Both the position numbers and the translations under genes were made by a program. Positions 1-64,000 of a stretch of 64,000 nucleotides of DNA are shown here, one piece after another (positions within the stretch are counted from its first letter, which is position 1; each line of letters starts with the position of its first letter). Location of the stretch: the NCBI GenBank assembly GCA_022844565.1, contig JALHLK010000002.1, forward strand, positions 62,001-126,000, written 5' to 3'. The DNA comes from Saprospiraceae bacterium. GTDB lineage: Bacteria; Bacteroidota; Bacteroidia; Chitinophagales; Saprospiraceae. The notes beneath the pieces are model-generated. The model did not search any database and was not told where the DNA came from. It saw only the letters and a program-made list of their open reading frames with translations.

Positions 1-1
1 C

Positions 2-238
2 GATCCTATAGGTGGTCTTGTACAAATACCTTGTATTGAGAGAAACACCATGGGCGCTATAAAAGCCGTCACAGCATCTCAAATAGCGCTTTCTTCTGAC
101 CCATCTCAAGCCAAAGTGACTCTTGACATGGTCATCAAAACGATGAAGGAAACTGCCCATGACATGAATTCAAAATATAAAGAAACGGCTGATGGTGGCC
201 TTGCTACCAGTTTTACGGTAAATTTAGTGGAATGTTAA
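2..238 (+). CDS. sdaA: L-serine ammonia-lyase (serine dehydratase), C-terminal fragment
   Basis: This is the last 78 codons of an iron-sulfur-dependent L-serine dehydratase; the start lies before the window. The enzyme deaminates L-serine to pyruvate and ammonia in the cytoplasm. The fragment reads [15 protein letters not shown] at its start, which is the conserved segment of the SdaA alpha domain with a cluster-binding cysteine. It ends in a GGLA segment followed by a short tail ending in Cys, both typical of the family. The frame is open from base 2. The first ATG (base 50) is internal to the domain and is not the start. Assignment to the family is firm; whether the protein is the fused alpha-beta form cannot be seen. 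Confidence 0.85.
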
Positions 239-272
239 CTTTCTTTTACGCCAAATAATTTTGGGATTTACC

Positions 273-280
273 TACTTTTG
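273..280 (+). promoter_or_regulatory. -7 promoter box before the alpha/beta hydrolase
   Basis: TACTTTTG matches the Bacteroidota -7 consensus TAnnTTTG. It ends 7 nt before the ATG at 288, so the expected transcription start is only about 4 nt upstream of the coding region. No convincing -33 element is visible. Confidence 0.5.
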
Positions 281-287
281 CACCATT

Positions 288-1124
288 ATGGCAAAGATAA
301 CAGAATACGACAAATATATCACCTTTGGCAACTCGGAGAAGACTCCAACACTTTTACTGCATGCCAATGCCTACAACCCTTACATGTATGAAGAACTCAT
401 CGATCTTTTAGGTTTAGACTACGTTATTGCGCCTAAGCATAGACCTTTGTGGGACAATAATGTACAACATTTAAAAGATTGGAGTATTTTTATGGAAGAT
501 CTTGTAGCATTTATGGATCAACATAACCTAAAAAATATTAATGCAATTGGTCACTCACTTGGGGCTGTTTCAATACTAAAGGCAAGTGTTTTAAGACCTG
601 ATCTTTTTAATAAAATCTTACTAATTGACCCCGTTTTATTACCTGAAGATAGAGTAAGATGGGTGCGGTATCTTCCTTACAAGTTGAAAGTAAGATTAAG
701 GCCGATCATAAAAATTGCCTCTTTACGAAGAAATCATTGGGCTACTAGAAAAGAAGCTCATACCCACCTTGGCAGCAAATCTGTGTTTAAAAGACTAAAG
801 CCGAGTATTTTTCAAACTTTCATAGAAAAAGGGATTGTACATGATTATACAAAGGGAGGCTTCACCTTAGCTTTCCCTAGAGAATGGGAAGCGATGATTT
901 ATGCCAGTCCTGAGAATATTTGGAAGTTTATATTTCATTCGAAGTCTGATATTGCCATCATAAAAGCGGAACATTCTGACGTAATCAATGAAGAAACATG
1001 GAAGAGACTAGAAAAACTTCCTTCCAATTTTCGGAGATTTGAGATGAAAGATGTAGCTCATCTTATCCCTTTTGAAAAACCAGATAAATTGGTTGAATTA
1101 ATTGTAAAGGAGCATCTTTTATAA
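288..1124 (+). CDS. alpha/beta-fold hydrolase
   Basis: A 278-residue cytoplasmic alpha/beta hydrolase. I place the start at ATG 288 rather than the upstream in-frame TTG at 261, because a -7 promoter box lies at 273-280, inside the longer version. The nucleophile elbow is GHSLGA (Ser about residue 90) after a strand reading NINAIG. A likely catalytic Asp is in the LIDPVL strand and the terminal His in DVAHLIPF. There is no signal peptide. The substrate cannot be inferred. The family includes esterases, lipases and C-C hydrolases, and the lid region (about residues 120-190) is rich in Arg/Lys. It follows sdaA by 49 nt but has its own promoter box, so it is probably not co-transcribed with it. 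Confidence 0.8.
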   Translation: MAKITEYDKYITFGNSEKTPTLLLHANAYNPYMYEELIDLLGLDYVIAPKHRPLWDNNVQHLKDWSIFMEDLVAFMDQHNLKNINAIGHSLGAVSILKASVLRPDLFNKILLIDPVLLPEDRVRWVRYLPYKLKVRLRPIIKIASLRRNHWATRKEAHTHLGSKSVFKRLKPSIFQTFIEKGIVHDYTKGGFTLAFPREWEAMIYASPENIWKFIFHSKSDIAIIKAEHSDVINEETWKRLEKLPSNFRRFEMKDVAHLIPFEKPDKLVELIVKEHLL

Positions 1125-1578
1125 AAAATTAATATTTCCTAAAATTGCTTTTTGGGTTTCTATTTTATTTCCTATTTTTATGCAATTGAAATGATTGCAA
1201 TTTTAAGATAATATAAATTTTCAATTTTTTAGAGTGATATAGCGTTAACATAACAAGTATTAACCCGAATTACACGTTAGACTTTGTTGCGAGAGGAAAT
1301 ATGACAAAAAAGTTGTGATGTACATGAGGAGCGTAAAAAATTGATATCCGAAATATCAATTTAGCTGCGAACTCAAACCCATGGGATTTCAGCTTATTCA
1401 AAATCAGCAGCGAAAGCTGCATGGAGGACGAAAAAATGAGTACAGAAACAAATTTGAAGTCAGATTTTTTCGAAGTTCACCACGTTGGATGTTATCCTAC
1501 GCAGTAAATTTCTAATGCTTAATTCGGGATTAATTTACAAACTCTTAGCTTTCTAGAAATTACTTATTTATTATCGTA
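1125..1578. other. Intergenic region containing structured repeat element, copy 1
   Basis: A 454-bp stretch without a credible gene. Most of it (1261-1532) is the inverted-repeat element described separately. The first 135 bases are AT-rich with no clear promoter box or terminator. The last 46 bases before the TTG at 1579 hold no recognisable TAnnTTTG box. Confidence 0.7.
1261..1532 (-). repeat. TIR-flanked structured intergenic element, copy 1
   Basis: An element of about 272 bp whose ends are imperfect inverted repeats (1261-1281, beginning TAACCCGAATTA, and 1511-1532, ending AATTCGGGATTA). It is oriented on the minus strand relative to copy 2. Internal hairpins, given in plus coordinates, are: 1338-1362 (10-bp stem AAATTGATAT, 5-nt loop), 1372-1392 (CTCAAACCC / GGATTTCAG around ATG, one mismatch) and 1407-1420 (GCAGC-GAAA-GCTGC). 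Read on the minus strand, the linker sequences between the hairpins are almost identical to those of the copy at 33411-33707. I see no reading frame shared between copies, so this is not a gene. Confidence 0.8.
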
Positions 1579-4500
1579 TTGAATATTAGGACAAACATAT
1601 ACAATCTTAGATTCTTACTCTTTGTGTTGGGCCTTATCCTTTTACATTCTTTACAACTTGATGGTCAAGACGCTAAGAAATTTAATTATACTGTAAGACT
1701 AAACGAAGACTGCAGCATAAATATAAAGCATAGTTTGATTATGCCATCATCCATCATCATTTTGAATAGCTCAAATGAACTAGTACAATATGACTCGATA
1801 GATTATAAAAATAAAAAAATACTTTTAAAAAACTGTGCTGAATTTATAAATACAGACCTTAAGATACAATACAGATACTTCAACCTTGACATAGAAAAAA
1901 CGTATTCTGCATTAGACACTTCAAAAATGAAAATGATAGACCCATTGAAAAGTGTGTATATTTTTAATCCAGAAGTCGTCAAAGAAGGAAGTATTTTTGC
2001 CTCAAAAGGACTTAATTACAACGGTAGCTTCTCGAGAGGTTTGGCAGTAGGTAATAGTCAAAGTTTAGTACTTAATTCTAATTTTGATCTACAATTAAGT
2101 GGAGATATAGGTAATGGTATAAGAGTACTTGCCGCCATATCAGATGACAACATCCCCATCCAACCCGAAGGAAACACACAGGTTTTACAGGAGTTTGACA
2201 AAGTATTTATTGAAGTGAGTAAGGATCGCACCTCCGTGATAGCCGGTGATTTTGAGATTAGAAGACCCGTAAGTTATTTTATGAATTTTCAAAAAAAATT
2301 AAAAGGTATCAGCATCAACAACACCTCGCTACTCAATGATAAAATATCAAATCAAACCGTAGTCAATCTAGCTAGTTCACGTGGTAAATTTGCAAGACAA
2401 ATACTTAAAACTAAAGAAGGAAATCAAGGTCCATATAGATTACAAGGTAATAACAATGAAAGGTTCATCATCGTATTGTCTAATCAAGAAAAGGTCTTTT
2501 TCAACGGCCGCCTACTCAAAAGAGGATTGGAATATGATTATATCATTGATTACAATAGTGCAGAAGTTACCTTTACGCCCCGCTGTATCGTTGCAAAGGA
2601 AACAAGAATTATTATAGAATTTGAATACACTGATTTGAATTACTTTAGGTCTTTGATGCATATTAGAAATGATATCAATGCCGCTCGCTTTAATGTCAAT
2701 TTCAATTTTTACACAGAGCAAGATAGCCGGACCTCAACAACACAAGTAGAATTAGATAGTCTAGATATTAGAATACTGCAAAATAGTGGCGATATTAGAG
2801 AAAAAAGCTTCCGATCCGGGATACGACCTATCGTATTTGAAGGCCCTTCAAATACTATTACATACGAAGTTATACCAAATCCTAATGCAATAACAGAAGG
2901 TGTTCCTTACATTTTAAGGTTTAATCAAAACCCAACTTTTGCATTAGTAACTTCCGCTTTTTCAGATTTTGGCACTGGCAATGGGAGTTATGAAGTGGAC
3001 AATGGGCAAGGGCTTAATGGAAGAGTGTATAGATATGTGGGAAAAGGAAAAGGTAGATATGAGCCTATGATCGAGTTAGTGCCTCCCGAAAAAAGACAAC
3101 TGGGTACGTTAGGAGCTACCTATCGCATAGGTAAAAAGTCAGATATCAAAGGTGAGTTGAGTTTTAGCAATATTGATAGAAATAGATTCTCGAGTATTGA
3201 CGACAACGATAATATTGGGACTGGTGCATACCTTGAAGTCAACACAGAGATTAATATAGACAGTACAAAAACATGGGCATGGGCCAACCAATTAAAAATC
3301 GAAATGTTGAGTGATTTTTACAATCCCCTTAATCCTTATCGAAATGCAGAATTTAATAGAGATTGGAATATTGATACTCCAAGAATAGCTTCACAGACCT
3401 TAATTCAAGCATCTACGGGATTTAAATCCAATAGATCAAATATCTTTTATGATTTTAATTATTTTGGCTTAAATACTTTTTTTACTGGTCAAAGGCATAG
3501 CATTAAGGGCACCATCAATGAAATGGGTTGGAAAGGATGGGTTGATATAGGATTAACGAATACGGATGGTGAAGTCAAAAACACTCAGTTTTGGAGACCT
3601 AATTTCGATATGTCCCACAGCATTCCTTTTGTAAAAAAACTATATGCTGGTATTGGCCTTGAAGGAGAAAACAACCAGTTTACCTCCAAAAGTGACTCAC
3701 TGCTCAAAGGTAGTTATGCATTCGAACACTGGAGGTATTATCTAAAAACACAAGATTATGAAAAAATAAATTTTCAATTCTCATACAACCAACGTCAAGA
3801 TAAATTTGCTGATGGTATCGAATTAGCAAAAGCGATAGATGTCAAGGAGTGGGAATGGGTCACTTTATGGCAAATATCTAGTAAACATAGATTGAATATT
3901 ACGCTAAAAAATAGAAATTTTGATGTGGTTAGACTAGACCTCGTACCTGGAGAAAAAGCTAAAAATACGCTTTTGGGCAATGTGGATCATGGCCTTACCT
4001 TAAAGGGTTTCCAAATGAACAGTAATTATCAATTAGCATCAGGACAGGAGCCAAAATTAGAGTTTATCTACCAAAGAGTAGAAAATAACTTTGGCGACTT
4101 TGTGTATGTAGGGTCTGATTCTGCCGCAGTAAAAAATATTGCTGACTTCAGATATGATCCAGGAAACCCAAATGCTAGATACATTAGGCTAGCTTTACCA
4201 AATAATGAATTTGTTTCCACTGACAATGTAGGGTTTAATCATAGTCTTCGCATTACCCCTTCTGGATGGTTTCCAAAAGCTAGTACAAAACATAGAGGTT
4301 TTGATTTTGTAAAAAGATTTGACAACTTATTTACCCTAAGAAATAATATTAAAACAAGTGCGCAAAACACATCCCGCACCTTAAATCCTTTTGAAATCTC
4401 TAACGATTCTTCTCTTGTTAGTTACAACTCTATCATCAACAATAGCCTGTTTTTTAATCGAGGAAATGCAACTTATGACATTGTTTTCACAACCAGGAAT

Positions 4501-5067
4501 AACAAGATAAAATTAAATCAACTCAATGGTAATGAGGGCCGTACATTGTTTGAAAATGAACTCAGAATGCGAACTAGACTTTACAAAAGTGGTGATTTAA
4601 TCATCAATCTTGGACGGGGAAACAAAACCTATGCCGTGGATTTATTCAGCGACCGTGACTTTAATATTGATTTTTATCGAATCATTACTGAACTAAATGT
4701 TAGGCAGAGCACCAATCTTAGGTACATCTTAAAATATAAGTATGAAGTCAGAGATCAATTAATCAATGAAAATTCTGAGGCTGTCATAAATGATGTAACG
4801 GCGGGAGTAAACTTCAGGCAGATCAACAAATCATCCATAGATATAAGTCTAACCTATGCTAAAGTAAACTATAATGGTCCTATTGGCCAATCCATAGAAT
4901 TTGATATGCTAGACGGTCTTCGAGCAGGTCAAAATGTGCTTTGGAATGCCTCCTACACCAGAAGATTGAATGGTGTCTTGGACTTAAGCCTTCGTTATGA
5001 AGGTCGAAAAACAGGGGCAGACTCTTCTATTCATATTGGTAGGGCTCAAATGAAAGCTACTTTTTAA
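1579..5067 (+). CDS. very large exported protein, predicted outer-membrane beta-barrel, function unknown
   Basis: A 1162-residue protein with an N-terminal signal peptide (hydrophobic stretch about residues 11-27, cleavage likely near LDGQ-DAKK). The N-terminal third contains a conserved block that I recognise from many Bacteroidota hypothetical proteins: GSFSRGLAVGNSQ, then NLQLSG-like and IPIQPEGNTQ, then VIAGDFEIRRP. The remaining two thirds consist of alternating hydrophobic/polar strands and end in an aromatic-poor strand with a terminal Phe, as in outer-membrane barrels. I do not know its function. No ATG exists near the start: the frame opens after a stop at 1546-1548, and the only start-like codons are ATT/ATC at 1570-1575 and TTG at 1579. 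It is followed after 155 bp by a T9SS metalloprotease. Confidence 0.7.
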   Translation: MNIRTNIYNLRFLLFVLGLILLHSLQLDGQDAKKFNYTVRLNEDCSINIKHSLIMPSSIIILNSSNELVQYDSIDYKNKKILLKNCAEFINTDLKIQYRYFNLDIEKTYSALDTSKMKMIDPLKSVYIFNPEVVKEGSIFASKGLNYNGSFSRGLAVGNSQSLVLNSNFDLQLSGDIGNGIRVLAAISDDNIPIQPEGNTQVLQEFDKVFIEVSKDRTSVIAGDFEIRRPVSYFMNFQKKLKGISINNTSLLNDKISNQTVVNLASSRGKFARQILKTKEGNQGPYRLQGNNNERFIIVLSNQEKVFFNGRLLKRGLEYDYIIDYNSAEVTFTPRCIVAKETRIIIEFEYTDLNYFRSLMHIRNDINAARFNVNFNFYTEQDSRTSTTQVELDSLDIRILQNSGDIREKSFRSGIRPIVFEGPSNTITYEVIPNPNAITEGVPYILRFNQNPTFALVTSAFSDFGTGNGSYEVDNGQGLNGRVYRYVGKGKGRYEPMIELVPPEKRQLGTLGATYRIGKKSDIKGELSFSNIDRNRFSSIDDNDNIGTGAYLEVNTEINIDSTKTWAWANQLKIEMLSDFYNPLNPYRNAEFNRDWNIDTPRIASQTLIQASTGFKSNRSNIFYDFNYFGLNTFFTGQRHSIKGTINEMGWKGWVDIGLTNTDGEVKNTQFWRPNFDMSHSIPFVKKLYAGIGLEGENNQFTSKSDSLLKGSYAFEHWRYYLKTQDYEKINFQFSYNQRQDKFADGIELAKAIDVKEWEWVTLWQISSKHRLNITLKNRNFDVVRLDLVPGEKAKNTLLGNVDHGLTLKGFQMNSNYQLASGQEPKLEFIYQRVENNFGDFVYVGSDSAAVKNIADFRYDPGNPNARYIRLALPNNEFVSTDNVGFNHSLRITPSGWFPKASTKHRGFDFVKRFDNLFTLRNNIKTSAQNTSRTLNPFEISNDSSLVSYNSIINNSLFFNRGNATYDIVFTTRNNKIKLNQLNGNEGRTLFENELRMRTRLYKSGDLIINLGRGNKTYAVDLFSDRDFNIDFYRIITELNVRQSTNLRYILKYKYEVRDQLINENSEAVINDVTAGVNFRQINKSSIDISLTYAKVNYNGPIGQSIEFDMLDGLRAGQNVLWNASYTRRLNGVLDLSLRYEGRKTGADSSIHIGRAQMKATF

Positions 5068-5185
5068 GATTATAGTACCATATTTAACCGTTTTCTTTCG
5101 TTATGGAAGGAAAAGCTTTCAAAATATATATCATATTTTTTACAGTTCCTTAAGACGCTTTCTGTTAATATCAAAACATTTTTTA

Positions 5186-5193
5186 TACTTTTG
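5186..5193 (+). promoter_or_regulatory. -7 promoter box before the metalloprotease gene
   Basis: TACTTTTG fits TAnnTTTG and lies 29 nt upstream of the ATG at 5223. It suggests the protease gene is transcribed independently of the large upstream gene. Confidence 0.5.
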
Positions 5194-5222
5194 GATTGTT
5201 ATTATTTTAAAATAAATTCTTT

Positions 5223-8200
5223 ATGAATAAAATTTATACTTTAGTTTTCTTCCTGATCTTTTGTACAAAAATGCAATCTCAAAATTGGCAATTAATCAAA
5301 TCCACTTCCACTTTACAGCAAAACAATGAAGTAAAAAGAGCTATCCCATTAAAATCAATAATCTACAAATTAGATTTCCAAGACGTTATCCAAAATACCC
5401 AATCTTCTTCCCAAAGAAGTAAGATGTCTATCAGCCTACCCAATCAAAAAGGAGAAATGATTTCTTACCAAATCAATGAAGATCGAATCATGGAAGAGGA
5501 TCTTGCAAGACGATATAGCAAAATCAAAGTGTATGAAGGATATGATGTAAGTGGCAAAAGACGAATTAGGCTCGACATTGGTGAATATGGTTTGAATGCG
5601 ATCATCATTCACGAAGAGGGTACTGAATTCATTTCTCCTGTTTACGAAAATAATAAGGAATTTTACCATGTTTACGATCAAAAAGATGCCCCGCTTAAAG
5701 ATATGAACAACTTTTGTGGCACCGTAGGACAGCGTAGTGAAGTAATAAGACATTCACCATCATCTTTGAGTTCATTAAGGTCAAATACATATCAAAAACT
5801 TGAATACCGATTTGCTTTAGCTTGTACTGGGGAATGGGGAAGATCAAGGGGCACAGTGGAAAAGGCTTTGTCAGATATGGTTACCTCTGTCAATATCTTA
5901 AATGCTATTTATGAAGTCGATTTAGGTATGAAGTTGATTTTGATCAATAGGAATGATTCTCTTATACATTTAGACCCTGCTACAGATCCATATCAAATTG
6001 CAAATGTAGGAGGAGAAATTTTACCAACAAATACAGGGATAATCAATGGCCAAGTGGGTGCTAATGCATATGATTTGGGTCATGTTTTTACCAATTCATG
6101 TACTGATGTTGGAGGAGTAGCTTTTTTAAGTGTAATTTGTGGAGGTAATAAGGGTGCTGGTGTATCGTGCATTGGTAATAATCTTACTAGAGCAGTTACA
6201 CAAATCGTTGCTCATGAGATAGGACATCAATTAGGTGCTAGGCATACATTTCATAGTTGTGGAGATAATGTTAGCCCAGGCAATGACTTCGAACCCGGAA
6301 GTGGAAGTACAATCATGGGTTACGGTGGTTTATGTGGAACCAATAACGTGGTAACAACCTCAGATGGCTATTTCCACAGTGCTTCTCTTGATGAAATATT
6401 TAACAATATTCGAAGGATAGAAGCAACAGGATTTAAATGTGCCAATAAAATCAATGGACTAAATGTAGCACCCATCATCACTCAAATGCCAGTAAATGGT
6501 CTTATAATCCCTAAATCTACACCTTTTATCCTACAAGGAAAAGTTACCGATAGCAATCAAGACGAATTATCTTTTTGTTGGGAACAAAGAGATTCTACAA
6601 ATGGTTCTTCCACACCCCTCGGAAGTCCTTCAGGCAACGCTCCACTTTTCAGATCTTTACCTCCTTCAAAAAACAATTTCAGAGTTTTTCCAAGACCTTC
6701 ATCTCTTTTAGTCAACAAAACCGAAAATATAGAAGTTCTACCTTCTTATGCTAGAAACATGAATTTCTCTTTAACCGTACGCGACAATAACAAAGAAGCA
6801 AGTGCCACCGTTTGGGCTCTAACCTCCTTAAAAGTAGATGGTGTAGCAGGACCGTTTAAAATATCATCCCAAAACCAGCCTTTCACAGCTGAAGTGGGAT
6901 CAGCAATTAATGTAACTTGGGCCGTGGCAGAAACTGACAAAGCCCCTGTCAATTGCAAAGCTGTTGACATCTTTTTAAGTATCGACGGGGAACTCAATCC
7001 CGAAAATTCGAAAATGATTCCTTTGGCAAAAGCAACACCAAATGATGGAATGGAGTCAATCATAATACCTTCATTTCCAACTGTCGCAGCTAGAATAGTT
7101 GTAAAAGCAAGTGAAAATGTTTTTTTTGATGTAAATGACGCTTATTTTACCATTATAGAATCCAACAACCCTAGAGCTTTTTTCGAATTTCCTTTTGTTA
7201 GTACAGACTTATGCCTTCCTAGTACCTCTGAAATAAGTCTCAAAAGCAAGGGCATTTCAAATTACATTGGAAAGATAAAATACGAAGTGACTAAATTGCC
7301 CATTGGTGCAAAAGCTGTATTCAGCAAAAGTGAAGTATTTGTTGGTGAGGATGTAACGCTCAAACTCGATTTTAGCAATGATATAAATACAGGTAGATAC
7401 CTTGTAGAAATAAAAGGAATTGGTGAAGTGAAAGATACCCTTGTACGAACCTTAGTCTACGATGTTGTATCTAACAATTTTAAAGAACTGGCCTTGACAA
7501 CACCCGAAAATAGTACAAAAAGTGCGGGTGTCCTTCCAGAATTTAATTGGTCACCTTCTCAAAATGCTGAATACTATCAAATCCAAGTAGCCACATCACC
7601 CACGTTTCAAACCAATACGATATTCTACCAAGACACTACTACCTTTTCATCAATCAGACCCAAGAAAACATTGAATCGCGGAACCCTCTATTTTTGGCGA
7701 GTTCGACCTCAAAATAGCTGTGGCTTTGGTGATTTCACCTCTGTAAATACTTATGGTACTGTCGTATCTAACTGTCAATCATATACTTCTGCAGATCTAC
7801 CAATTACATTATCAGCATCTGGCAGACCTACCGCTGAAGCAAAGATAAATATTGATGTAAACTTTGAGGTTTCAGATGTAAATGTAAAAAAACTAAATAT
7901 CAACCATGACAACTTTCAAGATTTGGCCATAACCTTAAAGTCACCTTCAGAAAAATCAGCCGTATTATTAAATCGAAACTGCCCTCGAAGATTGACGTTG
8001 GATGCAAGTTTTGATGATGAAGCACCCAACTTCTTTTCTTGTATCACTGGTGTAGATCTTCAGTTTAAACCTCTTGACTCCTTGGCTAGATTTAAAGGAC
8101 TAAGTCCAAGAGGTCAATGGTCACTTAAAGTAGATGATTTGGAAGGTGGTAACGGAGGTCGTGTCAATACATTTATTTTAGAAGTCTGCGGTGATATACC

Positions 8201-8819
8201 TGTAGAAAATCCAATACTTCAAATTAAAAACAGTATAAGTCTTGTCTCTCTACAATCTTCAACGATTACCAAAGAAAGTGTAATCACGACTGATAAAAAT
8301 GTTGCTTCAAATAAACTTGTATATACCATTGTGAAAAATGTCAACCTAGGTACGGTCTTTCTAAACAATGTGAAAATAGATATTGGCAGTACCTTCACCC
8401 AAGAAGATATTGATTTGGGTAGATTAAAATATACTAATTCAGCCCCTTCTACTATTAATCCCGGACAAATTATTACTGATTCATTGCGAATTATTGTTCA
8501 AAATGGAATTGGAGGGTTTGATGGCGTCAAAAACTTAAATTTTAATATCCAGTCTTCTGTCACTTCTATAAAAGATTTAGAAGTTTTAAATATTAAAATT
8601 TATCCAAATCCAGCCAGAAATACTATACGAATAGATTTAAATGAAGGTTTTATTTTCGAAAATCAATTAAGTATTTTTGATATTACAGGAAGGAAAATTT
8701 ACAGTGATAATTACAATATAAACCAACCCTTAGATGTGACTTCATTAAAATCTGGAGTTTATATGGTTATGGTAGAAAGTGATAGTAAAAGAGCTTTTGG
8801 AAGATTTATTAAGGAGTAA
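5223..8819 (+). CDS. secreted reprolysin-like zinc metalloprotease with P-domain and T9SS sorting domain
   Basis: A 1198-residue extracellular protease. Residues 1-19 are a signal peptide ending KMQSQ. The catalytic metzincin domain carries HEIGHQLGARH (His 331, 335 and 341, with Glu 332) and the Met-turn IMGYGG near residue 365, followed by a Cys-containing loop. This is the M12B/reprolysin-like arrangement. Next come Ig/fibronectin-like modules (a SPSQNAEYYQIQVATS-type strand pattern near residue 780) and a proprotein-convertase P-domain at about 856-991 (the FQDLAITLKSPS and GQWSLKVDD segments). A cadherin-like stretch follows. The last 75 residues are a T9SS type A sorting domain (IKIYPNPA ... 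GVYMVMVE), so the product should be exported across the outer membrane. It is convergent with pabB, 25 bp apart. Confidence 0.9.
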   Translation: MNKIYTLVFFLIFCTKMQSQNWQLIKSTSTLQQNNEVKRAIPLKSIIYKLDFQDVIQNTQSSSQRSKMSISLPNQKGEMISYQINEDRIMEEDLARRYSKIKVYEGYDVSGKRRIRLDIGEYGLNAIIIHEEGTEFISPVYENNKEFYHVYDQKDAPLKDMNNFCGTVGQRSEVIRHSPSSLSSLRSNTYQKLEYRFALACTGEWGRSRGTVEKALSDMVTSVNILNAIYEVDLGMKLILINRNDSLIHLDPATDPYQIANVGGEILPTNTGIINGQVGANAYDLGHVFTNSCTDVGGVAFLSVICGGNKGAGVSCIGNNLTRAVTQIVAHEIGHQLGARHTFHSCGDNVSPGNDFEPGSGSTIMGYGGLCGTNNVVTTSDGYFHSASLDEIFNNIRRIEATGFKCANKINGLNVAPIITQMPVNGLIIPKSTPFILQGKVTDSNQDELSFCWEQRDSTNGSSTPLGSPSGNAPLFRSLPPSKNNFRVFPRPSSLLVNKTENIEVLPSYARNMNFSLTVRDNNKEASATVWALTSLKVDGVAGPFKISSQNQPFTAEVGSAINVTWAVAETDKAPVNCKAVDIFLSIDGELNPENSKMIPLAKATPNDGMESIIIPSFPTVAARIVVKASENVFFDVNDAYFTIIESNNPRAFFEFPFVSTDLCLPSTSEISLKSKGISNYIGKIKYEVTKLPIGAKAVFSKSEVFVGEDVTLKLDFSNDINTGRYLVEIKGIGEVKDTLVRTLVYDVVSNNFKELALTTPENSTKSAGVLPEFNWSPSQNAEYYQIQVATSPTFQTNTIFYQDTTTFSSIRPKKTLNRGTLYFWRVRPQNSCGFGDFTSVNTYGTVVSNCQSYTSADLPITLSASGRPTAEAKINIDVNFEVSDVNVKKLNINHDNFQDLAITLKSPSEKSAVLLNRNCPRRLTLDASFDDEAPNFFSCITGVDLQFKPLDSLARFKGLSPRGQWSLKVDDLEGGNGGRVNTFILEVCGDIPVENPILQIKNSISLVSLQSSTITKESVITTDKNVASNKLVYTIVKNVNLGTVFLNNVKIDIGSTFTQEDIDLGRLKYTNSAPSTINPGQIITDSLRIIVQNGIGGFDGVKNLNFNIQSSVTSIKDLEVLNIKIYPNPARNTIRIDLNEGFIFENQLSIFDITGRKIYSDNYNINQPLDVTSLKSGVYMVMVESDSKRAFGRFIKE

Positions 8820-8844
8820 AGAGTAGATACTGTTTTTTATCACA

Positions 8845-9819
8845 TTAAAATGATAAATATACCTTATCTACCATTTCTTTATATTCAGTATTGGGGTCAC
8901 TCATATGGGTTATTCCACCTCCACTCCTAAAATAGAGTTTTCCATCATTTACTTCTATAAATCTGATCATTACACCTGTGTCAAGTGTATTTCCGTCAAA
9001 AAAGCCACAAATACCTGTATACCACCCGCGAGATTGGTGCTCTATTCTCTCTATTATTTCAATTGTCTTGGCTTTAGGAGCTCCAGAGATACTTCCGGCT
9101 GGTAAGAGTTTTTTCAACAAAGAACCAAGGCTTGCATTCCAATCAGAATTCAATGTTCCTCTGATTTCAGAACTCACCTGAAGTAAGGTCTTTTGGTTCG
9201 TTTTCACTTTCTCCACATATCTAAACTGGTGTACACGAACGTCTTTAGCAACCATCGATATATCGTTTCTTAATAAATCAACGATGGTATAATGTTCGGA
9301 TTTCTCTTTTTCATCACTTAAAATAGTCATCTTTGCCTTTGGAAGTGCTGCGTCAATTGTTCCCTTCATGGGAAATGTATAAATTGTATTTTCTATTATT
9401 TTTATAAACGTCTCTGGAGAATAGCACACAAAATGATCTGGATATAGTAGTTTATATTTTGCTTTTGAACGGCTAAAAATATCCAATAAAGTCAATTCTG
9501 TGTCAATCGTAGTTCTCGATGTTAGATTTATTAAAAATGTGTTTCCAAATTGAATTTCTTTGTATACTTGATCAAACATTTTGGTGTATGCCTCTATAGA
9601 AATGGGTTCTTTTGAAAACTTGATAAAATCTAAATTATTATCTCTTCCTTCCCTAAAGTTAGAAACTCCATTAAAATCAAATAGCATATCTTGTTTCGAG
9701 ATAGGGTTTTCCTCTACCCATACATTTTCACCTTTAAAATCAATCAAAAACAAGAATGGCATTCTTTGTTGACCTAATTGATTTAAATTATCCTCCCAAT
9801 TGTCAAAATAATGAATCAA
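8845..9819 (-). CDS. pabB: aminodeoxychorismate synthase component I (short form)
   Basis: A 324-residue chorismate-utilising enzyme. It is expected to convert chorismate and glutamine-derived ammonia to 4-amino-4-deoxychorismate in folate synthesis, with a PabA partner that is not in the window. Family blocks seen: QFGNTFLINLT, FPMKGTIDA, LLRNDISMVA, PAGSISGAPKAKT and GWYTGICGFFDG. Full-length PabB/TrpE proteins have about 450-500 residues; this one lacks most of the N-terminal domain, a compact form common in Bacteroidota. An isochorismate or anthranilate synthase cannot be wholly excluded, but no anthranilate-type N-terminus is present. The start is TTG, set by its position just after the stop of the upstream glycosyltransferase gene. 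Confidence 0.85.
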   Translation of the reverse strand: MIHYFDNWEDNLNQLGQQRMPFLFLIDFKGENVWVEENPISKQDMLFDFNGVSNFREGRDNNLDFIKFSKEPISIEAYTKMFDQVYKEIQFGNTFLINLTSRTTIDTELTLLDIFSRSKAKYKLLYPDHFVCYSPETFIKIIENTIYTFPMKGTIDAALPKAKMTILSDEKEKSEHYTIVDLLRNDISMVAKDVRVHQFRYVEKVKTNQKTLLQVSSEIRGTLNSDWNASLGSLLKKLLPAGSISGAPKAKTIEIIERIEHQSRGWYTGICGFFDGNTLDTGVMIRFIEVNDGKLYFRSGGGITHMSDPNTEYKEMVDKVYLSF

Positions 9820-9820
9820 C

Positions 9821-11311
9821 TCATTTTCCTTTAAAAGCGTGTGCTAATGAAAGGCCAAAAATAAGTAAAAACCCAAAAGCCAATGTAGCATGTAATGCAA
9901 TAAAATAACCTTGATCATTCACTATTCCATAGATTAAAGCAGTTAAAAAGAATAATCCTAACATTCCTTCTATAACTACGGTAGGATCAAAACTGCCTTT
10001 AAAATAATTTTTACCTTTAAACTTGTCTTTTATTGTATTGATACCATATTTAGGCGTCCTGATAAAATCAGATTTTTTACCAAAAAAACCACTAAGAACC
10101 GCCATTGCATTATGTAGTGACAAGCCCATACTTAGTGCTAAAAATATTGGAAATAAGAGCGTAAATTTTAAGATCTTATAAAAATAATTTTGCTTTGGCC
10201 ATGCTATATGAACGTTGGCTATAAAATATATAATGGCAATTGCAACAAGTGCTCCTAAAAAATAGGATAAAAAATCCATATCAATTGTCGTGTATTTCAA
10301 CAAAAATAAAAGCGGAACACTAGACACTCCCAATAAAAATATAAAAAGAAAAACGCTTGAGGATAATAAATAAACTGTAGTGTGCATCTTCTTTCCAAAT
10401 TTCAGGTTTGAATCCCATATACTTGGTATTAACTTTTTAGCGTTTTCCGCTCCACCCTTCATCCACCTATATTGCTGAGACCTAAGACCATTCATTTCTA
10501 CAGGCAATTCAGCTGGCGAAATAACATCTACCAAATAATGAATTTTCCATTTCTTTAGCTGCGACCTTATACTTAAATCCAAATCCTCAGTAAGCGTGTC
10601 CGCATGCCAGCCTCCTGCATCTTCAATAGTTGTCTTCCTCCATACACCAGCTGTTCCATTAAACTGCAAGAAATTGTCTCCACGAGCTCTTCCACCTTGT
10701 TCGATCGTAAAATGAGCATTGAGTTGCAAGGCTTGCAATTCAGTCAAAAGAGAATAACTTTGGTTTAGGTGACCCCACCTTGTTTGTACTACACCTACCT
10801 CAGGTTGTGCGAAACAAGGGATTGTCTTCTTCAAAAAATTACGATTTGGAACAAAATCTGCATCAAAAATGGCAATAAATTCCCCGTTTGCTTTTGTCAA
10901 GCCATACTTTAATGCTCCAGCTTTAAATCCCTTCCTATTTTCCCTGTAAATTACCTTAATGTCAAAACCCTGCCTTAGTACTTCTGCTACTTTCTTTGCT
11001 ATTATATCTTTTGTTTCATCTGTACTGTCATCCAAAACCTGAATTTCAAATCTATCCTTTGGATAATCAAAAGCCACAATACTATCAATCAATCTCTCAA
11101 CTACATATTGTTCATTATAAATAGGAAGTTGCACAGTTACCTTAGGCCAAAGCTTAATATCTTTATCTTCGACTTCTCTACAGAGCCCACTTTTCTTAAA
11201 TAAGAAACTATATAGTAGATTAAACTGCATCAAACAAAAGGCTGCTATGTAAAACAGTGCAACAGAATAGATGACAAAAGTAATGTACCCCAGACTCTTT
11301 AATATTTCCAC
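9821..11311 (-). CDS. membrane glycosyltransferase, GT2 (cellulose-synthase-like)
   Basis: A 496-residue processive-type family 2 glycosyltransferase. An N-terminal membrane segment (about 7-32) precedes the cytoplasmic GT-A domain, which shows the three aspartate sites (VLDDSTDET, IFDADFVP, TEDLDLSIR) and the QQYRWMKGG motif equivalent to QxxRW. Four to five transmembrane helices follow (about 310-490), which would form the export channel. Proteins of this layout make or transfer polymeric glycans or glycolipids. The product here is unknown because no other polysaccharide genes are adjacent. The start is GTG. It lies 8 nt downstream of another GT2 gene and abuts pabB, so the three are probably one transcript. 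Confidence 0.85.
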   Translation of the reverse strand: MEILKSLGYITFVIYSVALFYIAAFCLMQFNLLYSFLFKKSGLCREVEDKDIKLWPKVTVQLPIYNEQYVVERLIDSIVAFDYPKDRFEIQVLDDSTDETKDIIAKKVAEVLRQGFDIKVIYRENRKGFKAGALKYGLTKANGEFIAIFDADFVPNRNFLKKTIPCFAQPEVGVVQTRWGHLNQSYSLLTELQALQLNAHFTIEQGGRARGDNFLQFNGTAGVWRKTTIEDAGGWHADTLTEDLDLSIRSQLKKWKIHYLVDVISPAELPVEMNGLRSQQYRWMKGGAENAKKLIPSIWDSNLKFGKKMHTTVYLLSSSVFLFIFLLGVSSVPLLFLLKYTTIDMDFLSYFLGALVAIAIIYFIANVHIAWPKQNYFYKILKFTLLFPIFLALSMGLSLHNAMAVLSGFFGKKSDFIRTPKYGINTIKDKFKGKNYFKGSFDPTVVIEGMLGLFFLTALIYGIVNDQGYFIALHATLAFGFLLIFGLSLAHAFKGK

Positions 11312-11319
11312 AAGCTGTT

Positions 11320-12015
11320 TTAAATGAGTTTAAAAATTGTCCATAAAATCTTATATCCCGCCATAAAAGTTCCTTTTATTGTACCACTTACTTTAGATAC
11401 ACCAATTCTTTTTTTATAATTTACCGGTACTTCAATACATCTCATTTTCATTTTTGCTGCCTTAACTTGCATTTCTACCGTCCATCCAAAATTGGTATCT
11501 TTCATATCTATTTCGATAAGACTAGAATATTTTATTGCTCGAAAAGGGCCTAAATCTGTGAAGTGATATCCATATATCATTTTAATCAAAGAGGTTGCTA
11601 ACCAATTGCCAAATATTTGAGGAATTGTCATAGAACCCGTCTCTGATTCACCCAAGGCTCTAGACCCAATAACCAAATCGATCTCATTTGTTAAGATCGG
11701 TTCTATGAGTTCTCCCAATTGATGAGGATAATCACTGTAATCCCCATCTAAAAATACTACAATCTCAGGTTTAACGACTAATGAAGCTATATAATCAATA
11801 CCAGACAAACAAGCTGCTCCATAGCCCTTTTCCTTAGAATCAACTACGAGTGCTCCACTCCTACTTGCAAAAAAAGATGTGTTGTCTGTGGATAAATTAT
11901 TACATACTATGACATTTCTAACTAAATGTTTGGGTATATCATTCACCACCAAACCTATACTTTTTTCCTCATTGTATGCAGGAATGAGTACATCAACTAT
12001 GGGTTTTCTCTCCAA
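11320..12015 (-). CDS. GT2 family glycosyltransferase, polyprenyl-phosphate mannosyltransferase-like
   Basis: A 231-residue soluble GT-A enzyme of the DPM1/Ppm1-like branch. It has VLIPAYNEEKSIG at the start, FLDGDYSD as the metal-binding DxD region, and the FGWTVEMQVKAA and VPVNYKKRIGVSK blocks near the C-terminus. Such enzymes usually transfer a sugar from a nucleotide to a polyprenyl phosphate carrier at the inner membrane. The only possible start is TTG at 12013-12015, because an in-frame TAG lies two codons upstream. The gene heads the GT2-GT2-pabB group and has a -7 box at 12058-12065. Confidence 0.85.
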   Translation of the reverse strand: MERKPIVDVLIPAYNEEKSIGLVVNDIPKHLVRNVIVCNNLSTDNTSFFASRSGALVVDSKEKGYGAACLSGIDYIASLVVKPEIVVFLDGDYSDYPHQLGELIEPILTNEIDLVIGSRALGESETGSMTIPQIFGNWLATSLIKMIYGYHFTDLGPFRAIKYSSLIEIDMKDTNFGWTVEMQVKAAKMKMRCIEVPVNYKKRIGVSKVSGTIKGTFMAGYKILWTIFKLI

Positions 12016-12057
12016 TGCCTAAATTATCGAATTAAATATTCTTTCTAAATTAAGACG

Positions 12058-12065
12058 CAAAACTA
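12058..12065 (-). promoter_or_regulatory. -7 promoter box of the GT2-GT2-pabB operon
   Basis: The minus strand reads TAGTTTTG, a full match to TAnnTTTG, ending 42 nt before the TTG start of the first glycosyltransferase gene. Confidence 0.5.
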
Positions 12066-12431
12066 AATTAAACTTATCACAAAAGTGTAATAATTATTCA
12101 ATATCATCTTTGGATTAATAAAAATCCAAAAGAACTTCACAATCTAAAGTCATACCAATTCTTGAATTGATTTTGAATAAACCTTACAAATTAAAATGTT
12201 ACAGCACATTGGTATTCTACTATTAGCCCATGCTAAACTATCGAATATAAAATAATGTTATATTGCATGAAATAATTCTAAAGTATCTCACTATAAAATC
12301 TGCTGGAACGTAGGTCTAACAGTTTTTCAAAAATTAGGCATTATTTAAATATGGATTAATATCGTCAAGATGCTTTTTAAAGTAACTGCTCTGAGTATCC
12401 TTAAAAAAGGATAAAGAGCCCCATATAAAAG

Positions 12432-12465
12432 AAAAAGGTTTCAATAACTAAACTGAAACCCTTTT
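12432..12465 (-). terminator. Intrinsic terminator of the ribosomal super-operon
   Basis: On the minus strand a GGGTTTCA / TGAAACC stem (7 bp plus a bulged C) is followed by TTTTTCTTTT. It lies 27 nt after the rplQ stop codon and is the only good terminator seen downstream of the cluster. Confidence 0.7.
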
Positions 12466-12492
12466 CTACTATTTGACTATTTTCTATTCCAA

Positions 12493-13002
12493 TTATTCTT
12501 CTTCCTCACTTGAGTTTCCTGCAGCTGTAGCAGCTACTGCCGTTGCAGCTACACCCGAAGCTACTGCTCCTGCAGAACCTTTGCTACCTCTTCTTCCTCT
12601 CCTTGCAGTTTTGGCCGAAGTGGTTGTTGAAGTACTGTATGTATCATTATAATCTACGAATTCAATCATTGCAGTTTCAGCACCATCACCTAATCTAAAC
12701 CCTGTTCTGATAACTCGTAAATATCCTCCTGGTCTATCAGCAACTTTAAGAGCGATATTATCAAAAAGTTCTTTCACAGCATCTTTATTTCCAATTAAAG
12801 AAAATACAGTCCTTCTACTATGCGTAGTATTTTCCTTAGTCTTAGTGATGATTGGCTCTAGGAAAGTTCTCAAAACTTTCGCCTTAGCAAGTGTTGTATT
12901 AATTCTCTTATGCTCAACTAAAGCTATTGATAAATTTCTCATCAATGCCTTTCTGTGGCCTACCTTTCTGCTTAAATTGTTGTTTTTATTACCGTGTCTC
13001 AT
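12493..13002 (-). CDS. rplQ: 50S ribosomal protein L17
   Basis: Last gene of the ribosomal cluster. Residues 1-115 are a normal L17 (MRHGNKNNNLSRKVGHRKAL start, EHKRINTTLAKAK, FRLGDGAETAMIEFVD). The protein is 169 residues against about 120 in E. coli; the extra C-terminal 50 are low-complexity, first Arg/Ser (TARRGRRGSKG), then Ala/Val-rich, ending SSEEEE. Extended L17 tails of this sort occur in other Bacteroidota. It is separated from rpoA by 113 nt that fold into an unusual nested structure described separately. Confidence 0.97.
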   Translation of the reverse strand: MRHGNKNNNLSRKVGHRKALMRNLSIALVEHKRINTTLAKAKVLRTFLEPIITKTKENTTHSRRTVFSLIGNKDAVKELFDNIALKVADRPGGYLRVIRTGFRLGDGAETAMIEFVDYNDTYSTSTTTSAKTARRGRRGSKGSAGAVASGVAATAVAATAAGNSSEEEE

Positions 13003-13029
13003 GTTAAAAAAAAATTATCTACCACATGT

Positions 13030-13111
13030 ATCGTAAAAAGCTTCAACCCCAGCTTATTTTATTACGATTTGTAAGTAAAGTTTAAAAATTATATAATCCA
13101 TACGGGGTTGA
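13030..13111 (-). promoter_or_regulatory. rpoA-rplQ intergenic RNA structure, possible pseudoknot
   Basis: Two interleaved inverted repeats are present. ATCGTAA (13030-13036) pairs with TTACGAT (13062-13068). Inside that hairpin a second stem AGCT/AGCT presents TCAACCCC (13043-13050), which is exactly complementary to GGGGTTGA (13104-13111), five bases after the rpoA stop codon. In the minus-strand transcript the hairpin loop could therefore pair with the region just 3' of rpoA. This may control rplQ or process the mRNA; that role is inference. Confidence 0.5.
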
Positions 13112-13115
13112 GTGA

Positions 13116-14114
13116 TTAATCCTCTTCTAATTTATATTTAGATAAATCCATACCAAAGGTAAGGTTTTTGATAACTAAGAGTTCTTCAATTTCTACCAAA
13201 GACTTTCTACCAAAGTTCCTAAACTTAAGTAACTCGTGTGTGTCGAATTTAACCAATTCTCCTAAAGAATTTATTTTTGCTGCTTTTAAGCAATTATAAG
13301 CCCTAACACTTAAATCCAAATCTTCTAATGAAGTCTTGAGAAGTTTTCTCATGTGCAAAATATGCTCATCAACTACATTTTCTTCTCTATTAGAAGAATC
13401 ATTAAATGTTATATTTTCATCTGTTATTAACATTAAATGTTGAATAACAATTTTACTAGCCTCTTTAATTGCATCTTCTGGATGAATTGTACCATCCGTC
13501 TTTATTTCGATGGTCAATTTTTCGTAATCCGTTCTTTGCTCTACCCTTGTATTTTCTACTTTGTAAGCAACCTTTTTTATTGGCGTATAAATAGCATCTA
13601 TTGGAATCACACCAATTGGAGCATCCTTAGGCATATTCTCATCCGCAGGCACATATCCTCTACCCTTGGTAACAGTCAACTCTAATTCAAGACTCACACC
13701 ACTTTCCATAGTGCAAATATGTAAATTAGGGTTCATTACTTTAAAAACATTATTATATGTCTCAATATCACCTGCAACAAAGCTATCCTTTCCTGAGATG
13801 GTTAGATATATCTTCTCTTCTTGAGAATCCAGATCACTTAAAACTGATTTAAGTCTAACTTGCTTAAGATTCAGTATGATGTCTACTACATCTTCTACCA
13901 CACCTCTAATAGTTGCAAATTCATGATCTACACCTCCTATCCTTACAGCAGATATTGCAAAACCTTCTAAAGAAGATAACAATACTCTTCTGATAGAATT
14001 TCCTATAGTTTGACCAAAACCCGGTTCTAAAGGCTTGAATTCAAAAACACCTTCAAAATCATCTGATTTGTGAAGTCTAATTTTATCTGGCTTTATAAAA
14101 CTAAGTAAACCCAT
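13116..14114 (-). CDS. rpoA: DNA-directed RNA polymerase subunit alpha
   Basis: A 332-residue alpha subunit, the scaffold for beta and beta-prime assembly. The N-terminal dimerisation domain (about 1-230) includes FKPLEPGFGQTIGNSIRRVLLSS. The C-terminal domain (about 250-320) includes the helix-hairpin-helix LDLSVRAYNCLKAAKI and NFGRKSLVEIEE, used for contacts with DNA and activators. The length is normal. It follows rpsD by 57 nt, as in the alpha operon of most bacteria. Confidence 0.98.
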   Translation of the reverse strand: MGLLSFIKPDKIRLHKSDDFEGVFEFKPLEPGFGQTIGNSIRRVLLSSLEGFAISAVRIGGVDHEFATIRGVVEDVVDIILNLKQVRLKSVLSDLDSQEEKIYLTISGKDSFVAGDIETYNNVFKVMNPNLHICTMESGVSLELELTVTKGRGYVPADENMPKDAPIGVIPIDAIYTPIKKVAYKVENTRVEQRTDYEKLTIEIKTDGTIHPEDAIKEASKIVIQHLMLITDENITFNDSSNREENVVDEHILHMRKLLKTSLEDLDLSVRAYNCLKAAKINSLGELVKFDTHELLKFRNFGRKSLVEIEELLVIKNLTFGMDLSKYKLEED

Positions 14115-14171
14115 TTTGTAACTAATTTATATAAATATTTCTGACCCATTTAAAATGAAGCAGAAACTTAA

Positions 14172-14780
14172 TTATTTTGAATATAATTCGACTATTAATT
14201 GTTCATTGATATTTTCAGGAATTCTTTCCCTTTCTGGATAATCAATGAAAACACCTTCAAGCCTTTCAGAATTAAGCTCAACCCAAGCATAAGTATTACT
14301 ACTTTTTTTACCAACAGCTAACTTGATTAACTCTAAGTTTTGAGATTTACCTCTAACTGAAATTTTATCACCAGGCTTTAATAAATACGATGGTATGTTA
14401 GTCAATACTCCATTTACTAAAATATGCTTATGTGATACCAATTGTCTAGCAGCAGTTCTACTACTTGCCAATCCCAACCTAAAGACTGTATTGTCCAACC
14501 TTGATTCTAAAAACTGTAGTAATAACGTACCTGTTACACCACTCTTTCTTGAAGCTTTTTCAAACAAGTTTCTAAATTGTCTCTCCAATAAACCGTAAGT
14601 ATACTTCGCTTTTTGCTTCTCCATAAGCTGTACAGCATAATCAGACAATTGCTTTCTCTTTTTAGTACCACCATGTTGTCCTGGAGGATACTTTCTTTTC
14701 TCAAATGCCTTATCGAGACCGTATATTGCCTCACCGAAAGCCCTAGCTTTCTTAGTTTTTGGACCTGTATATCTTGCCAT
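14172..14780 (-). CDS. rpsD: 30S ribosomal protein S4
   Basis: A 202-residue S4, a primary 16S rRNA binder that nucleates 30S assembly. It starts [19 protein letters not shown], and the S4 RNA-binding domain [20 protein letters not shown] lies in the middle. In enterobacteria S4 autoregulates its operon through an mRNA pseudoknot before rpsM; I did not find that structure in the short rpmJ-rpsM gap here. Confidence 0.97.
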
Positions 14781-14803
14781 TTAACTAAACTTTTATCTAT
14801 GTA

Positions 14804-15190
14804 TTAAACTCTTCTTTTCTTAGGAGGCCTGCAACCATTATGTGGTATCGGCGTAACATCCTTTATTCTTAAAACTCTGATTCCTGAACCATCGATAGCT
14901 CTGATTGCTGCCTCTCTTCCAGCACCAGGTCCTTTTACTAACACCTCTACGTTCTTCAAACCAGCTTCTAATGCAGTTTGAGCAGCGGTTGATGCTGCTA
15001 ATTGTGCTGCATAAGGTGTATTTTTCTTAGATCCTTTAAAACCAGCTTTACCAGCCGAACCCCAAGATATTACTTGACCTTGATTATTAGTCAGAGAAAT
15101 TATTATATTATTAAAACTTGCCTGAATATAAGCATATCCATCTGCAGTTATTGGAACATTACGTTTTTTTACTTTTCTAGTCTTAGCCAT
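14804..15190 (-). CDS. rpsK: 30S ribosomal protein S11
   Basis: A 128-residue S11 of the 30S platform. The C-terminal half is strongly conserved ([19 protein letters not shown], then [16 protein letters not shown]). It starts 8 nt after rpsM. Confidence 0.97.
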
Positions 15191-15198
15191 CAGTAATA

Positions 15199-15576
15199 TT
15201 ATTTAGTTACTTTCTTTTTATTTGCAACAGTCTTCTTCTTACCCTTTCTAGTACGAGCATTAGTTTTAGAACTTTGCCCTCTTACAGGTAAACCTTTTCT
15301 ATGTCTTAATCCTCTGTAACAGACGATATCCATAAGCCTTTTGATACTCAACTGTACTTCACTTCTCAATTCACCTTCTACCTTGTAAGTATCTTGGATA
15401 TATTTAGAAATAAATTTTATATTCTCGTCAGTCCAATCTATTACTTTAGTATTTACATCAACTTCTGCTGCTGCTAATATATTCTTAGCTGCTGTTGGAC
15501 CTATACCATATATATAAGTAAGTGAGATTACTCCGCGCTTCTTCTTTGGTAATTCAATTCCTGCTATCCTTGCCAT
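15199..15576 (-). CDS. rpsM: 30S ribosomal protein S13
   Basis: A 125-residue S13 of the 30S head. It begins [19 protein letters not shown], with the helix-two-turn-helix region [11 protein letters not shown] and the Arg-rich tail [15 protein letters not shown]. It follows rpmJ by 15 nt. Confidence 0.97.
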
Positions 15577-15591
15577 CTGTTATTATTAATT

Positions 15592-15708
15592 TTAACCTTG
15601 TCTTTGTTTAAACTTAGGATTCTTCTTATTGATAATAAAAATTTTACCCTTCCTTCTTACTATTTTGCAATCTTCTGACCGCTTTTTTACTGATGCTCTT
15701 ACTTTCAT
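15592..15708 (-). CDS. rpmJ: 50S ribosomal protein L36, zinc-free form
   Basis: A 38-residue L36 encoded between infA and rpsM. It begins [19 protein letters not shown] and ends NPKFKQRQG. The usual zinc-ribbon ligands (C-x2-C-x12-C-x4-H) are absent apart from one Cys in EDCK, so this is a C-minus paralogue type that does not bind zinc. Length, position and termini are otherwise those of L36. Confidence 0.95.
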
Positions 15709-15716
15709 TTTCCTTT

Positions 15717-15935
15717 TTATTTATACCTGTAAGTAATTCTTCCTCTTGTTAAATCATATGGAGACATTTCTACTGAAACTTTATCTCCTGGTAGTATCCT
15801 GATATAGTTCATTCTCATCTTTCCTGATATGGTAGCTATGATGACATGATCATTCTCTAATCTGACCCTAAACATCGCATTTGAAAGCGATTCATCGATG
15901 ATACCATCTAGTTGTATAAGATTTTTTTTGCTCAT
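15717..15935 (-). CDS. infA: Translation initiation factor IF-1
   Basis: A 72-residue OB-fold protein that occupies the ribosomal A site during initiation. The conserved [13 protein letters not shown]-like segment is present as [14 protein letters not shown], followed by [16 protein letters not shown] and the [13 protein letters not shown] end. It lies 8 nt before rpmJ and 23 nt after map, the usual Bacteroidota order. Confidence 0.97.
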
Positions 15936-15958
15936 TTTTTAAATTGGAGTGCAAATAT

Positions 15959-16768
15959 CTAAAAATTTATTGAGATATTGTTTAAATTTTGATTATTTTT
16001 TATTTGAATCTCAATAATTTCATGATTTGACAGAATATCAGCCTTCCCTTTTCGAATTGCAACTGTATGTTCGTAATGTGCAGATGGCTTTGAGTCCCTA
16101 CTTTTTATAGTCCAACCATCCTTCATCTGCTTTACCTTTTGTGTTCCTTTATTAATCATTGGCTCTATAGCTATTACCAACCCTTCTTTTAGTAACATAC
16201 CATTACCACGCTTACCATAATTACAAACCTCAGGTGCCTCGTGTAAATTTCTTCCTAAACCATGACCAACCAGCTCTCTTACAACACCCATTTTTGACCT
16301 ATTTTCAGCATGAAATTGAATAGCATATCCAATATCACCTAACCTTTTGCCAACCACAGCCTGCTCTATACCAAGCGCCAGACATTCTTTAGTTACTTTA
16401 CAAACCTCCAAAGATTCTTTACTTGCATTTGGCATAATAAAAGTGTACGCAGCATCTCCGAAAAAACCATCCTTTTCTACCCCACAATCGATACTAATTA
16501 TATCATTTTCTCTGATTTCATCTCCATTAGGAAATCCATGAACAACTACATCGTTTGGTGAATAACAAAGGCTATATGGAAAACCATTGTAGCCTTTGAA
16601 TGCAGGCTTCGCTCCATGATCCTTTAAAAACTCTTCAGCTTTCTCATCAAGAAACTTTCCTGTTAAACCTGGTTTAATCAAACTAGCCACATAAGCTAAT
16701 GTTTCACAAACTAATAGACAATTCCTTCGAATTATCTCTATCTCCTCATCTGTTTTATAATATACCAC
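15959..16768 (-). CDS. map: Type I methionine aminopeptidase
   Basis: A 269-residue cytosolic M24 peptidase that removes N-terminal Met from nascent proteins. Metal-binding motifs seen: SIDCGVEKDGFFGDAAYTF (two Asp), GHGLGRNLHEAP (His) and IAIEPMI (Glu), with the last Glu in HYEHTVAI. The start is GTG, 2 nt after the secY stop, so translation is probably coupled. The C-terminal 15 residues after the catalytic core are Asn/Ile-rich. Confidence 0.95.
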   Translation of the reverse strand: MVYYKTDEEIEIIRRNCLLVCETLAYVASLIKPGLTGKFLDEKAEEFLKDHGAKPAFKGYNGFPYSLCYSPNDVVVHGFPNGDEIRENDIISIDCGVEKDGFFGDAAYTFIMPNASKESLEVCKVTKECLALGIEQAVVGKRLGDIGYAIQFHAENRSKMGVVRELVGHGLGRNLHEAPEVCNYGKRGNGMLLKEGLVIAIEPMINKGTQKVKQMKDGWTIKSRDSKPSAHYEHTVAIRKGKADILSNHEIIEIQIKNNQNLNNISINF

Positions 16769-16770
16769 TA

Positions 16771-18144
16771 TTAATAAGATGCACCAATCTGAATACCACC
16801 AGTGTCAGATCTACCCTTCAACTTTCCAGATTTTATCAATCCATCATACTTTTTCATAAGTAAGTAACTCTCTATCTGTTGAAGTGTATCTAATACAACA
16901 CCTACCATAATTAACAATGAAGTACCACCAAAAAACATAGCAAAACTCTGACTAACTCCAACTGCACCTACAATAGCAGGCATAATCGCTAGCAAGCCTA
17001 GAAAAATACTACCTGGTAAGGTAATTCTTGTTGTAAGTGAATCTATATATGACTCCGTGTCTTCACCAGGCTTTACACCAGGTATAAACGAATTTTGTCT
17101 TTTTAAATGCTCCGCATATTGCTTTGGATTTACTATTAAAGCAGTGTACACATATGTAAATACAACAACTAAAATAAAAAATATCGCATTATAGGGCACG
17201 GATTGAAAATCTTGTAATTGTATTAAAAAATTACTCGTTTCTCCGCCAGATCGTTCGGCAACGGTTCTAGCTAGCATAAGTGGTAAAAACATAATTGCCT
17301 GAGCAAAAATTATTGGCATTACCCCTGATGCATTTACCTTTAATGGAATATAATCTCTAGACCCCATAGCTGGAATCTCACTACTTGTGCGTCCTACCAT
17401 TCTATTAGCAAATTGAATAGGAATTCTCCTAACGCCTTGAACTACTAAAATAGAAGCAAGAATAACAAAGAACCAAACTATAAGCTCTATTACAAAAATA
17501 ATAACACCACCACCTTGAATTCTTCCTAAAAATTCAGCAACAAATGTTCTTGGTAACGTAGCAATGATACCAATCATAATTAGTAAAGAAATACCATTAC
17601 CAATTCCTCTATCAGTAATTTTTTCTCCCAACCACATCGCGAAAATAGAACCTGCAGCTAAGGCAATTGCATTACTAAGATAGAAAATAGGTTGTGATAC
17701 AGAAGCATCGACTGCACCTTGAGTTCCTAAGAAACCTAAATAAGCCACACCTTGCACAAGAGTGATCAAAACCGTCAATATTCTCGTAAATTGATTTAAC
17801 TTCTTTCTTCCAGACTCACCTTCTCTCTGCTGCAGCTTTTGAAAGTAAGGAACTGCAAAACCAAGTAACTGGATAATAATCGAAGCTGTGATATAAGGCA
17901 TAACCCCAAGGGCAAAAATAGAACCTTGGTTAAATGCTCCACCAGAAAATGTGTTAATCAAATTAAGCAAATCTGTGGCACCTCTACCCTCTGCCGCTGC
18001 TGCGAGTGCTGTAGAATTGACTCCAGGTAAAAGAACGAAAGAGCCTAATCTGAAGACAAATAAAAGCATGATAGTATAAAGAATCTTATCTCTAAGCTCC
18101 TTTATACTCCATATATTTTTGAAAGTTTCTATTAATTTCTTCAT
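16771..18144 (-). CDS. secY: Protein translocase subunit SecY
   Basis: A 457-residue inner-membrane channel subunit with ten predicted transmembrane helices. Signatures are GVMPYITASIIIQLL (helix 2), LGEKITDRGIGNGISLLI and the plug region following LINTFSGGAFN. The cytoplasmic loop with PGVKPGEDTESYI precedes the last helices. It lies 8 nt after rplO. Confidence 0.97.
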   Translation of the reverse strand: MKKLIETFKNIWSIKELRDKILYTIMLLFVFRLGSFVLLPGVNSTALAAAAEGRGATDLLNLINTFSGGAFNQGSIFALGVMPYITASIIIQLLGFAVPYFQKLQQREGESGRKKLNQFTRILTVLITLVQGVAYLGFLGTQGAVDASVSQPIFYLSNAIALAAGSIFAMWLGEKITDRGIGNGISLLIMIGIIATLPRTFVAEFLGRIQGGGVIIFVIELIVWFFVILASILVVQGVRRIPIQFANRMVGRTSSEIPAMGSRDYIPLKVNASGVMPIIFAQAIMFLPLMLARTVAERSGGETSNFLIQLQDFQSVPYNAIFFILVVVFTYVYTALIVNPKQYAEHLKRQNSFIPGVKPGEDTESYIDSLTTRITLPGSIFLGLLAIMPAIVGAVGVSQSFAMFFGGTSLLIMVGVVLDTLQQIESYLLMKKYDGLIKSGKLKGRSDTGGIQIGASY

Positions 18145-18152
18145 AGAATTTA

Positions 18153-18596
18153 TTATTGAGCTACTGTACCTCCTGCAGAAGTAATTTTACTTGCAGCTGA
18201 TTCAGAAATTTTAGAAAATGTAACAGAAATTTTGGAAGCTATTTCACCATTTCCAAGAATTTTCACTATTTCATTCTTAGCAACGATTCCTAAAGATCTT
18301 AGCACTTCTAAATTAAATTCAGTAATGTTGTGCTTTTCTGATAGCTCCTGAAGTGTAGAAACATTTATTGGAGTATATTCTACCCTGTTAATATTGTTAA
18401 AACCTCTTTTAGGTAAACGCATTTGTAAAGGCATTTGACCACCTTCAAAAGCTCGCTTGTTCTTGAAACCAGACCTTGATTTAGCACCTTTATGCCCTTT
18501 TGTTGATGTACCACCTCTACCAGACCCAGTACCTCTACCTATTCTTTTACCAGACTTTATGGCACCGCCAGCCGGTTTTAAACTATTTAATTCCAT
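18153..18596 (-). CDS. rplO: 50S ribosomal protein L15
   Basis: A 147-residue L15. The glycine-rich basic N-terminus (KRIGRGTGSGRGGTSTKGHK) threads into 23S rRNA. The globular C-terminal half contains FNLEVLRSLGIV and ends in a TSAGGTV motif, as usual. Its start is 19 nt after the rpmD stop. Confidence 0.97.
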   Translation of the reverse strand: MELNSLKPAGGAIKSGKRIGRGTGSGRGGTSTKGHKGAKSRSGFKNKRAFEGGQMPLQMRLPKRGFNNINRVEYTPINVSTLQELSEKHNITEFNLEVLRSLGIVAKNEIVKILGNGEIASKISVTFSKISESAASKITSAGGTVAQ

Positions 18597-18615
18597 AACA
18601 GATATGTTTTAATAT

Positions 18616-18795
18616 TTATGCTGTTGTAACAGACACTAAATGATTTACTTTAGCTACCATACCCAAAATTTGGGGAGTTGCAACTTGTTCGACAGATTGT
18701 CCCATCTTTTTAAGACCCAGAGCCTTTATGGTATCCTTCTGTCTTTTTGGTCTGTCAATTATACTTTTGACTTGTGTAATTTTTATCTTATCCAT
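18616..18795 (-). CDS. rpmD: 50S ribosomal protein L30
   Basis: A 59-residue L30 encoded in the 212-nt space between rpsE and rplO. The translation begins MDKIKITQVKSIIDRPKRQ, followed by LGLKKMGQSVEQ, both conserved in L30, and ends HLVSVTTA. The start is ATG at 18793-18795, 12 nt after rpsE. Confidence 0.95.
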   Translation of the reverse strand: MDKIKITQVKSIIDRPKRQKDTIKALGLKKMGQSVEQVATPQILGMVAKVNHLVSVTTA

Positions 18796-18807
18796 TTTAT
18801 GATAGAT

Positions 18808-19323
18808 TTATCCTTCAAAAACTTTTTGTATTTCTATATTCCTACTTTTGGCTACTTCCTTAGCTGTTCTCATTTTAGACAATGCATCTACAGTAGCTTT
18901 AACAACATTATGAGGATTTGATGAACCTTGAGATTTAGCAAGTACATTATGCACACCAGCTATCTCTAATACAGCTCTCATAGCACCACCTGCAATTACA
19001 CCAGTACCTTCAGATGCAGGCTTTACTAAAACCCTTCCAGCTCCAAACTTACCTTTTTGCTCATGTGGTACGGTACCCTTAATAATAGGTACTTTTACTA
19101 GATTCTTTTTAGCATCATCAACAGCTTTTGCGATTGATTCAGATACGTCTCTTGCTTTCCCAAGACCGTGTCCTACAATCCCATTACCATCACCAACTAC
19201 AACTAGAGCAGAAAAACTAAAAGTCCTACCTCCTTTAGTTACCTTAGTAACCCTAGACAGATTGACAAGTTTTTCCTTTAACTCTGTTTCTGTTGTTCTT
19301 ACCCTTCTTAAATTATCCGACAT
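18808..19323 (-). CDS. rpsE: 30S ribosomal protein S5
   Basis: A 171-residue S5, important for decoding accuracy. It has the double-stranded-RNA-binding-like N-terminal domain ([33 protein letters not shown]) and the C-terminal domain with [15 protein letters not shown] and [13 protein letters not shown]. Confidence 0.97.
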
Positions 19324-19345
19324 TATTATTGACTTTGCTTGTTAT

Positions 19346-19690
19346 TTAGAATGTTAATCCACCTTCTCTTGCACCATCTGCTAGAGACTTCACTCTTCCG
19401 TGATATAAAAAACCACCTCTATCAAAAACTACATTTTCAATACCTTTTGCCTTAGCTTTGCTAGCGACAAGAGTGCCAACTTGTTTAGCAATTTCAGATT
19501 TTGAACCTGCTACTTTTATTTCCTTGCTTGAGGCAGAAGCGATAGTCTGTCCTGCTAAGTCATCAATGAGTTGGGCATAGATCCCTGCATTACTTCTGTA
19601 CACACACAATCTAGGTTTCTGGGCAGTACCAGATATCTTATTTCTAATTCTGAAGTGTATCGTTGTACGCCTTAGTACTTTATTATTCAT
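19346..19690 (-). CDS. rplR: 50S ribosomal protein L18
   Basis: A 114-residue L18, a 5S rRNA-binding protein. It has [21 protein letters not shown] at the start and the [26 protein letters not shown] end typical of the family. It lies 19 nt after rplF. Confidence 0.97.
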
Positions 19691-19709
19691 CTTCCTAAAA
19701 CTTTACTAA

Positions 19710-20267
19710 TTATTTTTTACCACCCGTCTTACCGGCTTTTCTTCTTAATATCTCACCCGAAAACTTAATACCTTTACCTTTATAAGGCTCTGGTTTTCTA
19801 AGCGCTCTGATTTTTGCAGCCACTTGACCAATCAATTGCTTATCAAAACTTTCAAGTATGATAGCAGGATTAGATCCTTTTTCTGCTTTAGTTGTTACTA
19901 CTACTTCATTTGGTACTACAAAATAAATAGGGTGTGAATATCCCAAAATCAATTCTAGCATATTACCAGTGCAAGTAGCTCTGTAACCAACACCAACTAA
20001 TTCTAGTTCTATCTTATAACCATTTGTAACACCTTCTACCATATTACTAACAAGAGATCTGGTAAGACCATGTAATGATCTGTGACGCGGCTGATCAGTT
20101 GGTCTTTCAACTGAAACCATACCATTTTCTAAAGTAACTTTGATATCATGATCAATACTTTCTGCCAATTGTCCTTTTGGACCCTTAACAGTTACAACAT
20201 TTCCTTTAGAAATATCTACTGTAACATTCGCTGGTATACTTACTGGCATCTTTCCTATCCTAGACAT
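19710..20267 (-). CDS. rplF: 50S ribosomal protein L6
   Basis: A 185-residue L6 with two repeated alpha-beta domains, located near the factor-binding site. It begins MSRIGKMPVSIPANV; the C-terminal signature PEPYKGKGIKFSGE is intact. Confidence 0.97.
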   Translation of the reverse strand: MSRIGKMPVSIPANVTVDISKGNVVTVKGPKGQLAESIDHDIKVTLENGMVSVERPTDQPRHRSLHGLTRSLVSNMVEGVTNGYKIELELVGVGYRATCTGNMLELILGYSHPIYFVVPNEVVVTTKAEKGSNPAIILESFDKQLIGQVAAKIRALRKPEPYKGKGIKFSGEILRRKAGKTGGKK

Positions 20268-20288
20268 CTTCTACAATTTTTTTTGTTA

Positions 20289-20693
20289 TTAATAAATATA
20301 GCATAGTAGTTCACCACCAACACCTTTGCTTCTAGCTTCCTTATCAGTTATTACACCGCTTGAAGTGGATAATATAGCTATTCCTAAACCATTAGCAATT
20401 TTTGGAATATCTGATGATTTTGTGTATGACCTTAATCCTGGTCTACTAATCCTACCCAATTCTCTTATAATACCTTTTTTCGTGACTTTGTCATATTTCA
20501 AAGCTATGTGAATATAACCTTGATAATTATCACCATCTTCAAACTTATACTTTAAAATATAACCTTGATCATACAAAATCTCTGTAATTGCTTTCTTTAA
20601 ATTTGAAGCTGGTATTGCAAGAGTTGTGTGACCTGCTTTTTGCGCGTTTCTAATTCTAGTTAGATAATCTGCTATAGGATCTGTTACGTACAT
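20289..20693 (-). CDS. rpsH: 30S ribosomal protein S8
   Basis: A 134-residue S8 that binds the central domain of 16S rRNA. It shows DPIADYLTRIRNAQKAGH at the start and GIAILSTSSGVITDKEARSKGVGGELL at the end. In many bacteria it is the translational regulator of the spc operon; no mimic of its rRNA site was identified here. Confidence 0.97.
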   Translation of the reverse strand: MYVTDPIADYLTRIRNAQKAGHTTLAIPASNLKKAITEILYDQGYILKYKFEDGDNYQGYIHIALKYDKVTKKGIIRELGRISRPGLRSYTKSSDIPKIANGLGIAILSTSSGVITDKEARSKGVGGELLCYIY

Positions 20694-20726
20694 GTATTTA
20701 CAATCTAAGAATTATTAAATAATATA

Positions 20727-20996
20727 TTACCAACTTGCTTTTGTAACTCCTGGAATTTTTCCCTCGTTGGCCATTTTTCTAAAAGTTACCCTGTTGATTC
20801 CAAATCTCCTCATATAACCTTTAGGTCTTCCTGTCAATTGGCATCTATTATGCAATCTTACAGGTGAACTATTTTTTGGTAACTTGTCTAGTTCTTCATA
20901 GTTACCTTCTTCCTTAAGCTTTTTCCTTAAGTCCGCATATTTAGCAACTAGTTTCTCTCTTTTAATCTCTCTAGCTATGATCGACTTCTTTGCCAT
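20727..20996 (-). CDS. rpsN: 30S ribosomal protein S14, zinc-free long form
   Basis: An 89-residue S14. It is the long type without the CxxC-x12-CxxC zinc knuckle: the C-terminal signature [19 protein letters not shown] has a single Cys. The end PGVTKASW is canonical. It lies 5 nt after rplE. Confidence 0.97.
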
Positions 20997-21001
20997 TATT
21001 A

Positions 21002-21568
21002 TTAATTATTAGCGTTATTCAAATTCTTAAATGGTAAACCAAGCCCTTTCAAAAGTTCGAAAGCCTCTGCATCAGTTTTTGCCGTTGTAACAAAAGTGAT
21101 GTCCATTCCACTTACATTATTAATCTTATCAATATCAATTTCTGGAAAGATGATTTGCTCAGTAATTCCTAAAGTATAATTACCTCTACCATCAAAACTT
21201 TTATCATTTATACCTTTAAAATCCCTTACCCTTGGTAAAGCAACTGTGACTAATCTATCTAAAAATTCGTACATTCTACTTCTTCTAAGGGTTACTCTCG
21301 CACCAATTGGCATTCCTTCCCTAAGTTTAAAGTTAGATATTGACAATTTAGCTTTTGTTGGAACCGCTTTCTGACCAGTAATGGTAGTAATTTCATTTAC
21401 TGCCGCATCAACCAATTTTTTATCTTGCGTAGCTTTTCCTACACCTTGATTAATGCTAATCTTTACCAACCTTGGTACCTGCATAGAAGATTTATAATTA
21501 AACTTCTCCTGCATATTTTTAATAACCTGATCTTTATATAGATCTTTAAATCTTAAACTTGTTGCCAT
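21002..21568 (-). CDS. rplE: 50S ribosomal protein L5
   Basis: A 188-residue L5 that binds 5S rRNA in the central protuberance. Conserved segments: [30 protein letters not shown], and [21 protein letters not shown]. Its ATG overlaps the rplX stop codon by one base, implying coupled translation. The C-terminus carries a short Asn-rich tail. Confidence 0.97.
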
Positions 21569-21915
21569 TATTTAATAATTTCACCGGTTTTAACTGAAAC
21601 TCTTACGTTTTTACCATCTATTTTACTTCTCCTAACTCTAGTAGGAACTTTAGATTTAGGATCAATAACCATTAAGTTTGAAAGGTTAATGGGAGCCTCA
21701 ATCTCGACTATGCCACCTTGACTATTATTAGTAGGTTTAACATGTTTTTTGACCATATTTACATCAGAAATAACTGCAGTATATTTGTCAGTAATTATCT
21801 CTTTAATCACACCGCTCTTACCCTTGTTTGACCCCGCTATAACCATAACTGTGTCACCATTTTTTACATGGAACTTAGGCTGGAATCTTTTTGTTTGAAT
21901 CTTATTATTCTGCAT
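21568..21915 (-). CDS. rplX: 50S ribosomal protein L24
   Basis: A 115-residue L24, an assembly initiator of the 50S subunit. The KOW motif reads [19 protein letters not shown], followed by [11 protein letters not shown]. The N-terminal 15 residues before the KOW motif are basic. Confidence 0.97.
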
Positions 21916-21935
21916 GATGCTTTTCTTTTAAAATC

Positions 21936-22301
21936 TTATAAAACTTCAGGAGCCAGAGAAACGATTCTCATGTAATCCTTATCCCTTAGTTCACGTGCCA
22001 CTGGGCCAAAAATCCTTGAACCCCTTGGCTCATCGTTGGCATTTAGAAGAACCACAGCATTATCATCAAATCTGATGTAAGAACCATCTTTTCTTCCAAT
22101 TTCTTTTTTGGTGCGAACAATTACAGCTTTAGATACAGTTCCTTTCTTAACACCACCTGGTGAAGCGTCTTTAACAGTTACAACAATTTTGTCACCAACT
22201 GAAGCATACCTTCTTTTGGTTCCACCTAAAACTCTAATACAAAGCACTTCTTTCGCTCCACTATTATCAGCTACATTAAGCCTTGATTCTGTCTGTATCA
22301 T
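21936..22301 (-). CDS. rplN: 50S ribosomal protein L14
   Basis: A 121-residue L14 located at the subunit interface. It begins [20 protein letters not shown] and includes [15 protein letters not shown] and [10 protein letters not shown], all canonical. Confidence 0.97.
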
Positions 22302-22328
22302 TCTGTATAAAAATTAAATTTTTAAATA

Positions 22329-22586
22329 TTATTTAGCCTTTTCGACAACATTTACAAGTCTCCACCTCTTCATTTTACTTAAAGGTCTAGATTCCGTAAT
22401 TAAAACTAAATCGCCTTCAGTACACTCATTATTTTCATCATGAGCTGTGAACTTTTTAGATTTCTTTACAAATTTACCATAAATTGGATGCCTTAACTTC
22501 CTTTCCACAGTCACTGTAATGGTCTTATCCATTTTATTACTGGTTACTACACCTGTAATTTGTTTTCTGATCGCACTCTCAGCCAT
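22329..22586 (-). CDS. rpsQ: 30S ribosomal protein S17
   Basis: An 85-residue S17, an OB-fold 16S rRNA binder. It begins [14 protein letters not shown], with [20 protein letters not shown] next and the [14 protein letters not shown] motif near the C-terminus. I use the ATG at 22584-22586; an in-frame TTG two codons upstream is less likely. Confidence 0.96.
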
Positions 22587-22597
22587 CTTCAATTATT

Positions 22598-22849
22598 TTA
22601 TTTCCTTCTTAAAATTATCCTATCTCTTTTAGCCAAATCAGCAGGAGACAAGCTAGCTAATTCCCTTGATCTTAATTCAGTTTGTATTCGAGCAATATCT
22701 CTTCTTTTGGCTCTGATTTGTAAAGGATTTTCAATTCCTTTAACACCATGATCAAAAGTCATTCTCGACTGCTCTTTCTCTAACTCGGTAAGTTTAGAAG
22801 TAAGCTCGTCAATACTTAAATTTAATATATCTAATTTATTCTTTGCCAT
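22598..22849 (-). CDS. rpmC: 50S ribosomal protein L29
   Basis: An 83-residue L29, which lines the polypeptide exit tunnel. Two helices include LDILNLSIDELTSKLTELEK and NPLQIRAKRRDIARIQTELR. The C-terminal extension of about 15 residues (LASLSPADLAKRD) is longer than the E. coli protein. Confidence 0.95.
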   Translation of the reverse strand: MAKNKLDILNLSIDELTSKLTELEKEQSRMTFDHGVKGIENPLQIRAKRRDIARIQTELRSRELASLSPADLAKRDRIILRRK

Positions 22850-22865
22850 TTCAATAAGTATTTAA

Positions 22866-23285
22866 CTATTCTGCATAATCTGGTCTAACAACAAAAGTTG
22901 TCATACAAGGTAATTTCTGAGCTGCAAGCCTTAACGCTTCTCTTGCTGTTGCCATCGGTACACCATCAATTTCAAACAGAATGGTACCAGGTTTAATAAC
23001 AGCCACCCAATGATCAAGAGCACCTTTACCCTTACCCATCCTTACTTCAGCAGGCTTACTAGTAACTGGTTTGTCCGGAAAAATTCTTATCCAAACCTTA
23101 CCTTCTCTCTTCATATACCTAGTCAAGGCTATCCTCGCAGACTCTATTTGCCTACTAGTAATCCAACCAGCATCCTGTGATTTTAATCCAAATGACCCGA
23201 AGTCTACAGTAAATCCACGTGTAGCGTTACCCTTAACCCTACCCTTATGCTGTTTTCTATATTTTGTCCTTTTCGGTTGTAACAT
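22866..23285 (-). CDS. rplP: 50S ribosomal protein L16
   Basis: A 139-residue L16 near the peptidyl transferase centre. It begins [16 protein letters not shown], and contains [22 protein letters not shown] and [16 protein letters not shown]. It is preceded by a 70-nt gap holding a -7 promoter box, so it may head a separate transcript inside the cluster. Confidence 0.97.
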
Positions 23286-23326
23286 TGATATTCAATTTAT
23301 TAAGTAACCTTTTTAGAAAAGTGCCG

Positions 23327-23334
23327 CAAAGGTA
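23327..23334 (-). promoter_or_regulatory. Internal -7 promoter box before rplP
   Basis: The minus strand reads TACCTTTG followed by CGGCAC in the unusually wide (70 nt) rpsC-rplP gap. It is the same TACCTTTGC form as the boxes before rpsL and rpsJ, so it probably provides extra transcription of the second half of the cluster. Confidence 0.55.
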
Positions 23335-23355
23335 CAACATTTTCTAATATTAATA

Positions 23356-24126
23356 TTAATTTCTTCTTCTATTTCTCTCTTTATCTCTATCTCCACCACC
23401 TCTTTGGTTAGATCTTCGATTATCACCAGGACGACCACTACCTCCACCAGTTCCCGGTGCGGCTTTGATGTCTTGACCAACATTCGGAGACAAATCTCTT
23501 TTTCCTAAAACTTCGCCCTTACAAATCCACACTTTTATGCCAATTAAACCATAGACTGTCAAAGCCTCGCTTAATTTATAATCTATATCCGCTCTAAAGG
23601 TATGTAGTGGTGTTCTCCCATCCTTATACTCTTCAGATCTTGCCATCTCTGCTCCATTCAAACGACCACTGATACGAACTTTAATTCCCTCAGCACCAGC
23701 TCTCATAGTTGCCTGAATAGCAGCTTTTATAGCTCTTCTATAATTAATCCTAGACTCTATCTGCTTTGCAATTGTATCTCCTACTATTGCCGCATCAAGC
23801 TCAGGCTTTCTTATTTCTAAAATATTAATCTGTACTTCTTTGTCAGTTAATTTCTTAAGCTCTTCTTTTAACTTATCAACTTCTTGACCTCCTTTACCTA
23901 TAATTATACCAGGACGAGATGTATTGATAGTGACAGTAACTCTCCTCAATGATCTTTCAATCACTATTTTAGAGATACCACCTTTAGATATTCTTGCATT
24001 CAAGTAAACTCTGATTTTCTCATCCTCTACTACTTTTTCTGCAAACTCATTACCACCAAACCAGCTAGAATCCCATCCCTTGATGATACCTAACCTATTT
24101 CCTATTGGATTTGTCTTTTGACCCAT
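23356..24126 (-). CDS. rpsC: 30S ribosomal protein S3
   Basis: A 256-residue S3 at the mRNA entry channel. It has the N-terminal [20 protein letters not shown], the KH domain with [16 protein letters not shown], and the C-terminal domain [16 protein letters not shown]. The last 30 residues are a Gly/Arg/Asp-rich low-complexity tail ([14 protein letters not shown] onward), longer than in E. coli. Confidence 0.97.
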
Positions 24127-24146
24127 TTGATCTTTATTTTAAATTA

Positions 24147-24503
24147 TTAGGCTACTACTTCAGCTTTGTTATCAACAATAATCGTGATGTGATTCATTCT
24201 TTTTCTTATTCTATGAGCTCTACCATGTGGTGCTGGTTGGAACCTCTTTAGAACTGATCCACCATCAACAAATGCCGTTTTAACAATAAGATTTGAATCA
24301 GAAGCACTTTCACCTTCATTTCTATTTTCCCAATTCGAAATAGCCGAAAGTAAAACTTTTTCTACCCAAATTGATCCTTCTCCTTTAGAGAACTTGAGAA
24401 TGTTCAACGCTTGATAAACGTTCTTTCCTCTTATATTATTAACCACAAGTCTCATCTTTCGAGGTGACATCGGGCAGTTCTTTAATCTTGCAATAGCCTC
24501 CAT
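24147..24503 (-). CDS. rplV: 50S ribosomal protein L22
   Basis: A 118-residue L22 whose beta-hairpin lines the exit tunnel. I use the ATG at 24501-24503 (MEAIARLKNCPMSPRKMRL), the conserved family N-terminus. The frame stays open 23 codons further upstream, but that part overlaps rpsS out of frame and resembles nothing. The C-terminal hairpin HGRAHRIRKRMNHITI is intact. Confidence 0.96.
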   Translation of the reverse strand: MEAIARLKNCPMSPRKMRLVVNNIRGKNVYQALNILKFSKGEGSIWVEKVLLSAISNWENRNEGESASDSNLIVKTAFVDGGSVLKRFQPAPHGRAHRIRKRMNHITIIVDNKAEVVA

Positions 24504-24522
24504 TTCTTTTACCTTTTTATTA

Positions 24523-24786
24523 TTATCTATTACCTGAGTGGCCTTTAAATGTCCTAGTTGGAGCAAATTCACCTAATTTGTGGCCTACCATGTTTTCTGT
24601 TACAAACACTGGAACAAAAGCTTTCCCATTGTGAACAGCGATTGTTAAACCAACCATGTCTGGAATTATCATTGATGCTCTCGACCATGTTTTGATAACT
24701 TCCTTTTTAGTAGCGTCTTTTACCTTCCAAACCTTTGCTAAAAGCTTATGAAAAACATATGGTCCTTTTTTAATTGATCTTGCCAT
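24523..24786 (-). CDS. rpsS: 30S ribosomal protein S19
   Basis: An 87-residue S19 of the 30S head. It begins [16 protein letters not shown] and contains [25 protein letters not shown]-type and [16 protein letters not shown] motifs. It lies 11 nt after rplB. Confidence 0.97.
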
Positions 24787-24797
24787 TGTATAATAGA

Positions 24798-25634
24798 TTA
24801 CTTAGAATTTTTAGATTTTCTTCTACTAATAATATGTTTACTAGAAGATTTATTTACATCTCTTGTTTTTTGACCTTTAGCCATAATGCCAGTTCGTGAT
24901 CTAGGGTGACCTCCTGATGATCTACCCTCACCACCACCCATCGGGTGATCTACTGGATTCATCGCTACACCTCTAACTCTAGATCTTACTCCTAACCATC
25001 TCTTTCTTCCTGCTTTACCTAAAACAGTTTGCGCATGATCTGGATTAGAAGTTGTACCAATTGTCGCTTTGCAGATTAATAAAACTCTTCTTACTTCGCT
25101 AGAAGGTAATTTAATAACTGCATACTTACCTTCTCTACCTGTCAAAGTAGCGAATGTTCCTGCACTTCTTGCTAAAGCAGCTCCTTTACCAGGGCTCAAT
25201 TCAATAGAATGAATACTTGCTCCTAGTGGAATATCAGCTAAATATAAAGCATTTCCAACCTCCGGAGTAGCTGTTTGACCACTCTGTATCTTTTGACCTA
25301 CTTTTAATTTATCAGGTGCAATAATGTATCTTTTATCACCATCCTCAAAAGTAACTAAAGCTATAAAAGCCGTCCTATTTGGATCATATTCGATAGAAGT
25401 AACTTCACCCACTACACCTTCATTGTCTCTCTTAAAGTCAATGATTCTATATTTTCTTTTATGACCACCGCCTATTTGACGAACCGTCATTTTTCCTGTA
25501 CGATTTCTACCACCAGACTTCGTAAGACCGACAGTCAAACTTTTTTCAGGTTTATCTGTAGTAATCTCTTCAAAAGAGTTTCCTATTCTAAATCTTGTAC
25601 CTGGTGTTACCGGCTTAAATTTTCTAATTCCCAT
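24798..25634 (-). CDS. rplB: 50S ribosomal protein L2
   Basis: A 278-residue L2, required for peptidyl transferase activity and subunit joining. Conserved blocks: [14 protein letters not shown], the [14 protein letters not shown] region, and [20 protein letters not shown] with the functionally important His. Confidence 0.98.
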
Positions 25635-25656
25635 TATTAAATACTATTTTATGAGA

Positions 25657-25953
25657 TTAATTTGTGTAAAAATCAAGTTCATCACCAGGAGACAAAGTAA
25701 CAATTGCCTTCTTGTATGCACTAAATCTACCTTTAACTAATCCCGATCTTGTATTACGTGTCTTAACCTTAGCGGGCATGATACCAGTGTTAACATCTAC
25801 AACAGTAACACTTGGAAACATGCTTTGTAAAGCTTTTTGTATCTCTACTTTATTCGCTTTCTTGTCCACCACAAAACTATATTTGTTTTGCTTAGAAATT
25901 AATTTATCAGATTTCTCTGACAAAATTGGCTTAATAATTATATTCTTTACCAT
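25657..25953 (-). CDS. rplW: 50S ribosomal protein L23
   Basis: A 98-residue L23 at the tunnel exit, a docking site for trigger factor and SRP. It has IIIKPILSEKSDKL at the start and VDKKANKVEIQKALQ in the middle. The loop is short, as expected for a bacterial protein. Confidence 0.96.
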   Translation of the reverse strand: MVKNIIIKPILSEKSDKLISKQNKYSFVVDKKANKVEIQKALQSMFPSVTVVDVNTGIMPAKVKTRNTRSGLVKGRFSAYKKAIVTLSPGDELDFYTN

Positions 25954-25960
25954 GCTCTTT

Positions 25961-26572
25961 CTATTTAACTTTTGAAAGTGAACTTTCCAAAAATACTATT
26001 GTATTAGCATTCATAACCTCATAAGTATTAAGGTCATTAACTGATACTATATTTGTGTCAGGTAGATTTCTACCACTTAGATATACATTCGAATCATAAT
26101 CCGGAAGAACAACAAGTGTTTTTCTTCCAAACTTAAGACTTGATGCCACATCAACAAAATCCTTTGTCTTTGGTGCGTCAAAGGTAAAATCTTCTACCAC
26201 TATTAAACTTCCTTGATTTGCTTTATGAGCTAAAGCAGAAAATTTGGCTAAAGTCTTTACTTTTTTGTTCAAAAATATGTCATAGTTTCTAGGTCTTGGT
26301 CCAAATACTGTACCTCCACCCTTAAAAATTGGAGACTTCAAAGAACCAGCTCTAGCACCTCCAGTACCTTTTTGCTTCTTGAATTTTTTAGTTGTTCTCC
26401 AAACCTCGCCTTTCTCCTTAGCTTTGTGTGTTCCTTGTCTTTGAGCAGCCAAATATTGCTTAACAGCTAAATAAATAGTATGCTCATTCGGCTCAATACC
26501 GAAAACATTCTCAGGTAACTCAATCGAGCGACCAGTAGAAACACCTTTAATATTTAATACATCTATCTTCAT
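25961..26572 (-). CDS. rplD: 50S ribosomal protein L4
   Basis: A 203-residue L4 with the extended tunnel loop RRQGTHKAKE-type segment (here AAQRQGTHKAKEKGEVWRT and GTGGARAGSLKSPIFKGGG). In E. coli L4 autoregulates the S10 operon; no matching leader hairpin was identified here. It lies 9 nt after rplC. Confidence 0.97.
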   Translation of the reverse strand: MKIDVLNIKGVSTGRSIELPENVFGIEPNEHTIYLAVKQYLAAQRQGTHKAKEKGEVWRTTKKFKKQKGTGGARAGSLKSPIFKGGGTVFGPRPRNYDIFLNKKVKTLAKFSALAHKANQGSLIVVEDFTFDAPKTKDFVDVASSLKFGRKTLVVLPDYDSNVYLSGRNLPDTNIVSVNDLNTYEVMNANTIVFLESSLSKVK

Positions 26573-26581
26573 GGTATTCTA

Positions 26582-27202
26582 CTATTTTTCAATTATTACA
26601 AATGAACCCTTATGTCCAGGAACCGCACCTTTAACTAGCATCAAATTCTTATCTGCTAATATCTTTACAATTACGAGGTTCTTAACTTTAACCGTATCAT
26701 TACCCATTCTACCGCCCATTTTCATTCCCTTAAAAACTTTAGAAGGAAAAGAAGAGGCGCCGATAGAACCTGGCGCTCTCAATCTGTTGTGCTGTCCGTG
26801 AGTGGCATCACCTACTCCCTTAAAGCCATGTCTTTTAACAACACCTTGAAAACCTTTACCTTTAGAAACACCAACAGCACTGATTTTGTCACCCTCTTTA
26901 AAAAGATCAGCTATTTGTATCTCGTCCCCTAATTGCTTATCTAAAGAACTATCTCTAAATTCTACAACCTTTTTCTTAGGAGTTGTACTTGCAGCCTGAA
27001 AGTGACCAACTAATGCTTTAGTTGTATTCTTTTCTTTAGCTTCAAATGCAGCAAGCTGCAAAGCTTTGTAACCATCAGAATCTACTGACTTTACTTGTGT
27101 TACTATGTTGGGTACTGCCTCGATTACCGTAACCGCGACATATTTACCAGCCTCGTTAAAAACGCTGGTCATACCCACCTTTCTACCTATTAAACCATTC
27201 AT
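26582..27202 (-). CDS. rplC: 50S ribosomal protein L3
   Basis: A 206-residue L3. It begins [15 protein letters not shown], with the long loop [18 protein letters not shown], whose Gln is a methylation site in some bacteria, then the [12 protein letters not shown] motif. It lies 85 nt after rpsJ. Confidence 0.97.
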
Positions 27203-27287
27203 TAGTATAGAATTATGGTATGAATTATTAGCTTCTCTTTTACGTTTGTAAATTAGAAAACTAATAAAAATTTAATTAACAAATAAA

Positions 27288-27596
27288 TTAACTCAATTTG
27301 ACTTGAATATCTACGCCACTTGGAAGCTCCAACTTAGAAAGTGCATCCACCGTCTTTTGTGTAGGCGCGAAAATCTCGATCAAACGCTTGTGGGTTCGCA
27401 ACTGGAACTGCTCACGAGATTTCTTGTTGACGTGCGGTGAACGCAATACTGTAAACTTTTCTTTCTCTGTAGGCAGCGGAATCGGACCAGAAATAACGGC
27501 CCCACTATTTTTCACTGTCTTTACAATCTTCTCAGTACTTTTATCTACTAAGTTATGATCATAAGAAAACAGTTTTATTCTAATTTTTTGATTCAT
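27288..27596 (-). CDS. rpsJ: 30S ribosomal protein S10 / NusJ
   Basis: A 102-residue S10 of the 30S head that also serves in antitermination complexes. It contains [48 protein letters not shown] and the typical end [11 protein letters not shown]. It has its own -7 box at 27625-27632. Confidence 0.97.
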
Positions 27597-27624
27597 GCTC
27601 TGTATTTTTCTTTAAAAACGGCTG

Positions 27625-27632
27625 CAAAGGTA
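27625..27632 (-). promoter_or_regulatory. -7 promoter box before rpsJ
   Basis: The minus strand reads TACCTTTG followed by CAGCC, a full TAnnTTTG match, 28 nt upstream of the rpsJ start. It divides the cluster into str and S10 parts. Confidence 0.55.
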
Positions 27633-27665
27633 GCCATTACTTTTTATATATCCTAATTATTTTTA

Positions 27666-29798
27666 TTAAACTTTTACACTTCCTTTAGATTTTGCAATAA
27701 CATCATCAGCTACTGACTTTGGAGCTGGTGCGTAATGCGAAAATTCCATTGTACTATTTGCTCTACCTGAAGTTAATGTACGCAACTGAGTAACATAACC
27801 AAACATTTCTGCAAGTGGTACCTCAGCCGATATGACAATAGCTCCGATCTTAGTCTCTTGATTTTTTGGCAAACCTCTTCTTCTATTCAAGTCACCAATA
27901 ACAGGTCCTGTATATTCATCAGGAGTTACGATCTCTAATTTCATGATTGGCTCAAGAAGCACAGGACTAGCTTTAGCAGCAGCCTCCCTAAAGCCTTCTT
28001 TTGCACATAATTCAAATGCAAGAGGTTTAGAATCCACAGCATGCGTTTGTCCATCATAGATTCTTACTTTCATACTATCTATATTGTAACCCGCAAGAAT
28101 TCCATTGTCCATCATTGAATTAAAACCTTTGATTATGGATGCATGATATTCTTTTGGAATAGATCCTCCGAAGATATCATTTACAAATTGTAATCTAGTT
28201 TTTCCAGACTTAAAATCATCACTAGCCAAGAATTCCTCATCAGCTGGACCAAGATCAAAAGACATTTGAGCAAATAAACCTGAACCACCTGATTGCTTCT
28301 TCAATCGTTCAGTATGATCCACTTTTTTAGTTAAAGCTTCTTTATAATTTACTTGAGGAGCACCTTGGTTAACCTCAACTTTAAATTCTCTTCTTAATCT
28401 ATCAACGATGATCTCCAAGTGAAGTTCTCCCATACCTGAAATAACAGTCTGGTTAGTATCTTCATCATACTTTACTCTAAATGTTGGATCTTCTTCAGCT
28501 AATTTAGCTAATGACATACCCAAACGATCGAGGTCTTTTTGAGTTTTAGGCTCAATAGCTAAACCGATTACTGGTTCAGGGAATACCATACTTTCAAGTA
28601 TTATTGGACTATTTTCGTCACAAAGTGTATCACCTGTTCTAATATCTTTAAAACCAACACCAGCAGCAATATCACCAGCTTCAACCCTGTCTATTGGATT
28701 TTGCTTATTTGCATGCATTTGGTATAACCTAGAAATTCTTTCTTTATTATTAGATCGAGTATTTAATACGTACGAACCTGCATCTAATGCTCCAGAGTAA
28801 ACTCTCATGAATGCTAATCGACCAACATAAGGGTCGGTTGCAATTTTAAACGCTAAAGCTGAAAAAGGTTGAGATACATCTGGTGTTCTTATTACCTCAG
28901 CGTCTGTTTTAGGATTAATACCTTTAATAGGTGGTACATCCATTGGGCTTGGTAAGAAAGCACAAACAGCATCTAACACCGCCTGAACACCTTTATTTTT
29001 AAATGCAGAACCACACATCATTGGAACAAACTTATTATCACAAACTGCTCCTCTTACTGCTGCTCTGATCTCTTCTGCATCAATTGAATTTGGATCTTCA
29101 AAGTATTTTTCTAGTAAAGACTCATCATAATCAGCAACTGCTTCTAACAATTTTTCTCTCCATTCAGCAACTGATTCTACTAAGTCCTCAGGTACTGGGA
29201 TTTCTTGGAAAGTCATACCTTGATCATGCTCATTCCAAACAATAGCTTTGCCAGTAATTAAGTCAACTACACCTTTAAACCTTTCTTCCTCGCCTATTGG
29301 AACTTGAAGAGGAATAGCTTTGCTACCCAATTTAGTTTCTACATCTTTTACTACTTCAAAGAAGTTAGCACCAGATCTATCCATTTTGTTTACAAAACCA
29401 ATTCTAGGTACTCCATAGTTATTGGCAAGTCTCCAGTTTGTTTCAGATTGAGGCTCAACACCACTAACTGCACAAAAAAGAAATACTAGACCGTCTAATA
29501 CTCTTAAAGACCTATTAACCTCAACTGTAAAGTCAACGTGTCCTGGAGTATCAATGATATTCATCGTATAATCCTGATCTTTATAGTTCCAAGCAGATTT
29601 TGTAGCTGCAGAAGTAATTGTAATACCTCTTTCTTGCTCCTGCTCCATCCAGTCCATTGTAGCAGCACCATCATGTACTTCTCCAATTTTGTGGCTTATA
29701 CCTGTGTAGTACAATACTCTTTCGGTAGTTGTAGTTTTTCCAGCATCAATGTGAGCTGCAATACCAATATTTCTTGTAAACTTTAAATCCTTTGCCAT
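27666..29798 (-). CDS. fusA: Translation elongation factor G
   Basis: A 710-residue translocation GTPase. G-domain motifs: G1 [10 protein letters not shown]2 [11 protein letters not shown]3 DTPGHVDF, G4 NKMD and G5 GSAFKNKG. Domains II-V follow in full, including [14 protein letters not shown]. It lies between rpsG and rpsJ with no tuf gene, the arrangement usual in Bacteroidota. Confidence 0.98.
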
Positions 29799-29836
29799 TG
29801 TATATTTAATGTAAGATTATTAATATTAATGAGTGA

Positions 29837-30301
29837 TTATCTAAAATGTGCAAATGCTCTGTTCGCTTCTGCCATTCTATGGGTATCATCTTTTTTCTTG
29901 ATTGATGCTCCTTCATTTTTTGAAGCAGCTATAAGCTCAGCAGCTAATTTTTCTGCCATTCCCTTACCACTTCTCTCTCTTGAGAATCTAATGATCCACT
30001 TCATACAAACTGACAATTTTCTTTCAGCCCTAATTTCAGTTGGAATTTGAAAAGTTGCTCCACCAATCCTTTTACTTCTTACCTCAACATTTGGCATAAC
30101 GTTTTCAATCGCTCTTAACCAAATTTCGTGTGGATTTTCTGTTGTTCTCTCTTGGATTTTGTCCATAGCGTCATAGAAAATAGCGAATGAAGTACTTTTC
30201 TTTCCTTCCCACATCATGTTGTTCACAAACTGAGTAACCATTGGGTCGTTAAACCTTGGATCTGGCTGAACGATCCTCTTTTTTGGCTTCCTTTTCCTCA
30301 T
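29837..30301 (-). CDS. rpsG: 30S ribosomal protein S7
   Basis: A 154-residue S7, nucleator of the 30S head. It begins MRKRKPKKRIVQPDPRFND. The conserved AIENVMPNVEVRSKRIGGATFQIP and RREMAEANRAFAH-like (THRMAEANRAFAHFR) segments are present. Confidence 0.97.
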   Translation of the reverse strand: MRKRKPKKRIVQPDPRFNDPMVTQFVNNMMWEGKKSTSFAIFYDAMDKIQERTTENPHEIWLRAIENVMPNVEVRSKRIGGATFQIPTEIRAERKLSVCMKWIIRFSRERSGKGMAEKLAAELIAASKNEGASIKKKDDTHRMAEANRAFAHFR

Positions 30302-30336
30302 TTTATAATATTATTATCTTTTATTAAAATTATTAT

Positions 30337-30711
30337 CTATTTCTTTGGTCTCTTAGATCCGTATTTAGACCTGGATTGTTTTCTGTTATTTACACCAGCG
30401 GTATCCAATGCACCTCTTACGATAGTGTACCTTACCCCAGGTAAATCTTTAACCCTTCCACCTCTAATTAAAACTATTGAGTGCTCTTGCAAGTTGTGAC
30501 CTTCTCCAGGTATGTATGCAATAACTTCTATACCATTTGTAAGCCTTACTTTGGCAACTTTACGAAGTGCTGAGTTCGGTTTTTTTGGTGTAGTGGTGTA
30601 AACTCTTGTACAAACGCCTCTTTTTTGAGGGCATGAATCCAAAGCTCTTGACTTTGATTTGTACTCTACTTGCTCCCTACCTTGCTTAACTAACTGATTG
30701 ATTGTTGGCAT
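30337..30711 (-). CDS. rpsL: 30S ribosomal protein S12
   Basis: A 124-residue S12 of the decoding centre and the first gene of the cluster. It begins [12 protein letters not shown] and contains [18 protein letters not shown] (Lys at the streptomycin position 43 retained), [11 protein letters not shown] with the aspartate-modification loop [12 protein letters not shown], and a basic end [10 protein letters not shown]. The wild-type-looking Lys residues suggest streptomycin sensitivity at this locus. Confidence 0.97.
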
Positions 30712-31072
30712 TTTATTACCTAATTTTTATTCTAAAAAAATTCTTAAAATCTCTTCCTTTTTAAAAAGAGAACGCAAAGGTAATATTATTTCTTTATTAG
30801 ACAACATAAATGAATGAAAATCTTATAAAAATTAATTTACTTGCTATTAAAAATCAATTGTTTAATTATTGTAAATCATTTATCTCGAAATTTAACATTA
30901 AAAACCATCGTATTTTTTATCTATAAATTTATAAATCACTTTTTTTAATGTCTATTGATAAGTTTTTGATACTAATGATTAGTTTTAAGCTTTTAATTTT
31001 TTAAAGATGTTTAAGCGAGAACAATTTTGGCTTAAGTCCTCAAATTTTTTAAATCATAATTTTAGATTAGAT
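30712..31072. other. Intergenic region between rpsL and dipeptidyl peptidase IV (divergent)
   Basis: A 361-bp very AT-rich divergent spacer. The rpsL promoter occupies its left part. The remainder, up to the DPP IV start, holds no clear TAnnTTTG box, no hairpin of note and no gene. Confidence 0.6.
30775..30805 (-). promoter_or_regulatory. Promoter of the ribosomal super-operon
   Basis: The minus strand reads GTTG (30802-30805), 19 nt of spacer, then TACCTTTG (30775-30782). This matches the Bacteroidota -33/-7 promoter with correct spacing. The leader to rpsL is about 60 nt and includes a weak TCTCTT/AAGAGA stem. Confidence 0.65.
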
Positions 31073-33292
31073 ATGAAAAGAAAAAATGTTATTTATCTGT
31101 TTATTTTCATTGCCTTTACTACAAATTTAGAAATATATAGCCAAACCATTTTAACCCTTGAAGATATTTATAAAAATAATCTATATGGTTCTCGTGGCTT
31201 TGGGACCATTAGGTGGATGCAAGATAATGAAGGTTACTCAACAATTGAATCGAATATAAAGGGTAATGAACTTGTGAGGTATGACGTAAAAACAGGAACT
31301 AAAAAGGTATTGGTGAGTGCAGATCAACTTACACCACTCAACTTCAGCAAGCCTTTAAATATCTATGATTATATATGGTCTGAAGACAACACAAAACTCC
31401 TGATTTATACCAATACCAGAAAGGTGTGGAGACAAAATACCAAAGGTGATTACTGGGTTTTAGACCTCAAGACAAATAAATTGATCCAACTAGGAAAGGG
31501 GATGGAAGAAGCTACTATGATGTTTGCTAAATTTTCTCCTGATGGTTCGCGAGTGGCATATGTGAATAAGCTTAACATTTTTGTGGAAGAGCTTGCTTCT
31601 CATAAAATTACCCAACTTACCTTTGACGGAGGAGGTAATATCATTAATGGTACATTTGACTGGGTATATGAAGAGGAGTTAGATTGTCGAGATGGTTTCA
31701 GATGGAGTCCTGATGGGAATACTATTGCATATTGGCAATCTAATACAGAAGGAGTAGGTACATTTTATATGATTAATAATGTGGATTCTAATTATTCTAA
31801 ATTGATACCTTTACCTTATCCAAAAGTAGGGACTAGTAATTCTGCTGTAAAAGTTGGGGTAATTGCTGCAACAGGGGGCAGCACAAAATGGTTTGACGTA
31901 CCAGGGGACCCAAAGAATAACTATTTAGCCCGAATGGAGTTCATCCCAGAATCTGAGGAAGTTATGATACAACAATTGAATAGGCTCCAGAATACCAATT
32001 CGGTGTGGATTGGTGATATAAAGACAATGTCTTTGAAAAATATCTTTACTGACAAAGATGAAGCTTTTTTGGACATTCACGACAATATTGTATGGCTGGA
32101 TAATAATCAAGCGTTCACATGGACGAGCGAAAAAGATGGTTGGTTACACCTCTATAAGGTATCAAGAGATGGTCAAAAATGGGATGATATCACCAAAGGC
32201 AATTTTGACGTGGTCAATATCAATTGTATAGACCCAAAAGGAGGGTATGTCTATTTTATTGCTTCGCCAGAAAATTTTACCCAAAGGTATTTATATCGAA
32301 GCAGAATAGATGGTAAGGGCCTCATGGAGAGGGTATCTCCTCCCAATATGGCTGGTCAGCATACTTACAATATATCAAACAATGCACAATATGCGATACA
32401 TACATTTGAAAATGCAAAAACACCGAGAAGAATATCACTTATTAACCTCAATAACCATAGCGAAATAAAACTTTTGCAAGATAATGAAGTGTTGAAAGCC
32501 AAAATGAAGGCATTGGCACTAAGACAAAAGGAGTTTTTGAAAGTAGATATTGGAGATGTATTACTTGATGCCTGGATTATCAAACCAAAAGATTTTAATA
32601 CAAAGAAAAAGTATCCTGTAATTTTCTTTGTTTATGGCGAACCGGCAGGATCAACAGTGCAAGACAATTGGGGGACAGGTGATAATCTGTGGCACCAATA
32701 TTTGGCAAATCAAGGATATATCATAATGAGCGTCGATAATAGAGGAACCCGGGTACCAAGAGGTCGAGATTTTAGAAAGTCAATATACCGCCAAATAGGC
32801 CTACTAGCTGCGGATGATCAAGCGAAGGCTGCAAAGAAAATCATCCAAATGTATCCTTATGTAGATGCAAAACGAATAGGCATATGGGGATGGAGTGGCG
32901 GAGGACAAATGACTTTGCACTGTATGTTTAGGCATGCTGATGTGTATAAGACGGGTATCGCTATTGCATTTGTATCTGACCAAAAATTGTACGACAATAT
33001 TTATCAGGAGCGATATATGGGACTACCTAATGATAATATTGAAGGGTATAGAGAAGGCTCACCTGTGACACACGCAAGTAAATTGAAAGGTAATCTTATG
33101 ATCATGCATGGTACAGCTGATGACAATGTACACTACCAAAATTTTGAATTATTGGTCAATGAACTAGTAAAACACAATAAGTTGTTTAGTATGATGTCAT
33201 ATCCAATGCGAGATCATGGTATATGGCAACGGGAGAATACTACCTTACATATGCGCAGGATGATGGAGCGATTTTGGAAGGAGAAATTGTAG
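31073..33292 (+). CDS. Dipeptidyl peptidase IV (S9B family), exported
   Basis: A 739-residue serine exopeptidase that releases N-terminal X-Pro/X-Ala dipeptides, expected in the periplasm or at the cell surface. I start at ATG 31073, which gives a clean signal peptide (MKRKNVIYLFIFIAFTTN, cleavage near IYS-QT); the longer frame adds 22 unlikely residues. The N-terminal part is the beta-propeller, with the DPP IV signature FDWVYEEELDCRDGFRWSPDG, whose Glu pair binds the substrate N-terminus. The C-terminal alpha/beta hydrolase domain has GWSGGG (Ser 608), GTADDNVHYQN (Asp 683) and RDHGI (His 715). The triad is complete. Convergent with the sulfatase gene. Confidence 0.93.
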   Translation: MKRKNVIYLFIFIAFTTNLEIYSQTILTLEDIYKNNLYGSRGFGTIRWMQDNEGYSTIESNIKGNELVRYDVKTGTKKVLVSADQLTPLNFSKPLNIYDYIWSEDNTKLLIYTNTRKVWRQNTKGDYWVLDLKTNKLIQLGKGMEEATMMFAKFSPDGSRVAYVNKLNIFVEELASHKITQLTFDGGGNIINGTFDWVYEEELDCRDGFRWSPDGNTIAYWQSNTEGVGTFYMINNVDSNYSKLIPLPYPKVGTSNSAVKVGVIAATGGSTKWFDVPGDPKNNYLARMEFIPESEEVMIQQLNRLQNTNSVWIGDIKTMSLKNIFTDKDEAFLDIHDNIVWLDNNQAFTWTSEKDGWLHLYKVSRDGQKWDDITKGNFDVVNINCIDPKGGYVYFIASPENFTQRYLYRSRIDGKGLMERVSPPNMAGQHTYNISNNAQYAIHTFENAKTPRRISLINLNNHSEIKLLQDNEVLKAKMKALALRQKEFLKVDIGDVLLDAWIIKPKDFNTKKKYPVIFFVYGEPAGSTVQDNWGTGDNLWHQYLANQGYIIMSVDNRGTRVPRGRDFRKSIYRQIGLLAADDQAKAAKKIIQMYPYVDAKRIGIWGWSGGGQMTLHCMFRHADVYKTGIAIAFVSDQKLYDNIYQERYMGLPNDNIEGYREGSPVTHASKLKGNLMIMHGTADDNVHYQNFELLVNELVKHNKLFSMMSYPMRDHGIWQRENTTLHMRRMMERFWKEKL

Positions 33293-33705
33293 AAAGTTTA
33301 TCATGGAATATAAGTTTTGCTGATTGTTATTTGAATTCTTTTGTCCAGTTGAAATCTTAAACTTTAGCTTAAATGTAAAATAGAATCTTAGTTGTCAAAA
33401 AAAACCTTTAAACCCAGATTAAGCATTAGAAATGAACTGCAAGAAAATATAATCTACCTAACTTACAGTTGTAATAGCTGTGACGGGGCGCCACAGTTCA
33501 AGACTAAATTGACTGACGGTCAATTTTTAACGTCTTTCATGTCCTCTATGCAGCTAAGGCTGCCGACTTTGAATAAGCTGAAATCCAGTGGGTTTCAGTT
33601 CGCAGCTAAATTGATATTTCGGATATCAATTTTTTACGCTGCTCATGTGCTTCACTACTATTTTGCCAAATTTCCTTTCGAATAAAGTCTAATACTTAAT
33701 CTGGG
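33293..33705. other. Convergent intergenic region containing structured repeat element, copy 2
   Basis: A 413-bp space between two convergent genes. The first 118 bases show nothing beyond AT-rich sequence. The rest (from 33411) is the structured repeat element. An open frame of 97 codons crosses the element, but it is explained by the repeat and has no coding character. Confidence 0.7.
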
Positions 33706-33707
33706 TT
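33411..33707 (+). repeat. TIR-flanked structured intergenic element, copy 2 (most complete)
   Basis: A 297-bp element with near-perfect 20-bp terminal inverted repeats (33411-33430, starting AACCCAGATTAAG, and 33688-33707; 19 of 20 match). Internal hairpins in order: 33478-33496 (CTGTG-A-CG / CG-C-CACAG), 33506-33526 (8-bp stem AAATTGAC, loop TGACG), 33550-33563 (GCAGC-TAAG-GCTGC), 33578-33598 (9-bp CTGAAATCC/GGGTTTCAG) and 33608-33632 (10-bp AAATTGATAT, loop TTCGG). The first two and last two hairpins are followed by similar linkers (CTAAA before, TTTTTAACG or TTTTTTACG after, then CATGT), so the element contains a duplicated module. Its right end overlaps the stop codon of the neighbouring sulfatase gene. 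Confidence 0.85.
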
Positions 33708-36700
33708 AAAAAGAATTTAAATTGCATTCAATGATGTGTTTACCTGGCTCAAGGATGAGGTATTTGGCAATGGGTGAAACTTTTGAGCCATTGTGAGTCA
33801 ATACAAATTCTTCACTTTTAGCAGGGTAAAATTTGATATTCATATTAGCGGGAACTTCGACCATATACATCGATTTTCTAGGATTTGCTTTTTTATACTC
33901 TGCAGAGATATTACCTAAAAGGGTAGGTGTCATAATTTTAGAGTGTTCTAAACTTGCCATTTGTGGTTTCATGGTCATGATTTGACAGCCTGGAGTTTCT
34001 GGTATAATACCCCACAAACCTCTAGGAATGATGTTTGCAGGTACTGCGCCCCAAGCATGGTTCCAGTCTAGATTAGGTTTGTACTTTATATCCCACGCTT
34101 CAAGGGCGACTGTTGAACCAACTTTTATCATATTATACCAACTTCTATCATGTGTTGCATTCATGAGTTCAAGAGCATATTGAGATTCTCCAGCTTTGTA
34201 AAGCCCTTCTAGCAGGTACTGGGCACCATAGACACTACAAGCCATGCCTCTCGTTTTTATAAAAGCTACTACTGAAGCAACCCTATCAGGTGGTACAATG
34301 TCAAATGCCAAAGCAAACATATTACTATGTAGTGACGCGTGATCTGTACCAATTCCATCTACATACACACCTCTTTTCTTATCAAACATTTGTTCATTGA
34401 TTGATTTTTTTGCGATACCCGCAGCTTCTTCGAATCTTAATTTCTCGTCTGTTTTTCCTACGACTTCAGCAAATTCAGCCATGATTTTAAGATTGGCATA
34501 ATATAAGGCATTGATTAGTGTATTGTAGGGTTTAAATACAAAACCATCGCGTTCTCCTTCTGCTGTGGCAAGTTTCCATCCTGTGTCTTTTTGAGCAGGT
34601 GGCCAGTCTGTAATATCTTTAAGCACAATATTTGGATCATCAAATCCAAGTTTTTTCATAAAGTCTTTATTAGCTTTTGTACTAGTGACCAGACCATGAT
34701 CACCTACCAAATCGATAAGCGTTTTGTATTTTATAGCTTCATAATATTTTTTAATCAATTCTGTATTGCCTGTGTACATATAGTCGGCATGCATCATAAG
34801 TGCGACATGTTGCTGCCATTCAGTAGGCCATGTAGGCTTTCTCATAAACCACTCAATGGTTTGTCGCCCTATAGCAATTTCAGGATCGGTCGTATAATGA
34901 CTCAATTGATTAAGATAGGCATCGGCTTCATAAGGTATACGTTCTCTATCGCCATCGACGTAAAGACCGGTGAATGATGTCGCTTTAATAGTATACTTAC
35001 ACATATCAAAAACCTGGTTTAAAATCGTGTCATTAGAAGTGAAATAACTATTTTCATCTTCCCAGTACACATTAAATCGAGACTGTTTAAAATCAGCCGA
35101 TTTTACCGATGTTTGATCAAATAACTGAGCATATCTGAAGGGTATCACTACAGGAAAAGTATCAGGCATTGGTGCTGCAATCGGTAAAGTATTTCTTATA
35201 TCAGGCGTAAGTTTTAAGATATAAGCATGCCTTCCTTTTTTAACAAAAGACTTGCATTTTTGGTATCTTATGGTGCCTCCGGGTTCTGAATCTACCGTGC
35301 CATCATCATTTATTTTTTCAGCCAATGCGATGATGAGGGTATCGTCTTTTGGTGCATCGTAGACAAAGTGAAGTGTGCCAAAAGCATGTTTGCCAAAGTC
35401 AAGAGTCACTGAGTTATCCTTGTTTTTCCATGAAGAGGTAGGAGTGATATATTCCACTTGAAAAAAATTTGGACTTGAACTATAAACACTATTTGTGTCA
35501 GTTTTGAATTTCTGAATTTCACTATAATCTGATAGCCTATTAGATTCGTCCCAAATTCGTACTTTCCAAAAGTAGGTTTTACCAACTTCTAAAGGTGTAC
35601 CTCGGTAACTAATATCTTGCGATTTTTGGCTTTTTACATATTTGGAATCCCAAAGATTACCTTGATTAGAATGCAGCTCCTTTTCATTGGATGATAATAA
35701 AATTTGATACGCAGATTGATATTTAGATTCCGCAGGTATTTTCCAACCAAATTCAGGATTTAAATCATAAATGACGGTGTGTTCCGGTTTACGGATATTT
35801 TCTGTAGTTAATCCAAAAGGAGCTTGTCCTATTGCACCAATTTTTTGAGCTATTTGTCTATCGCATGCACTTCGCAACTTGATCAGGGTTTCGACGTGCT
35901 TCGAATTTTTGGCTAAGTTGACTGCTTCAATTGGGTCATTTTCCAAATCATAAAGTTCTTCCCAATTTTTATCATTAATATATCTCAAATACTTCCATTT
36001 TTTGGTTCTTATACCTTCACTTGGGGGTATTTCGTCGAATTCCCAAAGGTGCTCTAAAAGTATGGTATCTCTTTTGAGAACTGACTGCGACTTTTGTGTT
36101 GTGTTTAAAGCTACAAGACTTAATCCCTGATATTGGCTAGGTAACTTAATCCCTGCATAGGCTAAAATTGATGACGATACATCAATATTGAGCACCATTT
36201 CATCCACTTCTTTGTTTATTTTGGATCTAGGGTCATAAATGATAAGCGGCACTTTCACAGAGGCATCATACATCAACCATTTATCAGCCAATTGCCTTTC
36301 ACCAAGAAGATATCCATTATCTCCCATCACAATTATAATGGTATTTTTGTCTAGGCCGTTTTTCTTAAGCGAAACTATTATTTTGCCCACTTCTGCATCT
36401 ATTTCAGAAATCATGTTGTAATAACCTTTCATCATTTTTTGGTATTTCTCTGGATTGTCAAATCTCCATGTCCACCTCAATCTAGAAAACCCATTTCTCA
36501 CACCTTCTGGTTGGGCCAAAAAATATTGATCATCTGATAAAATTGGTTTTGGAATAGTGACTCCGTCCAACAGATTATCAAAAGCTTTGGATGTGAAAAA
36601 CTGATCTTCTGCTCCATCATGTGCATGTGGAGCACTGAAGCAAAGGTTGAGCATAAAAGGTTTTTTCTTATCAACATTGTTTATAAAATCAATACCTTTA

Positions 36701-37212
36701 TGTCCAGTATAAGCTGACAAGTGTACCGTATCTTTACCAATGGTCTTATAAAAATATCCTCTTTTATCTTTAAAAGAATTATTTCTATCGTAATCTTCGA
36801 TTTGGTCATAAAGTGATTTTTTATCATCAATATTTACTCCAAGTTTGCCAAACATAGCCGTAGTATATCCAGCTTCTTTGAGCAATTTTGGATAAGCATT
36901 TAGGAGTAATGATCGATCAAGACTTCCACTCTGAAAAGTATATCTATGAGTTCTTTCATAAATACCTGTCAAAATACTAGCACGACTCGCAGCGCAGATA
37001 GGTGTGGTAGCAAAAGCATTTTTAAAAAAAATTCCCTTTTTTGCTAATTGATCCATATGTGGTGTCTTCACATATTTATGTCCTAAATAACTTAGAGCGT
37101 CTGCTTTATGATCATCGGTAATGATGAAAATGATATTGGGTCTATTGCCCGTTTCAGTTTTTTGTGAATTAAAAATACTTAAAAAAGAAAAGAAAAATAC
37201 AATCATTTGCAT
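33706..37212 (-). CDS. Bimodular exported sulfatase / alpha-L-rhamnosidase (S1 sulfatase + GH78)
   Basis: An 1168-residue two-enzyme protein. After a short signal peptide (to about residue 16), residues 24-460 are an S1 sulfatase: NIIFIITDDHKAD supplies the metal-binding Asp 33/34, PICAASR has Cys 73 at the formylglycine position (C-A-A-S-R, a CxAxR variant of CxPxR), and VMGDNGYLLGER gives further metal ligands. Residues about 465-1168 are a bacterial alpha-L-rhamnosidase with fibronectin-like strands, the GH78 catalytic motif YVDGDRERIPYEAD and an (alpha/alpha)6 barrel. The pairing suggests attack on sulfated rhamnose-containing glycans such as ulvan. I recall a similar bimodular enzyme from the ulvan locus of Formosa agariphila. 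No SusC/SusD or other polysaccharide-utilisation genes are nearby. A formylglycine-generating enzyme would have to be elsewhere. Confidence 0.88.
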   Translation of the reverse strand: MQMIVFFFSFLSIFNSQKTETGNRPNIIFIITDDHKADALSYLGHKYVKTPHMDQLAKKGIFFKNAFATTPICAASRASILTGIYERTHRYTFQSGSLDRSLLLNAYPKLLKEAGYTTAMFGKLGVNIDDKKSLYDQIEDYDRNNSFKDKRGYFYKTIGKDTVHLSAYTGHKGIDFINNVDKKKPFMLNLCFSAPHAHDGAEDQFFTSKAFDNLLDGVTIPKPILSDDQYFLAQPEGVRNGFSRLRWTWRFDNPEKYQKMMKGYYNMISEIDAEVGKIIVSLKKNGLDKNTIIIVMGDNGYLLGERQLADKWLMYDASVKVPLIIYDPRSKINKEVDEMVLNIDVSSSILAYAGIKLPSQYQGLSLVALNTTQKSQSVLKRDTILLEHLWEFDEIPPSEGIRTKKWKYLRYINDKNWEELYDLENDPIEAVNLAKNSKHVETLIKLRSACDRQIAQKIGAIGQAPFGLTTENIRKPEHTVIYDLNPEFGWKIPAESKYQSAYQILLSSNEKELHSNQGNLWDSKYVKSQKSQDISYRGTPLEVGKTYFWKVRIWDESNRLSDYSEIQKFKTDTNSVYSSSPNFFQVEYITPTSSWKNKDNSVTLDFGKHAFGTLHFVYDAPKDDTLIIALAEKINDDGTVDSEPGGTIRYQKCKSFVKKGRHAYILKLTPDIRNTLPIAAPMPDTFPVVIPFRYAQLFDQTSVKSADFKQSRFNVYWEDENSYFTSNDTILNQVFDMCKYTIKATSFTGLYVDGDRERIPYEADAYLNQLSHYTTDPEIAIGRQTIEWFMRKPTWPTEWQQHVALMMHADYMYTGNTELIKKYYEAIKYKTLIDLVGDHGLVTSTKANKDFMKKLGFDDPNIVLKDITDWPPAQKDTGWKLATAEGERDGFVFKPYNTLINALYYANLKIMAEFAEVVGKTDEKLRFEEAAGIAKKSINEQMFDKKRGVYVDGIGTDHASLHSNMFALAFDIVPPDRVASVVAFIKTRGMACSVYGAQYLLEGLYKAGESQYALELMNATHDRSWYNMIKVGSTVALEAWDIKYKPNLDWNHAWGAVPANIIPRGLWGIIPETPGCQIMTMKPQMASLEHSKIMTPTLLGNISAEYKKANPRKSMYMVEVPANMNIKFYPAKSEEFVLTHNGSKVSPIAKYLILEPGKHIIECNLNSF

Positions 37213-37255
37213 TTGAAATCAATTAACTATGTCATGAAGAAAAAAATTGTCAAAC

Positions 37256-37263
37256 CAAATCTA
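37256..37263 (-). promoter_or_regulatory. -7 promoter box of the sulfatase/rhamnosidase gene
   Basis: The minus strand reads TAGATTTG, a full TAnnTTTG match, 43 nt upstream of the ATG at 37210-37212. Confidence 0.5.
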
Positions 37264-37624
37264 CTTTAATGATACATATTGTTTTAAAACTTTATTTGAA
37301 AATTCATACTTAAAATGACTTCAGAACCATTAAAATCAACTATTTCAAAATTTTATAACTATGAACACAAATATATCTTATCTCTTTGATATTTAATGTT
37401 CTGAACACTGCTGATTTTTAAATTTTGAAGAGATATTTGTTAATTAAAAGACAAAATGCGCTAAATTGGACAGCTCTTCATCTGGATAAATATATTTATT
37501 TTATATTTATTAGTTTTTTTCAAATATATAAATTAAATTTACACTTCGAAATGAACTGAATTTCAACTTAACTTGTTTCTTTTTGATAATACCTCAAATT
37601 TAAGATAAATCGGTTTTTGGGATG

Positions 37625-37658
37625 GCCTCTCTTCACTCTTGAAGGGGGGCTTTTTTTT
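37625..37658 (+). terminator. Orphan intrinsic terminator on the plus strand
   Basis: An 11-bp stem GCCTCTCTTCA / TGAAGGGGGGC (two G-U pairs) with a CTCT loop is followed directly by eight T. No plus-strand gene precedes it for more than 4 kb, so it either ends an unannotated small transcript from 37213-37624 or belongs to the adjacent repeat. Confidence 0.65.
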
Positions 37659-37874
37659 GGGAAGTTCTAAAAACTCTATTTCTATTACAAAAAACTGCAA
37701 AATCCAATTACTGCGTTAAAAGTTAAAAAGTGTCCTCGATGTAGCTTTGGAGCAATCTAATATTCTCTACGCTAGGGTACGGAGACCCTAGTTCAGAACT
37801 AAAATCGTTTGCGACGATTTCTTTACGCTCTTCATGTATTTTTTTCACTACGAAAAGAGTATTTAGAACTCCCC
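37659..37874 (+). repeat. TIR-flanked structured intergenic element, copy 3
   Basis: A 216-bp element. Terminal inverted repeats are GGGAAGTTCTAAAAACTC (37659-37676) and its near-complement at 37857-37874 (16 of 18). Two hairpins have entirely different stems from copies 1 and 2 yet the same order and linkers: 37772-37791 (CTAGGGT/ACCCTAG) and 37802-37820 (AAATCGT-TTGCG-ACGATTT, again a 5-nt loop). The linkers TTCAGAACTAAA and CTTTACGCTCTTCATGT correspond to TTCGCAGCTAAA and TTTTACGCTGCTCATGT in copy 2. Confidence 0.75.
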
Positions 37875-37933
37875 TTATATAAATTGGGAAGTTCTGTGAA
37901 GTTAAAGTTTTTTAATTTTTACAATCTTTTATA

Positions 37934-37941
37934 TACCTTTG
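37934..37941 (+). promoter_or_regulatory. -7 promoter box of mtaB
   Basis: TACCTTTG followed by CACC, a full TAnnTTTG match ending 8 nt before the ATG at 37950. It implies a 5' leader of only about 5 nt and fixes the start codon downstream of the longer open frame. Confidence 0.55.
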
Positions 37942-37949
37942 CACCCAAG

Positions 37950-39329
37950 ATGGCAACACCAAACAAAGTAGCGTTTCACACATTAGGCTGTAAGCTTAAT
38001 TTTTCAGAAACTTCGACAATAAGAAGGCAGTTTGAGGATCAAGGGTATCATACAGTACCTTTTGAAGAAGGTGCAGATATTTATGTATTGAATACATGCT
38101 CTGTCACAGATTTTGCTGATAAAAAGTGTAGATATGAAGTGCGAAGAGCATTAAAGTATTCGCCTCAAGCTAAGATTGTGGTGGTAGGATGTTATGCGCA
38201 ATTGAAACCTAAGGAAATAGCAGAAATCCCTGGTGTAGACTTAGTACTTGGTGCCGGAGAGAAGTTTAACATACTCAAATACATCGATGAAATAGCTAGC
38301 CTCGGTTCAAAGGGTATGATCAGAGCTGGAGATATCAATTCGGTCAACACTTTTGTTGATTCTTTTTCATTTGGAGATAGGACGCGCTCGTTTCTCAAAG
38401 TACAAGATGGGTGTGATTACAAATGTACCTTTTGTACTATACCTCAAGCTCGAGGTAAAAGCAGAAGCGATACTGTCGAAAAAGCAGTCGTCAACGCACA
38501 AAATATAGCCAATCATGGCATAAAAGAAATCGTATTAACTGGAGTAAACTTAGGTGATTTTGGAAACGGAACGGAAGTGATAGAAGGTGAAAAGCCTAAG
38601 AAAAATGCACTTTTCATTGATTTAATCAAAGAGTTGGATCAGGTAGAAGGCCTAGATCGTTTTAGAATATCATCGATAGAACCCAATCTCATAACAGAGG
38701 AAATCATCGCCTTTGTTGCCAATAGCCAAAGATTTGTTCCCCACTTTCATATTCCTTTACAATCTGGAAGTGACAAAATACTCAAATTGATGAGGCGCAG
38801 ATATGTGAGGGATGTTTATAAAAGTCGTGTCGAATCAATTAAACGCATGATGCCTCATGCATGTATAGGTGTAGATGTGATTGTCGGTTTTCCAGGAGAA
38901 AGTGATGAAGATTTTCAAGAAACTTACAATTTTATTGCCGATTTGGATATATCTTATTTACATGTATTTACCTATTCCGAAAGGGCAAATACCCTAGCAG
39001 CGACTATGGAAGGTACTGTACCTATGAATGTAAGGAGAAATCGTAATGACCTATTAAGGATGCTAAGTGATAAGAAAAAACACTATTTCTATCAACAGTT
39101 TGAGGGACAAACGAGGTCTGTTCTCTTAGAAAATCATGAAGAAAAAGGTATGATGAGTGGCTTTACAGATAATTATATAAGAGTAGAGATTCCTTATAAT
39201 GAAGATTTTGTCAATAAGGTTTTGCCTATAAAATTAGAAAGGTATAATGGTGGTGAGGCGTTTATTGGTAGAATTGGTCATCAATCACCCATTCAACAAA
39301 ATCAAATCGCTGCCATGTCGTTTAAATAA
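37950..39329 (+). CDS. mtaB: tRNA threonylcarbamoyladenosine methylthiotransferase MtaB
   Basis: A 459-residue radical-SAM enzyme that converts t6A37 to ms2t6A37 in tRNAs reading ANN codons. The N-terminal UPF0004 domain (FHTLGCKLNFSETS, YVLNTCSVTDFADKKC, VVGCYAQ) binds one 4Fe-4S cluster through three Cys. The radical-SAM motif CDYKCTFCTIPQARGKSRS binds the second. A C-terminal TRAM domain follows (SVLLENHEEKGMMSGFTDNY). The N-terminal wording GCKLNFSETS favours MtaB over MiaB or RimO. The frame extends 47 codons upstream but the promoter box excludes that start. It converges on the kinase gene with a 2-bp gap. Confidence 0.92.
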   Translation: MATPNKVAFHTLGCKLNFSETSTIRRQFEDQGYHTVPFEEGADIYVLNTCSVTDFADKKCRYEVRRALKYSPQAKIVVVGCYAQLKPKEIAEIPGVDLVLGAGEKFNILKYIDEIASLGSKGMIRAGDINSVNTFVDSFSFGDRTRSFLKVQDGCDYKCTFCTIPQARGKSRSDTVEKAVVNAQNIANHGIKEIVLTGVNLGDFGNGTEVIEGEKPKKNALFIDLIKELDQVEGLDRFRISSIEPNLITEEIIAFVANSQRFVPHFHIPLQSGSDKILKLMRRRYVRDVYKSRVESIKRMMPHACIGVDVIVGFPGESDEDFQETYNFIADLDISYLHVFTYSERANTLAATMEGTVPMNVRRNRNDLLRMLSDKKKHYFYQQFEGQTRSVLLENHEEKGMMSGFTDNYIRVEIPYNEDFVNKVLPIKLERYNGGEAFIGRIGHQSPIQQNQIAAMSFK

Positions 39330-39331
39330 AG

Positions 39332-40549
39332 TTAGCCAAAGGGTTCCAAATCTGTAGACTGTAGCTTGATAGAAAAAGTGGTACCTTCTCCAATTTTTGA
39401 AGATTTGACAAATATTTTACCCTTGTGGTATTCTTCCATTATCCTTTTAGCGAGAGAAAGACCTAAGCCCCACCCTCTTTGTTTGGTGCTGTAGCCTGGT
39501 TGAAAAACCGTTTTAAACTTTGAACTTGGTATCCCTTTGCCCGTATCTGAAATATCCAAACAAGTTTCATCGCCCATTTTTTGAATATTACAGGATATTT
39601 TACCCTTTCCATCCATGGCATCCAAAGCATTGCGAAGTATATTCTCAATTACCCATTGAAATAAGTGTTCGTTAATCAGTACGTTGGCTGAAGATATGGA
39701 CGATTTTATTTCAAAAGTTACATTTTTAGGAGATCTTCTTTCCATATATGCAATAGCTTCTTCCATTACTTTAATTAAGTCATAGGATTTTAGCTCTGGC
39801 CTTGAGCCAATTTTAGAGAATCTATCAGCCACTAAATTAAGACGATCAATATCTTTTTCTAACTCTTCTACCACTTCCAAATGTTCTGGACTATCTGCCG
39901 ATATTTCTCTAAGGTAAGACATCCAGCCCAACATCGCAGATATCGGAGTACCCAATTGGTGAGCAGTCTCTTTAGCCATACCAGCCCAAACCCTATTTTG
40001 CTCAGACCTTTTTGATGAATTAAATAAAAAATAACCTAAACCAATGTAAGAGCCTATCAAAAAAATTTGAACGATCGGAAAGTACTTAATGTAGGTAACT
40101 AAGCGGGAATGAAAGTAATAAATTTTAGTATTCGGTCCTGTAAGAGGCTTTTTTCCATCTTCAAAAAACTCTTGAATTTTTTTGTCGATAAAAACTTTAT
40201 CTGTAATTACTTCATCACTATTGCCATTGAAGTGATAAGCTTCAAAAACACCATCTTGCTCAATAATGGAGGGTAAGGCAAAAGCTGAAATAATATCTTG
40301 CCGCAAAGAATTATCTTCATTTAATTTTTGATTAGTCAACGAACCCTCTAATGCATTAATGTAAAGTTTTGCACTTTTCTCTTCGTTTTTCATCAAATTT
40401 TGGGCTAAAAAATTTGAATAATATAACGTGATGAGCAAGATTACACCTCCTGCAATAACAAGAATGGCTTTCCAATTAGACCTTTGTTGATAGATGTCTT
40501 GCAAGTATACAAATATTAATATGAATCTTAAACTACAATAATTATGCAA
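39332..40549 (-). CDS. Membrane sensor histidine kinase
   Basis: A kinase of up to 405 residues. Layout: a transmembrane helix at about 26-46, a periplasmic sensor of roughly 110 residues with no recognised fold, a second helix (about 157-177), then a HisKA-type dimerisation domain with the phosphoacceptor His 197 (AKETAHQLGTPISAM) and a HATPase_c domain (ENILRNALDAM N-box, DISDTGKGIP G1, KQRGWGLGLSLAKRI G2). It ends in a short acidic/Pro tail. No response regulator is adjacent, so it is an orphan. The start is uncertain: the frame begins at a TTG (40547-40549), and a TTG about 15 codons later would also leave the first membrane helix whole. Confidence 0.88.
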   Translation of the reverse strand: MHNYCSLRFILIFVYLQDIYQQRSNWKAILVIAGGVILLITLYYSNFLAQNLMKNEEKSAKLYINALEGSLTNQKLNEDNSLRQDIISAFALPSIIEQDGVFEAYHFNGNSDEVITDKVFIDKKIQEFFEDGKKPLTGPNTKIYYFHSRLVTYIKYFPIVQIFLIGSYIGLGYFLFNSSKRSEQNRVWAGMAKETAHQLGTPISAMLGWMSYLREISADSPEHLEVVEELEKDIDRLNLVADRFSKIGSRPELKSYDLIKVMEEAIAYMERRSPKNVTFEIKSSISSANVLINEHLFQWVIENILRNALDAMDGKGKISCNIQKMGDETCLDISDTGKGIPSSKFKTVFQPGYSTKQRGWGLGLSLAKRIMEEYHKGKIFVKSSKIGEGTTFSIKLQSTDLEPFG

Positions 40550-40599
40550 ATATTGCTTTGACCTTAGTCATTACTTACTTATATAATTAAACTGATAAA

Positions 40600-41916
40600 T
40601 CAATTAGATTTTATTAAAACCAACTTTTCTTGAAGAGGAGAGATATATTCTGCACCATTTTCTGTTACCACGGCCATCTCTTCTACTGAAATCGTCTTTG
40701 TACCTCCTTCTATATCCCATTTGTAGAAACCATCAAATGCAAAAACTTGCCCTTTTAAAAGTGGTCGATAGGCATCTTGAGGGGGTATCCTTCCTGCTTG
40801 ATTGCCAGAAAGTCGTGGACCCACGTCGTGTGCTTGATACCCTACAGAGTGTCCGGTACCCCAGAACACCTCTTGGCTTTTATTTTCAGCCATCCATACC
40901 CTTTGGGCTTTATCTACTTCTATCCCTGTTATTCCCGGCTTCATAGCATTTTTTGCTTTACGGTTCCCTTCTACACCGACCTCCCAATACCTTTGAATAT
41001 CGGCAGGAGCTTCCTTCTCACCTGGTTTTAATACGTAGGCAAATCGCTGTATATCAGACACCCATCTGTCGTAAACACGGATACCAAAATCTGTTTGAAT
41101 CACATCACCTGGTCTTATGATACGATCAGTGGCATGAGAATGACCTCTATCTATGCCAGAATTGACAGAAGGATTTTGATCGGCAGCCCAAGCGTCAGTA
41201 AATCCATGACTTCTCATTTTCTCTTTTAAAAAGTTGGCAATATCGACATCTCTTGTCACATTAGGAACTACTTGTTCGTAAGCCTCAATCTCCCATTGCG
41301 AAGTGATTTCAGCTGCTTTTTTCATAATTTCTACCTCCTTTGGCAGTTTTACAGAAAGCCACTCATACAACAATTCTTCGCTCGACACTACATTTTTGCG
41401 TACTTCGGGCGATAACTGACCTGTCAACGCTTGAAATTGTGTAGAGCTCAATCCATCTGCAAATTCATTTTTGGTGCTAAAGTTTAAAGCAAGTTTGCCT
41501 TTTAAACTTTTATTGACATATTGGGCTGCCGTTGATACAGCTCCAATATTATAATCCACTACTACCACACTGTCTTGTAGCATTTTTTCTTTTAAAGCTG
41601 CTGCCTCTCCTTCAGGAGTAAAAACTATAGAGAAAATATCGTTACCTCTCAATTCAAAATAGAAAACTGCTGGAGCACCTGCATTTTCGCCACCTACATG
41701 AGACGCTATTGGGTCATTGACATTTGACCTACACAATACCAACCAACCATTTACTCCTGCTCTTTGCATAGCTGGACCCAACAAAGTACGTATTCTTTCT
41801 TTTCGTATTTCTGGCCATGGGCTTGGTCCTGAAAATGGGTTGTCGACTATTTCTTGCTTTTGTGTACAAGATGACAATAGACAGACAGCTGCTATAAATA
41901 GTAATAATTTTTTCAT
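40600..41916 (-). CDS. M24-family aminopeptidase-fold lipoprotein (Xaa-Pro peptidase-like)
   Basis: A 438-residue lipoprotein: signal peptide with lipobox LLSSC (Cys 17), so it is membrane-anchored and outside the cytoplasm. An N-terminal creatinase-like domain (about 30-190) precedes a pita-bread M24 domain. Candidate metal ligands: Asp in IQTDFG and in WVSDIQRF, His in GTGHSVGYQAHD, Glu in SVEEMAVV; an Asp/Glu replacement in the AFDGFYKWDIEGG region makes the site slightly unusual. The likely role is removal of an N-terminal residue before Pro in periplasmic peptides, but creatinase-type or inactive function cannot be excluded. Divergent from the thiolase gene. Confidence 0.8.
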   Translation of the reverse strand: MKKLLLFIAAVCLLSSCTQKQEIVDNPFSGPSPWPEIRKERIRTLLGPAMQRAGVNGWLVLCRSNVNDPIASHVGGENAGAPAVFYFELRGNDIFSIVFTPEGEAAALKEKMLQDSVVVVDYNIGAVSTAAQYVNKSLKGKLALNFSTKNEFADGLSSTQFQALTGQLSPEVRKNVVSSEELLYEWLSVKLPKEVEIMKKAAEITSQWEIEAYEQVVPNVTRDVDIANFLKEKMRSHGFTDAWAADQNPSVNSGIDRGHSHATDRIIRPGDVIQTDFGIRVYDRWVSDIQRFAYVLKPGEKEAPADIQRYWEVGVEGNRKAKNAMKPGITGIEVDKAQRVWMAENKSQEVFWGTGHSVGYQAHDVGPRLSGNQAGRIPPQDAYRPLLKGQVFAFDGFYKWDIEGGTKTISVEEMAVVTENGAEYISPLQEKLVLIKSN

Positions 41917-42003
41917 TTTAATATTTTAACCTAATGTAGAGATGTAAAAAAATCCTTTTGGTCAAAAATAGAATAAATGCAGAAATTGTAGTACAAATAG
42001 TCT

Positions 42004-42011
42004 TAGATTTG
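42004..42011 (+). promoter_or_regulatory. -7 promoter box of the thiolase gene
   Basis: TAGATTTG, a full TAnnTTTG match, 18 nt before the ATG at 42030. Confidence 0.5.
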
Positions 42012-42029
42012 TGAAAAAATTGGTGTAAA

Positions 42030-43208
42030 ATGAAAAAAGTATACATTATTTCAGCAAAAAGAACCCCTCTTGGTAGTTTTGGTGGTAAACTTTCTAGTCT
42101 TTCTGCTACGGACTTGGGAATAATAGCCACAAAAAGTGCTATTGAAGTTGCAACAATAGACTCAAAAGTAATAGAGGAGGTATACTTTGGCAATGTTGTC
42201 CAAGCAAACTTGGGTCAAGCACCTGCAAGACAAGTCGCTATTGGAGGAGGATTGGGTTACAATGTACCATGTACTACGGTAAATAAAGTATGCTCATCAG
42301 GGTTAAAATCAGTGATGTTGGCTGCGCAGTCTATACAATTAGGTATTAATGAAGTTGCTTTAGCGGGCGGTATGGAGAGTATGTCAAATATCCCACATTA
42401 CTTACCTGCCATGCGTTGGGGAGTAAAATTTGGAGGTAGTCAAATTGTAGATGGATTACAAAGAGATGGTTTGGTAGACGTATATGACGAAAAGGCGATG
42501 GGCGTTTTTGCAGATGCTACAGCAGTCAAATACGACATTTCGAGAGAAGAGCAAGACCGTTTTGCCATCCAATCCTATTCAAGAGCAAAAAATGCAACAG
42601 AAAGTGGAAAATTTGAAAAGGAAATTTGTCCTGTGGCTATTCCTCAAAGAAAAGGAGATCCAATTATTATGAAAAATGATGAAGAATATACCAATGTATC
42701 TTTTGATAAAATACCCTCTTTAAGACCTGCATTTACACCTGATGGAACAGTGACCGCAGCCAATGCAAGTACCATCAATGACGGAGCAGCAGCCTTGATT
42801 TTAGCTAGTGAAAATTTTGTGAAAGCACATGGTCTACAGCCGATAGCGGAAATTATCTCTTTTGCAGATGCTGCTCAGGAACCTCAATGGTTTACTACAG
42901 CCCCAACATTAGCAGCTCCAAAAGCAATGAAAAATGGAGGTTTAAACACATCAGACATACAGCTATTCGAAGTAAACGAAGCTTTTTCTGTTGTAACCCT
43001 TGCATTCAACAAAGTCTTGGACATTGATGAGTCTATTGTCAATATCCACGGAGGAGCAGTGTCTTTGGGACATCCACTTGGGGCTAGTGGAGCAAGAATA
43101 CTTACTACACTTATACACGGTTTACACTCCTCTGATAAAGAATTAGGGTGCGCTACACTATGTAATGGTGGTGGTGGGGCAAGTGCAATGATTGTGAGGG
43201 CTTGTTGA
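42030..43208 (+). CDS. Acetyl-CoA C-acetyltransferase (thiolase)
   Basis: A 392-residue type II thiolase. The nucleophile is Cys 88 in VNKVCSSGLKSVM. The other active-site residues lie in FEVNEAF (Asn/Glu), GHPLGASGAR (His) and CNGGGGAS (second Cys near residue 383). It condenses two acetyl-CoA to acetoacetyl-CoA, or runs in reverse in degradation. The neighbouring convergent GHMP kinase looks like mevalonate kinase, which would fit acetoacetyl-CoA supply for isoprenoid synthesis, but a role in fatty-acid or butyrate metabolism is equally possible. Confidence 0.9.
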   Translation: MKKVYIISAKRTPLGSFGGKLSSLSATDLGIIATKSAIEVATIDSKVIEEVYFGNVVQANLGQAPARQVAIGGGLGYNVPCTTVNKVCSSGLKSVMLAAQSIQLGINEVALAGGMESMSNIPHYLPAMRWGVKFGGSQIVDGLQRDGLVDVYDEKAMGVFADATAVKYDISREEQDRFAIQSYSRAKNATESGKFEKEICPVAIPQRKGDPIIMKNDEEYTNVSFDKIPSLRPAFTPDGTVTAANASTINDGAAALILASENFVKAHGLQPIAEIISFADAAQEPQWFTTAPTLAAPKAMKNGGLNTSDIQLFEVNEAFSVVTLAFNKVLDIDESIVNIHGGAVSLGHPLGASGARILTTLIHGLHSSDKELGCATLCNGGGGASAMIVRAC

Positions 43209-43281
43209 TTAGTTAGTCAAAGGTTTATAATATAAATCACTCCTCTTGTCTAAGAATATTTCAAACATTTATTCCTAGCCA

Positions 43282-44115
43282 TTATATGGTTATAAAGTTC
43301 TCGTCACCATCACCATACACCAAAAAGTATCCCCCACCCCCAGCTCCACACAATTTTACAAAATGAGACTGTTCTTCAAGTCCCTTTTGCCAAATTGGTT
43401 TGACAAGATCAGGTATCATGGGTTGGAAAATTTCAAATTGTAACTGGCTAATTTGTGCTATGACATCAAGATTTGTTTGATTATTTAAAAAATTTTCTAT
43501 CAGCGTGTTATTCAAGCCCATCAATTTTTCAATTTCTACAGATTTTTCATTTTGGATTTCATTCTTAAAAATTGAAACATAATGGGCTGTACTTCTTGAG
43601 ATTTTGGAATCCAATAGTTTCCAACCAGACAAGTTTATACTTTTTGAATCAATCACGTTTGTTAGTCCATCTTTAGTAAAAATTGCTTTATTAAGATAAA
43701 TGACGTAAGGATCTATACCCGAACTTGTTCCATGAAAATAAGATTCCATTAATCCAAGGTGCGCTTGAAGTTTGTCAAAATCGACTTCCTCTGTTTTATA
43801 TCGCTCGTATATGCATGCGATCAAAGCCCCACTACTACCCGAACCATATCCTATCGGTATAGTCGATTCATAACCGAGTCCAGCCTCCATATCTTTTTGA
43901 AACAAATCAAAATTGAGATGAATTTTCTTCCTTACAAAGTGGGCCATAAGATCTTCCCAGAATGATGTCAGTGGTGATTCCTCATTTTTATATAGAAAAG
44001 CAGAAGTTGCAAGATACGGTAAGGCTAAGCTATTACCCCCATTGATGACGGTATATTCACCCGCTAAAAGTAATTTTCCATGATAGGTTTTAGATAATTG
44101 ATCATAATTATGCAT
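43282..44115 (-). CDS. GHMP family kinase, mevalonate-kinase-like
   Basis: A 277-residue kinase. It has the GHMP signature: KLLLAGEYTVINGGNSLALP at the N-terminus, the ATP loop PIGYGSGSSGALIA, a substrate region HGTSSGIDPYV and the C-terminal CGAGGGGYFLVYG motif. The LAGEYTV start and length point to mevalonate kinase or phosphomevalonate kinase of the mevalonate pathway. The exact substrate cannot be fixed by eye. It ends 73 bp from the convergent thiolase gene. Confidence 0.75.
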   Translation of the reverse strand: MHNYDQLSKTYHGKLLLAGEYTVINGGNSLALPYLATSAFLYKNEESPLTSFWEDLMAHFVRKKIHLNFDLFQKDMEAGLGYESTIPIGYGSGSSGALIACIYERYKTEEVDFDKLQAHLGLMESYFHGTSSGIDPYVIYLNKAIFTKDGLTNVIDSKSINLSGWKLLDSKISRSTAHYVSIFKNEIQNEKSVEIEKLMGLNNTLIENFLNNQTNLDVIAQISQLQFEIFQPMIPDLVKPIWQKGLEEQSHFVKLCGAGGGGYFLVYGDGDENFITI

Positions 44116-44133
44116 ACTTCTTATGAATAGTTT

Positions 44134-44141
44134 TATATTTG
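44134..44141 (+). promoter_or_regulatory. -7 promoter box of the ECF-sigma/TonB operon
   Basis: TATATTTG, a full TAnnTTTG match, 26 nt before the ATG of the 52-residue membrane protein gene at 44167. It is the only good box before the sigma-factor gene, so the small gene and the sigma gene probably share a transcript. Confidence 0.5.
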
Positions 44142-44166
44142 CGGTAAATTAAAATATTTTTTCGAA

Positions 44167-44325
44167 ATGACATCTACAAGTAATAAAGAATTAAAAAAAT
44201 ATTGGATGTTCTTTGGAGCATCTTTGCTCTTTACGGTTGCATTACTTTTTGTGATACCTGAGTGGTTTTGGATAGGCCTTCCGTTCTTATTTACTTCATA
44301 TGTCTTGGCCAAGGATTGGTTGTAA
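44167..44325 (+). CDS. Small two-helix membrane protein, function unknown
   Basis: A 52-residue open frame starting MTSTSNKELKKYWMFFGAS. It contains two hydrophobic stretches (about 14-30 and 34-47) around PEWFWIG, so it should be an inner-membrane hairpin with a charged N-terminus and KDWL at the end. It sits between a -7 box and the sigma-factor gene and is read in the same direction. I do not recognise the family. The possible link to the sigma factor is positional only. Confidence 0.6.
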   Translation: MTSTSNKELKKYWMFFGASLLFTVALLFVIPEWFWIGLPFLFTSYVLAKDWL

Positions 44326-44343
44326 GACTTATAAAAGTATATT

Positions 44344-44949
44344 TTGGACCAAAGCAATCAAGATAATAGTCTAATATTTGAAAAAGAACTTTTTCCTCAC
44401 CTCGAGGCATTAAAAACCTTTGCATTTCACCTTACGTATGATGACTCTACTGCTGAGGATTTAGTACAAGAGACTTATCTAAAAGCACATAAATTCATAG
44501 ATCGTTACGTTTCGGGAACTAATGGGAAGGCTTGGTTGTTTAAGATTCTTAAGAATGCGTATATTAACGAATATCGCAAAAAAAGTAAATCACCTAAGAC
44601 GGTAGATTACGATGGCGTTCTTATTTGGCAAGACAATGAAAACATGCCAACCAAGGGTTACGGAGATCTAAGACAAGATCTTTTTGACGAACGCATGGGA
44701 GACGAAGTGACGATCGCACTAAATGCCTTGCCACTCGACTTTAGAACAGTAATACTACTTTGTGACGTGGAAGGATTTACTTATGAGGAGATTGCTAAAA
44801 TCTTAGATCTGCCGATAGGGACAGTGAGATCTAGGCTTTTTAGAGCACGAAATATGCTTAAAGAGCTTTTGAGATCATATGCCGAAAGACAAGGTTATAA
44901 AGACTTTAGAGGTTTACGCAATAAGGATTATAATGATGAGGAAGAATAA
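44344..44949 (+). CDS. RNA polymerase ECF-type sigma factor
   Basis: A 201-residue sigma-70 family protein. Region 2 is at about 15-80 (DSTAEDLVQETYLKAHKFIDRY, then AWLFKILKNAYINEYRKK) and region 4 at about 125-180 (ALNALPLDFRTVILLCDVEGFTYEEIAKILDLPIGTVRSRLFRARNML split over the helix-turn-helix). It lacks region 3, so it is an ECF sigma. A 20-residue Tyr/Arg/Asp-rich tail follows. The start is TTG at 44344. The gene is followed by a small probable anti-sigma gene and by exported metal-related genes that it may control. Confidence 0.9.
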   Translation: MDQSNQDNSLIFEKELFPHLEALKTFAFHLTYDDSTAEDLVQETYLKAHKFIDRYVSGTNGKAWLFKILKNAYINEYRKKSKSPKTVDYDGVLIWQDNENMPTKGYGDLRQDLFDERMGDEVTIALNALPLDFRTVILLCDVEGFTYEEIAKILDLPIGTVRSRLFRARNMLKELLRSYAERQGYKDFRGLRNKDYNDEEE

Positions 44950-44984
44950 ACCAATTATTGGTATTAATAATAAATTTTGAAGGG

Positions 44985-45212
44985 ATGAATTCAGAAATTA
45001 CGGGATTAAAAAAGAAAATCAGCATGTACTTTGATAACGCACTTGACCAAAGTCAGTGTAATGAACTGTTAAATCAGGTTACAAATGATCCTAAAGTACA
45101 ATCAATTTACTCAAAAGAAAAAGATTTTAGAGATTATATCAAATCACATATTGTGAGACCTGCTGTTTCTTTAGATCTTGTAGAGTCCATCAAAAAAAAT
45201 ATAATTAGATAA
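44985..45212 (+). CDS. Probable small anti-sigma factor lacking zinc ligands
   Basis: A 75-residue protein beginning MNSEITGLKKKISMYFDNALD. Its arrangement resembles the small Bacteroidota anti-sigma proteins: an N-terminal helix, a helix with a single Cys (QSQCNELLNQV), then YSKEKDFRDYIKSHIVRP and a C-terminal SLDLVESIKKNI helix. The usual HxxxCxxC zinc motif is missing. The start is ATG 44985, preceded by GAAGGG. Its place 35 nt after the sigma gene supports an anti-sigma role; this is inference from position and weak resemblance. Confidence 0.55.
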   Translation: MNSEITGLKKKISMYFDNALDQSQCNELLNQVTNDPKVQSIYSKEKDFRDYIKSHIVRPAVSLDLVESIKKNIIR

Positions 45213-45218
45213 TCATTG

Positions 45219-45653
45219 ATGAGATTGCTCTGTATCATATTAGCACTTAGCCTTTATACCCAAGCTTTTGGATACTATGCATTATCTATTTCTTTACCTA
45301 CAGAATGCCAATCAACTCACAAAAAGCAAAAAGATCATGAAGAAAAAACATTCTGTTGTTCTTCAAAAAGTAAGGCTTCATGTGATGACCACAAAGAAGT
45401 AAAAGCTTCAAAATCTTGTCACATAGATGATGAATCAAAATCGGATTCAAAAAAAGAATCGAAAGGATGTTGTGGCGATCAAGATTGTGATTGTCTTTGT
45501 TGTTTTCATATACAGTCTTTTCCAGTTTTATTCTACAGTCATCAAGAGTTTTCGTCACAGCCGTTGACAAATTACTATAAGTCTAAATTTCATTATAGCG
45601 ATGCTATTCCTAAAGATTTGATGTCTAATATTTTTCATCCTCCACAAGTATAA
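45219..45653 (+). CDS. Exported Cys/His-rich protein, probable metal-related
   Basis: A 144-residue protein with a signal peptide (MRLLCIILALSLYTQAFGYY). The mature part is highly charged (many Lys, Ser, Asp) and carries paired cysteines: FCCSSKSKASC, then KGCCGDQDCDCLCCFH near residue 90-105, plus scattered His. This composition suggests binding of soft metals such as Cu, Zn or Cd in the periplasm. No catalytic domain is recognised. The gene lies immediately before the HMA-TonB receptor gene, which supports a metal function. ATG 45219 is preferred to the overlapping TTG at 45216. Confidence 0.65.
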   Translation: MRLLCIILALSLYTQAFGYYALSISLPTECQSTHKKQKDHEEKTFCCSSKSKASCDDHKEVKASKSCHIDDESKSDSKKESKGCCGDQDCDCLCCFHIQSFPVLFYSHQEFSSQPLTNYYKSKFHYSDAIPKDLMSNIFHPPQV

Positions 45654-45750
45654 ATTATAATCATAGTAAAGTAAGTTTTTTTTCATTTACACTGCATTTG
45701 AAAAAAGCTTAAAAAATCATTGCACATATATAGGTGCTTTGAGAAATTAG

Positions 45751-45776
45751 TTAATGTGGTTTTTAAATCGCATTAA
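45751..45776 (+). promoter_or_regulatory. Stem-loop in the leader of the TonB receptor gene
   Basis: TTAATGTG (45751-45758) pairs with CGCATTAA (45769-45776), one G-U pair, 10-nt loop, ending 26 nt before the ATG. It could be a regulatory or processing site, or an operator palindrome; no known riboswitch is recognised. Confidence 0.3.
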
Positions 45777-45802
45777 TCATAAATAATTATAATTTTAAAA
45801 AA

Positions 45803-48295
45803 ATGAAAAAAATACTCTACATAACTTTACTAGTTCTGGCCAGTTTAGGCGAAAACTATGGACAAAAAGTAACATTTAAAGTAAATGGACTTTGTGAAAT
45901 GTGCAAAGAACGTATCGAAAAAATTTCCTTGAATACGATAGGGGTTAGTAAAGCAGTTTGGACAGACACTTCGAATATGCTAGCACTCGAAGTAGACCCA
46001 TCCATATTTGTTGAAGACGAGTTACATCAATTCCTGGCAGCTTCAGGTCATGATACGGATAAATACAAAGCCTCTGATGCAGCTTATAATGATTTACCTG
46101 TGTGTTGTCAGTTTAGGACCAAAGAACCTACTTTATTTGGTTTTGTCTATGAGAAAAAACCAAAGTCAAAAAAGAAAGAACTCTTAATTGGGGCAACTGT
46201 TTATTGGTTAGATAATGGTGCCCTAACAGCGACGGATGCTAATGGTAGCTTCAAGTTACCCATGTCACAAAATACTGACAAGCTCATCATCAGTTATGTA
46301 GGTTATGGTACAGATACTTTGACCATCACGAAGGAAGGACACGTCGATGTAGTGATGACCGTAGATAATGTGTTGGATGAGGTACAAGTATCAGGAAGGA
46401 GAATGTCTACTTCTATAGCATATTTAGAACCTATAAAGGTCCAAAAGATTACAACTAAAGAATTGATGAAAGCAGCGTGTTGCAATTTGTCAGAATCTTT
46501 TGAAACAAACCCTTCTGTCGATGTTTCCTTTACCGATGCGGTCACAGGTACGAGAAGAATAGAAATGTTGGGTCTATCGGGTCCATACGTCCAAATCACC
46601 CGAGAATTGATCCCTGACATACGAGGTTTAGCTGCATTGACAGGATTTACTTATGTACCTGGTCCTTGGGTGAGTGGCATACAGCTTAGTCAAGGAGTCG
46701 GATCAGTATTATCCGGATTTGAAAGTGTGGCAGGTCAAATCAATGTTGGGTTAAAAAAATCATTTGATCCAGAAAAATTATTTGTGAACGGCTATTTAAG
46801 TAATGGTGGTCGATATGAGGGAAATGTGATCGGTAACACTAAGCTAAACAAAAATTGGTATACTAACGGAATGCTACATTATGCCTTAAATGCAGGACAC
46901 AATGATCGAAATAAAGATGGCTTTTTAGATATGCCAACTGGCAAAGCATTTATTGCTGCCAATACTTGGAAAATGGATAAACCAGACACAGGTAATGAAG
47001 CTGAATTTGGTATAAAAATTACAAACACGACCCAAGAAAGTGGTCAAGATCATGGTACCCTTAATCACAACAGTGGTGAAATCTGGACAGCGGGTAATGA
47101 TGTACAGCGTTATGAAGCATGGATGAAAAGAGGCAAGGTCTTCTTAGATGCTCCTTACAAAAGTATCGGAATACAGATAGGAGCTACACATCATAACACT
47201 GATCAGTATTATGGAAAAACCAGCTATAGCGGAACCCAAAATACACTTTATGCCAATGCGCTATTTCAGACCATCATCAAAGATTCAGATAATAAGATCG
47301 TGATGGGTAGTTCTGTATTGATAGACCATGTTGATGAAAGGGTTTTTGGAAAATCTTATCAAAGAAGGGAATACATCCCAGGAGTATTTACAGAAATGAC
47401 CAATAGACTTGCAGAAGGTTTTACTACAATAGTTGGGCTCCGTGCAGACCACCACAATAATTTTGGTTTGTTTTTTACACCAAGAATACACGCACGATAT
47501 GAAATCACTCATGACGATGTAATTAGAGTAAGTGCGGGTAGAGGACAACGTACAGCTAGTATTTTTGCAGAAAACTTAGGTAGTTTTGCCTCTTCACGAA
47601 AATGGAATATCCAAGGTCAAAATAATGCAAATCCCTATGGTTTGAATCCTGAGGCGGCATGGACATTTGGTATTAGTTATGTAAAAATCTGGACTTTAGA
47701 CAAAATGGATGTAACCTGGGGCACCGACGCATATCATATCAATTTTATTAATCAAGTGGTCACAGATTTGGATAATAGCCCAAGAGAGGTGCTATTTTAT
47801 AATCTTGATGGAGTATCTCGTTCTAATGCATTCCAGACTCAATTAGATTTTAATCTGGCCAATGGACTTGACATCCGAGCAGCTTACCGATATGTCAATG
47901 TAGAGACCGACTACAAAAGTGGAAGACTAGAAAAAGCATTTGTTTCTCCACACAGGACTTTTCTTAACATAGCATACGAAACAAAAAGTGGATGGAACTT
48001 TGATTACACCTTTAATTATCAGAGTAGTAGACGATTGCCTAATACCCGAAGCAATCCAGAAGGACTCAGATTGGACGAAAGATCACCTGCCTTTACCATG
48101 TCAATAGCTCAAATTGCAAAGAAATTTAAAGGCAATGATATCTACCTTGGTGTGGAAAATCTTTTTGATTTCAGACAAGACGATCCAATCCTTGATCCTA
48201 CCAATCCAAATGGTCAGTTTTTTGATGCAAGCATGACTTGGGGGCCTATTTTTGGAAGAATGATCTATGCGGGGTTTAGGTATACGTTGAAATAG
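45803..48295 (+). CDS. TonB-dependent receptor with N-terminal heavy-metal-associated (HMA) domain
   Basis: An 830-residue outer-membrane receptor. Order of domains: signal peptide (1-20), HMA domain (about 21-90) with the metal-binding CEMC (Cys 31 and 34), a DLPVCCQF segment with two more Cys, a carboxypeptidase-like regulatory domain (about 112-185, LIGATVYWLDNGALTATDANGSF split by loops), the TonB plug (about 205-300, QVKQITTKEL-like KVQKITTKELMKAACCNLSESFETNP) and a beta-barrel ending in a Tyr-Thr-Leu-Lys strand. Receptors of this type are thought to import or handle copper or related metals. The 149-bp upstream gap contains an 8-bp stem-loop at 45751-45776. Confidence 0.9.
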   Translation: MKKILYITLLVLASLGENYGQKVTFKVNGLCEMCKERIEKISLNTIGVSKAVWTDTSNMLALEVDPSIFVEDELHQFLAASGHDTDKYKASDAAYNDLPVCCQFRTKEPTLFGFVYEKKPKSKKKELLIGATVYWLDNGALTATDANGSFKLPMSQNTDKLIISYVGYGTDTLTITKEGHVDVVMTVDNVLDEVQVSGRRMSTSIAYLEPIKVQKITTKELMKAACCNLSESFETNPSVDVSFTDAVTGTRRIEMLGLSGPYVQITRELIPDIRGLAALTGFTYVPGPWVSGIQLSQGVGSVLSGFESVAGQINVGLKKSFDPEKLFVNGYLSNGGRYEGNVIGNTKLNKNWYTNGMLHYALNAGHNDRNKDGFLDMPTGKAFIAANTWKMDKPDTGNEAEFGIKITNTTQESGQDHGTLNHNSGEIWTAGNDVQRYEAWMKRGKVFLDAPYKSIGIQIGATHHNTDQYYGKTSYSGTQNTLYANALFQTIIKDSDNKIVMGSSVLIDHVDERVFGKSYQRREYIPGVFTEMTNRLAEGFTTIVGLRADHHNNFGLFFTPRIHARYEITHDDVIRVSAGRGQRTASIFAENLGSFASSRKWNIQGQNNANPYGLNPEAAWTFGISYVKIWTLDKMDVTWGTDAYHINFINQVVTDLDNSPREVLFYNLDGVSRSNAFQTQLDFNLANGLDIRAAYRYVNVETDYKSGRLEKAFVSPHRTFLNIAYETKSGWNFDYTFNYQSSRRLPNTRSNPEGLRLDERSPAFTMSIAQIAKKFKGNDIYLGVENLFDFRQDDPILDPTNPNGQFFDASMTWGPIFGRMIYAGFRYTLK

Positions 48296-48308
48296 TTAAT
48301 TTCCTTTA

Positions 48309-48371
48309 TTTATAAATCTGGGCTTTTACATTGAATCATAAGATTTTAAGTGGGAGCCCAAATTTAATAAA
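48309..48371. repeat. Long imperfect inverted repeat after the TonB receptor gene
   Basis: TTTATAAATCTGGGCT (48309-48324) is repeated in inverse at 48355-48371 with one mismatch and one bulge, enclosing 30 nt. It would form a long stem-loop between two same-direction genes. It lacks a T-run on either strand, so it is a poor intrinsic terminator but may stabilise the 3' end. Confidence 0.45.
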
Positions 48372-48406
48372 TGTAAATATTTCATCTTTTAAAATTGTAA
48401 AATAAT

Positions 48407-49009
48407 ATGGACGATTTTATCAAAATCATTTTACCAGTCTACTTCATAATTTACTTTGGTATAGCTTTCGTCCTGAAATCCATTGTGGTTGCAAAAAGAA
48501 TTGGAAAGAACCCACTTGTTTTGCCAAATGACGACAGTGCTTATGGACTAATTGGACTATACTTCAAGCTGACATTAATTGCAATGTTTATTTATGTGCT
48601 TGCTTATTCGGTATTTCAAAAATGGCACGATACTTTCTTAATAATACCTTTCCTTGACAATGAACTTATAAAAATTATTGGGCTTGGCTTATTAGCAATA
48701 TCCCTTATTTGGACCATTATCGCCCAAGGCCACATGAAAAATTCATGGCGAATTGGTATTGATAAAGAAACTAAAACCGAACTAGTGACAACTGGGCTTT
48801 TCGGACTTTCAAGAAATCCTATATTTTTTGGAATGATTTTGAGTTTAGTTGGACTTTTTTTGGTTACGCCAAACGCTTTGACCTTGTTATTTTTTATTTT
48901 AGGGTATGTTCTTATTCAAATACAAATCAGACTTGAAGAAGAATTTTTAATCCAAGAACATGGTCAGAAATATATAGATTACAAGCATAAAGTAAGACGA
49001 TTAATATGA
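48407..49009 (+). CDS. Membrane methyltransferase of the ICMT/PEMT-like family
   Basis: A 200-residue polytopic membrane protein with five predicted helices. The C-terminal ICMT signature is clear: LVTTGLFGLSRNPIFFGMIL, then RLEEEFLIQEHGQKYIDYKHKVRRLI, which together bind S-adenosylmethionine in this family. Bacterial members methylate unknown small or lipid substrates; protein prenyl-cysteine is not expected here. Its TGA stop overlaps the ATG of the following nuclease gene, so the two are probably translationally coupled. Confidence 0.8.
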   Translation: MDDFIKIILPVYFIIYFGIAFVLKSIVVAKRIGKNPLVLPNDDSAYGLIGLYFKLTLIAMFIYVLAYSVFQKWHDTFLIIPFLDNELIKIIGLGLLAISLIWTIIAQGHMKNSWRIGIDKETKTELVTTGLFGLSRNPIFFGMILSLVGLFLVTPNALTLLFFILGYVLIQIQIRLEEEFLIQEHGQKYIDYKHKVRRLI

Positions 49010-50114
49010 CAAAGGAAAGTAAGAATAATTCTCAAGACTTTGAGCAAATTCTAACACACATTACCGAAGCCCTAAGCCGTGTTTACAGCAAGGCTAATAG
49101 TGAATTGGTTTGTTGTATTTCAACGTGGGTAATGTGGTCTCCGAAAAAGTAAATGCTGGAAAATGGGGTGAAAAAACCGTGCAGGAATTAGCTATTTTCA
49201 TTCAATCAAAGTTTTCTCACCTTTCTGGGTTTAACCGCAGAGGGTTGTATAGAATGAAGCAGTTTTTTGAAGTATATTCGGGAAAACAATTTTTAGCATC
49301 TTTGGCAAATATTTTACAAAGTAAAGAAAATCAGATAGATACAAATGTGTCAACACTGTTGTCACATTTACAAATGACCGATGATTTGACATCCAAATTT
49401 GTGTCAACAGTGTTGTCACAAATTCAATGGTCATCCCATTTACACATTCTGAACAAAACCAAAACTGTAGAAGAAAAGATTTTTTATATGCTCCATGCCA
49501 TTTCTCAACGGCTTTCGGTAAGAGAATTAGAGCGGCAACTAAACACAGCAACTTTTGAACGCACAATGCTTTCCAATAAATTAGTGTCTGCACTGCCAAC
49601 ACAATTACCAGAAAACCTTTTTAAAGACCCATACATCTTTGAATTTTTAGACCTGCCTGACGGACACAGCGAAAAAGATTTGGAAAAAGCCATTACGATG
49701 AATTTACAAAAGTTCATTATAGAAATCGGGAAAGATTTCACCTATATGGGCGAACAATATCGCATACAAGAGGGTAATAGAGATTTTCGTACCGACTTGC
49801 TATTTTATCACCGCGAACTAAATTGCTTGGTATTATTTGAATTGAAAATCCAGGAATTTGAACCTGAGTTTTTAGGCAAGCTCAATTTTTATTTAGGGGC
49901 ATTAGATAAAGAGGTAAAGAAACAACACGAAAATCCAAGCGTTGGCATCTTGCTTTGCAAAGGCAAGGACACAGAAGTGGTTGAAATTGCAATGTCAAGA
50001 AACATAAGCCCTGCCATTATTGCCGACTACGAAACCAAGTTGATACCAAAAAACATATTGGCAAACAAACTGCACCAATTGATGGAACTACTTTCTAAAA
50101 AAGATTTTGAATAA
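49006..50114 (+). pseudogene. YhcG/DUF1016-type PDDEXK nuclease, interrupted by a frameshift
   Basis: The gene opens at ATG 49006 (MTKESKNNSQDFEQ) and runs through AKANSELV-like sequence (SKANSELV) to about 49110, where the expected continuation LYFNVGNVVSEKVNAGKWGEKTVQEL is in a different frame. One missing base near 49106-49112 (in the run TTGGTTTGTTG) accounts for the shift. The rest is intact to 50114: a DUF1016 N-terminal domain, then the PDDEXK nuclease fold with RTDLLFYH (Asp) and VLFELKI (Glu-x-Lys), and a C-terminal RNISPAIIADYETKLIPK. Relatives occur as stand-alone nucleases of uncertain function, often on islands. It could be a decayed gene or an assembly error. Confidence 0.75.
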
Positions 50115-50287
50115 TGGATAAGAAGACATTACAAATCATATGAAATCTGGATTTTTTAAAGAGGCAGAGGCAATGAATAAAGTGTTTTTAGAGATAATTA
50201 TTAAACAAATTAGATTAAAGACATTACTTTCTTTATCAAAGAATATATTATATCCCATCATAAATATTAATAAATTAAATTTGTTCA

Positions 50288-50295
50288 TACCTTTG
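50288..50295 (+). promoter_or_regulatory. -7 promoter box of the SpoIIE-type phosphatase gene
   Basis: TACCTTTG, a full TAnnTTTG match, 18 nt before the ATG at 50314. It lies at the end of a 199-bp AT-rich gap. Confidence 0.55.
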
Positions 50296-50313
50296 TCATG
50301 TTAGAAACCTAAT

Positions 50314-51540
50314 ATGACAAGAGAAATATCCATAATTGAAAAACTTGAGAAAGATTTGAGCCTTAAACAGCTACAAATCAGAAGTTTACTTACTATTACA
50401 CAAGCTATCAATGATAATGTATCTCAAGATGGATTGTTTGATATGTATCGATCTTTCTTAAGTTGGGAGATGGGGATCGAAAAAATGGCTCTTTTGGTCA
50501 ATGATGCTGGAAATTGGTATTGTGCTTGTCACATCAATTGTGATGACACGAATACCGTAGGTCTGATACCCCATATTTTACAACACAAAAGACTTCATAC
50601 GATCAAGGCAGAGGATAGTAAGGAGATACAAGATTTTAACATAATCATACCTGTCTTGCATAAAGATTATTCTATTGCATATAGCATCATCGGTGGACTA
50701 AAAGAGAAAGAAGACCTTTATAATAAAATACAGTTTATCACAACGATTACCAATATCATCTCGGTAGCTATTGAGAATAAGAGGTTGTTCAAGAGGCAAT
50801 TAGAACAGCAAAAACTAGAAAAAGAGTTGGAATTAGCTAAAGAAGTACAGGGCTTGTTGATTCCAGAAAATTTTGCCAATTATAAAGGGATGGAGCTAGC
50901 GAAAATATACCGACCACACTTAAATATAGGTGGTGACTATATCGATTTTATTCATTATGATGAAAACAGATTTGCACTATGTATAGCGGATATATCAGGT
51001 AAAGGCGTTGCGGCTGCACTGTTGATGGCAAATTTTCAAGCTGTGATACAAAGTTTAATTTTTCAATATAGAGATTTAGAAACCTTTGTCTATGCGTTGA
51101 ATCAAGTCGTGTTTCGAATCACTAAAGGAGATCGATTTATCACGTTTTTTGTATGCGAATTTGACTTAAAGAAAAAAACATTACGATATGTGAATGCTGG
51201 TCATTTCCCTCCAATCATCATCAATAAGCAAAAAGAAATTAGAAGATTAAAGGCTGGCTGCACGGTAATTGGGGCGTTTGAAAAACTCCCTGAAATAAAA
51301 GAAGAGCAAATAAATCTAATAGGTGATGAGTTATTGATGTGTTATACTGATGGCTTAGGAGAATTGGTTAATGAATATGGTGAATACTTCGAAGAATCAA
51401 GTTTAGAGCAATTTATAAAAGATAATAACGAAGTAAGTGCTAAAGATTTTGCTCAAAACCTGGAAGATAAAATAGATGATTTTGCAAAGAATGAGGGCTT
51501 AAAAGATGATATTGCCGTCTTATTGTGCAAATTGGTCTAA
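50314..51540 (+). CDS. PP2C-family (SpoIIE/RsbU-type) serine phosphatase with GAF-like sensor
   Basis: A 408-residue cytoplasmic regulator. An N-terminal helix leads into a GAF-like domain (about 25-165), then a coiled coil (about 165-185, RLFKRQLEQQKLEKELELAK) and the SpoIIE phosphatase domain (about 195-405). Metal-binding and catalytic motifs are present: NIGGDYIDFI, IADISGKGVAAALLMA, VNAGHFPPIII, CYTDGLGE and DDIAVLLC. Such proteins dephosphorylate anti-sigma-factor antagonists in partner-switching systems. No antagonist or switch kinase is adjacent, so the partner is unknown. Confidence 0.88.
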   Translation: MTREISIIEKLEKDLSLKQLQIRSLLTITQAINDNVSQDGLFDMYRSFLSWEMGIEKMALLVNDAGNWYCACHINCDDTNTVGLIPHILQHKRLHTIKAEDSKEIQDFNIIIPVLHKDYSIAYSIIGGLKEKEDLYNKIQFITTITNIISVAIENKRLFKRQLEQQKLEKELELAKEVQGLLIPENFANYKGMELAKIYRPHLNIGGDYIDFIHYDENRFALCIADISGKGVAAALLMANFQAVIQSLIFQYRDLETFVYALNQVVFRITKGDRFITFFVCEFDLKKKTLRYVNAGHFPPIIINKQKEIRRLKAGCTVIGAFEKLPEIKEEQINLIGDELLMCYTDGLGELVNEYGEYFEESSLEQFIKDNNEVSAKDFAQNLEDKIDDFAKNEGLKDDIAVLLCKLV

Positions 51541-51621
51541 GATTTGAGATGAAAGTTGAGAATTATTGTAATTTAGCGATCAAATATAATCTATAAATTA
51601 TTCATTTAAATACATTTTGAG

Positions 51622-52452
51622 TTGATTGTAATAAATAGTAGTAATTCGAGGGGCGGAAATTATAGTACTGGTAGTCCAAGGAATAGGGTAATTGCTGCTC
51701 TTTTGTCATTTGTAGGGGGTACATTTGGCCTTCATAAATTGTACTTAAGAGATTCGGGAGGGTTCATTTTTTTCCTTTTTTTAATGTTTATTTCTTTTTC
51801 GTCATCCATTCCAATCACGGCTTTTCTCGGATTTATCCAAGGACTTAAGCTGATTACCATGAGTGATGAAGAGTTTAACAGAAAGTACAATAGAGGGTTT
51901 GTCCAAAAGGATGCTCAATTGGAAAAACGACGAAGTGCTAATTTCGAAAGATACAATACAGAAGACCAAAGAAGAGGTTATTCACCCCCGAAAGCCGTGA
52001 TAAAAAACAATGTTTTCAAAAGCAGTGGGCTTGCTAAATACAAGGATTTTGATCTAGAAGGGGCGATAGAAGACTTTAAAAAAGGACTAGATATCGAGCC
52101 TAATGATATCGCGCTTAATTTTAATATAGCTTGTGCCTACTCCCTTACCGAGAATAAAGTTTTGGCTTTTCAACACCTTGCAAAAGCCGTAAATTTAGGT
52201 TTTAATGATTTTGAAAGAATTTTGACACACGATGATTTAGCTTTTGTAAGAATTCAAAAAGAATTTGATGAGTTTAAACAAAATCAATTTAAAAGAGTAC
52301 CATCTACATTGCAAGCTGAAGCTAAAACATCTCAAAATAATGTAGAATCGGGCCTTGTATTAGATCAGCTTGAAAAATTAACCAGCCTAAGAGATCGGGG
52401 CTTATTGAGTCAAGAAGAATTTGAAAGAGAAGAGAAAAAACTTGTAAGGTAA
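51622..52452 (+). CDS. TM2 domain / TPR / SHOCT protein
   Basis: A 276-residue protein with three recognisable parts. A TM2 domain at about 20-85 (NRVIAALLSFVGGTFGLHKLYL, then a second hydrophobic helix FIFFLFLMFISFSSS) forms two membrane helices joined by a short turn. A basic linker follows. A TPR-like pair of helices spans about 138-215 (YKDFDLEGAIEDFKKGLDIEP and IALNFNIACAYSLTE). The C-terminus is a SHOCT motif (LDQLEKLTSLRDRGLLSQEEF). The start is TTG at 51622. Its molecular role is unknown; the domains suggest a membrane-tethered scaffold. Confidence 0.75.
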   Translation: MIVINSSNSRGGNYSTGSPRNRVIAALLSFVGGTFGLHKLYLRDSGGFIFFLFLMFISFSSSIPITAFLGFIQGLKLITMSDEEFNRKYNRGFVQKDAQLEKRRSANFERYNTEDQRRGYSPPKAVIKNNVFKSSGLAKYKDFDLEGAIEDFKKGLDIEPNDIALNFNIACAYSLTENKVLAFQHLAKAVNLGFNDFERILTHDDLAFVRIQKEFDEFKQNQFKRVPSTLQAEAKTSQNNVESGLVLDQLEKLTSLRDRGLLSQEEFEREEKKLVR

Positions 52453-52456
52453 AAAT

Positions 52457-53119
52457 ATGCTTTCAGCACAAGAAATAAAACTAGACGCAGCTATCTACAC
52501 CGTTGATATAAAAGATACCATAGGCAGTGCCCTGTCAATTATCAACAACCTTCAATTAAGACATCTTATCGTACAAGAAGGTGATCATTATTTTGGAGTC
52601 TTGACAGAAGAGCAGATTTTAGAATATGATAGCACACAAACTATCCAAGAAATACGAGATCTAAGACGTGATATTTTTGTACTACCAAATACTAATTTTC
52701 TAGACATTTTTTACAAAATGGTCAATGAAAGACTAAGTCTTTGTCCTATAGTAGAAAATGGAATAATAAGCGGTGCTGTCTTATTTACCAACCTAAGTGA
52801 CTACATCATTGAATATTTGCACTTAGATTCTTCTGGAAAATTAATTGTGGCTGAAATGTTACGATCACAGTACTCTATGGCAAGTATTTGTAGAATATTG
52901 GAAACTGAAGGTCATAAAGTACTCATGGCCTTTGCAAGAGAGATACCTACCACGGGAAACTATATTATAGCCATAAAAACAAATAGTTATGTAGATGCTA
53001 GCCTCATTAATACTTTCGAAAGATATGGTATAAATATTCTAGCCAATTATTCAGAAGAAGGATTTGATGCGTTATGGAAAGATCGATATGAGTCTTTTAT
53101 GAATTATCTAAATGTCTAA
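52457..53119 (+). CDS. CBS-domain protein
   Basis: A 220-residue soluble protein with two CBS repeats (about 10-60, IKDTIGSALSIINNLQLRHLIVQ, and 72-125, DIFVLPNTNFLDIFYKMVNERLSLCPIV) that form an adenosyl-nucleotide-binding module. A C-terminal ACT-like domain follows (about 140-215, SMASICRILETEGHKVLMA). It lies 4 nt after the TM2/TPR gene and is followed by the POTRA protein gene and nadK. CBS-type genes next to nadK are common in Bacteroidota, which hints at nucleotide-level sensing; the exact function is unknown. Confidence 0.8.
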   Translation: MLSAQEIKLDAAIYTVDIKDTIGSALSIINNLQLRHLIVQEGDHYFGVLTEEQILEYDSTQTIQEIRDLRRDIFVLPNTNFLDIFYKMVNERLSLCPIVENGIISGAVLFTNLSDYIIEYLHLDSSGKLIVAEMLRSQYSMASICRILETEGHKVLMAFAREIPTTGNYIIAIKTNSYVDASLINTFERYGINILANYSEEGFDALWKDRYESFMNYLNV

Positions 53120-53158
53120 TATAAAGATATTTAGATAATTAGATTATATAAGAAAACT

Positions 53159-54565
53159 GTGAAAGCAAAAAGAATCTTTACCTCTCTCTTCACCATATTG
53201 TGTGCATTTTATGCTTATGCTCAAGTCTCCTATACGCACGTTGAGTTAAAATCCATCAATATCACAGGCAACAAAAAGACAAAGTCCATCGTCATCTTTA
53301 ATGAATTGGATGTAAAATTAGGTGACTCACTCGATATCAGTAAACTACAAGAAACGATCAATAGAAATGAAAAACGCTTACAAAGTGTAGGAATATTTAC
53401 GATAGTTAAGATCAATATCATAGATTGGGATACTGAAAAAAGCCAACTAAGTTTTGATATAAATGTGCGGGAATCCTGGTTTATTTATCCTGCTCCCATT
53501 TTTGAATTTGCAGATCGTAGTTTTAATGCTTGGTGGAAAGAACATAATTTTTCTCTGAGCAGGGTAAATTATGGTGTAAGACTTGACCATCTCAACACGA
53601 CTGGGTATCAAGACAAACTGAAACTTAAATTTCAATTAGGCTACACTAGGCAATATGAACTGAACTATAGTTTTCCATACTTGTCTAAAGGCTGGGGCGG
53701 AGGTGTGATTTTAAATTATCGAGAGAACAAAGAAATTCCTTATAAGACAGAAGACAACACGTTACTTTTTTATAAAGATCCTGATGAACGCGACATGCTC
53801 AGAAGATTTAGAGCAGGCTTCTTCATAACCAATAGAAACAATGCTTACCTGCGACAGAAATTAAGATTCGAAATACATAGAAATTGGGTAGATACACTGG
53901 TAACTAATACATTAAATCCTAACTATTTTTTAGATGGTAAGAACTCTATACTATTTCCTTTTTTAGAATATGATCTCAACTACGATAAAAGAGTTTTCCC
54001 TATCTACCCTGAAGGCGGATTTATGTATAATATCAACATCAAAAAATCTGGTATTACTAATAATTCTGATTATAACAACTTAGCCTTTGAATTTAGAGGA
54101 GAGGTACATACCAAATTGGCCAAAAATACTTTTGCAGGATTGGCAGGGAGTGTAAAATTTAATGCTATCCGAAATACATTAGCCTATGCCAATAATACAG
54201 CTATCGGCTACGGTATCCGATTAAGAGGCTATGATATAAAAGTAATAGATGGTTCTGATTTTTTTTATTTAAAAGGTGCTTTGCGTCATCAATTTTTATA
54301 TAAAGTACTCAATCTTGGCAAATTTATGCCCGTCAAGCAGTTTAAATTACTACCTGTTGCTATGAATATTAGATTATCTGTAGATAGCGGATATGTCAAT
54401 GACAGAACTTATGCGGAGACCAATACATTAAATAACAGGCTACTTCTTGGCTACGGTCCTGCGTTGGATATTTTGATTATTAATAATTATTTGTTTTCTA
54501 TGGAATATAATTTTAATCAGTTTGGAGGAAGAGACCTATATTTGCAATCGTCATTTAACTTTTAG
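53159..54565 (+). CDS. Outer-membrane protein with POTRA domain and BamA/Omp85-like barrel
   Basis: A 468-residue exported protein. Signal peptide 1-21 (ending AYAQ). One POTRA-like domain follows (about 25-100; SINITGNKKTKSIVIFNELDVKLGD is the typical first strand and helix). The rest is a 16-strand-sized barrel (about 120-468) ending in the outer-membrane signature SSFNF. With one POTRA it is smaller than BamA (five POTRAs), so it is a BamA/TamA-superfamily relative, perhaps assisting insertion or secretion of outer-membrane proteins. The start is GTG. It lies 39 nt after the CBS gene and 22 nt before nadK. Confidence 0.8.
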   Translation: MKAKRIFTSLFTILCAFYAYAQVSYTHVELKSINITGNKKTKSIVIFNELDVKLGDSLDISKLQETINRNEKRLQSVGIFTIVKINIIDWDTEKSQLSFDINVRESWFIYPAPIFEFADRSFNAWWKEHNFSLSRVNYGVRLDHLNTTGYQDKLKLKFQLGYTRQYELNYSFPYLSKGWGGGVILNYRENKEIPYKTEDNTLLFYKDPDERDMLRRFRAGFFITNRNNAYLRQKLRFEIHRNWVDTLVTNTLNPNYFLDGKNSILFPFLEYDLNYDKRVFPIYPEGGFMYNINIKKSGITNNSDYNNLAFEFRGEVHTKLAKNTFAGLAGSVKFNAIRNTLAYANNTAIGYGIRLRGYDIKVIDGSDFFYLKGALRHQFLYKVLNLGKFMPVKQFKLLPVAMNIRLSVDSGYVNDRTYAETNTLNNRLLLGYGPALDILIINNYLFSMEYNFNQFGGRDLYLQSSFNF

Positions 54566-54587
54566 AAAATTTAAATAAACTAAAAAG

Positions 54588-55469
54588 ATGAAAATATTGG
54601 TTTATGCGAGGAATATCAAAGCTGTTGACGCAGATATCATCAATATTTTCTTTCAAGAACTGAAAAGGAATAATGTAATCATTGGTTTGTATGGTGACTT
54701 AAAAAAAGAGTTGTATACCAATGGTGTCGACACATTTCCAGATTTTCATGTTGATAATTATTCGGATCTTCAAAACCATAAACCAGATGTAATAATCACA
54801 TTAGGTGGTGACGGTACGATATTAGGTGTTGTAACATTGGTAAAAGACCTTGCCATTCCAATTTTTGGGATTAATCTTGGAAGATTAGGCTTCCTTGCAA
54901 CTATTGAAAAAAGTAAAATAATCAAAGCGGTCAGAGCCATCGTAAACAATCATTGGAAGGCAGAGGAAAGAAGCTTACTATCTTTAGAATCTAACCAACC
55001 CTTGTTTGACGATACTCCTTTTGCTTTAAACGACTTTACGATACATAAACGCGATACGTCGAGTATGATCACCATTCATGCTTATGTAGATGATGTGTAT
55101 CTGAATAGTTATTGGGCTGATGGTGTCATTGTCGCCACCCCGACAGGTTCTACAGGATACTCTATGTCATGTGGGGGACCCATACTTTTTCCAGATAGTG
55201 GCAATTGGGTCATTACGCCTGTTGCACCTCATAGTCTTAATGTGAGACCAATTGTCATACCGGATCACAAAACCATCACCTTCAAGGTAGAAGGACGATC
55301 AGAAAACTTTCTTTGTACTTTAGATTCTAGGTATGAGGTGATCACTCAAGACCATATCATTTCACTTAAAAAATGTAAATTTAATCTTACGCTAGGTGTA
55401 CTAGAGGGTATGGAATTTATGGAGACGATAAGAGAGAAATTGATGTGGGGATTGGATAGGAGGAATTGA
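54588..55469 (+). CDS. nadK: NAD kinase
   Basis: A 293-residue enzyme that phosphorylates NAD to NADP. It shows the conserved GGDGT motif (Asp 75 region), NLGRLGFL, the NDFTIHKRD segment and the glycine-rich ATPTGSTGYSMSCGGPI. The length is normal. Last gene of the CBS-POTRA-nadK group; it is followed by a palindromic repeat cluster in the convergent space with the AraC gene. Confidence 0.93.
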   Translation: MKILVYARNIKAVDADIINIFFQELKRNNVIIGLYGDLKKELYTNGVDTFPDFHVDNYSDLQNHKPDVIITLGGDGTILGVVTLVKDLAIPIFGINLGRLGFLATIEKSKIIKAVRAIVNNHWKAEERSLLSLESNQPLFDDTPFALNDFTIHKRDTSSMITIHAYVDDVYLNSYWADGVIVATPTGSTGYSMSCGGPILFPDSGNWVITPVAPHSLNVRPIVIPDHKTITFKVEGRSENFLCTLDSRYEVITQDHIISLKKCKFNLTLGVLEGMEFMETIREKLMWGLDRRN

Positions 55470-55472
55470 GTA

Positions 55473-55590
55473 CAATTGTCTGCGACGCAATATTTCAATT
55501 GTCTGCGACGCAATTTGGCAATATTTCAATTGTCGGAGACTCAATGTTTCAATTGTCTGCGACGCAATTTGGCAATTGTCGGAGACGCTG
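55473..55590. repeat. Cluster of five palindromic repeats (REP-like)
   Basis: Five units begin with CAATTGTC at 55473, 55497, 55527, 55550 and 55573 (spacing 24, 30, 23 and 23). Each contains GTC-TGC-GAC or GTC-GGA-GAC, a 3-bp stem with a changed loop, followed by (G/T)CAAT. The cluster fills the convergent gap between nadK and the AraC gene, a typical site for repetitive extragenic palindromes. It is not a CRISPR array, since there are no unique spacers. Confidence 0.75.
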
Positions 55591-55597
55591 TAAATTC

Positions 55598-56440
55598 CTA
55601 TTGCACTTCTAATTCATAAAAACTTTCAGCTAGGCCAAGACTTTCTTCTGGGGAACCTAAGAGGTGAAATTCATGAGGTGTAAATCCTGTAAATTCTTTA
55701 TAGTCTTTTGACAAATGTTGGTAGTCGGCATAGCTACATTCCCAAGCAATTTCTCGCCAAGCTTTTTGATCGGGGAGGTTTTTGAGCCTAAATGCATGGT
55801 CAAATCTAACGAGTCGTTGATAATACCGAGGTGTTACGCCAGTTCTTGCATAAAAATGTCTTTCAAACTGTTTATAACTGTAATAAGATTGTTTGGCTAA
55901 ATGATCTAAAGATACAGAAGTTGATTGATTAAATAATTGGATGATTGGGTCAACTCTTGAGGCTTCCTGCTTAGTTTTACTAACTTTATCTAAAAAATAA
56001 AGGTTTAGAATATTGACCATGTCAAAGTAGTTTTTTGCGTGGTACAATTGCTCATTCACAAAGTGAATATCTTGTTTAAAAAATAAACTTCCATCCACAT
56101 ATTCATTGAACAATTCCGACATAGGGACCTTCAGTAATCTATAAAGGGCACCTGGCTGAAAAATTACTTGTACTACTAAAAATTCTTTACCAATTTCTCT
56201 TAAAGATACTTGTGTATGCTGCCCAATGAGTGCTACTCTGGTGTTTTGAATTGTTGTGTTTTTGTCTTTGTAAGATACCCGTTCTGTGTCTAATGGATAA
56301 AAGGCCAAACATTGTTCAGGTCTTGGGGTGTAGGGCTTTGGTGGAGGTGTAATGTCGCCTTCGAATGAAAAATGCACAATTCGATAACACTTTACCCACT
56401 CAAATAATGCTTGGCTTGGTTTAAAATCTTTGAGTAACAT
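55598..56440 (-). CDS. AraC-family transcriptional regulator
   Basis: A 280-residue regulator. The N-terminal domain (about 1-150) is the AraC_N-like DUF6597 type (KPYTPRPEQCLAFYPLD). The C-terminal AraC HTH domain is at about 175-265 with two helix-turn-helix motifs: VSLDHLAKQSYYSYKQFERHF and the second ending in the canonical YADYQHLSKDYKEFTGFTPHEF. The ligand is unknown. The adjacent cupin gene, oriented the same way 305 bp upstream, is a possible target. The -7 box at 56445-56452 places its transcription start at or next to the ATG. Confidence 0.87.
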   Translation of the reverse strand: MLLKDFKPSQALFEWVKCYRIVHFSFEGDITPPPKPYTPRPEQCLAFYPLDTERVSYKDKNTTIQNTRVALIGQHTQVSLREIGKEFLVVQVIFQPGALYRLLKVPMSELFNEYVDGSLFFKQDIHFVNEQLYHAKNYFDMVNILNLYFLDKVSKTKQEASRVDPIIQLFNQSTSVSLDHLAKQSYYSYKQFERHFYARTGVTPRYYQRLVRFDHAFRLKNLPDQKAWREIAWECSYADYQHLSKDYKEFTGFTPHEFHLLGSPEESLGLAESFYELEVQ

Positions 56441-56744
56441 AAATCAAAATTAAGAAAATATTTGTAACCATAGAAATGTCACGAAATAAAGTGTGTAATC
56501 TTTTGCAAAAAAATGTTTCTGATTTTACCCACTAACTCCCTTGAAAGGGAGAACCAAATCAGAAACATTTTAAAACTTACCACTAAACTATTAATAAATA
56601 AAGGTAAGGTTTACAATTCCTCCACCAAATATCATTATAATTCCTTTGGAAAATGTTTCTGATTTTACCCACTAACTCTCCCGTTAACATGTCGGGAGAA
56701 AACCAAATCAAAAACATTTTAAAATTCACCTCGAAACTATATTA
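56441..56744. other. Intergenic region with a tandem duplicated terminator-like unit
   Basis: A 304-bp space between the AraC gene and the upstream cupin gene. It begins with the AraC promoter box (56445-56452); the remainder is the duplicated palindromic unit described separately. Confidence 0.65.
56445..56452 (-). promoter_or_regulatory. -7 promoter box of the AraC gene
   Basis: The minus strand reads TAATTTTG, a full TAnnTTTG match only 4 nt before the ATG at 56440, predicting a leaderless mRNA. Confidence 0.45.
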
Positions 56745-56760
56745 TTATAATTCCATTGGT
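56511..56760. repeat. Tandem duplication of a palindromic 3'-end unit
   Basis: Two related units, 56511-56650 and 56651-56760. Each begins AAATGTTTCTGATTTTACCC and contains an outer stem (AATGTTTCTGATTT / AAATCAGAAACATT, perfect in unit 1, one mismatch in unit 2) around an inner hairpin. The inner stem differs between units but pairs in both: CTCCCT/AGGGAG in unit 1 and CTCCCG/CGGGAG in unit 2. Each unit ends ATTATAATTCC(T/A)TTGG; in unit 2 these are the last codons of the cupin gene, so the duplication includes the gene's 3' end. Unit 2 lacks about 30 bp present in unit 1. Confidence 0.75.
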
Positions 56761-57287
56761 GGGCCAACAATTTTCATATCATGTTTAGCATGTAAGGTAT
56801 CCATAAATTCTCGAGTTGGCGGGGCTTTTAATAAAGTCATTTCTTGAAAAAAATCTTCAAATGTTCCTGCGGGACTGACCATATAAATCAATCTTCCTCG
56901 ATCGGACAATTGTATCCAAGTATGAGGTACATTACGGGGTAAGAAAATACTATCCCCTGCTTTCAAATCAAAATATTCGTCTCCAAGCCTGAACTTATAA
57001 TCACCTTCTATTACAAAAAAGTGTTCGTCTTGTTTTAAGTGTACGTGAAAAGATGGTCCTGTCTTTTCTACACCGATGTACTCAAATAGGGAAAAATTAC
57101 CTTTGGTGTCAGCTCCAGATACTTTAAGGTCATTGATATTGATACCTTTAAATGGCATGTGTCTATCATTTCTTGCCTTTCCTTTTCTTACCACAAATCC
57201 TTTTTGGTCTGCAGAAATAGATTCAAGTTTAAATGAAGGTGTGAGTGCTGCAATAGCAGAAAGTGCCACAAAATTTCTTCTTTTCAT
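56745..57287 (-). CDS. Cupin-domain protein with export-like N-terminus
   Basis: A 180-residue protein. Residues 1-20 (MKRRNFVALSAIAALTPSF) look like a signal sequence, possibly of twin-arginine type although only RR without the full motif is present. The rest is a single cupin barrel: PSFHVHLKQDEHFFVIEGDYKF (metal-ligand His, His, Glu) and FLPRNVPHTWIQL (fourth His). The ligand set is complete, so it probably binds a metal. Substrate unknown. Its 3' end has been duplicated downstream (see repeat at 56511-56760). Confidence 0.8.
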   Translation of the reverse strand: MKRRNFVALSAIAALTPSFKLESISADQKGFVVRKGKARNDRHMPFKGININDLKVSGADTKGNFSLFEYIGVEKTGPSFHVHLKQDEHFFVIEGDYKFRLGDEYFDLKAGDSIFLPRNVPHTWIQLSDRGRLIYMVSPAGTFEDFFQEMTLLKAPPTREFMDTLHAKHDMKIVGPPMEL

Positions 57288-57313
57288 ATCTATACTATTT
57301 TATTTGTTTGACA

Positions 57314-57321
57314 CAAAGGTA
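57314..57321 (-). promoter_or_regulatory. -7 promoter box of the cupin gene
   Basis: The minus strand reads TACCTTTG followed by TGTC, a full TAnnTTTG match, 26 nt before the ATG. Confidence 0.55.
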
Positions 57322-57407
57322 GAATAGCAGTAAATGTGGGAAGTGGTATGAATTGGACATTTTGATCATTTCACTATTTTTCAAAATGAAAGATAGCTTG
57401 CACTCCC

Positions 57408-57605
57408 AACTAGTTTTACTTTGTTAAGTTGAAATAAGAATGCTTATAAATTCAATTAAAGTTAAAAATGGCAATGTCCTTTTTAGTTTTTGTCACCATT
57501 TTTGTTGCAAAAATGTCGCCAAAAGAATTGTGGTTTTTTTGTTTTCCACGACCTGAAGGTCGCGGTAACTAAAAAATTATTGAATTAAACAAAGTAGAAC
57601 TAATT
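57408..57605 (+). repeat. TIR-flanked structured intergenic element, copy 4 (diverged)
   Basis: About 198 bp with terminal inverted repeats of roughly 29 bp: 57408-57437 begins AACTAGTTTTACTTTGTT and 57577-57605 ends AACAAAGTAGAACTAATT (16 of 18 matching in the outer part). Internal hairpins: 57497-57515 (CATTTTTG-TTG-CAAAAATG, 8 bp) and 57546-57565 (CC-A-CGACC / GGTCG-C-GG with an A-C mismatch like that of the first hairpin in copy 2), followed by TAACTAAAA, the linker seen in the other copies. A second hairpin after the linker is missing. Confidence 0.6.
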
Positions 57606-57637
57606 ATTTGAAGTCTTGACATATGGATTACGAGCAT

Positions 57638-57676
57638 AAAAAAAGGGGCTCAAAAAATTGGGCCCCTTTTTTTTTA
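57638..57676 (-). terminator. Intrinsic terminator of the PA-domain T9SS gene
   Basis: GGGGC / GCCCC with A-rich and T-rich arms extends to a stem of more than 10 bp. On the minus strand it ends in seven T, 18 nt after the stop codon; the plus strand also ends in a T-run, so it could act in both directions. Confidence 0.8.
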
Positions 57677-57693
57677 TTTAAGGATATATTCTT

Positions 57694-60039
57694 TTATTTC
57701 ACAATAGACACTTTCTGACTGCTGTATCCTTTGTCAGTAGTAAGTCTAAGGTTATAAATTCCTGTAGGTAAATCAGATACATCTAAGTTTACCATTTTAC
57801 TGCTTACATTTAAATACTTTTCTGCAAGTACCAATTTGCCATCCATGTTGTACATTGAAATAAACACAAACTCTCTATTTTCATTTAAATTTAAGTCTAT
57901 TGTCAATTTATCACTGGCAGGGTTAGGGTAGATTTTGGTTTCGATGGCTTTGTCAATTAAGTCCACAGAAGTAAGGTCAACTTCTTGAAGAATTAATGGG
58001 TTATAAACAACAAGTGAAGTTGGTTCTAATATTCTAGATTCAGGAGTATCACCCGCGCTACTTCCAAAAAAGCAATTGTGTCCATTTCCACCTACATTAG
58101 CATCTGCAAATGATGTAGCAAAAGAATTATACTGACCAGATGACTCTCTTAAGTCTGCGGGATTTCTAGATGCCATAAACCAAGTTGTATTACCATCATC
58201 TAAAGGACTTATTGAAGTAGAAACAATCAAATGTAAATCTCCTTTATTATTTAAAACAACTTTTTTCTGATTATCATTTGGGTCAAATAATGGAATCTCA
58301 ATACTCGCTGTATCATTCAATATGACTTGGGTACCTGTGGCAATTCGTTTTCTATCTGCTGGCTTTACTACAGAGTCATTTGGATTAGTCCATTCATAAA
58401 CGTCAACTGAAAGAATTGCTGAGGTATTTGCTGTTGCATTTGTTGGATTTACGCTTACACCTGTGAAAGCTTTGTCAATTGTTATCGGTTTGGCGTTTGG
58501 CCATGTTCCCTTTGGAACTCGGTAATAACTGGAAGCAGTAAAGAAGTTTGTTACCCCCCCAGCTCTCCAACCGCTTAAAACACCAGATGTTCCAGGAGCA
58601 GGAATTGGGAGTTTAGAGAATATATTTTTGGATAATTGGATCGGGGTAGAAAATACCGTTTCGTTGGTAGCTTTCGTGCTATCAGCTACAACTGAATAGG
58701 TAAGTGTATAATTACCTATCTCTTGTGGTAACGTCACTCTTTTATTAAAGATTGCATTTTCTGCCTTGGTTCCTATTGGTATATCTGGATAAACAATAGA
58801 ATCTCTGTAAATCACTGATTTATCTGAGTCTTTAGTTACGGTAGCAATAACTTTTGAATTCTTTAATACCTGGTTTCCTAAATTCTCAATATCAACAATA
58901 AGTGGAAATGGAGTTGTTTGATTGAAAGGTGTTGCAAAATTTGGAGCACCAGCGTACCAATCCCTATTTATTTTTACATCATAAATTTTCTTTGTTGTAA
59001 AAACGACGTCATCAATGCTATAGAAATAAAAGTCTCCTTCAGCAATAAATTTAAATTTACATCTTGCCTGATTGTTGAATTGAGGAATTGGAATCGTCCT
59101 TAACTCTGTATTTGGTGTGGTATTTACTGCATTTTGTGTTGGAACTTCAACTCTTTCTGACCACGTAGCACCATCATCAACACTTATTGAATAAAATAAA
59201 TTTCTATTCAATCTATTGATAAGTTGATAAAATTCAACACTTACTCCGGTCTTCCCAACACAGCTTACAGTAGGGGAAATGAGTTCAGAAATATACACTG
59301 GATAAGGTTGAGCTAATGATGGATTATCTACTACAGAATAACTGACAAAATTTATGGTAGCAACTCCATTACAAGCAGTTGGTGATGCTATTCTTGCTGC
59401 GTTACCATTAAAAGCACCAAATATCGGTAGGTCTATGGGATGATGTGTCCATCTTCTTGTGGCATTTTCAGTTAAAGAAACAGTTGACCAACCTCCAAGA
59501 CCATTAGAGAAATCTCCCTCTCCTGGTTTATTTCCCCAGAACACATCAGTAGAGTAAACTCTTGGACTGCTACAAGGTACTAAACTAATACCACCATTTA
59601 GTTTGGCTTTCGCTAAATTTGCTTTTATAAGATTACAATCAGCTTGAGTTGCCATATAAACAGGGATGGGAAGTGTTGGTCTTCCAGCTATTACAGTAGG
59701 TACGGCACCCGAATTATTACATATGATACATGCTTTAGCTCCTGCTCTAACAGCAGCTATAGCTTTAACATCAAAAGTACATGTACCTCTATCGATTAAA
59801 ACAATTTTATCTTTACCGTCAGGGCTCACTATTGTGTCACATGCCAGACCACTTTGTAAATAAAGTTCTCCAGAGATTTCAGTTGTGTGTGCTCTACCTA
59901 TATTACCAAAAGTCAATAGATAATCACCTTTTAATGAGTCAGGTGTTTTGACACTTAGCCTATATTGACCATAAGAGTTTGAGAACGTAAATAAAAGCGC
60001 AAGCAAAAAGGGTAGGACGTAAATTTTCTTCATAAACAT
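57694..60039 (-). CDS. Secreted protein with PA domain and T9SS type A sorting domain
   Basis: A 781-residue extracellular protein. Signal peptide 1-24 (MFMKKIYVLPFLLALLFTF, cleavage near SYGQ; the second Met at 60033 may be the real start). A protease-associated (PA) domain lies at about 55-150 (KIVLIDRGTCTFDVKAIAAVRAG and GAKACIICNN). A long beta-sandwich region follows with a jelly-roll-like section (about 170-350) and repeats of Ig-like strands. The last 75 residues are a T9SS sorting domain (TKIYPNPASDKLTIDL, ending GYSSQKVSIVK). No peptidase active site was recognised, so this is more likely a binding or adhesion protein than a protease. Confidence 0.88.
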   Translation of the reverse strand: MFMKKIYVLPFLLALLFTFSNSYGQYRLSVKTPDSLKGDYLLTFGNIGRAHTTEISGELYLQSGLACDTIVSPDGKDKIVLIDRGTCTFDVKAIAAVRAGAKACIICNNSGAVPTVIAGRPTLPIPVYMATQADCNLIKANLAKAKLNGGISLVPCSSPRVYSTDVFWGNKPGEGDFSNGLGGWSTVSLTENATRRWTHHPIDLPIFGAFNGNAARIASPTACNGVATINFVSYSVVDNPSLAQPYPVYISELISPTVSCVGKTGVSVEFYQLINRLNRNLFYSISVDDGATWSERVEVPTQNAVNTTPNTELRTIPIPQFNNQARCKFKFIAEGDFYFYSIDDVVFTTKKIYDVKINRDWYAGAPNFATPFNQTTPFPLIVDIENLGNQVLKNSKVIATVTKDSDKSVIYRDSIVYPDIPIGTKAENAIFNKRVTLPQEIGNYTLTYSVVADSTKATNETVFSTPIQLSKNIFSKLPIPAPGTSGVLSGWRAGGVTNFFTASSYYRVPKGTWPNAKPITIDKAFTGVSVNPTNATANTSAILSVDVYEWTNPNDSVVKPADRKRIATGTQVILNDTASIEIPLFDPNDNQKKVVLNNKGDLHLIVSTSISPLDDGNTTWFMASRNPADLRESSGQYNSFATSFADANVGGNGHNCFFGSSAGDTPESRILEPTSLVVYNPLILQEVDLTSVDLIDKAIETKIYPNPASDKLTIDLNLNENREFVFISMYNMDGKLVLAEKYLNVSSKMVNLDVSDLPTGIYNLRLTTDKGYSSQKVSIVK

Positions 60040-60059
60040 AATTTTTTTTATCTGAATGT

Positions 60060-60067
60060 CAAATGTA
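60060..60067 (-). promoter_or_regulatory. -7 promoter box of the PA-domain gene
   Basis: The minus strand reads TACATTTG, a full TAnnTTTG match, 20 nt before the first ATG at 60039. Confidence 0.5.
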
Positions 60068-60110
60068 AGAACATTTATCCAATTGCAAATAAAAATTTAT
60101 AAAATATCAT

Positions 60111-60144
60111 AAAAAAAGGTCTGCCATTTTATCAATAGCAGACC
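60111..60144 (-). terminator. Intrinsic terminator of the DegP-like gene
   Basis: On the minus strand GGTCTGC / GCAGACC (7 bp, 13-nt loop) is followed by seven T. It lies about 70 nt after the protease stop codon. Confidence 0.8.
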
Positions 60145-60214
60145 AATCAAAACAAAACGAAAAACCAACTTTTATAATTACCCTTTATAAGGGAATTGAA
60201 TACTAAACATGACT

Positions 60215-61381
60215 TTATGATTTTGGTTTACGTAAAAGTGTAGAAATTTTTATTTCTTTTCCAGCACGGTTTACCACGACATCGAGTGTTTCACCTACAT
60301 TTGACGTATTTAAGATGCTTTCGATATCATCGTAGGATTTAATTTTTTTATTATTTACTTTTACTACTACATCTCCAGGGAGAAAACCTGCCATTCGAGC
60401 TGAACCTCTTGATTCTAGTCCATCTACGTAGAAGCCTTCTTTTACAGGAAGGTCAAATTCTTTTACCAATGTCTCATCTACGTCATAGCCTCCGACTCCA
60501 AGCTCCGCACGCTCTATATTACCAAATTTTAAAATTTTATCAATGATTACCTTTACTCTATTTGAAGGAATAGCAAAAGAATATCCAGCAAAAGCGCCTG
60601 TCGGAGTAGCAATAGCCGTGTTGATGCCTACAAGTTTACCATAGGTGTCTACCAACGCACCCCCGCTATTGCCGGGATTAACGGCTGCATCCGTTTGGAT
60701 GAATGAGTTCATCGGTTTTTCTGTATCCGAGATATTAAGGGAGCGGCCCTTTGCACTTACTATACCGGCCGTAACGGTACTTGTCAAATCAAAAGGATTT
60801 CCTACAGCAAGTACCCACTCGCCTACCTTTACTTTATCAGAATCACCATATTGCATAAAGGGCAACTTACTTCCAGCCTCTATTTTAAGTAGAGCAAGGT
60901 CCGAAGCAGGATCGGTGCCAATCTTTTTAGCATTGTATTTTTTTCCATCAGTGGTTGTTACCGTAATGTCATCTGCAAATCCGGCTACGTGGTTATTGGT
61001 GACAATATATCCATCACTTGAGATGATGACACCTGATCCTGCACCAGATTTTCTATAGTGATTTCTACCGAAAAAATCTCCTCCTCCAAAAAAATCCTCA
61101 ATTGAAAAACCAAAAGGATCAGCTCTTCTTTGATTTCGATATCGGTCCTCTACCCGCTCATTGGTTTCTTCCGCATAAATGTGGACAACTGTTGGGGTAG
61201 CTGATTCTGCAGCATTAATGAAGTCTGGAACTGCTAAAAATGAACTTTGACTTACCAATTTAGCAGGACTGCTATTCATTGGTGCTATTGTTTTCTCTGA
61301 TGATTGCGTGGCTTTGATGAGGACAAAGCAAGTCATACCTCCTATAAAACCTGTAACTAGGTAACCAATTAATTTTTTCAT
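60215..61381 (-). CDS. DegP/HtrA-family periplasmic serine protease
   Basis: A 388-residue envelope quality-control protease. An N-terminal hydrophobic segment (about 4-24) anchors or exports it. The trypsin-like domain has the triad His 131 (VTNNHVAG), Asp 161 (ASDLALLKI) and Ser 239 (NPGNSGGAL). One PDZ domain follows (about 295-385, GFYVDGLESRGSARMAGFLPGD). E. coli DegP and DegQ have two PDZ domains; one as here resembles DegS or the shorter Bacteroidota forms. A Gly/Phe-rich loop (FGFSIEDFFGGGDFF) precedes the catalytic His. Confidence 0.92.
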   Translation of the reverse strand: MKKLIGYLVTGFIGGMTCFVLIKATQSSEKTIAPMNSSPAKLVSQSSFLAVPDFINAAESATPTVVHIYAEETNERVEDRYRNQRRADPFGFSIEDFFGGGDFFGRNHYRKSGAGSGVIISSDGYIVTNNHVAGFADDITVTTTDGKKYNAKKIGTDPASDLALLKIEAGSKLPFMQYGDSDKVKVGEWVLAVGNPFDLTSTVTAGIVSAKGRSLNISDTEKPMNSFIQTDAAVNPGNSGGALVDTYGKLVGINTAIATPTGAFAGYSFAIPSNRVKVIIDKILKFGNIERAELGVGGYDVDETLVKEFDLPVKEGFYVDGLESRGSARMAGFLPGDVVVKVNNKKIKSYDDIESILNTSNVGETLDVVVNRAGKEIKISTLLRKPKS

Positions 61382-61407
61382 TTTGATCTAAATTTTCGTT
61401 TCACAAA

Positions 61408-61415
61408 CAAATTTA
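61408..61415 (-). promoter_or_regulatory. -7 promoter box of the DegP-like gene
   Basis: The minus strand reads TAAATTTG, a full TAnnTTTG match, 26 nt before the ATG at 61381. Confidence 0.45.
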
Positions 61416-61566
61416 TAACGACTTTAAAACTTGTTGTATTTTTAGTTGTATGTGTTTAACACAAAATTAACCCGATTAATTGTTTTTTCTAAGCTTTGAG
61501 CTATTAGCTATAGGGTTAAAATTTTCCAAAAATTTAATAAAAGAACAATTAGTTGTCTTAGAGACA

Positions 61567-61574
61567 TATATTTG
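61567..61574 (+). promoter_or_regulatory. -7 promoter box of the M14-fold gene pair
   Basis: TATATTTG, a full TAnnTTTG match, 30 nt before the ATG at 61605. The next gene starts 11 nt after this one ends, so the box probably drives both. Confidence 0.5.
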
Positions 61575-61604
61575 CTTTTTTTATAACTAAACAGATATTT
61601 TTAC

Positions 61605-63275
61605 ATGAGGATACAGATTAATTTTCAAAGACTTTGCTCTTTGTTATTACTCCTTTTACCTGCATTGATTTTTGGTCAAGGTGGGTATTTGGATTATACA
61701 CAAATGAGCACCAAATTAAAAGAACTTGCCAAGAAACCAAATACCAAGTTAGAATCCTATGGCAAAAGCCATTCAAACAAAGATTTGTGGGTATTAAAAA
61801 TGGGAAATAATACCAATCCAGCGATACTTATTGTAGCCGGAGTTGATGGTAGGCATCAGGCAGGTACACTTGCTGCTGCTTCTATTGCGGAGAAGTTTTT
61901 AAGTGTTGACTCTTTGAGCAATTTACTTTCGTCAAAAACCGTATATATTATCCCAAATGCAAATCCTGATGCAATGGATGCGTTTTTTGCAAAAACAAAA
62001 TTTGAAAAATCAGGTAATGCACGCTCTACTGACGACAATAGAAATGGCCGAATAGCTGATGATGTGTACAATGATCTAAATGGCGATGGTGTCATAACGA
62101 TGATACGTGTCGAGACCCAAGCTGGAGATTATGTCAAAAGTGACAAAGATGGTAGATTGATGATAAAAGCAGATGCATTTAAAGATCAGAAAGGTACCCA
62201 TTCTATTATTACAGAAGGAATAGATGATAATAAAAATGGTCTGTTCAATGAAGACCCATCAAATGGTGTAAATATTGATAGAAATTTTGCATTTGATCAT
62301 CCTTATTTTAAAGAAAACTCGGGTGAATATGCAGCTAGTGAAAATGAAGTGAGGTCGTTGATGGATTTTCTTGCAAGCCACACCAATATCCATACGATTA
62401 TCAATTTTGGTCCACAGAATAGTCTTTCAACGGCTCAGACATACGATCCAAAAAATGCACTACAACGTATCATCAAAGGTTGGCAACAAACAGATGTAAA
62501 AGCAAGTGAGGCGCTTACTGCTTCGTATAACAAACATAATGTTTTAAAAAATCCTCCAACTTTGCCTCTCCAAGTGGGGTCTTTTGTGCAAACAGCATAT
62601 TATCATTCAGGCAAATTTGCTTATTCTACACCTGTGTGGTGGGCAACTGTATCAGAAAAAAAAGATTCTTCACTTACAGAAAAACCAGCTAGTCCGCCTA
62701 TGACTCGTGGAGGAGGTGCAGCTGCTACTGACAAAGATCCATACGAAATCACGTATCTCAAATGGATGGACAAGGAAGGATTAAAAGAAAATTTTGTAGA
62801 TTGGAAAGAGTTTAAACATCCAGATTTCCCTAATCATAAAACTGAAATTGGTGGTATAAAGCCATATGCATTGTTTAATCCACCAGCAAAATATGTGGAA
62901 AATCAAATCGGTGGCCACTTAGCGTTCTTAAATGATGTAATCAAAAAAATGCCTACGCACAATATTGTGGACCCAATAGTCGAAAAGCTTAATGACAATC
63001 TATACAGAGTCACGGTAAGCATCACGAATAAAGGTGGAATGCCTTCTTACAGTACCATCAGTGATAAATTAAGATATACATCAAGAATCAAAACGGAGAT
63101 AAAATTAGCTTCCGGTCAGAATAGGGTATCTGGAAGAAAATATATTATAGAAAATGCCTTACAGCCAAATGAGGCTAAAACGCACTCTTGGTTGATTTCA
63201 GGAAAAGGACAAGTCACCATAGAATCTGGATGTAACACCACTGGCATTAGTAAATTATCACTTGATTTAAAATAA
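61605..63275 (+). CDS. Exported M14 zinc-carboxypeptidase-fold protein, probably inactive
   Basis: A 556-residue exported protein (signal peptide 1-24, ending LIFGQ). The M14 fold is recognisable: SYGKSHSNKDLWVLKMGN, the AILIVAGVDGRHQAGTLAA segment, IIPNANPDAMD and VNIDRNFAFDHP. The zinc motif HxxE is here H-Q-A-G (His 84, Gly 87), and the segment that should supply the second His reads INFGPQNS. Two of the three metal ligands therefore seem lost, and the protein is probably a non-catalytic relative. A Gly/Ala-rich loop (MTRGGGAAATD) and a C-terminal beta domain follow. Its neighbour 11 nt downstream keeps the motif. Confidence 0.8.
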   Translation: MRIQINFQRLCSLLLLLLPALIFGQGGYLDYTQMSTKLKELAKKPNTKLESYGKSHSNKDLWVLKMGNNTNPAILIVAGVDGRHQAGTLAAASIAEKFLSVDSLSNLLSSKTVYIIPNANPDAMDAFFAKTKFEKSGNARSTDDNRNGRIADDVYNDLNGDGVITMIRVETQAGDYVKSDKDGRLMIKADAFKDQKGTHSIITEGIDDNKNGLFNEDPSNGVNIDRNFAFDHPYFKENSGEYAASENEVRSLMDFLASHTNIHTIINFGPQNSLSTAQTYDPKNALQRIIKGWQQTDVKASEALTASYNKHNVLKNPPTLPLQVGSFVQTAYYHSGKFAYSTPVWWATVSEKKDSSLTEKPASPPMTRGGGAAATDKDPYEITYLKWMDKEGLKENFVDWKEFKHPDFPNHKTEIGGIKPYALFNPPAKYVENQIGGHLAFLNDVIKKMPTHNIVDPIVEKLNDNLYRVTVSITNKGGMPSYSTISDKLRYTSRIKTEIKLASGQNRVSGRKYIIENALQPNEAKTHSWLISGKGQVTIESGCNTTGISKLSLDLK

Positions 63276-63286
63276 TAAGAACGAAC

Positions 63287-64000
63287 ATGAAACATAAAAA
63301 TATACTATTTAGCATCATCTTCATTTTTGCAGGCTTAATTGCAAATGCGCAACAAAAAGCAGTAGAAATCAATGAAGAACTTACCGGTATGAGGGCTATC
63401 GGCTCACCAGCCAATCCAAAAGTACCTATGTCATGGAGAAAGTACCAAGACTATGCTCAAATGACCAAAATGTATGCTGATCTTCAAAAGGCTTATCCTA
63501 ATCTTATAAAAGTAGAATCTATTGGTAAATCGGTAGAAGGTCGTGACATACATGCTTTGACGATCACAGATTTCAATACTGGAACACCTGATAAAAAGAC
63601 TGCATTTTATATCGACGGAGGAATACATGCCAACGAACTCAATGGTTGTGAAATCGCATTATATTCTGCATGGTATCTTTGTGAAAGTTATGACCATATT
63701 CCATTTATCAAAGAGTTATTAAAACATAAGACTGTGTATATTTTACCAAATATCAGTCCTGACTCACGAGATAACTTTATTCACAAGCCAAATACGGCAA
63801 GTTCTTCTCGATCAGGAATGAGGCCTTTTGATGATGAAGGTGATGGTGTGGCTAATGATGACAAAATGGATGATCTTGATGGTGATGGCAACATTGTAAT
63901 GATGCGAAGAAAATCTAAATCTGGCCGATGGAGACAAGATCCAAAGTACCCTACTCGAATGATGATGGTACAAGGTGACGAAGTTGGTGAATATGAAATG
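63287..64000 (+). CDS. Exported M14 zinc carboxypeptidase, N-terminal part (runs off window)
   Basis: The first 238 codons of an exported peptidase (signal peptide 1-21, ending ANAQ). It has the M14 features SIGKSVEGRDIHALTIT, YIDGGIHANELNG with the zinc ligands His 114 and Glu 117, and YILPNISPDSRDNF. An Asp/Gly-rich loop DDEGDGVANDDKMDDLDGDG resembles a calcium-binding site. The remaining ligand and the catalytic Glu lie beyond base 64000. It forms a tandem pair with the upstream degenerate paralogue and probably shares its transcript. Confidence 0.85.
   Translation, partial: MKHKNILFSIIFIFAGLIANAQQKAVEINEELTGMRAIGSPANPKVPMSWRKYQDYAQMTKMYADLQKAYPNLIKVESIGKSVEGRDIHALTITDFNTGTPDKKTAFYIDGGIHANELNGCEIALYSAWYLCESYDHIPFIKELLKHKTVYILPNISPDSRDNFIHKPNTASSSRSGMRPFDDEGDGVANDDKMDDLDGDGNIVMMRRKSKSGRWRQDPKYPTRMMMVQGDEVGEYEM

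Follow-up and report, generated by a model that had tools for sequence, protein, structure and literature searches.

What does the short stretch between rpoA and rplQ encode in this genome, and does it set the amount of ribosomal protein L17? In the window, by which we mean the whole 64,000 nt of DNA that was analyzed, both genes lie on the minus strand, which corresponds to the transcribed RNA, and are separated by a gap of 113 nt (13003–13115). An initial annotation had proposed a nested hairpin in this gap, with a loop that could pair next to the rpoA stop codon. We consider it probable (about 0.7) that this gap encodes a cis-acting leader of a ribosomal-protein gene, confined to Saprospiraceae as far as sampled, which would control rplQ by L17 autorepression.

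Structure of the rpoA–rplQ gap

The elements of the leader and the two genes around it are given below. Three alignments are mentioned: A1 covers the whole gap, A3 covers the hairpin domain, and the rows of A4 were selected by a descriptor of stem P1.

13116–14114, minus: rpoA, RNA polymerase alpha subunit (Pfam PF01000, PF01193, PF03118), the upstream gene
13104–13111, minus: 5' strand of the pseudoknot helix PK, UCAACCCC, 4 nt past the rpoA stop codon; its partner is the P3 loop
13098–13107, minus: P0, weak in the window, where it is no more than a minimal hairpin (CC-GUAU-GG) that overlaps PK (alignment inspection)
13095–13099, minus: GGAUU box after P0, seen by inspection of A1
13075–13079, minus: P1 5' strand, UUUAC (covariation in four of five aligned pairs)
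13071–13074, minus: 5' side of the internal motif, UUAC, family consensus UAAC (alignments, held-out gaps)
13062–13068, minus: P2 5' strand, AUCGUAA, an arm of the outer hairpin of the initial annotation (family covariation, single-sequence folds)
13051–13055, minus: P3 5' strand, AAGCU, the inner stem of the initial annotation (single-sequence folds, 26 homologues)
13043–13050, minus: P3 apical loop, GGGGUUGA, which is the PK 3' strand (column tests, parsimony)
13038–13042, minus: P3 3' strand, AGCUU (single-sequence folds)
13030–13036, minus: P2 3' strand, UUACGAU (family covariation, single-sequence folds)
13023–13025, minus: 3' side of the internal motif, GUG, invariant in A3 and A4, whose rows were selected for having GUG
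13018–13022, minus: P1 3' strand, GUAGA, which ends 15 nt before the rplQ AUG
12493–13002, minus: rplQ, ribosomal protein bL17, 169 aa (Pfam PF01196; best match among ribosome structures 7jil), the gene behind the leader

In the 5' half of the RNA, the rpoA stop codon is followed by 4 nt, the PK 5' strand, the GGAUU box, an AU-rich linker, P1 and UUAC. The 3' half contains P2, P3, the PK loop, the second strands of P3 and P2, GUG, the second strand of P1, 15 nt and the rplQ AUG. The hairpin ATCGTAA/TTACGAT of the initial annotation is found where it had been placed (13030–13036 and 13062–13068, plus strand coordinates), and its inner AGCT/AGCT stem may be extended to 5 bp (13038–13042 / 13051–13055). 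The loop TCAACCCC (13043–13050, plus) is indeed complementary to GGGGTTGA (13104–13111), 4 nt after the rpoA stop codon. The most conserved part had been missed: It is the outer stem P1, flanking 5'-U[A/U]AC and 5'-GUG. P0 is fuller by alignment inspection in several relatives, with CGAC/GUCG in L230, GACC/GGUC in L281 and CAAGC/GCUUG in L234.

The sequence of the window alone is not exceptional in its folding stability (z −0.98), and its minimum-energy fold without pseudoknots is the long-range helix, not the hairpin. Among 5,000 dinucleotide shuffles of the gap, an 8-bp Watson-Crick helix of any composition whose arms are separated by 30 nt or more turns up in 12%, and 3.5% have a hairpin (4 bp or longer) with a loop that includes 7 nt complementary to sequence further upstream. 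An 8-bp helix with at least five G+C is found in 0.04% of these shuffles.

A promoter inside the gap was considered and rejected: A Bacteroidota-type pattern has no match there (the rest of the window has 3, against 2.7 expected), and the only sigma-70-like match lies on the plus strand. Terminator-like hairpins followed by a T-run are present in the rpsD–rpoA gaps of several relatives (L009, L011, L002 and others, two of them from the genus of the window), so rpoA and rplQ perhaps form a separate transcription unit. Many loci also have long, imperfect inverted repeats, frequently made up of short repeated words, between the rpoA stop codon and the leader (L080, L087, L094, L108, L116, L122, L223, L266 and others).

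Helices in related genomes

The strong evidence for the proposed structure is comparative: Its predicted helices are maintained in relatives by compensating changes. The majority of the best 80 rplQ relatives with names are labelled Saprospiraceae or belong to genera placed there. Several of their gaps are identical to gaps in genomes of the window's family, for example that of Portibacter marinus L095 to that of L141, hence the name Saprospiraceae for this family. Column tests of PK were made on 26 gaps of the window's type, chosen partly by eye for the pseudoknot and aligned with MAFFT without pairing information. Rows misplaced by MAFFT, such as L011, L034, L038, L065, L095 and L102, were retained.

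Setting the PK 5' strand of A1 against the 3' strand of A3 gives 155 paired cells out of 182 (139 Watson-Crick), while 85 and 90 of 182 pair after a slide of one column. None of 10,000 row permutations reaches the observed 0.85 (permuted mean 0.70, maximum 0.81). On A1, PK and P1 together have 87.9% of their cells paired versus 76.6% in shuffles (0/500 as high) and at most 42% when slid; taken separately, the values are 84.0% for PK and 94.1% for P1. The covariation score is 0.520 versus 0.288 shuffled (0/500), with 45 cells changed on both sides versus 14.0 in shuffles. Relatedness may inflate counts of double changes, so they were also counted by Fitch parsimony on a rpoA+rplQ tree, with unpaired cells as missing and 50 random resolutions per pair: The smallest counts found are 17 for PK and 11 for P1. 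PK variants include GGCC/GGCC, replaced by GACC/GGUC, GACU/AGUC or GGCU/AGCC, and the window presents an outlying version, UCAACCCC/GGGGUUGA. In these 26 gaps of the window's type, PK covaries.

The initial annotation had called for a covariation check on related gaps, and had counted against itself any relatives that lack both helices or show changes in one strand without compensation in the other. Relatives of the window's type do neither, they keep the helices through compensating changes. This supports its suggestion of a pseudoknot or an either/or switch. PK and the hairpin may form together or alternately; nothing here demands a switch, since PK and the hairpin stems have no nucleotides in common.

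Further fully paired versions of PK, several of them followed by a small hairpin, are present in nine rows that belong to neither A1 nor A3, namely eight new gaps and L281, whose gap is that of L157. The strands were chosen by eye beforehand, so they are illustrations and not a count. A duplex-energy test of PK in 85 gaps gives no excess (9/85 within the top 5%, median rank 0.39), but it is uninformative because unrestricted bulged duplexes yield long spurious pairings. In a family-wide test of PK with the adjacent P0 hairpin, 71 rows have a mean of 14.2, versus 12.4 when shuffled (maximum 13.0) and 12.1 when swapped (maximum 12.9). This excess, modest because several rows have no visible pseudoknot and others give spurious helices, weakly backs a PK outside the window's group. 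No pseudoknot is seen in the most compact members of the family, though they keep the core described below.

Stems P1 and P2 together have 79.1% of cells paired versus 57.5% in shuffles and 26–55% when slid. In A3 the row of the window is shifted by two columns at P2, so this covariation supports P2 in the family and not in the window row. P3 varies in length and position between rows, and therefore its support comes from single-sequence folds instead of column covariation: With the PK loop left unpaired, the 26 domains have a mean z of −2.0 against mononucleotide shuffles, and 21 of them are below −1. The same variation in the lengths of P2 and P3 explains that RNAalifold predicts no pairs on A3. 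The 97.6% pairing in A4 is not counted as evidence, it arises by construction because the selecting descriptor already demands P1.

Distribution of the core among genomes

The core is defined as stem P1 directly flanking U[A/U]AC on the 5' side and GUG on the 3' side. A rpoA–rplQ gap is present in 139 of 140 loci, and 118 of these gaps remain once duplicates and gaps shorter than 24 nt are removed. A core with a P1 of at least 4 bp is found in 75 of the 118, versus a mean of 2.5 (maximum 5) in 30 rounds of dinucleotide shuffles. The compact members L276 and L278 form it around merely six nucleotides. A held-out set of 60 family stretches gave 59 gaps (L233 showed no rpoA), 11 already seen and 48 new. 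The core appears in 33 of these 48 versus a mean of 0.35 (maximum 2) in 100 shuffle rounds. The allowed GUG-to-AUG distance and the minimum loop were slightly wider here than in the distribution counts, for the real gaps as well as for the shuffles. L230, one of the 33, owes its inclusion to a misplaced P1. The other 15 fail the descriptor, some of them variant-like and three only 9–27 nt long.

In 109 core gaps, a few of which have P1 misplaced, the distance from the end of P1 to the rplQ AUG has a median of 19 nt, with quartiles of 16–26 and a range of 13–62. A variant group (L068, L080, L087, L088, L091, L104, L107, L127) has GUGG as P1 together with UAAC/GUG; between P1 and the rplQ start its members present CACCU...AGGU, which could fold over the start region.

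Counting distinct gaps, the core is found in 41 of 56 from family genomes and in 46 of 78 from the named collection. It is absent from 27 gaps of other families of the order and from 28 gaps of other orders of the class, sampled from the best-scoring loci (no more than 30 out of 71 matching genomes for the order and 30 out of 117 for the class, family members and G000 among them) plus a few from another search. Gaps in these order and class samples are shorter, with medians of 43 and 37 nt. When one descriptor is applied to the same 113 family and named loci, 74 rpoA–rplQ gaps have the core versus 2 rpsD–rpoA gaps, the median lengths being 121 and 102 nt. A mixed control, which adds other families and orders, also gives 2 cores in 163 rpsD–rpoA gaps, and in the window the descriptor finds nothing ahead of rpsM.

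Two models were used for searching 199 family genomes. R1, built for the window's type, has 17 hits at E ≤0.1, nearly all of them its own training rows, which include the window; 16 lie directly before rplQ, and the exception (E 0.031) has neither rpoA nor rplQ alongside. Genome-wide R1 misses the window's own leader at E 0.1. A search of the 64-kb window alone puts the leader on top (E 0.00078), but the window is a training row. R2, built for the compact type, has 53 hits at E ≤0.01, 52 before rplQ and one, in G093, elsewhere. Of the 52, 38 adjoin listed rplQ places, 12 more were placed by tblastn, and those in G014 and G016 by other searches. At least 25 of the 53 are training rows; 27 of the other 28 are before rplQ, and these 28 may include two further training rows, L064 and L066. 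No R2 hit is found in 146 of the 199 genomes, that of the window included, and 296 phylum-wide genomes give a single one, in a family member. Combining both models, 68 of 70 hits are in front of rplQ, and none at these thresholds is listed directly before rpsD. From the core counts, the same-locus control and the model hits, we conclude that the element goes with rplQ and is, in the genomes sampled, confined to one family. The initial annotation had placed it where L17 expression is set, which agrees with this tie to the front of rplQ.

Probable ligand, alternatives and proposed regulation of rplQ

An L17 leader candidate was proposed in 2020, reportedly by Eckert and Weinberg. It was predicted upstream of rplQ in Actinobacteria and Proteobacteria by comparative genomics, and L17 is its likeliest ligand on a basis given as 'Only', taken here to mean the sole ribosomal-protein gene regulated (PMC7247131). 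Our element is similar in its location upstream of rplQ, in being predicted by comparison and in having L17 as the proposed ligand. It is set apart by its phylum, and it has no relevant match in the Rfam copy searched, which perhaps lacks the published motif. The same source predicts S4 leaders in Bacteroidia and Flavobacteria and lists them for rpsD, rpoA and rplQ, so they should sit before rpsD (PMC7247131). They share with our element the phylum, the gene cluster and the kind of leader, but ours lies after rpsD and rpoA, before rplQ. Both of these S4 leaders are presented there as hairpins, while the predicted leader in the window's lineage is pseudoknotted.

The S4 site of the E. coli alpha operon is also a pseudoknotted mRNA for translational control, and the position of a proposed second S4 site is the same as that of our element; however, the pseudoknot in E. 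coli includes the ribosome-binding site of rpsM (PMC10931766). The L17 downstream element L17DE (RF01708), a proposed feedback element of Lactobacillales and Listeria, is also tied to L17 genes, but it lies downstream of them (PMC2864571). Our element is upstream of rplQ, and RF01708 does not appear among gathering-score or E-value matches. No Rfam family reaches its gathering score in the window, and below that score only unrelated matches are seen in the leader region and in 20 loci. Weak L20 leader matches (22–26 bits, gathering score 58.7) behind or near the 3' end of rplQ in three loci (L103:1903-2042, L036:1903-2048, L095:1945-2035) are probably due to chance. As the initial annotation had supposed, we found no description of a rplQ leader in Bacteroidota in open-licence papers, and a term search in the main text of a human microbiome survey found no mention of L17 or rplQ (PMC8040213). 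The element lies in an untranslated stretch directly upstream of a ribosomal-protein gene, with covariation in PK, P1 and P2 and single-sequence folds for P3. We class it as a probable new representative of the known class of ribosomal-protein leaders, with L17 as its predicted ligand.

The main rival ligand is S4, the regulator of the alpha operon, which might bind the element as a second site repressing rplQ. In E. coli, S4 represses L17 but leaves rpoA unaffected, and a further S4 site ahead of rplQ was suggested in 1984, though on no strong evidence (PMC10931766); S4 leaders are also predicted in Bacteroidia and Flavobacteria, as noted above. We regard S4 as unlikely, given that the rpsD–rpoA gaps of the same loci are almost devoid of the core, that the descriptor finds none upstream of rpsM in the window, and that nearly all genome-wide hits precede rplQ, the first gene behind the element. 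S4 might use a dissimilar site for its own gene. Somewhat less probable is a ligand-free processing or stability element, such as an RNase site or a protector of the rpoA 3' end, which would set the levels of rpoA and rplQ separately. Its position between two cistrons and the long inverted repeats before the core in many relatives would suit such an element, but the conserved letters of the internal motif and the narrow distance to the rplQ start fit a ligand-binding leader better, and the core is nearly absent from the neighboring rpsD–rpoA gap.

A transcription attenuator or terminator before rplQ is very improbable. The window does have a run of nine U closely behind P1, but a run of at least six is found there in just 7 of 109 core gaps, the stems of the window are AU-rich, and a terminator scan of the window finds none. 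As to mere chance complementarity in an AU-rich gap, the frequency of similar nested arrangements in single-sequence shuffles and the unremarkable folding score would allow it. We give it hardly any credit in view of the compensating changes in relatives, the recurrence of the core in held-out gaps and the further paired versions of PK.

Mimicry of 23S rRNA by the core was also considered, and no convincing case was found. In E. coli 23S, the strict P1/UAAC/GUG descriptor matches once (607/682; 1.75 expected from 20 shuffles), presumably near helices H33–35. Depletion of bL17 is linked to the folding of these helices (PMC10460392). In one complete Saprospiraceae 23S the homologous place has UAAG instead of UAAC, and its 3'-terminal hairpin, a candidate for H101, does not contain the motif. 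Matches of 107 leader cores are barely above shuffle level: 9.07 real and 8.71 shuffled for E. coli, 9.14 and 8.76 for the family 23S. In the latter, the best matches of 19 of the 107 cores cluster within a single 100-nt bin (700–799); they are not independent, because GAAAAGUGUU, near position 783 of this 23S (L217, reverse strand), is a stretch shared by several related leaders. This sharing of GAAAAGUGUU might possibly reflect mimicry. A search of the window's own assembly gives no 23S match.

Returning to L17 autorepression, the table of leaders in PMC7247131, as we understand it, names the ligand from the gene directly behind the leader. By this rule we infer that L17 is the ligand, since rplQ is directly behind ours. 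P1 with its internal 5'-U[A/U]AC / 5'-GUG motif would fold a short way ahead of the rplQ start; in the lineage of the window, P2 and P3 would cap P1, and the P3 loop would pair behind the rpoA stop codon. Free L17 would bind the P1/UAAC/GUG core and lock this fold beside the start codon, and the pseudoknot would stabilize the bound form. The locked fold would block 30S loading on a mRNA which relies on an unstructured start region and not on a Shine-Dalgarno sequence. In F. johnsoniae, structure around the start codon modulates initiation, and Bacteroidota do not have Shine-Dalgarno sequences (PMC6847099).

The pseudoknot might also sense rpoA translation, so that rplQ output would respond both to alpha synthesis and to an excess of L17. 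The PK 5' strand starts 4 nt past the rpoA stop codon, inside the footprint of a terminating ribosome. Ribosomes that often terminate there would thus prevent the pseudoknot from closing and let rplQ be translated; with little translation of rpoA and with L17 free, the pseudoknot would close. We find this addition unlikely: The PK 5' strand is 55–81 nt past the stop codon in the held-out gaps L229, L228, L225 and L227, and compact members show no pseudoknot.

In summary, this appears to be an undescribed RNA element which is common in one bacterial family. It bears on a question posed since 1984, which is the regulator of rplQ at the rpoA–rplQ junction. The compact members L276 and L278 point to a minimal RNA that could be used in binding and structural studies, and L17 autoregulation becomes directly testable in a phylum where initiation does not use Shine-Dalgarno sequences.
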